34,008 nucleotides of DNA from a virus. The notes under the pieces were generated by a model. The model was not told the origin of the DNA, searched no databases, and saw nothing but the letters and a program-made list of their open reading frames with translations. The DNA lies in IMG/VR virus record IMGVR_UViG_3300027742_000027, positions 1-34,008 of that record; one strand, 5' to 3'. The translations under genes and the position numbers were made by a program. This document shows, piece after piece, positions 1 to 34,008 of this stretch (position 1 is the first letter of the stretch; the number at the start of each line of letters is the position of its first letter).

Positions 1-150
1 CATTGTTGGGAAACAAATATGCGAGTCGACGAAGCAATGCACTTAATAGCAGGACTAAGTAAAACGCTTGCTCGGTTAATGTGGGGAGGTAAGCGACAAG
101 CGACGATGTTTGTCAGGTCAGCAAAGATGAACGTGAAATTGAAAGATTAA
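1..150 (+). CDS. Partial ORF entering from the left edge, unknown
   Basis: The reading frame is open from base 1 and stops at TAA 148-150. It encodes at least 49 residues, basic towards the C-terminus, ending in NVKLKD. An ATG at 19 could be a start, but no ribosome binding site is visible before it, so the real start may lie outside the window. The next gene follows after 20 bases with a perfect ribosome binding site, which fits one transcription unit. I do not recognise the product, and with so little sequence it may not be coding. Confidence 0.35.
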   Translation, partial: HCWETNMRVDEAMHLIAGLSKTLARLMWGGKRQATMFVRSAKMNVKLKD

Positions 151-170
151 AATTTGAAAGGAGGTGAAAA

Positions 171-398
171 ATGGCTAAATATAAATTTGGTGAAAATTGG
201 AACAAAGAAAAAAGCGATTGGGTAAGAATTTTCTTTGCCGACGTAAATGACGAGCAAATGAAGCATTTAATGAAAGCGGAACGGGAGTTAATGAAAGCCG
301 GAGTTGATTTCGACACTGGTTTTGATGGGAAAGAAAGGGATTGGGATTTTGATTGGAGTTTGAAGGGGGCAAGAGTAAAAATTAAGACAAAGAAATGA
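171..398 (+). CDS. Small hypothetical protein (75 aa)
   Basis: The ATG is preceded by AAAGGAGGTGAAAA, a near-perfect ribosome binding site, which fixes the start. The product is a soluble, highly charged 75-residue protein with two basic stretches flanking an acidic, tryptophan-containing segment (GKERDWDFDW) and a lysine-rich tail. The centre (DEQMKHLMKAERELMKAG) should be helical. No family is recognised. The stop overlaps the ATG of the next small gene, so the two are probably translationally coupled. Base composition is clearly more AT-rich than in the genes from 683 onward. Confidence 0.7.
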   Translation: MAKYKFGENWNKEKSDWVRIFFADVNDEQMKHLMKAERELMKAGVDFDTGFDGKERDWDFDWSLKGARVKIKTKK

Positions 399-508
399 AA
401 GCAATCTTAGCTTTAGCCAAATATACTGGGGCGTTTGTTTTTGTGTTCTTGGTTTTTTGGTTTATTTATTGGTTAGAAAAAAAATATCTTAGAAGAGAAA
501 AGAGGTGA
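395..508 (+). CDS. Small single-pass membrane protein (37 aa)
   Basis: The ATG overlaps the preceding stop as ATGA. The 37-residue product has one strongly hydrophobic segment (about residues 11-27, rich in Phe, Val, Leu and Trp) followed by a basic tail (EKKYLRREKR). This is the layout of a single-pass membrane peptide with a cytoplasmic C-terminus. The next gene, also a predicted membrane protein, begins at the stop codon. The function is unknown. It could be a holin-like or host-membrane-directed early protein, but nothing in the sequence shows that. Confidence 0.5.
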   Translation: MKAILALAKYTGAFVFVFLVFWFIYWLEKKYLRREKR

Positions 509-513
509 TGATT

Positions 514-690
514 GTGAACAGATATAATTTTGAATTTAGAGGCAACATGATGGAGTATTTTCTCTACACTTTGGGTTGGGCTGTTTTGCTCATCATAACC
601 TTTGGTCTTGCCGTGCCGTTTTATGCGGTTTGGAATTTCAGGTGGTTTGCGGAGAATCTGAGAATAGTTAGATGGGAGGAAGATGAATAA
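514..690 (+). CDS. Small membrane protein (58 aa)
   Basis: I chose the GTG at 514 because AGAGGTGAT at 501-509 sits at ribosome-binding distance. GTG 505 and ATG 508 are in frame but lie inside that site. The 58-residue product has a short hydrophilic N-terminus, one hydrophobic segment (GWAVLLIITFGLAVPFYAVW) and an amphipathic, acidic C-terminus (ENLRIVRWEEDE). The shape recalls small bacterial DUF898/DUF6693-type membrane proteins, but that is only an impression. The next gene starts seven bases inside this one. Confidence 0.55.
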   Translation: MNRYNFEFRGNMMEYFLYTLGWAVLLIITFGLAVPFYAVWNFRWFAENLRIVRWEEDE

Positions 691-1252
691 AATCACTGCC
701 GAGCAAGGCGAAGGTGCTTTTGAGATCCACCAGAATATCCTGACCTTGAAAAGGCAAATGGGGATGGCCTTTGTGGAGCTCGGGAGGCTCTTGAAGCAGA
801 TCAGAGACGAAGGCTATTACCAGGTTTTGGGATATGATACCTTTTCGTCCTACGTCATCAACTCCGAGCTTGGGTTCAAGCGTAGGACAGCCTATTACTA
901 CATTGAGATTTATGAGTGGTATGTGGAGAAGCTGGCCTACGAAGCCCAATACCTGGCCGAGGTCGGCCAGGACAAGCTGTTGAGGATCTTGCCTATCATC
1001 AAAAAGGAATACGAACAGCTGGAGCTGAAAGACATCAGGAAAAAAACGGAGGAATTGATAAACGAGGTCAAGGAACTGCGGCCAGTCGACTTTGAGAAGA
1101 AATACAAGGATGACAAGAAGCAGGAGGGACACGAAGACTATCTCGCACCGCCGGAATATTTTAGGTGTAGTCGCTGTAACAAATGGGTGATCGTCGTGCC
1201 GAGAAAGGACTGTTGTGAAAAATGGCTTAAAAAGTTCGAAAAGAAAAAATGA
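683..1252 (+). CDS. Phage protein with HTH-like core and C-terminal zinc-binding knuckle
   Basis: The 189-residue product has an N-terminal part (residues about 10-85) of a type common in phage and plasmid proteins: a helix with 'ELGRLLKQIRDEGYY' followed by 'LGYDTFSSYV' and 'LGFKRRTAYYYIEIY'. This reads like a helix-turn-helix DNA-binding region. A charged helical linker follows. The C-terminus (about 158-182) has four cysteines in a CxxC plus CC arrangement (FRCSRCNKW, KDCCEKW), probably binding zinc. GGGAGGA precedes the ATG, and the start overlaps the upstream stop. A role in DNA binding or regulation is inferred from the fold only. Confidence 0.72.
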   Translation: MNKITAEQGEGAFEIHQNILTLKRQMGMAFVELGRLLKQIRDEGYYQVLGYDTFSSYVINSELGFKRRTAYYYIEIYEWYVEKLAYEAQYLAEVGQDKLLRILPIIKKEYEQLELKDIRKKTEELINEVKELRPVDFEKKYKDDKKQEGHEDYLAPPEYFRCSRCNKWVIVVPRKDCCEKWLKKFEKKK

Positions 1253-1659
1253 CAAAACCGATAACCTACGAAAGTAGCAAAATGACGCCGTTCAGTAGGT
1301 GGATCAGGAATGAGTGCAAGGATTCCAAGGACGGCTTGATTGTGTCCGACATAGATTACATTCTAATGGACTACAAGCTGAAAAAGATTAAGATTCTCGA
1401 GGAGAAGACAAGCGGTGCCACGCAGGTTGTTTTTCCCCAGACTCGGATAATGAATCTTGTCAAATCGGCGATCAGAAAGTATGTCGGGGAAGAAATGGAA
1501 GGCTGGGTTTACGAAGGATTTTTCGTGGTCAGCTTTGACAAGTGGTGTCCGCTGGACAGCAAGGATATTCGGATAAGCGGATTGAAAGTTACTCCAGACC
1601 AGCTGAGAAGGTTTATAAATTTCGAGATCGGTTATCAGGATTTGACAAGGAAAAGCTAA
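1249..1659 (+). CDS. Putative PD-(D/E)xK-type nuclease-like phage protein (136 aa)
   Basis: The product carries an acidic segment VSDIDYILMDY (residues 32-42), then ILEEK (residues 49-53), then PQTRI at 63-67. This is the spacing D...(E)xK...Q expected of a restriction-endonuclease-like fold, with D36, E51, K53 and Q64 as candidate active-site residues. The N-terminal 'PFSRWIRNECKDSKDGL' region resembles small phage proteins I have seen without assigned function. The start overlaps the upstream gene and has no strong ribosome binding site, suggesting coupling. The nuclease call rests on motif spacing only. Confidence 0.62.
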   Translation: MTKPITYESSKMTPFSRWIRNECKDSKDGLIVSDIDYILMDYKLKKIKILEEKTSGATQVVFPQTRIMNLVKSAIRKYVGEEMEGWVYEGFFVVSFDKWCPLDSKDIRISGLKVTPDQLRRFINFEIGYQDLTRKS

Positions 1660-1676
1660 GGAGCTAATATAAAACC

Positions 1677-2159
1677 ATGGGAGTCATTATTTGGAACACG
1701 AAAAACAAGCACCTGGTTCACAAGGAGGCGATCAGGCTGGTGATCCAGAGCCTGCCTGGTTCGGTCGACATGGACTCCGTTGCCGGCTATTACTCGCCTT
1801 ACGATGTCGAGTGGAGGAATATAAAAATCCTGGTCCGGGTGGCGAGGCCTTCAAAAAAGTCGAGCCAGAAAAGGGCTAAGTGGTTCTACACCTTGAGAAA
1901 GAAAGACCACCAGGTGGCCGACTATTTCGTTCTTTTCGCGTTGGTCGGCAACAAGGTCGGGGCGGTCTATGTCCTGCCGAAGGTTTTCGTACCGGCTGTT
2001 TTCATCACCATCACCAAGCTCGACGGCAACATCAGGTATGATTATTTCAAGACCGACCTGCCCGACCTGGCCGAAAAAATCAAGAAGGTTCAGGTGAACC
2101 TGCCGAAACTGATCCAGATTCACAGGAAGGCTAAAATTTTGAAAGGTGGCGAACAATGA
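1677..2159 (+). CDS. Endonuclease-fold-like protein with degenerate active site (160 aa)
   Basis: AAGGAGCT lies upstream of the ATG. The layout YDVEWRNIKILVRVARP (residues 42-58), then W69-F70, then ADYFVLFAL (81-89) and AVYVLPK (96-102) is that of restriction-endonuclease-like phage proteins in which the second strand normally reads IEVK. Here the ExK position reads LVR, so a catalytic Glu and Lys seem to be replaced. If the fold assignment is right, the protein may be inactive or may act as a binding subunit. The C-terminus is a basic helix. The stop overlaps the next ATG (ATGA). Confidence 0.6.
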   Translation: MGVIIWNTKNKHLVHKEAIRLVIQSLPGSVDMDSVAGYYSPYDVEWRNIKILVRVARPSKKSSQKRAKWFYTLRKKDHQVADYFVLFALVGNKVGAVYVLPKVFVPAVFITITKLDGNIRYDYFKTDLPDLAEKIKKVQVNLPKLIQIHRKAKILKGGEQ

Positions 2160-2437
2160 GCAATATCAACTATGACCAGGAGAATGAGTTATCTGCCTAC
2201 GAGGTTATGGCAGGCGTTCCCGAGACGAAAGCATTGCTGTTGGTTGATGCCCTGCTCTTCGCCGTATACGGCTGGACTCCCGATAAGGTGAAGAGGATGA
2301 AGCTGTCGTCCATCAGGCGGTGGGTAGAACTAGCCAAGAAGCGTATGAGTTGGGGAGATGCGTTCAAACTTAGACGCCTGCTTGAATCGAAGAAAAAGCC
2401 TTTGTGGCGAAAATTATTGTTAAAAATTAAGAGGTAA
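2156..2437 (+). CDS. Small hypothetical helical protein (93 aa)
   Basis: The start is an ATGA overlap with the upstream gene. The sequence is mostly helical: an acidic N-terminus, a hydrophobic helix (ETKALLLVDALLFAVYGW), a second helix with KVKRMKLSSIRRWVELAKKR, and a very basic C-terminus (KKKPLWRKLLLKIKR). The 'YGWTPDKVKRM...RRWVELA' pattern faintly recalls small phage tail-chaperone or GpE-like peptides. Its position in the early cluster argues against a tail role, so I leave it unassigned. Confidence 0.62.
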   Translation: MSNINYDQENELSAYEVMAGVPETKALLLVDALLFAVYGWTPDKVKRMKLSSIRRWVELAKKRMSWGDAFKLRRLLESKKKPLWRKLLLKIKR

Positions 2438-2439
2438 AA

Positions 2440-2793
2440 ATGGAAGAATTAAAGGATAAGTGGCTAATCTGCAAAGACTGCAAGAGGAAGTTCATTTTCT
2501 CGGTCAGGGAGCAGAAACAGTTCGGCCAGAAAGGCTGGGCTGATCCGGTCAGGTGCAAGGTCTGCCGGAGGATGAAGAAGATCCTCAGCCTTGCCTTGGA
2601 CGAAAAAGTGCCCATCTCTGATGAGATTCAGTTCTCCGAGGTCTGCGACAAGTGCGGCCGGAAATTCTTAACCAAGATCAAACGCAAGCCTGGCATCAAC
2701 CTTTATTGTGATGACTGTTGGGAGGAGATTAAGCGTGGCAAGGTCAATAAAAGCGGGAAGGAAGACGAGGGAGTGGCTGAAAGCGAAGCCTAA
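2440..2793 (+). CDS. Double zinc-ribbon protein (117 aa)
   Basis: GAGGTAAAA precedes the ATG. Two zinc-binding modules are visible. The first (residues about 11-46) has CKDCKRKFIFSVREQ, then PVRCKVCRR, matching the 'probable zinc-ribbon' pattern CxxC...F...EQ...P.RC..CR. The second (about 68-93) has CDKCGRKF, then YCDDCW. The C-terminus is charged and low in complexity. Such proteins usually bind nucleic acid or act as small adaptors, but no partner can be named. The last part of the gene overlaps the start of the next gene in another frame (from 2735). Confidence 0.72.
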   Translation: MEELKDKWLICKDCKRKFIFSVREQKQFGQKGWADPVRCKVCRRMKKILSLALDEKVPISDEIQFSEVCDKCGRKFLTKIKRKPGINLYCDDCWEEIKRGKVNKSGKEDEGVAESEA

Positions 2794-3175
2794 GCTCATT
2801 GAAATTTACAAAGAGAAAGGAATCATAAAATGCGAAATCAGCAATTCCAGTTTTGCTCTCAGCTTCCATCATATTGACAAAAGGAGCAGCCTGAAGGCAG
2901 TCCACACCTTTGAAGGAACGAGACTGCTCAACCAGGAATGGCACGCCTTTTGCGAGTATAACAAAGAGGCGAACGAACTCTTGAGAAAGAAGCCGAGAGG
3001 ATTCAAGAAAAATTACTATCGAATGTTCAAGGAGATGAGGAACGAAAAGCAGAAGAGAATCAAAAAGGCCGATTGGCAAAGGCCGCACAGGTGCGTCCAC
3101 TGTGGGGCGATCACCTCGATGATGATCTGTCATCATTGTGGCAAGATATCGATTAAACAGAAAGGAGGAACATGA
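2735..3175 (+). CDS. HNH-like nuclease with C-terminal zinc ribbon (146 aa)
   Basis: I chose GTG 2735 because GGGAGGAGA (2720-2728) is six bases upstream; upstream in-frame starts lack this. The core has IIKCEISNS, then FHHIDKRSS (H45-H46), then TRLLNQEWHAFCEYN. This resembles the beta-beta-alpha metal HNH fold (C...HH...W/CH), although the usual second CxxC is only partly present. The C-terminus has a clean zinc ribbon (C120, C123, C132, C135). The gene overlaps the upstream zinc-ribbon gene by 59 bases in a different frame. Nuclease activity is inferred. Confidence 0.65.
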   Translation: MARSIKAGRKTREWLKAKPKLIEIYKEKGIIKCEISNSSFALSFHHIDKRSSLKAVHTFEGTRLLNQEWHAFCEYNKEANELLRKKPRGFKKNYYRMFKEMRNEKQKRIKKADWQRPHRCVHCGAITSMMICHHCGKISIKQKGGT

Positions 3176-3390
3176 AGACTAGAAAAGAAATTTTGGAAGC
3201 CCACCACGATTCGGCGTTGGCAAAGAGGCTGGAAAGCGAGATCAATTTAGAGGCCTTGAGGCAAAGAGAAGAAGGTGTAAAACCTGGAGCCGAATATGAC
3301 AAGTTGCAGGAGGCTATCGAGGCCAAGGTGATAAGCATTGAGAGGATAGATACAGTCCTGAAAATTATTGAGGACAAGGTTAAAAAATAG
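3172..3390 (+). CDS. Small coiled-coil protein (72 aa)
   Basis: AAAGGAGG precedes the ATG, which overlaps the previous stop. The 72-residue product is almost entirely charged helix (RKEILEAHHDSALAKRLESE, then KLQEAIEAKVISIERIDTVL) with heptad-like hydrophobic spacing, so a coiled coil is likely. No enzymatic motif is present. The function is unknown. Confidence 0.62.
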   Translation: MKTRKEILEAHHDSALAKRLESEINLEALRQREEGVKPGAEYDKLQEAIEAKVISIERIDTVLKIIEDKVKK

Positions 3391-3391
3391 G

Positions 3392-3622
3392 ATGGCAGAA
3401 AAGAAATACAGTTTAACCAAAACCGAAAGCGACAGGTTGAATAGCCTCCTGTCGGTGGCCCGAATTCAACAGGAGGTTCTCAACTCCGTGACGCAGAGTT
3501 ACAGGCTCTATATACTTGATGTTTTCAAAAGGTTGAGCCTGAAGCCGGCCTTGTTCAAAAACTCAAAGATCGACCTCGGCAGAGGCGAGTTAATTATCAC
3601 TGAACCCGAAAAGAAAAAATGA
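3392..3622 (+). CDS. Small hypothetical protein (76 aa)
   Basis: ATG 3392 lies directly after the upstream TAG. The frame is open further upstream, but that part overlaps the previous gene. The product is helical and soluble: 'KYSLTKTESDRLNSLLSVAR' at the start and 'LYILDVFKRLSLKPALF' in the middle, with a charged C-terminus. It resembles the small helical proteins that often precede a DUF1064 gene in phages, but no family name can be given. The downstream gene overlaps by four bases (ATGA), so coupling is likely. Confidence 0.58.
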   Translation: MAEKKYSLTKTESDRLNSLLSVARIQQEVLNSVTQSYRLYILDVFKRLSLKPALFKNSKIDLGRGELIITEPEKKK

Positions 3623-3969
3623 GAAAACAAAAATACTTTTCTAGGTTTACGGAGTGCAACCAGATGCACAGACACGCTTCAAGGAAAGAGGCGGCCAGGT
3701 GTAACGAGTTGACTCTGCTAGAAAAGGCGGGACAGATCGAGAAGCTGAGACAACAGCCCAAGTTTGTTCTGCAGCCGAGGTTCGAACTTAATGGCAGAGT
3801 GATAAGGCCGATTATTTATCAAGCCGATTTCTCCTACTACGACAAGGAGAGGAAAGCTTTCGTGGTGGAGGACGTCAAAGGCTACCGGACCAGAACCTAT
3901 ATGATTAAAAAGAAAATGCTTTTATACATTATGAGAACCAGAGAAGACTGGCTCTTTGAGGAGACATGA
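3619..3969 (+). CDS. DUF1064 family phage endonuclease-like protein
   Basis: The 116-residue length and the motif order match the phage DUF1064 family: 'RKEAARCNELTLLEKAGQI' (residues 22-40), 'LRQQPKFVLQPRF' (43-55), 'RPIIYQADFSYYD' (63-75) and 'VVEDVKGYRT' (82-91), then basic 'MIKKKMLLY'. E24, D70, E84 and K87 fit the (E)...D...ExK pattern of a PD-(D/E)xK nuclease. The family is thought to be related to this fold, but its role in phages is not settled. The start overlaps the preceding gene, and the following gene starts four bases before its end. Confidence 0.82.
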   Translation: MRKQKYFSRFTECNQMHRHASRKEAARCNELTLLEKAGQIEKLRQQPKFVLQPRFELNGRVIRPIIYQADFSYYDKERKAFVVEDVKGYRTRTYMIKKKMLLYIMRTREDWLFEET

Positions 3970-5330
3970 TGAAGGAAACAAAACGCATCGTTCCGCTTAA
4001 AGAAAAGATAGCCGTCGGGCTGCCGAGAGGTGCCGATACGGGGTACCGCTTTGAATGGATAGAGTCGCTCTTCAAGATGTTCGGCAGAAGTCCCTGCAAT
4101 TACCGAATGGTTTCCGCTGCGAAAGTCCATCACCTCGCCAGGAATGCCATCATCAAGGATTTCCTGGCGACTGACATGAACTACCTCCTGTTCATAGATT
4201 CCGACATGATTTGGGAGCCTAATAGTCTCGACCTTGCCTACCAGCTGATGCAGCACCCGATGGTTGACATTGTGACCGGGATCTACTTCACGAAAGGCGA
4301 GCCGCACCTGCCCGTCATCAAGAAGCTGAATTTGAAGGCCGGCTGCTATAACATCTTTATCGAGTGGGGCAACGAACCGTTCGAGGTTGACGGTGCCGGA
4401 ATGGGCTTTATGCTCATTCCGAGATACGTGCTGGAGAAGATGAAGCAGCCCATCTGCACGTGGGACGGCGGATTCTCCGAGGACTTGAATTTCTGCCTGA
4501 AAGCCAAGAAGGACTTCGGCTTCAGGATTTGGGCACATCCCCGCATCAAGCTTGGGCATATCGGCTCGAAGATCATCACCAGCTTCGACTGGGTCCAGCA
4601 GTTCAAACCTGGCATGAAGGCCTATATCCGCGAGGCGATGTATAACACCACCAACTATCTGAAGGAGGAGTTTCCCAACTGGAGAGAAACGCTGGGGATC
4701 CACCCGCTCGACTTCAAGAACATCAACACCAAGGAATACTGGGACAGAATCTACAAAGCCGAAGGCGGGCTGAAGACCTGGCGGGACTATCCCGGCAAGT
4801 ATGGCTTCGTTTCCAAGAAACTGCTAAAAGACTTGCCCGAAACCGCCAAGGTTCTGGAGCTCGGATGCGGAGTGGGCGTATTCGCCGCCTTGCTCCAAAA
4901 GGATCACCCGAAGTTCGAGATGTTCGGGATCGACATTTCCGAATATGCGATCGACTGTTTGAAGTCCCTGAAAATTGGCGGCGAGGTCGCAAAGATACCG
5001 CCCATCAACCAGCCGGACAAGAGCTGGGATACTGTCGTCGGACTGGAATTGATGGAACACCTTGACGAGAAGCCCAGAGAGGAGCTGGTCAGGGAAACCT
5101 ATCGGGTTCTGAAGCCAGGCGGCGTTGCCGTTTTCTCTTCGCCGGACAACATAATGCCTCCGGAGGAGCTTCCCGAACACCGAATAATGTTCAGCAGGAA
5201 AACCTACAAGAAGCTGTTTAGGAAGGCGTTCAAGGATGTTCGGGTGTTTTCACACAAGGCACAGGTATCTACCCATACGGGATTTGGCGAGGCACCGTTC
5301 CTGATAGCAGTCTGTAAAAAGGAAAAATGA
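3966..5330 (+). CDS. Fused GT-A glycosyltransferase / class I SAM methyltransferase
   Basis: The 454-residue protein has two enzyme domains. Residues 10-205 form a GT2-like GT-A glycosyltransferase domain: 'NYLLFIDSDMIW' with the metal-binding D78-x-D80, 'VDIVTGIYF', 'VDGAGMGFMLI', and 'GGFSEDLNFCLKAKKDFGF'. Residues 255-454 form a Rossmann methyltransferase: VLELGCGVGVFA (motif I, 296-307), GIDIS (321-325), ELMEHL (361-366) and RVLKPGGVAVFSS. The two domains are in one frame with no stop. A sugar transferred and then methylated on the same target is a natural reading. The target could be phage protein, phage DNA or host surface; none can be read from the sequence. GAGGAG precedes the start. 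A second, unfused GT lies at 18506. Confidence 0.85.
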   Translation: MMKETKRIVPLKEKIAVGLPRGADTGYRFEWIESLFKMFGRSPCNYRMVSAAKVHHLARNAIIKDFLATDMNYLLFIDSDMIWEPNSLDLAYQLMQHPMVDIVTGIYFTKGEPHLPVIKKLNLKAGCYNIFIEWGNEPFEVDGAGMGFMLIPRYVLEKMKQPICTWDGGFSEDLNFCLKAKKDFGFRIWAHPRIKLGHIGSKIITSFDWVQQFKPGMKAYIREAMYNTTNYLKEEFPNWRETLGIHPLDFKNINTKEYWDRIYKAEGGLKTWRDYPGKYGFVSKKLLKDLPETAKVLELGCGVGVFAALLQKDHPKFEMFGIDISEYAIDCLKSLKIGGEVAKIPPINQPDKSWDTVVGLELMEHLDEKPREELVRETYRVLKPGGVAVFSSPDNIMPPEELPEHRIMFSRKTYKKLFRKAFKDVRVFSHKAQVSTHTGFGEAPFLIAVCKKEK

Positions 5331-5355
5331 AAAAATTTGTTGAAAGGAGAAAATA

Positions 5356-5625
5356 ATGCCACAAAAAGTAGAAATAACAGCCACAATTGGTCGCACTCTC
5401 AGGGACAGTTATGTTTTTATAGATGGTAAGGAAATACCAATAGTGAGTTTAGAGCTTAATATGGGCGTTAACAAAATATCGACAATAAAAATAGAGACCA
5501 TACTTGGAAGACTTAATTTTACAAGTGAGGCAGTTGTTAATGCAAAAAATGATGCCTCTAAGATTATCAAAGAACTTCTTAAAAGGTATAAAAGAAAAGG
5601 AGAAAATAATGGCTCTGCCGTTTAG
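5356..5625 (+). CDS. Small hypothetical protein (89 aa)
   Basis: GAAAGGAG is correctly placed before ATG 5356. The product looks like a small beta-rich N-terminus (KVEITATIGRTLRDSYVFID, then IPIVSLELNMGVNKISTIKI) followed by a lysine-rich C-terminal helix. I do not recognise the family. From here to 7336 the DNA is much more AT-rich than on either side, which suggests separate acquisition. The 3' end overlaps the next gene start by 17 bases. Confidence 0.65.
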   Translation: MPQKVEITATIGRTLRDSYVFIDGKEIPIVSLELNMGVNKISTIKIETILGRLNFTSEAVVNAKNDASKIIKELLKRYKRKGENNGSAV

Positions 5626-5908
5626 GAACAATCCTAAAATCTCTACAAACTGGTTCAGGGAAAAGAAAGCCAAGCCCATAGATTATGACAAAATTAAAAA
5701 GACCAAGCGAGCTTATTATGGTATTTCAGTTGAGGACAAGATATTAAAAATTCACTTTAGGGAAGAAAAAAAAACGAATATATCTGGAAATCTTGAAAAT
5801 GGAATGTTGGTGGGGTGGTTGGAGTTTGAGCTTGACAGCAAGTTTGCTAAAGACCTTAAAATGTTCCTGGAGGAGTATGTGAAAAATGCTCCCAAAGCGA
5901 AGCGGTAA
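5609..5908 (+). CDS. Small hypothetical protein (99 aa)
   Basis: ATG 5609 is preceded by AAAAGGAGAAAATA and is preferred over the in-frame ATG at 5504, which lies well inside the upstream gene. The product has a basic N-terminal third and a beta-strand-rich remainder (AYYGISVEDKILKIHF, then NGMLVGWLEFELDSKF), ending in a charged helix. No known motif is seen. It lies in the AT-rich block together with the methyltransferase gene. Confidence 0.65.
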   Translation: MALPFRNNPKISTNWFREKKAKPIDYDKIKKTKRAYYGISVEDKILKIHFREEKKTNISGNLENGMLVGWLEFELDSKFAKDLKMFLEEYVKNAPKAKR

Positions 5909-6004
5909 TTGTGGGGTAATTAGTGGAGTGGGGGAGAGGTTACGGGTATAAATTAGGTTAGGAATTAAAATAGTGGGGGAGGTAGGGAGTGGGGGAGTAG
6001 CAAA
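5909..6004 (+). repeat. G-rich intergenic tract with three AGTGGGGGAG copies
   Basis: Between two AT-rich genes lies a 96-base stretch in which the + strand is strikingly rich in G. The 10-mer AGTGGGGGAG occurs three times (5927-5936, 5972-5981, 5988-5997), with further GGGG, GGG and GG runs. The last copy is positioned where the ribosome binding site of the downstream GTG start (6005) should be. G-quadruplex formation, an operator for the ParB-like/methyltransferase protein, or simple low-complexity drift are all possible. Confidence 0.55.
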
Positions 6005-7336
6005 GTGAAACAAACAAAAGAATACAGGAAAATTGATGAACTTCGTAGTTGGAAAAAAAACCCACGCGGAATCACTACAAGTGGTTATAAACGGCTAGAA
6101 AAACAAATTAAAAAACTTGGCCAATATAAACCATTGTTAATAACTAATGATGGTGTAGTAATTGGTGGGAATATGCGACTTTTGGCATATCGAGAGCTAA
6201 AAGTGTCTCCTTTGTGGGTTAGTATTATAACTTTTGAAAAAGATGGAAATAGTTATGTTGCCTCAATCGACGGTGAGAAGCAGGCTGGAAAGTATGAAAC
6301 AATCGAACAAGGTATGCTTGAATATGCTCTATCAGATAACGATAGAGCCGGTTACTACGAGGAAGAGGAGCTAGCAGAATTACTGTATTCTTATAAAGAT
6401 AAAATTGTTTTACCAGATTACAGCATAGACATTGGAAGAGCTATTGATGGAAAAGAATTGCTCGATAAATATGCTCAAATGGAGGAAGATGAAGTTCCAG
6501 AGATTGCAGGAGGGAAGCCAAAGAGTAAATTAGGAGAGGTGTATCAATTGGGAAAACATAGATTAATGTGTGGAGATGCAACTAAAAAAGAAAATTTTGA
6601 GAAATTGATGGAAGGGAAAAAGGCAAACCTTATTTTTACAGATCCGCCTTATAATGTAGATTATAAATCTCCTGGTAGTGGGTTGAGTTATAATTCTAAA
6701 AAATTTGGAGGAACAGGAGGAAAGATGTTTAATGATGATAAAACTGATGATGAGGCAATTAAATTTTATAGTCAGGTACTAAAAAATCTTTACGAATTCT
6801 CTGCAGAGAATGTAACTATCTATTGGTGGTTTGCTAATACAAATAACTGGATTAATAGAAAAGCATTCAAAAACAGTGGATGGCATATGTCTCAGATTAT
6901 TATTTGGCTTAAAAACTCACTCGTCTTTAGCCGGGGGCAGGACTACCACCGGATTTATGAACCTTGTATGATGGGGTGGAAGAAAGAGAAAAAGCACTAC
7001 ACTAACAAAAAGATTTATAATTTAGTAGACGTATTTCATCTGGATTTTGATGAGTTTAGCGAGATGTTGGACGTTTGGTACGAAAAAAGAGACGTGGTAG
7101 CACAATATGTTCATCCTACTCAAAAGCCCGTGAGATTAGCGGAGAGGGCATTGAAAAAGAATAGTAAAGAGGAAGACATTGTATTGGATGCTTTCGGTGG
7201 CTCAGGTTCAACTTTAATTGCTTGTGAGCAAATGAATAGAAAATGTTATATGATGGAATTAGATCCCAAGTATGTAGACGTGATTATCAAGAGATGGGAA
7301 AATTATACTGGGAAGAAGGTAAAGAAAGTGTTGTAA
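6005..7336 (+). CDS. ParB-like domain fused to DNA methyltransferase (N6-A/N4-C)
   Basis: Residues 1-100 are a ParB/Srx-like N-terminal domain: 'IDELRSWKKNPRGI', 'QIKKLGQYKPLLI' and 'VVIGGNMRLLAYREL'. Residues about 175-443 are a DNA amino-methyltransferase: VYQLGKHRLMCGDA, the catalytic TDPPYNVDY (DPPY 213-216), then 'HPTQKPVRLAERAL' and the SAM-binding DAFGGSGSTLIAC (FGGSG 397-401). Catalytic motif before SAM motif is the beta-class order. This ParB-methyltransferase fusion is common in phages and probably protects phage DNA or alters expression; the recognition site cannot be read. The GTG start follows the G-rich tract. AT-rich composition suggests recent transfer. No partner restriction enzyme is adjacent. 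Confidence 0.9.
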   Translation: MKQTKEYRKIDELRSWKKNPRGITTSGYKRLEKQIKKLGQYKPLLITNDGVVIGGNMRLLAYRELKVSPLWVSIITFEKDGNSYVASIDGEKQAGKYETIEQGMLEYALSDNDRAGYYEEEELAELLYSYKDKIVLPDYSIDIGRAIDGKELLDKYAQMEEDEVPEIAGGKPKSKLGEVYQLGKHRLMCGDATKKENFEKLMEGKKANLIFTDPPYNVDYKSPGSGLSYNSKKFGGTGGKMFNDDKTDDEAIKFYSQVLKNLYEFSAENVTIYWWFANTNNWINRKAFKNSGWHMSQIIIWLKNSLVFSRGQDYHRIYEPCMMGWKKEKKHYTNKKIYNLVDVFHLDFDEFSEMLDVWYEKRDVVAQYVHPTQKPVRLAERALKKNSKEEDIVLDAFGGSGSTLIACEQMNRKCYMMELDPKYVDVIIKRWENYTGKKVKKVL

Positions 7337-7370
7337 GGAAAGTACGATAATCTTACAATAAAATTATAAT
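7331..7370 (+). promoter_or_regulatory. Inverted repeat and TATAAT box before the packaging genes
   Basis: A perfect 7-base inverted repeat, TTGTAAG (7331-7337) and CTTACAA (7352-7358), overlaps the methyltransferase stop codon. A consensus TATAAT lies at 7365-7370. No good -35 box is found 16-18 bases upstream of it (7342-7347 reads GTACGA). It could be an operator-controlled weak promoter for the terminase operon, or the repeat could be a small RNA hairpin. There is no U tract, so a terminator is unlikely. Confidence 0.35.
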
Positions 7371-7386
7371 AAGCATACAATCTTGA

Positions 7387-7467
7387 ATGAGCAAGGGAAA
7401 AAAGAGAAACTTAGCCAAGCGTAGGAGAAAGCGGTTAAAAAAGAAGCGTCAAAATGTCCAGGCCTAA
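7387..7467 (+). CDS. Possible 26-aa highly basic peptide
   Basis: An ATG at 7387 opens a 26-codon frame encoding MSKGKKRNLAKRRRKRLKKK and six more residues; over half are Lys or Arg. It overlaps the terminase small subunit start by 14 bases in another frame. No clear ribosome binding site precedes it. Extreme basicity would fit a nucleic-acid-binding peptide, but such short frames also occur by chance, so this is a weak call. Confidence 0.22.
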   Translation: MSKGKKRNLAKRRRKRLKKKRQNVQA

Positions 7468-8005
7468 GAAGATCAACTGGGAGCAGGCGAGAGCGGAGTA
7501 TGTCGCCAACAGGAGCATGTCGCTCAAGGAGGTGGCGGAGAAGTATGCTGTCAGTTACGATTACCTCCGAGCAGTCGCCCAGAAGGAAAGTTGGAGGTCG
7601 GACAAGGAGAGGCGGTGGAGCGACAAGCAGAAGGAAGCCCTGGAGGAAGTGGAAGGCTCGATCAAGGACCTGATCATCAGGCACGCCAAGGTGGCACGGT
7701 TCCTGCAGGCGGGAGGCATCAAGAGGCTGCAGAAGAGGTTGAAGGATTTGGACATACTGGACGGCAACCCGCAACTCGCCAAGAAAATCAGCCAGATGGA
7801 CGACAGGACGTTGCTGGCGATGGTATCGGAAGGACTGAAGGCGGAGCGGGAATTATACCCGAAGCAGATGCAGATTCAGGGTGACATAGGGATAAAAGCA
7901 GTGGGAATTTCGAAAGCGTTAGACGCGGCAATATATGAAGCATTCAGAAAACGAATCGGCCGAAAAAGACCGTCAATCCATAGCAAGAATAGTAATAAGA
8001 AATAG
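7454..8005 (+). CDS. terS: Terminase small subunit-like protein
   Basis: The 183-residue product starts with a helix-turn-helix: 'INWEQARAEYVANRSMSLKEVAEKYAVSYDYLRAVAQKESW' spans residues 7-47 and is typical of phage terminase small subunits and related DNA-binding proteins. A long helical middle (residues 55-130) could serve for oligomerisation, and the C-terminus is basic. It directly precedes and overlaps the large subunit gene by 71 bases in a different frame, the usual order. It should bind the phage packaging site and guide the large subunit to DNA. The small-subunit identity rests on the HTH and position. Confidence 0.8.
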   Translation: MSRPKKINWEQARAEYVANRSMSLKEVAEKYAVSYDYLRAVAQKESWRSDKERRWSDKQKEALEEVEGSIKDLIIRHAKVARFLQAGGIKRLQKRLKDLDILDGNPQLAKKISQMDDRTLLAMVSEGLKAERELYPKQMQIQGDIGIKAVGISKALDAAIYEAFRKRIGRKRPSIHSKNSNKK

Positions 8006-9581
8006 GCACCTTCTGGCGTGGGTGGATGATAACATCAGGACGCCGAAGGGAGACAGGATGGATTGGAAAGACCATCAATACCTCATTGACATATATGAGG
8101 ACCCGTCTGGGAACATGGTGTTGAAGAAAGGTGCTCAAATCGGGGTTACCACTTTCGGGATGAACAAGGCCCTGTGGTTCGCGGATGTCCACTCCGATCC
8201 GAGCGTCGCCGTCATTTACACGTTCCCCACCGCCTCGGATGTCGCGGATTTCTCCAAGGCCCGGATAACGCCGATGATTCAATCGTCGGACCACCTGAGC
8301 AGGATTGTGGAGGGCGGGATCGAGCTGAAGCAGATAGGCAAATCGTTTTTGTATTTCAGAGGAGCCTGGAGCGAGAGGCAGGCCATTTCGGTCGACTCGG
8401 ACTTCAACATCCACGACGAGGTCGACTTCTCCAAGCCCGACATTATCGATATGTATAAGGAGAGGATGTCCCACTCCAAGTATAAGCTGTCGCTGATATT
8501 CTCGACGCCGAGCATCCCGGAGTTCGGGATCGACTATTTGTTTAACCGTTCGGACAAGAAGGAATGGTTCGTGGAGTGCCCGAAGTGCGGCAGGCCCCAG
8601 ATATTGAAGTATCCCGATTCCATTAAAGGCGACACTAGGGAGGCGAGGTTCGCCTGCACATATTGCAAGGCCACCATCACCGACGATGCGAGGAGGAACG
8701 GCTACTGGAAGGCGACGGGCGACAAGGATTGGGGCGTTTCCGGCTATCACATCAGCCAGCTGATGGCTCCGTGGATCTCGGCGAAGGAAATCCTGCAAAA
8801 GGAAGAAAGTTCGCGGATAAGGCCGACCAAGCAGCTCTCGGGAATCAAGGATTTCTACAATTTCTGTCTGGGCGAGGCCTACGGCGGAGAGAACCAGCCT
8901 CTAAATCGTGATATTTTGCTGTCATGTATCCAAAACAAGTACGACCTGGAGGAGAAGAGCAGGTATTCTGTTATGGGCGTCGACCAGGGCGACGAGCTGA
9001 GCGTTGTGATTTACACCAAGGAGAAGTCGGGCGACATCAGGCTGGTTCACACGGAGGTCTGCGACAGTTTCGACAGGCTGCCCGACCTGATGGATCAGTT
9101 CGGGGTGGTCTTCTGCCTGATCGACGCCTTGCCAAACAAACATTCAGCGAGAAGATTTGCTTTACAATATCAAAGCAAAGTGTGGTTAGTCTACTACAAC
9201 GATAGGCAGAAGGAATTCATCAAGTGGATCAAGGATTCGGAGAAGAAGGAATACCGCGTCGTGGTCAACAAGGTAGAATCGCTCGACAGGATGGCCGGCA
9301 GGTTCCAGAGGCACGAGATCATACTACCAAGGCTAACCCAGCCGATCGACAGGCTGATCAGGCATTTGTGCAACTGGGCAAAAGACAAAGAAGAGGATAG
9401 CCACGGTGTGGTAAGATGGGTTTACAAGAAGCTGGGAGCCGACCACTTGACAATGGCGACCAACTATGCGATGCTCGGTATAGACAAACTGTCAACGGGC
9501 TCTTTGGCTGAACCGAAAGCAGAGGACATACCTAAGAAAGATAGGCCGATGACCTCTGGAGTGATGGGGATGCAATTTTAA
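7935..9581 (+). CDS. terL: Terminase large subunit (packaging ATPase/nuclease)
   Basis: The 548-residue protein shows an N-terminal ATPase: a variant Walker A (MVLKKGAQIGVTTFG, K64-T73), Walker B NIHDEVDF (D161-E162) and coupling motif STPS (190-193). A zinc ribbon follows (ECPKCG and CTYCK; C215, C218, C241, C244), as in lambda gpA-like terminases. The RNase H-like nuclease has VMGVDQGDE (D350), CLIDALPNKHS (D397) and GADHLTMA (D503-H504). It cuts and pumps DNA into the prohead through the portal. No strong ribosome binding site precedes ATG 7935, but the conserved N-terminal segment (HLLAWVDDNIRTPKGDRMDW) supports an early start; translation is probably coupled to terS. Confidence 0.92.
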   Translation: MKHSENESAEKDRQSIARIVIRNRHLLAWVDDNIRTPKGDRMDWKDHQYLIDIYEDPSGNMVLKKGAQIGVTTFGMNKALWFADVHSDPSVAVIYTFPTASDVADFSKARITPMIQSSDHLSRIVEGGIELKQIGKSFLYFRGAWSERQAISVDSDFNIHDEVDFSKPDIIDMYKERMSHSKYKLSLIFSTPSIPEFGIDYLFNRSDKKEWFVECPKCGRPQILKYPDSIKGDTREARFACTYCKATITDDARRNGYWKATGDKDWGVSGYHISQLMAPWISAKEILQKEESSRIRPTKQLSGIKDFYNFCLGEAYGGENQPLNRDILLSCIQNKYDLEEKSRYSVMGVDQGDELSVVIYTKEKSGDIRLVHTEVCDSFDRLPDLMDQFGVVFCLIDALPNKHSARRFALQYQSKVWLVYYNDRQKEFIKWIKDSEKKEYRVVVNKVESLDRMAGRFQRHEIILPRLTQPIDRLIRHLCNWAKDKEEDSHGVVRWVYKKLGADHLTMATNYAMLGIDKLSTGSLAEPKAEDIPKKDRPMTSGVMGMQF

Positions 9582-9589
9582 GAGTTGAA

Positions 9590-11767
9590 ATGAAAAAAAC
9601 AAAAAAGTTCGCAACCAGAAAATCCTCGAGGCCAGAAATTGGTGCCTCTGGCGTGACTAACTTCCAAGGCGTAATTGATACGGATGAATACGTCGCAAAA
9701 CTTCAAGGTTCCACTCTCTATACCACGGTCGACAAGATGCGGTGGTCTGACGCTTCGGTTCAGGCCGCTCTCTTAATGTGCGAGCTCCCCATCCGCTCCG
9801 CAGAGTGGGATATTGAGCCGGCCTCGGAAGATACACAGGACCAGGAGATTGCCGAGTTTGTCAAGGATAATATGTTTAATGGTTTGACTATTCCGTGGGA
9901 GGACACGCTTCGGCAGATCCTTCTGATGCACCCATACGGTTGCATGGTTTTCGAGGTGATCTACAAGCTGACCGAGGATGGTAAGATCGGCTGGAGGAAA
10001 TGGGCGCCTAGACTGCCTAAAACAATTCAGAAGTGGAACGTGGACAAGAACGGAGAGCTGAGGAGCATTGCCCAGAGGACTTACAAGGACGATAATTTCG
10101 TTACCATTGAAATTCCGATAGAGAAGCTGATGGTTTTTGTCTACCGCAGGGAAGGAGATAACTACCTCGGCACCTCGATTCTCCGGCAGGCCTACAAGCA
10201 CTGGTTCTTCAGGGATAAATACTACAAGATCGACGCGGTAGCTACAGAGAGGCTCGGCATCGGCATCCCGATTGTCACTCTGCCCGACGGGTTTACCGAC
10301 GACGATTACAATGACGCCAAGAAGCTGGGCGAAAACCTGAGAGGCCACGAGAAGGCATACATCGTCAAGAAGACCGGCTGGGAGGTTGAGATGATGGATC
10401 TGAAGGCCAGCACAACGAAAGGCGTTCAGGAGATGCTCGAGCACCACACCAGGGAGATATTGAAGTCCGTGCTTGCCCAGTTCATCGACCTCGGCAGCAA
10501 GAGCACCGGCAGCTACGCTTTGGCGAAAGACCAGTCCCAGATTTTCCTGTCGGCTCTCGATTCGTCGGCGAAGCTGATCGAGGAGGTTATCAACGATGAG
10601 ATCAAGAAGCTGGTCGATTACAACTGGACGGTCGAGAAGTACCCGAAGCTCACCCACTCTGACCTGGGGAACAAGGACATCAAGGAGCTGGCCGAGGCGG
10701 TCCAGACCTTGACATTCTCGGGAATGCTAACCTCCGATCCGGAGACGGAAGACTACCTCAGGAAGGTCTTGAAGCTCCCAGAGAAGCCGGAAGGCAGCAG
10801 GGTGCAGCCGGTTGTACAGACCAAGAAGAAGGTAGGCAAACCAGAAGAGGAAGGCCAGTTTAAGGAAAAAAAAAAGACTAAATACCACCGGGAATTGACG
10901 AGAGTAGAGACGCGAGTCAGGTTCGACGAGATCAGAGACTTTATGGATACTGCGGAAAGGGAAACCGTCGCCAAAATGCTTTCGGTTCTTAATCGGGAGA
11001 AAGCCAGGCTGATAACTCTTTTCGAGGATGCGATAAAGAGGAAGGACTTCGCCGACCTGCACAGGATATCCTGGCAGCTGAAGGGACAATATGCCGCCGT
11101 TTTCAGGGAGCAAATCAAGAAACTCTTTGAATATGGGAAACTGAAGTCGAGCTACGAGATCAAGAAGCCGGCACCCATCACCACCGCCGAGATAAACAAG
11201 CAGGTAACGCAGAGGGCATTTTACCTCGCGGACCGCCACGAAAAACAGCTCCTGAAGAACATAAAGGGAATCGCTGCGGTCGCGATGATGGATCCTTCGG
11301 TTACCGACGAACAGGCTTTAGCAGAAGTTACCTCCGGGATTGACTCGTTCTTCAACAAAAATGTCCCGGCCACTGCCGCATTAATAACCTCGGACGAGAT
11401 GAATAGCGGGAGGATTTACACTTTCAAGGCCTTCAAGGACGACCTCTACGGATACCAGTGGTCGGCCATCCTGGACGGTGCGACCTGTAATTATTGCCGA
11501 AGCATGGACGGTCGGGTGATCGGGGTCGACGACAAGGCGTTTTCGGCCTACAAGCCAGGAGCGGTTCACTTTCACTGCAGGTGCATCTGGGTGGCGATAA
11601 CAAAGGAAGAGGAAAACCCGCCGCCTTTCACTGGTATTCCCGAAACGCTTAGGCCGCAGTCGGCAGTTCCAGCATGGGAGTTCAAGGACTTGGAATACCC
11701 GTTGCCTGGAAGCGGCAAGAGGAAGATGCCTTACGGAATGGGAGTTTATAAAGAGAGAGTGGAATAA
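9590..11767 (+). CDS. Portal protein fused to MuF-like minor head protein
   Basis: The 725-residue product joins two head proteins. Residues about 15-400 are a DUF935/Mu gp29-like portal ('SDASVQAALLMCELPIRSAEW', 'YGCMVFEVIY', 'DNYLGTSILRQAYKHWFF', 'KSTGSYALAKDQSQIFL' in sequence). A lysine-rich linker (about 405-440) leads to a Mu gpF/SPP1 gp7-like domain, recognised by 'YQWSAILDGATCNYCRSMDG' (from residue 622) and VHFHCRCIW, with C633, C636, C663 and C665 as probable metal ligands. The portal forms the 12-fold DNA channel; MuF proteins help head assembly or are injected. The two are separate genes in Mu. The frame is open throughout, without an internal start preceded by a strong ribosome binding site. 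Confidence 0.9.
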   Translation: MKKTKKFATRKSSRPEIGASGVTNFQGVIDTDEYVAKLQGSTLYTTVDKMRWSDASVQAALLMCELPIRSAEWDIEPASEDTQDQEIAEFVKDNMFNGLTIPWEDTLRQILLMHPYGCMVFEVIYKLTEDGKIGWRKWAPRLPKTIQKWNVDKNGELRSIAQRTYKDDNFVTIEIPIEKLMVFVYRREGDNYLGTSILRQAYKHWFFRDKYYKIDAVATERLGIGIPIVTLPDGFTDDDYNDAKKLGENLRGHEKAYIVKKTGWEVEMMDLKASTTKGVQEMLEHHTREILKSVLAQFIDLGSKSTGSYALAKDQSQIFLSALDSSAKLIEEVINDEIKKLVDYNWTVEKYPKLTHSDLGNKDIKELAEAVQTLTFSGMLTSDPETEDYLRKVLKLPEKPEGSRVQPVVQTKKKVGKPEEEGQFKEKKKTKYHRELTRVETRVRFDEIRDFMDTAERETVAKMLSVLNREKARLITLFEDAIKRKDFADLHRISWQLKGQYAAVFREQIKKLFEYGKLKSSYEIKKPAPITTAEINKQVTQRAFYLADRHEKQLLKNIKGIAAVAMMDPSVTDEQALAEVTSGIDSFFNKNVPATAALITSDEMNSGRIYTFKAFKDDLYGYQWSAILDGATCNYCRSMDGRVIGVDDKAFSAYKPGAVHFHCRCIWVAITKEEENPPPFTGIPETLRPQSAVPAWEFKDLEYPLPGSGKRKMPYGMGVYKERVE

Positions 11768-11768
11768 C

Positions 11769-11797
11769 TTGACAACAGATTTTTATTAAACTATTAT
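11769..11797 (+). promoter_or_regulatory. Consensus sigma70-type promoter for the head genes
   Basis: TTGACA (11769-11774) and TATTAT (11792-11797) are separated by exactly 17 bases, an almost ideal sigma70-type promoter. The start of transcription would fall near 11804, a few bases before the ribosome binding site AAAAGGAGAT (11801-11810) of the protease/scaffold gene, leaving a very short leader. It would allow head-protein expression above the level given by read-through from the packaging genes. Confidence 0.75.
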
Positions 11798-11814
11798 CTA
11801 AAAAGGAGATACAA

Positions 11815-13176
11815 ATGGCATTAAAATTTCCTGCCGACTTCGAGAAATGCGTGAGAGAAGGAGGCAGAGTAAGAACTATTGCGGTTAAAGGGCACCCCAA
11901 CAAGTATATGCACGTCTGCTATGACAAGGCCGGCAAATCCCACGCTGGCGAAGTGAAGACCAAGAAGGCATCCGAGCTGTTCCTCAAGAGTCTCGTCCCG
12001 CAGATTGACCTGAAAGGCCAGACTTTCAAGCAGAAAACCTCGGAGATTGAGGTCTTACGTGCTGGCGAGTGGGAGCACCCGCAGTATGGATTAATCAAGA
12101 TTGGCGAGGACGATATCGACAAGTTCGTTCAATCTTTTGACAACAAGATCCGTAAGGTCGACCTGGCGGTTGACCAGGAGCACATGCCGGAGAAAGGTGC
12201 CGCAGGCTGGTATAGAGAACTGAAGAAGGTTGTCGAGGACGGCAAGGCAAAGCTGAAGGCAACGGTTGAGTGGACCAAGTTGGGCCAGCAGCTTATCAAG
12301 GACGGGATTTTCAAGTATTTCAGCCCGGAGTTTGACTTCGACTACGAGGACCAAGAAACCCACGACCACTTCGAGAACGTATTGATCGGCGGTGCCTTGA
12401 CAAACCGACCGTATTTCAAAAGCCTGGCACCGGTGGCTCTCTCCGAAAACTTATACGCTGGTTTTACCAGTGAATTCGACGAGAAGGGAGGTGAGATAGG
12501 AATGACCAAAGAAGAACTTAAAGCAAAATTGGCTGAAGACACTGAATTTGAACTTCCAGAGGACGCATCCGATGAGGACAAAAAGGCCTTTGAAGAAGTT
12601 AAAGCAGAGTTAGCTAAGGAGGCTGAGGACAAGGAAGAAAAGGAGAAGGAAGCTGAAATAGAGGCTGCCGAGAAAGAAAAAGACGGTGCCGCCTGCACAA
12701 TGCCCGATGGGAAAAAAGGCATCATGAAGAACGGAAAATGTGTAGCGGCGGTAAAGGCAAGCGAGCGCTTCATCTCCAAAGCCGAGCATACCAAAGAGCT
12801 CAACGAACTGAAATCCAAGATGGGAATCGTTGAGGCAAAACTCCGTTTCAAAGAGGTTACGGAGAAAGTGCAAGGATATATGTTCTCTGAAAGCAATCCG
12901 AAAGGCGTCCTTCTACCTAAGAACAAAAAAGCTGCGGTCGGATTATTGATGGCTGCAACTCCCAAAGTCGCAAAACTGTTCTCTGAGTTTTTGGGACAGC
13001 TTGCCCCGATATCTTCAAAATTGTTTGAAGAGCAAGGAGGAGCTGAAGGCGAGGCCGACAAGAAGTCGATCATCGAGGCGGAAGCCAACAAAATGGTTGA
13101 TGACAAGAAAGCCAAAACCTACGGCGAAGCAATAAAAACGCTTCAAAGAGAGAAGCCGGACTTGTTCAAAGAATAA
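11815..13176 (+). CDS. Mu I-like prohead protease with C-terminal scaffold
   Basis: The 453-residue protein has a ~60-residue N-terminal extension, then a Mu gpI-like protease region (about 75-215): 'GEWEHPQYGLIKI', 'LAVDQEHMPEKGAAGWYREL', 'KATVEWTKLGQQLIKDGIFK', then YFSPEFDF and 'GGALTNRPYFKSLAPVALSE'. From residue 230 it becomes a charged, helical scaffold-like region containing one odd two-cysteine insertion (CTMPDGKKGIMKNGKC). The family cleaves scaffold and itself during prohead maturation. Position between portal and capsid genes fits. AAAAGGAGAT precedes the start, downstream of a strong promoter. An internal start at 12502 probably makes scaffold alone. Confidence 0.88.
   Translation: MALKFPADFEKCVREGGRVRTIAVKGHPNKYMHVCYDKAGKSHAGEVKTKKASELFLKSLVPQIDLKGQTFKQKTSEIEVLRAGEWEHPQYGLIKIGEDDIDKFVQSFDNKIRKVDLAVDQEHMPEKGAAGWYRELKKVVEDGKAKLKATVEWTKLGQQLIKDGIFKYFSPEFDFDYEDQETHDHFENVLIGGALTNRPYFKSLAPVALSENLYAGFTSEFDEKGGEIGMTKEELKAKLAEDTEFELPEDASDEDKKAFEEVKAELAKEAEDKEEKEKEAEIEAAEKEKDGAACTMPDGKKGIMKNGKCVAAVKASERFISKAEHTKELNELKSKMGIVEAKLRFKEVTEKVQGYMFSESNPKGVLLPKNKKAAVGLLMAATPKVAKLFSEFLGQLAPISSKLFEEQGGAEGEADKKSIIEAEANKMVDDKKAKTYGEAIKTLQREKPDLFKE
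12502..13176 (+). CDS. Nested scaffold protein (internal in-frame start, 224 aa)
   Basis: In the protease gene, codon 230 is an ATG preceded by AAGGGAGGTGAG at 12484-12495, as strong a site as any in the window. Translation from here yields 224 residues, 'MTKEELKAKLAEDTEFELPE' onward: acidic, Lys/Glu-rich and helical, as expected of scaffold. Phages such as lambda (C/Nu3) and Mu (I/Z) use the same nested arrangement to make many more scaffold than protease molecules. The site also encodes Glu-Lys-Gly-Gly-Glu in the protease frame, so chance is possible, but spacing and strength argue for use. Confidence 0.72.
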   Translation: MTKEELKAKLAEDTEFELPEDASDEDKKAFEEVKAELAKEAEDKEEKEKEAEIEAAEKEKDGAACTMPDGKKGIMKNGKCVAAVKASERFISKAEHTKELNELKSKMGIVEAKLRFKEVTEKVQGYMFSESNPKGVLLPKNKKAAVGLLMAATPKVAKLFSEFLGQLAPISSKLFEEQGGAEGEADKKSIIEAEANKMVDDKKAKTYGEAIKTLQREKPDLFKE

Positions 13177-13236
13177 GCCTGGTTAGGAAATCCACGGAAA
13201 AACCTGAATTCTTATAAGGAAAGGAGGTGAGTAATT

Positions 13237-13635
13237 GTGGCACAAGCATCAAATCAGATTGTCAAGACGTTCTTGGCAGGTGCAGACCTGTCCGGCTCGC
13301 AGTATTATGCTGTGATGATGACGTCAACAGACAACACCGTTGTAGTCGCTGGCACACCAGCTGCGGAAGGCACACACGTTATTGGAGTTCTCCAAAACAA
13401 GCCTGAAAGCGGAGAAGCTGCGTCAGTGGTGATAGGTGGAACTTCTAAGTTGAAAATGGCTGCTACCTGTGACCAAGGAGAGAAACTAATGTCTTCTAGT
13501 GGTAAGGGAACACCAGCCGATGCCGACCAAAAGTCAGTCATCGGAATTGCATTGGAAGCTGCGTTGGCAGAAAACGCTGTAATCGAAGTTCTACTTACAC
13601 CAGGTGGTCACGCTCAAGCGAACGAATCCGATTAA
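13237..13635 (+). CDS. Capsid cement / decoration protein (DUF2190-like)
   Basis: GTG 13237 is preceded by AAAGGAGGTGAGTAATT. The 132-residue, small-residue-rich beta protein has the features of the DUF2190-type capsid cement family: 'YYAVMMTSTDNTVVVAG', 'HVIGVLQNKPESGEAASVVI', 'GTSKLKMAATCDQGEKLMSS', 'SVIGIALEAALAENAVIEVL'. It lies directly before the major capsid gene, the usual position for a protein that binds the outside of the head lattice and stabilises it. No signal sequence or enzymatic motif is present. Confidence 0.82.
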   Translation: MAQASNQIVKTFLAGADLSGSQYYAVMMTSTDNTVVVAGTPAAEGTHVIGVLQNKPESGEAASVVIGGTSKLKMAATCDQGEKLMSSSGKGTPADADQKSVIGIALEAALAENAVIEVLLTPGGHAQANESD

Positions 13636-13677
13636 AAGCGGATGAAAACCATCATAGATTTGGTGGTGTATTATAGT
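13626..13677 (+). promoter_or_regulatory. Hairpin and TATAGT box before the major capsid gene
   Basis: ATCCG (13626-13630) and CGGAT (13639-13643) form a small hairpin around the cement gene stop. TATAGT (13672-13677) follows with no recognisable -35 box at the right distance. It may be a weak extra promoter or a stabilising 5' structure for the capsid mRNA. The evidence is slight. Confidence 0.25.
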
Positions 13678-13706
13678 GATATATTGAAAGGAGGTGAAAA
13701 AGTAAT

Positions 13707-14627
13707 ATGAATCCTTTAATTTCAAATGTTCACGAAGATGCTATTTTATCTGGCATCTCGGTTAGGTATACAAACGAAGATTTAATTTCCGATTTGGTAA
13801 TGCCCGTAGTTCCCGTTAAAAAGGAGTCCGACAAGTATTTCAAATACACCCGTGATTGGAGGCTGCCTCAGTCCAAGAGAGGATTGGGTGCCGAAGCTAA
13901 CGAGGTGGAATGGAATACTACGACTGATACCTATTCCTGTGAGGAATATGCTCTCAAGGAGCTAATCCCGGACAGGCTTAGGGCGAATCAGGACACTCCT
14001 CTTAATATGGACGTTGATACTACGGAAGGCTTGACAGAATTGATTCAATTAGGGCGAGAGAAAAGAGTTGCGGATATTGCATTTGCAGCCGCAACCTTTG
14101 GTACTCAGACCTCCGCTTTATCTGGAGCCAACCAATGGGATGACTACGCAGGTAGCGACCCCATAGGCGATGTGCGTTCAGCAAAGGCAACCGTTCACGC
14201 TGCTTCAGGCAAGATGCCGAATGTTATGGTGATTGGAATCCAAGCTCACTTGAAGCTCTTAGACCATCCAGACATCCTGGAACGAATTAAATATACCCAA
14301 AGAGGAGTGGTTACCAACGACATTTTAGCTGCACTTTTCGAAGTCGATAAATACATCGTTGGCAAGGCACTTTACGACAGCTCACAGGAAGGTGCGAGCG
14401 AAAATCTTGGTTATATCTGGGGCAAGAAAGTGGCTCTGGCTTATGCGGAGTCTTCTCCGGGGATCAAGAAAGTGTCCTTCGGTTACCAGTTCCAGAGTAG
14501 AGGTTTTAGAGTCAAAAAGTGGAGAGAGGAAAAGAGAGACGGAGATTTCATCGAGGCAGGTGAAGTCCGGGACGAAAAAGTCGTAGCTGCTGCTTGTGGT
14601 TATCTTTACACAACAGTGGTAAGCTAA
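13707..14627 (+). CDS. Major capsid protein (HK97-fold type)
   Basis: The 306-residue product, length and place (after protease/scaffold and cement protein) identify the major capsid protein. Typical features are the N-terminal 'ISVRYTNEDLISDLVMPVVPV', 'FKYTRDWRLPQSKRG', the helix 'ELIQLGREKRVADIAFAAAT', 'PNVMVIGIQAHLKLLDHPDI' and the C-terminal 'WGKKVALAYAESSPG' with 'FGYQFQSRGFRVKKWREE'. This corresponds to an N-arm, P-domain and A-domain of a capsid subunit without a separate delta domain, since scaffold is separate. GAAAGGAGGTGAAAAAG stands upstream with a somewhat long spacing. The wide capsid lattice would also carry the cement protein encoded just before. Confidence 0.88.
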   Translation: MNPLISNVHEDAILSGISVRYTNEDLISDLVMPVVPVKKESDKYFKYTRDWRLPQSKRGLGAEANEVEWNTTTDTYSCEEYALKELIPDRLRANQDTPLNMDVDTTEGLTELIQLGREKRVADIAFAAATFGTQTSALSGANQWDDYAGSDPIGDVRSAKATVHAASGKMPNVMVIGIQAHLKLLDHPDILERIKYTQRGVVTNDILAALFEVDKYIVGKALYDSSQEGASENLGYIWGKKVALAYAESSPGIKKVSFGYQFQSRGFRVKKWREEKRDGDFIEAGEVRDEKVVAAACGYLYTTVVS

Positions 14628-14641
14628 TAACACAGTAGAGG

Positions 14642-14683
14642 ACATTTTTAATAACGGGATGGGTTTACCCAGTCCGAAAATGT
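14642..14683 (+). promoter_or_regulatory. Two-tier hairpin between capsid gene and next gene
   Basis: An outer pair ACATTTT (14642-14648) / AAAATGT (14677-14683) encloses an inner stem with TGGGT (14660-14664) / ACCCA (14667-14671) closed by a two-base TT gap and extended by a CGG/CCG pairing. There is no U tract. Likely roles are mRNA stabilisation or processing after the abundant capsid message; an attenuator or operator is less likely. Confidence 0.5.
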
Positions 14684-14718
14684 TATTGATGCTCTGGGAG
14701 AGGAGGTGAAAAGCAATA

Positions 14719-15324
14719 ATGATTATTAAAAATAAATATGCCACGTTTGTTGGCTATGGGTTTTTGGGGCTCGGCTCTATGGTAGTCCAGAAATGGACCG
14801 CTCCCGATGCCGATGCCGCTGCCGTCGTTTTGGCTGCGACAGATTTGACTGACGCTGCTCAAACAATCACGGCCGATATTACCAACCCAGACTTCCCAAG
14901 AGGTCTGAGCATTAAAGGCAATGCCTCTGGCAATGCTGGCGATGTGGTAATCACTGGCAAGAACATTCGTGGTAAAACTATCACTGAAACGATTGCTCTT
15001 AATGGTTCGAGTGAGGTTCAAGGTAGCAAGGCTTTTGCGGTTGTTACCTCGATTCTGCTTCCGGCAGAGACTCACGCCGGCACAGACACCGTTTCGGTCG
15101 GAATTAACGACAAATTAGGATTGCAGGCAATTCCTGCGGTAACCGCTTGTGTGGCTGCTTATGCAGATAACACGCTTGAAGGCACATTGCCAACGGTTAC
15201 GACCCATGCAACGAATATCGAGTCTTGCACTTGCGACTTTAATACGGCCTGCAATGCAAGTGGGAATATGTTGGCAATCTTTCCGACTAGAGAAAGAGTG
15301 ATTTTGAAAGGTCAGACTAGCTAA
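14719..15324 (+). CDS. Putative virion surface/decoration protein (201 aa)
   Basis: GAGAGGAGGTGAAAAG precedes ATG 14719. After a short hydrophobic N-terminus (TFVGYGFLGLGSMVV), the protein is beta-rich and low in charge: 'DAAQTITADITNPDFPRGLS', 'GNASGNAGDVVITGKNIRGK', 'TITETIALNGSSEVQGSKAF'. Similar small beta proteins follow the capsid gene in many uncultured phages and are usually annotated as hypothetical or decoration proteins. Several cysteines (CTCDFNTAC) lie near the C-terminus. A structural role is inferred from position, strong translation signal and composition. Confidence 0.65.
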   Translation: MIIKNKYATFVGYGFLGLGSMVVQKWTAPDADAAAVVLAATDLTDAAQTITADITNPDFPRGLSIKGNASGNAGDVVITGKNIRGKTITETIALNGSSEVQGSKAFAVVTSILLPAETHAGTDTVSVGINDKLGLQAIPAVTACVAAYADNTLEGTLPTVTTHATNIESCTCDFNTACNASGNMLAIFPTRERVILKGQTS

Positions 15325-15333
15325 TTATTAAAT

Positions 15334-15367
15334 AGTGTCAAGCTGTCTCCTCTGAATAGCGGACACT
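15334..15367 (+). promoter_or_regulatory. Hairpin before the gene at 15405
   Basis: AGTGTC (15334-15339) and GACACT (15362-15367) are a perfect 6-base inverted repeat, with GCT (15342-15344) and AGC (15358-15360) able to extend the stem inward. No U tract follows; the sequence runs into the AAAGGAGGTGAG ribosome binding site. It resembles the intergenic hairpin at 14642-14683 in position relative to the next gene. Confidence 0.4.
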
Positions 15368-15404
15368 CTAAACACAAATAAATAAAGGAGGTGAGAAAAA
15401 TAGT

Positions 15405-15920
15405 ATGGCTAATCAACCAAAGCTATCCTCTAACGAAATCAAACCGGAAGGTTTGAGAGCTAGAGAATACGCCAAGTTTAGGAAACCTCGATATGATGAG
15501 GTTGTGGTTGCTACGGATAACGAAGGCACTGCCTTCTATCCTGCGTCCAAAAACATCACCGCTTCTGGCGAGACGGAAATTATAGCCGCACCTGGGGCCG
15601 ACAAATGTATCAGGATTAAGACGATGATGGTCAATAATGTTGGTGCTGACCAGCGTGTTGTTGGATTTTTGGAAGGCACGGGTGGAACGGAAAAATTCAA
15701 GAACTCGATGCCCCAGTACGGCTCGATGTGGAATATGAACTTCATCGGTGCCTACTGGATTTTACCGCCAAACACAGCTTTAGTCGGAAACCTAGACGCT
15801 GGCGGTGATATGAACATTCAACCAGGTCATGATATAGTGAAAGCAATACCAGTGTTAGAACTGAGCGATGTTTTGACAATCGCCGAAGATTTAGAAACTG
15901 ACTTAACAGAAGGAGCATAA
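15405..15920 (+). CDS. Putative virion protein with one C-terminal SDS-type repeat (171 aa)
   Basis: AAAGGAGGTGAGAAAAA precedes the start. Residues about 30-145 look like a beta-sandwich: 'YDEVVVATDNEGTAFYPASK', 'ITASGETEIIAAPGADKCIR', 'TMMVNNVGADQRVVGFLEGT', 'WILPPNTALVGNLDAGG'. This composition is typical of phage head or neck surface proteins. The C-terminus carries a single copy of the repeat that fills the neighbouring proteins: LELSDVLTIAEDLETDL. The next gene, which is mostly repeats, starts three bases after the stop, so the two are probably made together and may form one structure. Confidence 0.65.
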   Translation: MANQPKLSSNEIKPEGLRAREYAKFRKPRYDEVVVATDNEGTAFYPASKNITASGETEIIAAPGADKCIRIKTMMVNNVGADQRVVGFLEGTGGTEKFKNSMPQYGSMWNMNFIGAYWILPPNTALVGNLDAGGDMNIQPGHDIVKAIPVLELSDVLTIAEDLETDLTEGA

Positions 15921-15922
15921 AA

Positions 15923-16552
15923 ATGGCTGTAGAATATTTTGAGACGCCATCGGACTCTGTCGGCATGGCCGAGAGCGAAGCTAAGGATGTGGGATTGGCA
16001 AAATCCGGCAGTCTTTCTATCTCGGAAGCGTTAACCAAGGAAATTACAAAGCCTTTGTCTGACATTGTTTCTTTTGCTGACTCCGAAATTGAAGCTCCAG
16101 AGAAGGCACTAGCCGACTCTATGGCTGTTTCTGAGTCATTAGCCAGCCAATGGGATGCCTTTTTAACCCCAACAGACAACATCTCAATTGTTGAACAGTT
16201 GGCTAATCTAATCAGTATGGTGACCTCGGACAGCATCAGTTTTGCCGAATCTATCTCCAAGGTTGCGGTGGTTTTGGGACTTACCGATAATCAAACCTTC
16301 GCGGAGGAGATCGCCAAAAGTGCTGTTTTGGGTAAAACCGATACGCTTTCAATAGCAGAAGCGACCGCCAAAGCGATGGGTTTGCACAAGGACGACAGCC
16401 AGGAAATAACAGAAGCCGAGGCGTGGTTTTTCAACAAAGTAATTTCCGACCAGATTACTCCGTTTGTCGATTCTAGTATAGAATATGATGTTACCCAAGA
16501 GGTGTGGTGGGGCAATATTAAGTGGAGAACCGCCTGCCACGGCGGGTTATAA
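15923..16552 (+). CDS. Serine-rich repeat protein, about 10 SDS-type units (209 aa)
   Basis: AAGGAGC precedes the ATG. Nearly the whole protein consists of a degenerate unit of about 17-20 residues with a core of the form [L/K/P]-[S/T/A]-D-x-x-[S/x]-[I/F]-[A/S]-E: examples are LSDIVSFADSE, LADSMAVSESLA, TSDSISFAESI, LTDNQTFAEEIA and KTDTLSIAEATA. The C-terminal 40 residues are different (IEYDVTQEVWWGNIKWRTAC). The same repeat fills the protein at 20523 and part of the tail hub at 30191. A fibrous virion appendage is likely; its fold and ligand are unknown. Confidence 0.72.
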   Translation: MAVEYFETPSDSVGMAESEAKDVGLAKSGSLSISEALTKEITKPLSDIVSFADSEIEAPEKALADSMAVSESLASQWDAFLTPTDNISIVEQLANLISMVTSDSISFAESISKVAVVLGLTDNQTFAEEIAKSAVLGKTDTLSIAEATAKAMGLHKDDSQEITEAEAWFFNKVISDQITPFVDSSIEYDVTQEVWWGNIKWRTACHGGL

Positions 16553-16572
16553 TAAGAGAGGAGGTGAGAGAA

Positions 16573-16911
16573 GTGATAGTAAAAGTTTTATTGGGAACTG
16601 TCCGGGCCGACCGAGAATACGGAGTCGGCGAGGAACTTGACCTCTCTGAAAGCGAGGCCCGTGCCACGATTCGGGAAGGCGTTGTTGAGGAAGTCAAAGA
16701 AAAGCCGAAAAAGGAGCCGAAGGCAAAACCCAAGAAGAAAGCAGAGCCAAAGAAAGCTCCCGAGGAAGTCGAGCCAGAACCCGAGCCTTCTCTGGATTGG
16801 ACCAGGAAAGAACTGAATGATTATGCCAATGCTCACGGAGTCAAGGAACCAGAGCAGTTTGGCAGCAAAAAAGAAGTCTTAGAGGCTTTAAAAGGAGGTG
16901 AAAAGAAGTGA
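16573..16911 (+). CDS. Small phage head protein with basic linker and C-terminal HeH/LEM-like helix pair
   Basis: GTG 16573 is preceded by GAGAGGAGGTGAGAGAA and is preferred over the in-frame ATG at 16522, which lies in the upstream gene. The 112-residue product has a short beta N-terminus (VKVLLGTVRADREYGVGEEL), a Lys/Pro/Glu-rich low-complexity linker (residues about 38-72) and a C-terminal segment 'DWTRKELNDYANAHGVKEPE' plus KKEVLEAL that looks like a small helix-extension-helix (HeH/LEM-like) module. Such proteins often sit between capsid and connector genes. The function is not known. It overlaps the next gene by four bases. Confidence 0.65.
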   Translation: MIVKVLLGTVRADREYGVGEELDLSESEARATIREGVVEEVKEKPKKEPKAKPKKKAEPKKAPEEVEPEPEPSLDWTRKELNDYANAHGVKEPEQFGSKKEVLEALKGGEKK

Positions 16912-17090
16912 GCATTAAACTAACGAAAACTATTGCCGGCAAAAAGGTTGAGCTCGACGTGATTTCTCTTGGCGGGGCGGTTGTCAGGGCCAAGAACTTT
17001 GAAGAGCTCAAGAAACAAGGCATCACTAAGGCAGACCTCGAAAAAGTCGGATTCGGCGTGGAGCCGATCTCAACTAAAAAACAAATTTAG
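16908..17090 (+). CDS. Small hypothetical protein (60 aa)
   Basis: GTG 16908 overlaps the previous stop and is preceded by AAAGGAGGTGAAAAGAA. The 60-residue product has an N-terminal beta hairpin (KLTKTIAGKKVELDVISLGG) and a short helical segment with 'ELKKQGITKADLEKVGF'. It is probably a small virion or assembly protein by position. No family is recognised. Confidence 0.6.
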   Translation: MSIKLTKTIAGKKVELDVISLGGAVVRAKNFEELKKQGITKADLEKVGFGVEPISTKKQI

Positions 17091-17095
17091 GATTG

Positions 17096-17116
17096 ACCCA
17101 TTTATGGGTATATAAT
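17096..17116 (+). promoter_or_regulatory. Palindrome abutting a TATAAT box
   Basis: ACCCAT (17096-17101), a two-base TT gap and ATGGGT (17104-17109) form a perfect palindrome directly followed by TATAAT (17111-17116). TTGACC at 17093-17098 is only 12 bases from the TATAAT box, too close for a normal sigma70 promoter. It may be a promoter with an operator in its spacer, or an RNA hairpin before the strongly translated intron-containing gene. Confidence 0.35.
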
Positions 17117-17145
17117 TTGGCTTGCAGAAGGGAGGTGAAAATAAT

Positions 17146-17834
17146 ATGAAAGCAGGATTACAAATTGTAGGTCATGGACGTGCTGAGTTGCGGGATGAGC
17201 TAGGAAAAATCAAGGAGCTTCGTGAGTTCGACAATGTCTTTACGGATGTGGGTGATGCTCACGTTGCCGACCAGATGGCCTCGACTCCAGGCGAGTCAGT
17301 AATGTCCGATATGGCTATCGGAACTGTGACCACTACTTTGAGTGCAACTGACACTCAGTTGGGCGGAGAGTCAGACAGAAACACTCTGACTTCCTTTACT
17401 CAAGGTGCTGGCGGTGACGATAACAAAGTGGTTTATATTGGTGACTGGGCAGCCGCTGATGGCACTGGTGCTATCACCGAGGCCGGAATCTTCAACAGCC
17501 ACACTGCCGACTCTGGCACAATGCTTTGTGCTCAGACGTTCAGTGTCATCAATAAAGGTGCTAGCGATACGTTGCAGATTACTTGTAGAAACGAGTCGCT
17601 CTACCGTAAGGTAGAGATGAAACTCCGTGAATTCGGGGAAAATCTCTTTGAGACAATCCCGAGCCAAGCAGAGGTGGTTAAACCACTTCGGGCGTGTGTA
17701 GAGACTATGGGCGGAGCAACCAAGCAATTGGCTGAAGAGATAGTCCGAACTGCATGGCGACATGCAGAACTAGGCAGAAATGGCCTAGTCCTCAATTAAG
17801 AGAGTAACAAAGTGGGACTGTAACGTTCGGTTAA
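17146..17834 (+). CDS. Intron-split virion-type protein, join(17146..17584,17815..17834), 152 aa
   Basis: ATG 17146 is preceded by AAGGGAGGTGAAAATAAT. Exon 1 encodes 146 residues: 'VFTDVGDAHVADQMASTP', 'DMAIGTVTTTLSATDTQLGG', 'GAITEAGIFNSHTADSGTML' and 'TFSVINKGASDTLQIT'. Phage proteins of this type normally end just after DTLTIT with a short strand WTxTxx. Here the frame instead runs on for 71 codons of unrelated basic sequence to TAA 17797-17799. Removing the group I intron 17585-17814 joins T to GG and gives TGG-ACT-GTA-ACG-TTC-GGT-TAA, that is WTVTFG-stop, the expected ending. The function is likely structural (head or tail surface). A plain ORF call of 217 residues from this ATG would be wrong at the C-terminus. 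Confidence 0.85.
17585..17814 (+). ncRNA. Self-splicing group I intron (230 nt)
   Basis: All core elements can be read in order. P1 pairs exon ACTT plus G (17581-17585) with CGAGT (17592-17596), with a U-G pair at the splice site. P2 is CTCTACC-GTAA-GGTAGAG (17599-17616). P3 is CTCCG (17623-17627) with CGGAG (17712-17716). P4 is TCGGG (17633-17637) with CCCGA (17658-17662), inside the hallmark P/Q sequences TTCGGGGAAA and AATCCCGAGCCAAGC. P5 is TCTC/GAGA (17643-17653). P6 spans 17671-17689. P7 is GACTAT (17703-17708) with ATAGTC (17740-17745), inside R/S elements GTAGAGACTAT and AAGAGATAGTCC. P8 is CCAA-GCAA-TTGG (17720-17731). P9 is CTGCATG-GCGA-CATGCAG (17750-17767). P9.1 is ACTAGGC/GCCTAGT (17769-17789). 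The intron starts after U and ends in G. No P7.1/P7.2 is present; P10 is weak. No ORF is carried inside. Confidence 0.92.
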
Positions 17835-17925
17835 AACTAAGTGTTTTAGCTAAGCACCAAGGAACAAACTTCAAGTGGAATTAAATTCAAATGGATTAAA
17901 GTTAAAAGGCGATTAGGGCTTGGGT

Positions 17926-17954
17926 TTGATTGTAACTTTTGGTTGGTGTATAAT
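17926..17954 (+). promoter_or_regulatory. Promoter of the HNH endonuclease gene
   Basis: TTGATT (17926-17931) and a perfect TATAAT (17949-17954) are 17 bases apart. Transcription should start about seven bases after the box, at 17961, which is the A of the HNH gene ATG. The transcript would then be leaderless or nearly so, in keeping with the absence of any ribosome binding site. The gap from 17835 also holds short palindromes (GTGTTTTAGCTAAGCAC at 17841-17857 and GAATTAAATTC) of unknown meaning. Confidence 0.6.
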
Positions 17955-17960
17955 TGGGTT

Positions 17961-18506
17961 ATGAGACCTAGTTGGCACTGGGCTAACAAGCCCGAGCCCG
18001 AACGCCGAAGGATTTTACAAAAAATGTCGATTGGTTGGGGAAAGAAGCCGAAGACTGGCAAGTGGCTAATTTGTCCTATTTGTGGCAAGCGATTTTATAG
18101 GAAACACTGTCATCTTATAAGGTCAAAAAATCATTATTGTTCACCACAGTGTCATACAAAATCTAAAAAGGGCAAAATTCCACCCAATCTTAGACAGGCA
18201 CAGAAAAATAGTCCTATTCAAAAAGGTTCTAAAAATGTAAATTGGAAGGGTGGACTGCCAAGGCCGTATTCCAAAGAATGGAATGGCACGCTAAAGCACA
18301 AGATATTTGTAAGAGATAGAGGACGATGCCAAATCTGTGGCAAGATTGGCAAGAAGCGGAGCGACTTGGTTTGCCACCATATCGACTTTGATAAGAAGAA
18401 TTGCCAGCTTGAAAATATACAATTACTATGTAGGTCTTGTCATATGAAAGTTCACTGGCAAGCCAATAGAGGAGCACCAGGACTTAAAAGGTATAATAAA
18501 AACTAA
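17961..18506 (+). CDS. Free-standing HNH homing-type endonuclease (181 aa)
   Basis: The protein has an N-terminal zinc finger (CPICGKRFYRKHCHLIRSKN then YCSPQCH; C38, C41, C60, C64), a linker with KGSKNVNWKGG typical of phage homing endonucleases, and a C-terminal HNH nuclease: CQICG (C123, C126), VCHHIDFDKKN (H139-H140), 'QLENIQLLCRSCHMKVHW' (N152, C157, C160, H161, H165). It would nick or cut DNA at a long target. I chose ATG 17961; an in-frame GTG at 17943 lies upstream of the TATAAT box. The gene is AT-rich, sits 127 bases after exon 2 of the intron-split gene and has its own promoter. The stop overlaps the next ATG. These are signs of a mobile gene that may mobilise the nearby intron. 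Confidence 0.88.
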   Translation: MRPSWHWANKPEPERRRILQKMSIGWGKKPKTGKWLICPICGKRFYRKHCHLIRSKNHYCSPQCHTKSKKGKIPPNLRQAQKNSPIQKGSKNVNWKGGLPRPYSKEWNGTLKHKIFVRDRGRCQICGKIGKKRSDLVCHHIDFDKKNCQLENIQLLCRSCHMKVHWQANRGAPGLKRYNKN

Positions 18507-19171
18507 TGAAAAAATCTAGCATTTTAGTAGCTGTCACCCACACAGGTAATACGGTGACAGGTCTTGAGGCCAAGCTCTCGAAGTGGATTTATGAGAGCGA
18601 ATACAAGGCGGAGCTTTACTTCTCATATATTAATCCCACCTATTCGAACAGGAACACCGTTTGCAAATATTTCTTGGAAAAAACGAAACACACGCACCTG
18701 CTGTTCATAGATTCCGACACCATTCCTTTCAGCAATCCTCTGAAAATGGTTAAGCACGACCTTGACGTGGTCGGTGGCGTCTATCCTATGTGGCGAATTG
18801 ACCATTTCGAGTGGCTGGCGATGGATGAGATGCCCGATGGTCAATATAAAACTACTTCTAAAAGGAAGGGATTAGTTGAGGTTGACGGTCTTGGTGCTGG
18901 TTGTATGCTGATTAAGAGAAAAGTTCTAGAGGCGATTAAAGCTCCTTTTGCCGACTTAATCCGTGAAAATGGCACACGCTCCTTGGGACACGATTACTAC
19001 TTCTGCAAGAAGGCCAAGAAGAAGGGATTTAAGGTTTGTGCTGATTGGGATGTTCTCTGCGACCACGTCAAACAAGTTCCTCTGGTGACGATGGTCAAAG
19101 CGTTGAAAAAGGTATACGACGAAGGAGTCAAGGAGGGCAAGAGGCAGAGCTTGACAGAGGATGTTTTATAA
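18506..19171 (+). CDS. GT-A type glycosyltransferase (221 aa)
   Basis: The 221-residue single-domain enzyme has 'YSNRNTVCKYFLEKTKHTHL', then LLFIDSDTIPF with D69-x-D71 (metal and nucleotide-sugar binding), 'DLDVVGGVYPMWR', 'EVDGLGAGCMLIKRKVL' and 'SLGHDYYFCKKAKKKGFKVC'. This is the same motif series as the N-terminal domain of the fused enzyme at 3966, so the two are related but divergent. It lies among virion surface genes, and its ATG overlaps the HNH stop, so the HNH insertion may have displaced its original upstream neighbour. The acceptor is unknown; serine-rich repeat proteins encoded nearby are an attractive candidate. Confidence 0.82.
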   Translation: MKKSSILVAVTHTGNTVTGLEAKLSKWIYESEYKAELYFSYINPTYSNRNTVCKYFLEKTKHTHLLFIDSDTIPFSNPLKMVKHDLDVVGGVYPMWRIDHFEWLAMDEMPDGQYKTTSKRKGLVEVDGLGAGCMLIKRKVLEAIKAPFADLIRENGTRSLGHDYYFCKKAKKKGFKVCADWDVLCDHVKQVPLVTMVKALKKVYDEGVKEGKRQSLTEDVL

Positions 19172-19195
19172 GTTATAAATAGAAAAGAGGTAAAA

Positions 19196-20389
19196 ATGGC
19201 TGATTTTCCAACCGATTTATCAAGCGTAGCAGACAATGTTGACGACGTGCTGGCGAAACACGTCAACAACCTGGAGGCTAAGATTGGCGTTAACGATTCC
19301 GCCGTTGCCACTTCTCTTGACTATTATGCGAAAGTTGCCCTTCCAACTTATTCTATAACTCGCCAAGCCATAATCAACGGCAACTTTGACATTTGGCAAA
19401 GAGGAACGAGTGTAAGTGATTTTCACGCTGGCGGAAATTATCAAACTGCAGATAGGTGGGGATACGATGCCACTGCTAATTATGTTGCCAACATGACATG
19501 GTCAAGGCAATCGCTGGCTTCTGGCGATATAGCAGGAGCATTTTACCATATGAGATTTGCTGAGAGTTCTGGGGTCGCAGCTCCTTCTGGTGCGAATGTA
19601 ATGATGGTAGGCCAAAAAATAGAACATGGAACAAGATTTTTGGCAGGTGCTGGTAAAAAAGTAACACTCAGCTTTTGGGCTAGAAGCGATATTGCCAATA
19701 AAAGGCTGGGTTTTTATTTACAACAAGATTACGGGGCGGGCGGCACTCCAACCTCCACAGAAATTATAAATGGAGATAACATTACTCTTACTTCAACCTG
19801 GACGAAATACACCCATACTTTTACTCTTAATACTTTATCGGGAAAAACATTTGGAACCGAGAATAATGATACATTGCGATCAACTTTTTCTTTAATTTGG
19901 GGCGATGATACTTATGATACTCGTGTTGGAACAGACACCGCCGAAGGGTTTGGTGTTGGTTATGTTGACATTGCCCAAGTTCAACTCTGTGCCGGCGAAG
20001 TTGCCCTGCCATTCCAGCCAAAGAGTTTTGAAGATGAGTTGGCGGCTTGCCAAAGGTATTGCTACAAAACAAGTTCTATTGATTACGCATATAAGACATT
20101 TGGAGTTGGTCAATGTTTTGGGACAACCTCAGCCAAGGTGTGGATACCATTCACTACAGCAATGAGGGACAGTCCAACTATTACCGTAAGTGGGGCAGCT
20201 GATTTTGCCGTTACTAAAAGTGCTACGGGAGTTCAGGCTTCTACGGCTACTAGTGCTTCAAGTAACAGTTCACGAGATGGAGCTTATATTAGTATTACCA
20301 CATCGGGAAATTTGGTTGCTGGTAATGCGACAATGTTAATGTCTAATAATAAAACTACAGCATGGATACAAGCCGATGCAGAATTGTAA
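19196..20389 (+). CDS. Tail-fibre/receptor-binding-like protein with jelly-roll domain (397 aa)
   Basis: AAAAGAGGTAAAA precedes the ATG. After a helical N-terminus (DLSSVADNVDDVLAKHVNNL), residues 60-90 have INGNFDIWQRGTS and YQTADRWGY, the signature of a carbohydrate-binding-like jelly roll found in many phage tail fibres. The domain continues with 'GKKVTLSFWARSDIANKRLG', 'TSTWTKYTHTFTLNTLSGKT' and VDIAQVQLCAGEVALPFQPK, then SFEDELAACQRYCYKTS, also usual in such fibres. The C-terminal ~110 residues are a Ser/Thr/Ala-rich beta region. It probably binds host surface glycans. Its location among capsid-proximal genes, not after the tail tip, is unusual. Confidence 0.8.
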   Translation: MADFPTDLSSVADNVDDVLAKHVNNLEAKIGVNDSAVATSLDYYAKVALPTYSITRQAIINGNFDIWQRGTSVSDFHAGGNYQTADRWGYDATANYVANMTWSRQSLASGDIAGAFYHMRFAESSGVAAPSGANVMMVGQKIEHGTRFLAGAGKKVTLSFWARSDIANKRLGFYLQQDYGAGGTPTSTEIINGDNITLTSTWTKYTHTFTLNTLSGKTFGTENNDTLRSTFSLIWGDDTYDTRVGTDTAEGFGVGYVDIAQVQLCAGEVALPFQPKSFEDELAACQRYCYKTSSIDYAYKTFGVGQCFGTTSAKVWIPFTTAMRDSPTITVSGAADFAVTKSATGVQASTATSASSNSSRDGAYISITTSGNLVAGNATMLMSNNKTTAWIQADAEL

Positions 20390-20522
20390 AATTAGAACCA
20401 AGAAGGTAATTTATGCCTAATCCAATATCTTGGTATCTTTTGAAGAAAAAATGCTGATAAAAGTAGAAAACAACCAGGCGGAAAAATCTAATTAACGGAA
20501 CAAACTTAAAGGAGAAAAATAG

Positions 20523-22883
20523 ATGGCTAAATATAACGCCTTCAAGTACGGCGACGGCACTAACTATGGCAAGAACGCTTCTCTAAGCGACTCTCAGTCT
20601 ATTACTGAAAGCTTTGTTAGAACCGTTACTTTTGCTCTCGAACTTGGCGATTCTCTTTTAATCGCCGAAGTTGAGGCCAAAATATTCACATTGGCGTTGA
20701 CTGACCTATTGTCAATCGCAGAGTCGGTGGCGAATAAGTCAACTTTAAACATATCTGACACTCAATCTATAGCAGAGAGTCTAGCTATTGTTAATGAATT
20801 TTACAGAAGTTTGGATGATGCTATAACTTTCGCCGAGTCAGAAGTTGAAAAACCAGTAAAGATTCTATCCGATAACCAATCAATCGCAGAAGATATTACG
20901 AAAATAGCGATTGAATTGACAAAAAGTGATAGCCAGTCAATTAGTGAAGCGTTGGCTAAAGATTTTGAAAAAGCAATCTCCGACGGCCTCTCGATAGCGG
21001 ATAGCGAGGTAGAGACCATTAAGCTGGTTCTAGCTGATTCTCTAAGCATTTCAGAGAACCTTGCCAATGAGACTATGATTGGTTTGAGTGACAGTATTGG
21101 CATTTCCGAAAACCTTGCCAGAACAGTAGAATTTTACCTTTCGCTTTCAGACTCTGTTGCGTTTAGCGATGCTGCCGGTATGGACATTGGGATCCCGCTT
21201 TCCGACAGTATTTCCATTGCCGAGGCGGTTTCGCTCGAGCCACAGCCGAGGCTTTCTGATTCAATAACATTTTCAGAGGTGATTAATGATTTTGAGGTGG
21301 TAAAAAGTTTAGCGGATTCATTGGCTCTTGCCGAAGCAAAAACCTTCACAATTAGTTTAGTCAAATCCGACAACCAGATGATTGAGGGATTAGTCACCGC
21401 CAGGGCGATAGTTAAAGGTTTGTCGGATGCTTTGAGTATCGCGGAAGGATTGGAGACAGCAATATCTCTTGGTGCCCAGCTTTTGGACAGCATCCCGATC
21501 GCCGAGTCTCTTGCCAAAACAACTGGCAAAAAGTCTTCGGATACCTGTGATTTGTTCGACGAGATAACCAAAGGTGCAACCAAGTCACTCGCCGAAACTC
21601 TGGCGATTTCCGAGACTCTTGCCAACCAGACCACGCTGTCTCTTTCAGACAGCATATCGATCACCGAAAGCGAGATTGAGACAACCGCCCCGAAACTAGC
21701 CGACAGTGTTGCCATTTCGGAGAGTCTTACCAAGATAATAACCAAATCTCTGGGCGATTCCGTTTCGATAGCCGAATCAGAACAGAAGGCAATAACTGTC
21801 TCGCTTGCCGAGAGCGTTCCGATATCAGAGGCGGTGACCAACGGTGCATCTCTTGCACTGTCAGACCAAATTTCAATCTCTGAAAGCTCCGCCAGAGTTA
21901 ATGAATTCTACCGGACCCCAACTGACACTCAGAGCATAGCTGAGACAGAAGCTAAGGACATTATAAAGGTTCTGGCCGATTCCGTCGTCTTCTCGGACAG
22001 CGAGATCACAAAGAGAGTCGAACACTTGGAAGACTCTCTGACGCCAATCGCTGAAAGTTCGGTCAGAAACATGGTCAAGAATCTTTCAGACTCTCTGCCA
22101 ATCGCGGATGGCGAAGCAGAAGTTGTCAGCTTGGTCCTCTCTGACGCTATCGCAATTAGCGAGGACATTGCCGAGGCAATTGAATTTAAACGGTCTCTGG
22201 CCGATTCTGTGGGTTTTAGCGAAGGTTTGGTTTGGGAAATCGGGCTCTTCAAGACCGAAACTCTGGCAATCGCTGAAACTCTGGCGAACCAGGCAACGCT
22301 CAGGTTGGCCGACAGCGTCTCTATCACAGAGTCCGAAACCGAAGCGGTGGAGAAACCAGCCTTGGTAGATGCGGTCAGTATCACCGAAGAAATTGCCAAA
22401 ACTCTTGTTAAAATTCTGGTTGAGAGTTTGTCGATTGCCGATAGTGAGATTGAAGTCATAACCCTCAATCTTACGGATGTAATTGATTGCACAGAGAGTT
22501 TAGAAAAAACGGCAAGTAAAAAATTAGCAGACGCTTTTACTATTGCTGAAAGCTTGGAAACTAGGCAGTTTATAGAAATCGATGATTCAGTCGCAATTAG
22601 TGAAGCGTTTAGCAGTCAAGCAGATTTTATTAGGGAATTTTCAGATTCCATTTTAATAGCAGATTCAGTGATTCTTTACGTGGTAATGCCCTTGTCGGAC
22701 GGAATTAGTATTTCTGAAAGCATTTCTAAGAAGCCAGGCAAGGTTTTTTCGGAGTCTGTTAGAATAAAAGAAGAATGGACTAGTGATTGGGCTTGGACTT
22801 GCAGGCTTGGTCGAAAAACATTTTTAAGACAGATAATAACAACCAGAGCAAGGAGAATACCTTTAAGGTCTAAATATCAATGA
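20523..22883 (+). CDS. Large serine-rich tandem-repeat fibre protein (786 aa)
   Basis: AAAGGAGAAAAATAG precedes the ATG. The first 20 residues have AFKYGDGTNYGKNAS, closely matching the N-terminus of the tail hub protein at 30191 (TFKYGERKYGKNVS). Residues 21-749 are about 40 degenerate repeats of mostly 18 (17-20) residues with consensus L-[SA]-D-S-x-S-I-[AS]-E-[SN]-x-x-x-x-x-x-x-x; examples are LSDSISITES, LADSVAISESLT, LSDSLPIADGE. The C-terminal ~40 residues are basic and aromatic (TSDWAWTCRLGRKTFLRQII). The repeats alternate hydrophobic I/L/A with polar S/D/E and would suit a solenoid or elongated fibre. No signal peptide or enzyme motif is seen. A virion appendage is inferred from the N-terminal match with the hub. 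Confidence 0.78.
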   Translation: MAKYNAFKYGDGTNYGKNASLSDSQSITESFVRTVTFALELGDSLLIAEVEAKIFTLALTDLLSIAESVANKSTLNISDTQSIAESLAIVNEFYRSLDDAITFAESEVEKPVKILSDNQSIAEDITKIAIELTKSDSQSISEALAKDFEKAISDGLSIADSEVETIKLVLADSLSISENLANETMIGLSDSIGISENLARTVEFYLSLSDSVAFSDAAGMDIGIPLSDSISIAEAVSLEPQPRLSDSITFSEVINDFEVVKSLADSLALAEAKTFTISLVKSDNQMIEGLVTARAIVKGLSDALSIAEGLETAISLGAQLLDSIPIAESLAKTTGKKSSDTCDLFDEITKGATKSLAETLAISETLANQTTLSLSDSISITESEIETTAPKLADSVAISESLTKIITKSLGDSVSIAESEQKAITVSLAESVPISEAVTNGASLALSDQISISESSARVNEFYRTPTDTQSIAETEAKDIIKVLADSVVFSDSEITKRVEHLEDSLTPIAESSVRNMVKNLSDSLPIADGEAEVVSLVLSDAIAISEDIAEAIEFKRSLADSVGFSEGLVWEIGLFKTETLAIAETLANQATLRLADSVSITESETEAVEKPALVDAVSITEEIAKTLVKILVESLSIADSEIEVITLNLTDVIDCTESLEKTASKKLADAFTIAESLETRQFIEIDDSVAISEAFSSQADFIREFSDSILIADSVILYVVMPLSDGISISESISKKPGKVFSESVRIKEEWTSDWAWTCRLGRKTFLRQIITTRARRIPLRSKYQ
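20583..22769 (+). repeat. About 40 degenerate ~54-bp coding repeats
   Basis: The DNA of the fibre gene is a tandem array of units of mostly 54 bases (51-60). Units are well diverged at DNA level but conserved at protein level (core SDSxSIAES). Some are closer to each other: ETLANQTTLSLSDSISITES and ETLANQATLRLADSVSITES within this gene, and ETLANQTTLKLSD in the gene at 30191. This points to unit exchange by recombination followed by drift with selection on the protein pattern. Confidence 0.75.
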
Positions 22884-23050
22884 CAGCACACACACTTGGA
22901 TTATCAGACAGTTTGACGATTGGAGAAAGTATGAAGAACAATGTCGAGTTAGAATTGGCAGAAATAATAACGATTACGGATGTGATAACCAGTACCAATT
23001 TCATAGTCCGCACTGGGGACACGGCTTTTATTAGAAGCGATGTATTTTAG
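22880..23050 (+). CDS. Short repeat-bearing protein (56 aa)
   Basis: The ATG overlaps the fibre gene stop (ATGA), suggesting translational coupling. The 56 residues begin with TLGLSDSLTIGESMKNNVEL and ELAEIITITDVI, which are about two copies of the SDS-type repeat, then a different end with 'FIVRTGDTAFIRSDVF'. It may be a small partner or capping protein of the fibre, or a separated 3' remnant of an older, longer repeat gene. A recent single frameshift is not obvious. Confidence 0.55.
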   Translation: MTAHTLGLSDSLTIGESMKNNVELELAEIITITDVITSTNFIVRTGDTAFIRSDVF

Positions 23051-23067
23051 AAAGGAGGTGAATACGA

Positions 23068-24006
23068 GTGGCAATGCAGTTTAACGCAGTATTAGAGCCA
23101 GACGTGGCTATCACGGAGCGGTCTGAATTGCGAAGTGATATCGCAGCTGGCGTAACTGAGATACCTGTCAAGAACGCCTCGAAATTCGAAGGCAACAAAT
23201 ACCTGTGTATCGGGCAATACGGCAAAGAAACCTCTGAGCTTAGAAAAATTACTGGAACTGATGAGTCTAGCAGGGCGATTACGATAGATACTGCTACAAC
23301 TTATCCGCACTACCAAGACGACCCAGCGTTCCAGTTTCTCTACAATAAGAGAAAATTCTACCGCTGGAACACTACGGCTAATATCTGGGAGCATTTATCA
23401 TCGGAAGGCTCGCCAAAAGACATTGAAGTTGACAATCCGCAGGGAACGTTTTTCGAGGATTCTGGAGGAACTCAGGACAACAAATACAAGGCAACCTACC
23501 TGAGTGTTGTTGGCTCAGTTGAGTCCAGTGTTCTCGATGCTAAGGAAATCACGGGTGGTGGACTGTCAACCGACCTAATCTCTCTTTACAGGATTAGGTA
23601 TTCTGCTGGGTTCAAGGAGAACTATTCCATCGAGGATAGCTATATTGACCAGTATCGGCAAGACGCTCAGGGAGAAGTCTGGGCAGCACTACGAAACCGT
23701 TACACATTTCCTCTGACAAAAAATTCCTCATTCTTGAGGAACATTGTCAGGGATATGGCCGTTGGGTTCATCTGGTTAGACCAATATGCCGGCAACACTG
23801 AGAAAGTGAGATCGGCAGAAGCCAGGTTGAAAGCGGCCAGAGAAAGGCTTGACGGGCTTGCAACAGGAAAGTATATTCTATATGATGAGGACGCAGGTGC
23901 TGACCAAGCGGAAACTGGTAGAGGTGGAGGCTTGTCATATTATCCCGATGAATCAACCGAAGATACGGACGATGACCGCATCTTTGAATTGAAGGATAAA
24001 TTCTAA
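23068..24006 (+). CDS. Head-tail connector/adaptor, Mu gp36 (DUF1320)-like with N-terminal extension
   Basis: GTG 23068 is preceded by AAAGGAGGTGAATACGA. The C-terminal region (residues about 190-275) has the helical gp36/DUF1320 pattern: 'SYIDQYRQDAQGEVWAALRN', YTFPL, 'FLRNIVRDMAVGFIWLDQYA', 'RERLDGLATGKYIL'. Such adaptors bind the portal and close the head-tail channel. The N-terminal ~185 residues are an extra beta-rich region ('ITERSELRSDIAAGVTEIPV', 'GNKYLCIGQYGKETSELRKI') not present in Mu gp36, about doubling the length. The next gene overlaps by one base. Confidence 0.78.
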   Translation: MAMQFNAVLEPDVAITERSELRSDIAAGVTEIPVKNASKFEGNKYLCIGQYGKETSELRKITGTDESSRAITIDTATTYPHYQDDPAFQFLYNKRKFYRWNTTANIWEHLSSEGSPKDIEVDNPQGTFFEDSGGTQDNKYKATYLSVVGSVESSVLDAKEITGGGLSTDLISLYRIRYSAGFKENYSIEDSYIDQYRQDAQGEVWAALRNRYTFPLTKNSSFLRNIVRDMAVGFIWLDQYAGNTEKVRSAEARLKAARERLDGLATGKYILYDEDAGADQAETGRGGGLSYYPDESTEDTDDDRIFELKDKF

Positions 24007-24458
24007 TGCCAGACTATTTTAGGTTGCGATTCCGGATCGAAGGCGTGCCTGAGTTGAGCAGAATCCTTGCGATGACGCACAGGAAGGTTAGCAATTTCAA
24101 AGAACCTCTCTGGAAGTCGTCTAAGTTAATCTTGAATGATGTCGAGAGGAACTTTGCTACCGAAGGTGGGTTGGCTGGCGGTTGGGCACCTCTGGCACCT
24201 TCCACGGTGGCCGGAAGGATCAGGGCAGGTTTCGGGGGAGAACATCCGATACTTCAGAGGACTGGGGCATTAAAGAGGAGTTTCTACAGCCATGTTGATA
24301 GCAGGAAAGCGGTTGTTACCAGTAGGTCGCCGTATTTCGGATTCCACCAGAGTCGGGCGTCCAGGACAAGACTCCCTAGACGACCTATGCTATTATTAGT
24401 TGAAAGGACTAGACAGAACATAGTTGAAGAGTTTCACAAGTTTTTGAGGTTTAAGTAA
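24006..24458 (+). CDS. Phage virion morphogenesis / tail completion protein (Mu gpG-like)
   Basis: The ATG at 24006 overlaps the upstream TAA by one base. The 150-residue protein has the features of the gpG/virion morphogenesis family: 'LWKSSKLILNDVERNFATEG' (about residues 35-54), 'GGWAPLAPSTVAGR', 'HPILQRTGALKRSFYSHVDS', 'VVTSRSPYFGFHQSRASRTR' and LPRRPMLLLVE near the end. Members complete the head-tail neck or tail end. Its place between the connector and the tail terminator matches other siphophages with Mu-like heads. Confidence 0.85.
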   Translation: MPDYFRLRFRIEGVPELSRILAMTHRKVSNFKEPLWKSSKLILNDVERNFATEGGLAGGWAPLAPSTVAGRIRAGFGGEHPILQRTGALKRSFYSHVDSRKAVVTSRSPYFGFHQSRASRTRLPRRPMLLLVERTRQNIVEEFHKFLRFK

Positions 24459-24467
24459 GGAGACAAT

Positions 24468-24941
24468 TTGAACATAATCGCTGACAAAATCATCGAATTG
24501 CTGAGGAAAAACCTCGGAGAGGCGAGGCACATCAAACGCTTCTATCTTGGCAATCCACTTGAGCTTGCATCGGCAGACCTGCCTGCCATTTTCGTCCAAC
24601 CGCTTTCAAAAAATGTAGAACAGCTGGACAATGTCTATGACTTGATGACCGGAGAGTTCATCATTGGTGTCTGCGTCGACCCAGCCAAGTACCAGAGGAA
24701 AGACCTGGATGAAGGTACGGCGGAGCGGTTCCTGATGGAAATTGAAGGCGGCAGAGACAGCGACGGGAATCCGATTGAATCCTCTATTACCTATGTGATG
24801 AGAAACCACTTTACTTTGGAGAACACGGTGGTCTATCAGGAACACCGGACAGTCTGGGGAGAAAGAGAAATGACTGGCGGGGTTGCGAAGGAAATTCATT
24901 CATATTTTACCGTTAAAATTAAGATAAAGAACACATCTTGA
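24468..24941 (+). CDS. Probable tail terminator / neck protein (157 aa)
   Basis: The start is TTG 24468, with AAGGAG at 24457-24462; no better ATG or GTG is available. The product fits the small alpha/beta tail terminator type: an N-terminal helix (ADKIIELLRKNLGEARHIKR), then strands with LPAIFVQPLSK, 'GEFIIGVCVDPAKYQ' and a C-terminal 'HSYFTVKIKIKNTS'. Position between the gpG-like gene and the tail tube gene is the standard place for this role, which is to cap the tube and join it to the head. Identity rests mainly on position and size. Confidence 0.68.
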   Translation: MNIIADKIIELLRKNLGEARHIKRFYLGNPLELASADLPAIFVQPLSKNVEQLDNVYDLMTGEFIIGVCVDPAKYQRKDLDEGTAERFLMEIEGGRDSDGNPIESSITYVMRNHFTLENTVVYQEHRTVWGEREMTGGVAKEIHSYFTVKIKIKNTS

Positions 24942-24955
24942 GAAGGGAGGTGAAC

Positions 24956-25132
24956 ATGCCAGACGAAAAAGTGGGTATCAAGGCCGGTATTACGGCAAAA
25001 CTAGAGAAACATGATAAAGAAGGCAAGGTTGTTAAAACTGTGCACTTCTTTCCTGACTTGGGCGTGAGCGTGGAGGCCGCCGACCCGAAAGAGGCCAGGA
25101 AGCTTGCCGAAGCGAAATCTAAGAAAAAATAG
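24956..25132 (+). CDS. Small hypothetical protein (58 aa)
   Basis: ATG 24956 is preceded by AGAAGGGAGGTGAAC; an in-frame upstream start at 24938 lies before this site and is unlikely. The 58-residue product is charged: a beta strand with GIKAGITAKLEKHDKEGKVV, then HFFPDLGVSVEAAD and a basic C-terminal helix. It resembles in size and style the small protein at 16908. Possibly a tail accessory protein by position. Confidence 0.6.
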   Translation: MPDEKVGIKAGITAKLEKHDKEGKVVKTVHFFPDLGVSVEAADPKEARKLAEAKSKKK

Positions 25133-25135
25133 CCA

Positions 25136-25158
25136 AGATTATAAAAATCTGATATAGT
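25136..25158 (+). promoter_or_regulatory. Inverted repeat and TATAGT box before the tail tube gene
   Basis: AGATT (25136-25140) and AATCT (25146-25150) flank five A/T bases and are followed by TATAGT (25153-25158). No -35 box fits. The layout, small palindrome then TATA-like box then GGAAGGAGGTGAAA, repeats what is seen before the gene at 17146. Confidence 0.3.
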
Positions 25159-25183
25159 AGTGGGAAGGAGGTGAAAAAAAACT

Positions 25184-26155
25184 ATGGCTACTAAAATAGG
25201 TAGGTTAATTAACGTAGGTATTGCCAGAGAGACCGAGAGAGGAACGGCTGAAACTACAGCTTCATTTTGGCTCCCAAAGGTTGATTTTGATTTCAACCCG
25301 AGAGCCGACTACGCTGTCGAGGAATCTGGGCTTGGCGTGATTGATGGAAGATCTGATGCGAAAGTGGTGGAAAAGCTAGGAGAAGGTTCTTTTGGTGGAA
25401 TTGTCTACGATAAGTCATTTGGGTTGCTTTTGGCGGCCTGTTTGGGGACTTGGAGTAGTGGAACAGCGATTGATGAGTCCTATACTCACGAATTCACCAG
25501 ACTGAACACAAATACGCATCCATCGTTGACTATATTCCACGATGACGGAAACGAGGACGAAAAGTTTGCGTTGGGGATGCTGAACAGCTTGACCATTAAC
25601 TGCGTAGCTAAGGACTTCGTTAAATACTCGGCAGGATTTATGTCGAAGATAGGAGTAGAAACAGCTTCTACCCCAAGTTACTCCGCCGAGAACATATTTT
25701 TAGCGTCGCACGTATCAGTTAAGTTCGCAGCAACGATTGCGGCCTTGGGAACTGCCTCAGCGACCGCAGTTAAAGCGTTCAATTTAACTTTCAACAAGAA
25801 TGTTGAGGATTGGATGGATTTGGGAAGTTTAGATCCAACCGACATCGTTAACAAGGCATTCACTGCTTCCGGTGATCTGGAGGCCATTTACGGCGATTCA
25901 ATCATCCGGGATTATATGCTGGACGGCGATAAGAAAGCTTGCTTGATTACCGCTGAGAATACCGATATAACAATCGGAACAGCTACCCACCCGAAGCTAG
26001 AAATTACTCTCGCTCCAATGTCTTTCCGAGATTGGGGCAGAGCAACCGGCCAAGATGATATCGTGAGTCAGACGGTTGCCCTTGATGGCAATTTCAACTT
26101 GAGTGATGCCAAGACTCTGAGTGTTGATTTAGTCAATACGCAGACAAGCTATTAA
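25184..26155 (+). CDS. Major tail tube protein
   Basis: AAGGAGGTGAAAAAAA precedes ATG 25184. The 323-residue product has the pattern of siphophage tail tube proteins: an N-terminal 'GIARETERGTAETTASFWLP' stretch, then 'VIDGRSDAKVVEKLGEGSFG', 'LLLAACLGTW', 'EFTRLNTNTHPSLTIFHDDG', 'GMLNSLTINC' and 'FNLTFNKNVEDWMDLGSLDP', alternating beta strands that stack into hexameric rings around the DNA channel. It is followed directly by the chaperone pair and tape measure, as expected. No sheath gene is present nearby, so the tail should be non-contractile. Confidence 0.88.
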   Translation: MATKIGRLINVGIARETERGTAETTASFWLPKVDFDFNPRADYAVEESGLGVIDGRSDAKVVEKLGEGSFGGIVYDKSFGLLLAACLGTWSSGTAIDESYTHEFTRLNTNTHPSLTIFHDDGNEDEKFALGMLNSLTINCVAKDFVKYSAGFMSKIGVETASTPSYSAENIFLASHVSVKFAATIAALGTASATAVKAFNLTFNKNVEDWMDLGSLDPTDIVNKAFTASGDLEAIYGDSIIRDYMLDGDKKACLITAENTDITIGTATHPKLEITLAPMSFRDWGRATGQDDIVSQTVALDGNFNLSDAKTLSVDLVNTQTSY

Positions 26156-26171
26156 TCGAAAGGAGGTGAAA

Positions 26172-26507
26172 ATGGAGAGACCAACTAAAGAAGTCGCTCT
26201 GCCGAAATCTGGCATGAAGGCTGTAGTCTATGATTACTACACCCGAGGCGAGAGAAAAGCAATCGAAGCTATAATGCTGGAAAGTGCGGAGTTCGAACAT
26301 TTAGGTGGCAAACCGAAGCTCAAACGGATAGATGTCTCTTATCGAAGCAAGATGGAGGACAAGGCAGTTATGCTGGCTGTCAAACATCTTATTGGTAAGG
26401 ATGGCAACAAGGTCAAGCTGGAGCAGAAGATCCTTGATGATTTACCGGCTCCCGACTTTGAGCTTCTCCAGGAAGCGTTGCCATCCGGTAGAGTAAAAAA
26501 AAAATAG
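26172..26507 (+). CDS. Tail assembly chaperone, short form (111 aa)
   Basis: ATG 26172 is preceded by AAAGGAGGTGAAA. The 111-residue protein ('KEVALPKSGMKAVVYDYYTR', then GERKAIEAIMLE, 'MEDKAVMLAVKHLIGKDGNK') has the small alpha/beta make-up of lambda gpG-type chaperones and lies between tail tube and tape measure genes. It would bind the tape measure protein during tail assembly. It ends with Arg-Val-Lys-Lys-Lys encoded by a run of ten A followed by TAG, a site for frameshifting into the downstream frame. Confidence 0.85.
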   Translation: MERPTKEVALPKSGMKAVVYDYYTRGERKAIEAIMLESAEFEHLGGKPKLKRIDVSYRSKMEDKAVMLAVKHLIGKDGNKVKLEQKILDDLPAPDFELLQEALPSGRVKKK

Positions 26508-26728
26508 ATTATAATGCTATTAAGAATTACTGGGCTTATCAAGGCAGCTTCCGGAAAGTGCCTCCTGAGTACTGGGAATATAGACTGGTTCAGGAACACT
26601 TTAGAGGAGACTGGTTCACCTACTGGAATATGCCCGAGAATTGGATAGAAATGATAGCGGGCTTCAGGAAGGCCGAACTAGAGGCTGCCAACCTTCAAAA
26701 TAAGAGGGACATGAGGAAGAAGGAATAA
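26172..26728 (+). CDS. Tail assembly chaperone, -1 frameshift long form, join(26172..26501,26501..26728)
   Basis: Slipping back one base on the A run at 26495-26504 avoids TAG 26505 and continues with IDYNAIKNYWAYQGSFRKVP, then EYWEYRLVQEHFRGDWFTYW, to a TAA at 26726. The product has 185 residues. The extension has no ATG with a ribosome binding site of its own, has protein-like composition and ends three bases before the tape measure ATG. This is the gpG-gpGT arrangement conserved in long-tailed phages, where the minor long form recruits tail tube protein to the tape measure. Confidence 0.85.
26495..26504 (+). other. Slippery A10 run for -1 programmed frameshift
   Basis: Ten consecutive A (26495-26504) are read in frame as GTA-AAA-AAA-AAA followed by TAG. 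A-AAA-AAA is a classic -1 slippery heptamer, with tRNA-Lys re-pairing perfectly after a slip. The stop codon directly after the run would cause pausing and favour the slip. Confidence 0.8.
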
Positions 26729-26730
26729 AA

Positions 26731-29406
26731 ATGGCAGACCAACAAACAAGTTTAGCGATAGTCATCGAGGCAATCAACAAGGCCTCAGCGACACTGAAAG
26801 AGGTCGAAAAAGACCTGGGTAAGTTGTCTGGTGCGGTGGGGGAACAGGGAGCCACCGCCAAGACTGCCGCCTTGGGTTTCGGGGAGCTGGTCGCTGGTGT
26901 GGCTCTTGGCGGGATAACTGCCAAGATCGCCGTCTCGGCATTCCAAAAACTTATTTCTACCTTGGCCAGTCTTCCTAAAATGTTTCTTGATGTTGCCGCA
27001 GGAGCGTCGGAGATTGAAGGGCTAGCAATCGCAATGCACGTGGTTGCTAACAATGCCGGCGTAACTGCTGAGGCGGTTGATAAAGTCAGAGATTCGGTTG
27101 TCGACCAAAACGTAACCACTGTGGCTGCCAATCGACTTTTGACGGACTTGATCAGGAACCAGGTGGACTACACCCAGGCCACCGAATTGGCCGCAGCCGC
27201 CCAGAACATCGCAGTTGCTTCGGGAGTTTCTTCTTCAGAAACCATAGAACGAATTTCGCAATCAATATCTTCAGGCAACACCTGGCTCCTAAGGCAATTA
27301 GGATTGGTTGAGCATCTCGACAACATTTACCGGAGATATGCCGGAACGCTTGGTAAAACCAGCGAGGAATTGACCGAGTCCCAAAGAAAGCAGGCAGTGG
27401 TAAATTATATTCTCCAGGAGGGCGAGAAATACACCGGTGCCTATGGAGCCGCGATGAAAAACGCTGGCAAGATTATACGGTCGACCAAAGACCGTGTTAA
27501 AGAAATTACCTACTCTTTAGGTAAGATTTTTGGACCGGTTCTATACGAAATTACCAAAACGATTTATGATTTTGTAAGTTCGATTGTGAAATGGGCACAC
27601 GAGAACGACGCCAAACTTCGAGCCATAGCAAAATCGGTCGGAGAGTTCGTGCATGGAGTGGTTGCTTCGATCAAGTCCTTTATCACCAGCATTCCTTGGG
27701 ACTACCTGGTTGACGCTCTCAGCTGGGTTACCAAGCAACTGGCCTCTTTCGCTCAAGGCCTAAGAGTCGTCTTTAACGTGGTTCAGATATTCGTAAGAGG
27801 CATCCAGGAGTCGATAGCGACTGTCAAGTCGTTTGGGGAGGCATTGTGGGCTTTGGCAAGAGGAGATTTCAAGGCCTTGAGAGGCGTTTACACGGAGTGG
27901 AAGGACTACAGTGCAAAGACCGGTGAGGCGATAATGGGCGATTTGGGAGACATAACGAACGCCTTCTCGTCATCCTACAAAGCCCAAACTTTTAATTTGA
28001 GAGAATACTGGAAAAAGGTTGGTCAATCCGATAGTGCCGGCTGGGAGGACAGGTTTAAACAGACCGAGGAAGGCGGGGAACAATTATCAGCAAAACAGAA
28101 AAAGAAACTCCAAAAGATGCTTCGGGATATCGAGAAGGCCAACCGGGACTACCAGCGGGCGGTCGAGAAAAGAGTGAAAGACTTCAACGAGAGTTTCGAG
28201 GATTTGGTGATCTCCCACAGAGACGCCATCGGGAAGCTGACCGAAGACCTTGAGGAAGAAAGCCGGGACTACCACGACAAGCTGGCAGATTTGGCTGAGG
28301 ACTACGAAGACGCCATGGACGAAATCGAGGCCAGGCACAAAAAGAAAACAGAAAGCATAAAGGAGGATATGGAGGATGAGCGTAAAAAGGTTGAAGAAGA
28401 GGTTAAAAAAATCGCCAAGAAATACAACGAGGAGACTACTTTAATTAAAAGAGAAGCCGAGGCCAGATTCGGAAACCTGAAATCCCAGTTGGACAAGGAA
28501 AAAGCTCTGGGCGATAACGCCGACAAGCACAAGGTAAACGCCTTGGAGCAGATGATAGCTTTTGAGCAGAACGGTCTTAAAACCGCTTTGGATGATAAAA
28601 AGGACAAGTACGATGAGGAAGTGGGCGACGTGAAAGACAAGCTCCAGGAGAAACTGGACAAAATCAAAAAGGAACTGAACGAAGAAAATAAGATTTTCGC
28701 CGACGCTTTCGTTGAAAGGAAGGAGAAATATGATGAGGATGTTGCCGATGCCAAGGAATCCTACGAGAAGAAGCGAGCCAAACTCCAGGAGGAGCTTGAC
28801 AAAGAACTGGCGATCAGGGAGAAATACGCCGAGGAATTCAAGAGCATAGGAGACAAGCAGACCGAAGACGATATCACCAGGCTTGTCAGGAAACACGAGG
28901 AGGAACTGGCCGAGATGGAGAGAGACCATCAGGAAAAGGTTGCGGAGATGGAGTCAAAAGGTTTGGACGAAGGTTCCAGCTATGTTGGAGGGCTTACGGA
29001 TGGCATCCAGAGCGGTTATCCGCAATTCAAAAATGAGATAAACAAAATAAGTAGTGATATTGATAACGTGACCAATAAAACATCCGAACTTGGCAAGTTC
29101 GATTTCGGATTGCCGCAGGAAGCGTGGCCCAGCGGGCAGCTTTTTGGCGGTGGTGGTGGTGGAAGTTGGGCCAAAGGCGGGCTGGCAAGCCATCCGGGGA
29201 TCGTCGGGGAGGCAGGGCCCGAAGTTGTTCTGCCTCTGAACTTTCCCAAGAGAATGGCAATGGTTATGAAATCCTTGGGCATAGGCGGAGGCGGAGGTGG
29301 GCAAGTAACACAGAATTTTTATGTTACAGTTCAGGATAAGCAAGATGTTGATGTTTTAATGGAGCGTGCAGGTTTTGCACTCAAGCAAGGAGGTGGGTAC
29401 TCATGA
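26731..29406 (+). CDS. Tape measure protein
   Basis: The 891-residue protein follows the chaperone gene by two bases. The N-terminal part has a hydrophobic helix (GFGELVAGVALGGITAKIAV, about residues 48-68) and helical tape-measure sequence with 'SSSETIERISQSISSGNTWL' and 'KIIRSTKDRVKEITYSLGKI', the latter common in such proteins. Residues about 450-743 form a very long, highly charged coiled coil (Lys/Glu/Asp-rich). Near the C-terminus are a glycine run (about 806-812) and 'KGGLASHPGIVGEAGPEVVL', a hallmark of tape measure proteins. It sets tail length and is ejected with DNA. Mass spectrometry of virions could show whether the coiled-coil part is processed. Confidence 0.92.
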   Translation: MADQQTSLAIVIEAINKASATLKEVEKDLGKLSGAVGEQGATAKTAALGFGELVAGVALGGITAKIAVSAFQKLISTLASLPKMFLDVAAGASEIEGLAIAMHVVANNAGVTAEAVDKVRDSVVDQNVTTVAANRLLTDLIRNQVDYTQATELAAAAQNIAVASGVSSSETIERISQSISSGNTWLLRQLGLVEHLDNIYRRYAGTLGKTSEELTESQRKQAVVNYILQEGEKYTGAYGAAMKNAGKIIRSTKDRVKEITYSLGKIFGPVLYEITKTIYDFVSSIVKWAHENDAKLRAIAKSVGEFVHGVVASIKSFITSIPWDYLVDALSWVTKQLASFAQGLRVVFNVVQIFVRGIQESIATVKSFGEALWALARGDFKALRGVYTEWKDYSAKTGEAIMGDLGDITNAFSSSYKAQTFNLREYWKKVGQSDSAGWEDRFKQTEEGGEQLSAKQKKKLQKMLRDIEKANRDYQRAVEKRVKDFNESFEDLVISHRDAIGKLTEDLEEESRDYHDKLADLAEDYEDAMDEIEARHKKKTESIKEDMEDERKKVEEEVKKIAKKYNEETTLIKREAEARFGNLKSQLDKEKALGDNADKHKVNALEQMIAFEQNGLKTALDDKKDKYDEEVGDVKDKLQEKLDKIKKELNEENKIFADAFVERKEKYDEDVADAKESYEKKRAKLQEELDKELAIREKYAEEFKSIGDKQTEDDITRLVRKHEEELAEMERDHQEKVAEMESKGLDEGSSYVGGLTDGIQSGYPQFKNEINKISSDIDNVTNKTSELGKFDFGLPQEAWPSGQLFGGGGGGSWAKGGLASHPGIVGEAGPEVVLPLNFPKRMAMVMKSLGIGGGGGGQVTQNFYVTVQDKQDVDVLMERAGFALKQGGGYS

Positions 29407-30188
29407 TTTCGAACATCACGGCTCCCATAGCGTTGGGGCAGGCCACTGATAACTATGTGATCAGGGATGCGTCAGGTTTCGGCTCCGGCGGCGTCGAGGT
29501 GGTGAGGTGGAATAGGCCCGGATTCCATGGGATAAAGACTCCGAGGTCGTTCTGGCGTGAAAGGATAATGCGTCTGGTAATCGGAGTCCGGGCTGACAAT
29601 TCCGCCACCTATGAGCAGAAAAGGCGAGACTTAGAAGAGGCATTCGATCTTCCGAGGAACGGGCTGACGTGGCTCAAGTTTACTACCACCGGCGGACTGA
29701 AACTCCAAACCCGTGTGCAACTGAATGCATCAATCCAGGCACCACTCAGAGCTGGCGAGGTGACCATCGGTGAATTCAGGATCGAGTTGATAGCGGAAGA
29801 TCCGATATTTTACTCCCAAACTGAGCATAATACTGATATCACCTTCGCTGCCGGTTCTGGAACTTTAACCAATTCGGGGAACGCTCCAGTCTTTCCGGAG
29901 GCTAGAATCCACGGTAATGTTAAAAATCCTTCAATCTTGAGTTCTGGATTGGCAAGGACGGTATCTTTGGCTGGTATAACCATCGCGGCTGGGCATTACT
30001 ACAATATAAATATGCTTGAGGAAATAGTTGAAGACGAAACCGAGGCGAGCAAATATTCTTATGTTGATACGGACGACTTCTTCTGGCTGGCAAAAGGTAA
30101 TAACACAATCGTTCTGGGTGGAACTCTCGGTGCTTCCGGGGATCGCAAGGTAACTTTTTCCTATAGAGACGGTTATTTAGGAGTTTGA
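29403..30188 (+). CDS. Distal tail protein (Dit, siphophage tail component family)
   Basis: The ATG overlaps the tape measure stop, with AAGGAGGTGG just upstream. The 261-residue protein has the Dit layout: N-terminal 'NYVIRDASGFGSGGVEVVRW', 'GFHGIKTPRSFWRERIMRLV', 'NSATYEQKRRDLEEAFDLPR', 'IGEFRIELIAEDPIFYSQTE', then a C-terminal jelly-roll part with 'TLTNSGNAPVFPEARIHGNV' and 'NNTIVLGGTLGASGDRKV'. It forms the hexameric hub ring at the tail tip that joins the tube to the Tal/fibre complex. Confidence 0.9.
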   Translation: MISNITAPIALGQATDNYVIRDASGFGSGGVEVVRWNRPGFHGIKTPRSFWRERIMRLVIGVRADNSATYEQKRRDLEEAFDLPRNGLTWLKFTTTGGLKLQTRVQLNASIQAPLRAGEVTIGEFRIELIAEDPIFYSQTEHNTDITFAAGSGTLTNSGNAPVFPEARIHGNVKNPSILSSGLARTVSLAGITIAAGHYYNINMLEEIVEDETEASKYSYVDTDDFFWLAKGNNTIVLGGTLGASGDRKVTFSYRDGYLGV

Positions 30189-30190
30189 AA

Positions 30191-31594
30191 ATGACTATTG
30201 TAAAACAGTCCAAATACGGGACTTTCAAGTATGGAGAAAGAAAATACGGCAAGAACGTCTCTATCGGCGAATCGATTGGCATTACCGAAGAAGCTTTATC
30301 TAAATTCAATGATACTTTTCTCAAATACAAAAAAGATAGTCTGGAAATTTCCGAATCTCTGACTCGTGAAATTAGCTATAAAAGATCGTTCTCCGACTCC
30401 TTAGGTATTAGTGATGTTCCATTTACCGAATTTGATCTTAGCTTGTCCGATTCTTTGAACATAAGCGAGACATTGGCCAACCAGACCACTCTAAAATTAT
30501 CCGATTTGATTGATTTTAGCCTTCTGATAGAAATCGAGAAAGCAGAAACAATAATATTCAAGACAAATTGGAAGTTTCTGGTGAAGGACGGTTCGGGGAA
30601 CACAGTTGCCTCATTGGTAAACGCCAGAGAACGTTGGTTCACCGAAAGATTAAACCAGGAAGCCGAGGCCGGCTTTGTCCTTGATGCCGATGACGACAAC
30701 TGCAATTCCACGATATTGGCTCTTGGCATCAACGAGCTTCATATCTACTACAAAGGCACCTTGATGTGGGCGGGGCAGCTTGTGTCCGCACGGAAGATAG
30801 CGAAAGGCAATGATATCTATTGGGAGGTTTTAGCTAAGGATTGGACGGCCTTGCTAGGCAAGCGGTTCTGCGGAGTCGAGAGCCTGAGGGAGTTCACCAC
30901 GACCGACGCCGGCCAGATCGCCTGGACTTTGGTTAGCGAGACCCAGGCATTGGCCAACGGCAGCTTTGGCATTACAAAAGGAACGATACAGGCCTCGATG
31001 AACAGGACCGCCACCTACGACAAGAAGAACGTTTTGAGTGCCATCACGGAACTTTCTAATATGGGGAAGGACGGCGAGGCAAACTACGGGTTCGACTTCG
31101 AGATCACTCCGGCAAAAGTTTTCAACGTCTATTACCCATACAAAGGAACGATCAGGAACGACGTGGTTTTCAGATATCCCGGAAACTGCGAGGATTTTGA
31201 GGCCTTTGTTAACTCATGGGATATAGTTAACCAAGAATGGGGATTAGGCACCCATTGGACAGGAGCGAGTTCCATTGTCTCACGGGCCGATGCAACCTCA
31301 CAAACAACATACAAGCGGAGGGAGGCAATAAAAACCTACGGCGATATGTCGGTCCTGGCATTCCTGCAGGATATGGTCTGGCAGGATGTCCAATGGAATA
31401 AGAGCCCGTCAACGGTCATCAAGTTCACCAGCAGAGTCGACGCAAAAACAGGAATTCTGGATTATGAGGTTGGCGACGGGGTGACGGTGATCTGCGACAA
31501 GTTTGGCATAGACGAGTGGCTGTGGGTTTATGAAAGGAAAATAGAAATAGGAGATAATGATGAGGCAAGAGTTAATTTGTTAGTAGGAGACTAA
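30191..31594 (+). CDS. Tail hub/Tal-like protein with N-terminal SDS-type repeats (467 aa)
   Basis: I chose ATG 30191 because AGGAG (30179-30183) is at the right distance; an in-frame TTG at 30185 is less likely. Residues 1-125 carry TFKYGERKYGKNVS, nearly the same as the start of the fibre protein at 20523, then about five repeat units (SIGESIGITEEA, KDSLEISESLT, FSDSLGISD, LSDSLNISETLANQTTLKLS). From about residue 135 the protein is a ReqiPepy6 gp37-like siphophage tail protein: 'NWKFLVKDGSGNTVASLVNA', 'WFTERLNQEAEAGFVLDADD', 'LHIYYKGTLMWAGQL', and a C-terminal 'DYEVGDGVTVICDKFGIDEW'. It should form the tail-tip hub under Dit. The repeat graft is unusual. Confidence 0.82.
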   Translation: MTIVKQSKYGTFKYGERKYGKNVSIGESIGITEEALSKFNDTFLKYKKDSLEISESLTREISYKRSFSDSLGISDVPFTEFDLSLSDSLNISETLANQTTLKLSDLIDFSLLIEIEKAETIIFKTNWKFLVKDGSGNTVASLVNARERWFTERLNQEAEAGFVLDADDDNCNSTILALGINELHIYYKGTLMWAGQLVSARKIAKGNDIYWEVLAKDWTALLGKRFCGVESLREFTTTDAGQIAWTLVSETQALANGSFGITKGTIQASMNRTATYDKKNVLSAITELSNMGKDGEANYGFDFEITPAKVFNVYYPYKGTIRNDVVFRYPGNCEDFEAFVNSWDIVNQEWGLGTHWTGASSIVSRADATSQTTYKRREAIKTYGDMSVLAFLQDMVWQDVQWNKSPSTVIKFTSRVDAKTGILDYEVGDGVTVICDKFGIDEWLWVYERKIEIGDNDEARVNLLVGD

Positions 31595-33265
31595 ATGCGG
31601 AGAAGATTATTCCCGAACTTTATAGGCGATTTCGCCAAACTGCAGGAAAGGCAAGACAGGATTGAGATGGTGATGCGGGTTATCGGGTTCTCGCCGGACA
31701 AACCATACACTCTGAACGTCAGCGACGAAACCAGGAACAGAGTAAAGATAGGTAAGATCAACGGGGACTACGGCATCAAGATAGTCGACAATGCGGGGAA
31801 CGAGGTCATCCTCGCCAACGGGACGGTAGTCGCCGACGCGATCAAGACGGGAACTCTCGACTGCGACCTGATCACCGTCGCCAACCTCAGCGCTGGAGAC
31901 ATTTCCACTGGCACGATGTCAGCCGATTTTATCTCCGGTGGGACGATTGACGCCAACGATGTCAACCTTATTAACCTTCACGCCGATAAAATTACGGTCG
32001 GGACTTTTTCAAATCCCAACGATAGGTTTACCACCGGGAGCCTGAGCGGAGTGAAGATCTCCAATGGGACGATCACGGGGAACAAGTTGGTTGCCTACAC
32101 CATCGAGGCAGACAACATCAACTCCAACGCCATCGAATCCGACAAGATTGCGGCCGGAGCGGTGATTGCAAGCAAAATCAGCGTATCCCAACTTTCGGCG
32201 ATCAGCTCGAACATAGGAACGATAATCGCGGGAAGCATAACGGCCGACGTGATCGACGTGGGAACTCTGAACGCCGACAGGATACCCGGACTTAATACCG
32301 CCAAGCTCGTATCGGGGAACTATAACGTTGGCTGGAGTGGGCAGCCTTCCAAAATTTACATCAGGAGAGGCGACACTTTCGGAAATGCGAAGTTGCTGTG
32401 GGAAGGCGGGAGCTCGATATGGAACGACAGCAACAATTACATAGGCATCAACGCCGTCGGCGAAAGGATATACTTCTACACAGGGAGCCAGCTGTATGCC
32501 TTGTTCCAGAGAGGAAGCCCCGCCTCCTTCTATTCGGGAATAGCGATAGAAGGTGGAGGAATACACTTTGAAGGAGAGCATAATATCGATAATATCGATT
32601 GCTTAATAGGAGCGAATGATATCAGGTATGTCTTGGGGGACAATTCCTATTACCACAGTTTTTGCAATGCTGGTTATACAGAACATTTATGGATTTCTCC
32701 TGATGGTGGGATTTGGGGACATGGAGATATGCACTTTGATGGTTCAAAAAGCTTCAGAATCCAGCACCCAGAGGACAAGGGCAAATACATACAATACGCC
32801 TCCGTAGAATCGCCGGAGGTGGCACTGAAGATCAGAGGACGGGCCAAACTGGTTGAAGGAAAGGTTAGCATATCGTTGCCCCACCACTGGGATTTGGTGG
32901 CGAGCAATCACCTGCTAACGGCTCAGGTCACGCCATTGGGAGATTGTAGAGGATTGTATGTTTCGAGATTGGGGCTCTCCAAGTTCACGGTTAAGGAATT
33001 ACAAAAAGGAAAATCTAATGTAAAATTTTGCTGGGAAGTAACTGCCACACGGAAAGGATTTGAAAAATTTGACATAGAACCGACAAAAGAGAGTATAATA
33101 GAGGAAAGAGTCAGAAAAACGATTGAAACAGAAAATACAAGAACAAAAAATGAAAGAAAAAGGTCGGAGATAGAGATGCCAATTTTCAGGAAAAAATACA
33201 GGGAATTGACAGGCAAAGAATATGGATATAAAGTAGAGCGAGGAAAACGGAAGGCCGAGAGATGA
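31595..33265 (+). CDS. Tail tip fibre / central tail protein (556 aa)
   Basis: AGGAGACTAA precedes the start. Residues about 40-75 form a short beta region; residues 75-235 hold a beta-helical repeat with ADAIKTGTLDCDLI, 'AGDISTGTMSADFISGGTID', 'AGSITADVIDVGTLNADRI', typical of tail-tip fibres. A knob-like region follows. Residues about 390-490 ('FRIQHPEDKGKYIQYASVES', 'KVSISLPHHWDLVA', 'VKFCWEVTATRKGFE') match a C-terminal domain common in phage fibres, where HP...YL...VESP is the recurrent motif. The last 65 residues are highly charged helix. It most likely contacts the host surface; start is near the end of the preceding hub gene (no gap). Confidence 0.85.
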   Translation: MRRRLFPNFIGDFAKLQERQDRIEMVMRVIGFSPDKPYTLNVSDETRNRVKIGKINGDYGIKIVDNAGNEVILANGTVVADAIKTGTLDCDLITVANLSAGDISTGTMSADFISGGTIDANDVNLINLHADKITVGTFSNPNDRFTTGSLSGVKISNGTITGNKLVAYTIEADNINSNAIESDKIAAGAVIASKISVSQLSAISSNIGTIIAGSITADVIDVGTLNADRIPGLNTAKLVSGNYNVGWSGQPSKIYIRRGDTFGNAKLLWEGGSSIWNDSNNYIGINAVGERIYFYTGSQLYALFQRGSPASFYSGIAIEGGGIHFEGEHNIDNIDCLIGANDIRYVLGDNSYYHSFCNAGYTEHLWISPDGGIWGHGDMHFDGSKSFRIQHPEDKGKYIQYASVESPEVALKIRGRAKLVEGKVSISLPHHWDLVASNHLLTAQVTPLGDCRGLYVSRLGLSKFTVKELQKGKSNVKFCWEVTATRKGFEKFDIEPTKESIIEERVRKTIETENTRTKNERKRSEIEMPIFRKKYRELTGKEYGYKVERGKRKAER

Positions 33266-34008
33266 AACTGAGTAATATAAAGCCACTGGGCCAAAAGGAC
33301 AAAAAGTGGGCTTCAAAGAAGCTCGGATTTGGCACTGGCACAATCGGCGATTACGGCTGCGTCCTCACTTGCTGCACAATGCTCTGTAATTATTATGGCC
33401 ACAACACAGCCCCAGACAAATTAAACGAGGATATGAAAAAGGTAGGTGGCTACTACAACAAAAACCTTTGGCAATGGCATAAGCTAACTGAAATTTATCC
33501 TGACATTAAGTTTACTGGCGGCTTAGATTTCCCAAACGACCCGACACCGTTAAATAAGATTGATAAGCAATTAAACAAAGGTTTTCCTGTTATTGCTTAT
33601 ATAGACTATTCTTCAAAACCTGGAATACAGACCCATTTTGTATTGATAGTTGGCAAGGTTAACGGCGATTATCTAATCAACGACCCATTGGGCGGAGAGA
33701 CCTATTTCTTCAAGGCAAAATACGGCGACATTGTCAAAAGAGTTTTGGGGTTAAGGTTCTACGAAGGTAAGGTTCCAAACGCCCCGCAGACGGGTTCTAA
33801 TGAATTGGCAGAATGCTTAAAAGCCCACCAGTCGTTAATGCGACAACTTGAGGCAAAAGGCAAGGAATTGGAACGCTTCAAGCACCGCCTTCAAGTTTCC
33901 GAAACCGTACGGAAATCTTTGGGCTCTACAATCAAGCAATTAAACGCTGAAAATAGCCGAATATTGGAAAGGAAGGCAGATTGGCAGTCAAAACTTGAAA
34001 GTGCCAAA
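33262..34008 (+). CDS. C39-like papain-fold peptidase, 3' end outside window
   Basis: The ATG overlaps the preceding stop (ATGA), and the frame is open for 249 codons to the right edge. Residues 8-45 have PLGQKDKKWASKKLGFGTGT then IGDYGCVLTCCTMLCNYYG, with Q11 and catalytic Cys33 of the Peptidase_C39_2 type; H125 (QTHFVLIVG) and N140-D141 (LINDPLGG) complete the usual Cys-His-Asp/Asn set. From about residue 178 a coiled coil starts (SLMRQLEAKGKELERFKHRL). In phages such proteins after the tail fibre genes are likely lysins or tail-tip peptidases cutting cell-wall peptides; a processing protease is an alternative. No signal peptide is seen. Confidence 0.8.
   Translation, partial: MKLSNIKPLGQKDKKWASKKLGFGTGTIGDYGCVLTCCTMLCNYYGHNTAPDKLNEDMKKVGGYYNKNLWQWHKLTEIYPDIKFTGGLDFPNDPTPLNKIDKQLNKGFPVIAYIDYSSKPGIQTHFVLIVGKVNGDYLINDPLGGETYFFKAKYGDIVKRVLGLRFYEGKVPNAPQTGSNELAECLKAHQSLMRQLEAKGKELERFKHRLQVSETVRKSLGSTIKQLNAENSRILERKADWQSKLESAK

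Follow-up and report, generated by a model that had tools for sequence, protein, structure and literature searches.

Collaborative homing has been described for S-PM2 psbA/F-CphI (PMC6083498), and further precedents come from T3/T7-like, cyanophage, and ICP1 loci; the origin of such pairs has been stated to be unclear (PMC10448857). The locus analyzed here, part of a 34-kb virus record from IMG/VR (below, "the window" denotes the whole stretch of 34,008 nucleotides), resembles the S-PM2, T3/T7-like, and ICP1 terminase (terL) systems in that an ORF-less intron lies beside a free-standing endonuclease gene, apparently with a single site for both. It differs from them in the interrupted gene, which is tail associated, and in the nuclease, which belongs to the HNH family, whereas F-CphI carries an Endo VII motif and the ICP1 enzyme is a T5orf172 nuclease. 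Moreover, the relatives of the window include loci with the HNH gene only and a duplicated gene end, and the cleavage step is presumed here. A free-standing HNH nuclease near an intron-bearing gene is also found in the trans homing of T4 mobE and I-TevIII in nrdB; unlike that case, the window intron contains no remnant of an endonuclease ORF of its own.

A covariance search of the whole window with Rfam matched only one family, RF00028, at positions 17575 to 17767 on the plus strand (65.7 bits against a gathering score of 50; E value of 1.1e-14 for the whole window), and the alignment was full length (model positions 1 to 253), running from P1 to P9. The first-pass annotation had called a group I intron here and proposed this search as a check; the score above the gathering threshold and the complete P1-to-P9 set bear the call out, and the objection that no covariance hit exists falls away. 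All pairings from P1 to P9.2 could be written by hand on the window sequence (Table 1), including the U.G pair of P1 at the 5' splice site, the P3/P7 pseudoknot, and the terminal intron G, and the folding z-score was -4.9. The boundaries proposed earlier, 17585 to 17814, also hold, with a U as the last base of exon 1 (17584), a G as the last base of the intron (17814), and agreement with the gene endings of relatives. On sequence grounds, a complete group I intron sits at 17585 to 17814.

Table 1. Features of the intron-bearing virion gene and the adjacent HNH gene (window coordinates)
Feature	Position	Strand	Support or remarks
Exon 1 of small tail-associated virion gene; 146 codons plus first base of Trp codon	17146..17584	+	PHROG 5417, PHROG 4176
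ORF-less group I intron, 230 nt	17585..17814	+	RF00028; covariation with L041/L005; absent from ~135 relatives
P1: exon ACUU (17581-17584) with guide GAGU (17593-17596), U.G at splice site	17581..17596	+	
P3: 17623-17628 with 17711-17716, P4-P6 inside	17623..17716	+	
P7: 17703-17708 with 17740-17745, enclosing 3' strand of P3 and P8	17703..17745	+	
P9.1 and P9.2 hairpins; P9.2 loop holds in-frame stop (17797-17799)	17769..17802	+	
Exon 2: GG ACT GTA ACG TTC GGT TAA, (W)TVTFG-stop	17815..17834	+	Agrees with ends of intronless relatives
Degenerate insertion-site copy upstream of HNH gene, GGTTTGATTGTAACTTTTGG	17923..17942	+	15/20 to a relative's site, p 0.0075; weight matrix p 0.008
sigma70-like promoter upstream of HNH gene, TTGATT-17-TATAAT, overlapping target-like copy	17926..17954	+	10/12 matches; chance expectation 0.6 sites in region
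Free-standing HNH endonuclease, 181 aa; two CxxC pairs before intact HNH motif	17961..18506	+	Pfam HNH (25.3 bits, over cut-off); PHROG 1271, 3e-16
Next conserved gene, glycosyltransferase-like	18506..19171	+	Directly after virion gene in HNH-less relatives

The same intron was found at the same base of the same codon in two more viral contigs, L041 (47 kb; complete intron of 228 nt at L041 positions 3422 to 3649, scoring 71.6 bits with RF00028) and L005, whose end falls inside the intron. Our comparison covers these three known copies, one of them cut short. P1 covaries across the exon-intron boundary, the guide changing along with the wobble base of the exon (ACUU/GAGU in the window, ACCU/GGGU in L041 and L005), with the U.G pair present in all three. 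The hand-written structure pairs in 95.7% of cells across the three introns, against only 33 to 44% for slid control structures, and contains nine two-sided pair changes, a number reached in 0 of 500 shuffles (mean, 4.0). Since three sequences are few, the covariance match remains the main structural evidence; together with the z-score and the covariation, it rules out a chance RNA fold. It might be supposed that the element is a degenerate group I intron that has lost splicing and left a truncated tail protein, as the L041 version can be read in frame; this is very improbable, however, because the core helices are all intact, the U.G pair of P1 is conserved, changes are compensatory, and nucleotide identity between the window and L041 is 78% over the intron versus 66% in exon 1. 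A search of the phages collection with the window intron returned other group I introns in partial matches only. Stretches of 50 to 90 nt are ~78 to 84% identical to introns of Lysinibacillus phage LysYB1 (major capsid gene) and Aeromonas phage 25 (gene 43B).

Removal of 17585 to 17814 joins 17584 to 17815, so that the protein ends in ...DTLQIT-WTVTFG-stop (predicted C-terminal peptide of the spliced product, ...DTLQITWTVTFG), with only 20 nt, stop codon included, left for exon 2. Left unspliced, the window ORF has 225 residues, including a 71-residue tail. As an intronless set, we used the best of the many IMG/VR relatives of the exon 1 protein, collected in batches of 22, 69, and 45, a few of which are near-identical. 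These ~135 relatives continue from ...IT straight into W-x-x-T, with a stop within a few codons, and the 71-residue tail was found in none of them. The ending after excision is thus that of the intronless relatives, from which it follows that the intron interrupts a conserved tryptophan codon (T|GG) and that the junction is correct as judged from the protein. The corrected C terminus WTVTFG-stop had been predicted beforehand, along with a search for intronless relatives; that search returned the same W-x-x-T ending, and conservation of the tail as protein, the remaining objection, finds no support among them. Shifting both ends by 1 nt (ACTTG|TAG...GTGG|GACTG) gives an identical mRNA; 17584/17815 is favored by the U|/G| rule and by the U.G pair of P1.

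The exon 1 frame is open for 71 codons of the window intron and for all 76 codons in L041, while the other frames hold six to eight stops; the L041 intron is stop-free in this frame and rejoins exon 2 (TVTFG-stop) in frame, forming one seamless ORF. Given this open frame, ribosomes could enter the intron core of unspliced RNA. Taken at face value, the open frame in both loci would favor a real unspliced protein of 225 residues, the RNA structure being due to chance or regulatory. We find this barely credible: besides the missing tail in intronless relatives, the covariance match, and the P1 covariation, the substitutions that separate the window intron from that of L041 are spread over the first, second, and third codon positions of the exon 1 frame as 14, 21, and 15, and the lack of a third-position excess indicates that the tail is not a selected protein. 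Relatives and codon positions together rule out the tail as a real protein; on the modeled fold (see below), the unspliced window protein would also lose its last beta strand. For gene callers, the 20-nt last exon leads to a wrong C terminus in the window, while the intron of L041 is simply invisible.

The exon 1 protein matches PHROG 5417 (unknown function; 1e-18) and PHROG 4176 (tail fiber; 3e-6). An AlphaFold2 model of the protein of an intronless relative (L002; pLDDT of 81, pTM of 0.77) is rich in beta structure, with its last strand at residues 142 to 151. The intron position corresponds to the codon for residue 147, inside this strand, in line with the earlier remark that the last beta strand is split. 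The sole significant match to a solved structure was a domain of a tail chain of Haloferax tailed virus 1 (HFTV1; E value of 1e-6, TM score of 0.58 on the query). The host gene is best read as encoding a tail-associated virion protein; it has the terminase, portal, and capsid genes on its upstream side and the tape measure gene on its downstream side. No homologues of the exon gene were found in genome_contigs. Elsewhere in the window, portal and head-morphogenesis (MuF-like) domains are apparently fused in a 725-aa protein (9590 to 11767; PHROG 113 and PHROG 241), a glycosyltransferase-like domain is fused to a methyltransferase-like domain (3966 to 5330), and a ParB-like domain is fused to a DNA methyltransferase (6005 to 7336). 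Two further genes (15923 to 16552 and 20523 to 22883, the second encoding 786 aa) specify proteins of repeated units like LADSISISESLA, possibly fiber or adhesin repeats.

The first-pass annotation had regarded the compact, ORF-less 230 nt and the location in a structural gene as unusual, and neither view could be maintained. The 2,513 introns of Jug phages average about 206 nt (PMC12363816), and introns in virion genes are established, being carried by capsid and tail genes of cluster J mycobacteriophages and by the capsid gene of Tuc2009 (PMC3706429), as well as by a Lysinibacillus phage capsid gene. Like the window, the cluster J phages LittleE and BAKA (265 nt in the latter) and lactococcal Tuc2009 have a capsid or tail gene interrupted by a group I-type intron, at insertion sites unrelated to that of the window. 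The RF00028 introns of LysYB1 and Aeromonas phage 25 share with it the P1-P9 core, the exon-end U, the intron-end G, compactness, and the lack of an ORF, but reside in other host genes and at other sites. As far as we searched, novelty lies not in the size or the virion gene location but in where the intron is inserted, in its HNH partner, and in the series of staged states seen around the site. In LysYB1 (OP628075.1, positions 141479 to 143758), the intron (58.2 bits) is at the 3' end of the major capsid gene and an HNH-like ORF lies downstream, an architecture as in the window; the annotation terminates the capsid protein within the intron and omits the C-terminal exon, and in a trial splice of this intron exon 2 was out of frame. 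The P9/P9.1 motif also recurs in an intron-like stretch within the 23S rRNA gene of a bacterium (Actinobacteria MAG VAWK01000018.1, positions 1 to 1119), which suggests that related introns are found in rRNA genes as well as in those of phages.

What had been overlooked is the most informative part of the locus, the adjacent HNH gene, which starts 126 bp past exon 2, and to that extent the first account was incomplete. H139, H140, D142, N152, and H161 of its product are among the positions invariant in five homologues, and its AlphaFold model is of low confidence (pTM of 0.44). An orthologue occupies the same place in L041, and others occur in L002/L004 and L013. The HNH gene accompanies the intron in the window and L041, i.e., in both of the intron-bearing loci that extend far enough to reveal it; three contigs (L002, L004, and L013) have it without the intron, and L006, L007, L008, and L010 have neither, which makes it an optional gene between conserved neighbors. 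The HNH proteins are 50 to 64% identical, whereas the virion proteins of the window and L002 are 92% identical, indicating that the HNH gene has its own history. A 12/13-base match between N-terminal codons of the window HNH gene and the native spacer of L006 is probably fortuitous. Diverged members of the same HNH family (~31% identity, MKPKWHW start) were seen between head-tail connector genes in two further contigs (L119, positions 1068 to 1613; L120, positions 73 to 618), and these suggest a wider family of HNH cassettes among virion genes.

In L002/L004, exon 1 and exon 2 are followed by the HNH gene, a second exon 2 (ACC TGG ACG GTA ACC TTT GGT TAA, encoding TWTVTFG-stop), and the native spacer (p<0.001). 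A hairpin in the spacer after this second exon 2 is the element found directly 3' of the gene in HNH-less L008, L003, and L010, and the second copy is the native gene end. From the duplicated end and the native spacer, we infer that the cassette came in no more than a few bases from the intron point, bringing a replacement end. Judging by the position of this cassette, the intron and the HNH gene appear to use one site, with cleavage presumed to occur there. The window itself differs: its HNH gene occupies the spacer past exon 2 rather than the site as such, and there is no displaced exon 2 after it.

The intron, the protein-level junction, the intact HNH gene, the presence/absence pattern, and the cassette insertion at the intron site in relatives are established. 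Our preferred reading, to which we assign a probability of roughly 0.78, is that a self-splicing intron and a partner HNH endonuclease move by collaborative homing, with splicing, cleavage at the exact site, and joint transfer as its presumed steps. The intron would leave the mRNA by two guanosine-initiated transesterifications, restoring the last beta strand (WTVTF) while encoding no protein. The HNH enzyme would most likely nick or cut alleles that lack the intron, at the T|GG insertion site or close to it, after which recombinational repair with the donor would copy both the intron and the HNH gene into the recipient. The intron would serve as a splicing-neutral hiding place that blocks the target in the donor. 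The chief obstacle to this reading comes from L002/L004 and L013, which such donor protection does not account for: there, an intact HNH gene lies beside an apparently uninterrupted site, and their enzymes must be inactive, be tolerated nickases, or need a sequence that differs there.

The linkage of an ORF-less intron with an adjacent free-standing endonuclease gene rests on two loci, the window and L041, and the intron could be real and spliced with the HNH gene an unrelated neighbor homing alone into the intergenic region, the intron being immobile or having moved otherwise. Intergenic HNH genes are very common in phages, and both the HNH-positive, intronless contigs and the separate history of the HNH gene (50 to 64% identity, versus up to 92% for the virion gene) fit such a neighbor; we nevertheless consider it unlikely, because the L002/L004 cassette went into the gene itself, at the intron site, rather than into the intergenic region and because both complete intron-bearing loci have the HNH gene.

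Apart from collaborative homing, a further trace of the site may be present upstream of the HNH gene. L041 contains a target-like sequence (ACTTGAnnnGTAACnTTTGG) in the interval from the stop codon to the HNH start, and variants of it occur in the window, L002, and L013, each of the four copies overlapping a plausible sigma70 promoter; apparent relics remain in L007, which lacks the HNH gene, and in L011, which has a short HNH-like ORF. The best ungapped matches to real insertion sites (14 to 15 of 20 positions) gave p values of 0 to 0.0075 in these six loci, which are homologous and hence not independent trials, versus 0.26 to 0.99 in five HNH-less controls, and a weight-matrix test was positive in five of the six. 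An exact-substring test of the HNH leader against the target was negative in window-family loci, so the idea of an operator rests on inexact matching. I-TevI represses its own synthesis through an operator that resembles its homing site and lies over the endonuclease promoter (PMC2988022). As in that system, the target-like sequence of the window overlaps the endonuclease promoter and is altered at its center; in contrast to it, the window endonuclease is free-standing, the likeness is weak (14 to 15 of 20 against real sites), and the operator role is putative. The copy could stem from a displaced gene end, an operator of the I-TevI type, or both. In another virus (IMGVR_UViG_3300010391_000129, positions 40 to 1060, minus strand), a related ORF-less group I intron interrupts a capsid-like gene close to its end, and a zinc finger/NUMOD-like ORF lies downstream; an 11-mer (TGGGGCTTTGC) recurs without mismatch in the promoter region of this ORF and in exon 1 close to the insertion site (p of 0.0035), an observation on which nothing here depends.

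We tentatively speculate, regarding this as possible but on balance doubtful, that the first step was an invasion of the 3' end by the cassette, at what later became the intron site, with exon 2 codons of its own; that the displaced or copied target became a promoter/operator; and that the enzyme represses itself through a noncleavable target mimic. If this is true, the phage family keeps the stages of the build-up: the empty site, the HNH gene only with a duplicated gene end, the HNH gene with the intron, and a promoter relic without the HNH gene. One insertion site occurs among related phages in several states (empty, HNH gene alone with a duplicated end, HNH gene plus intron, and probable relic), which makes the order of events in the formation of such a pair testable.
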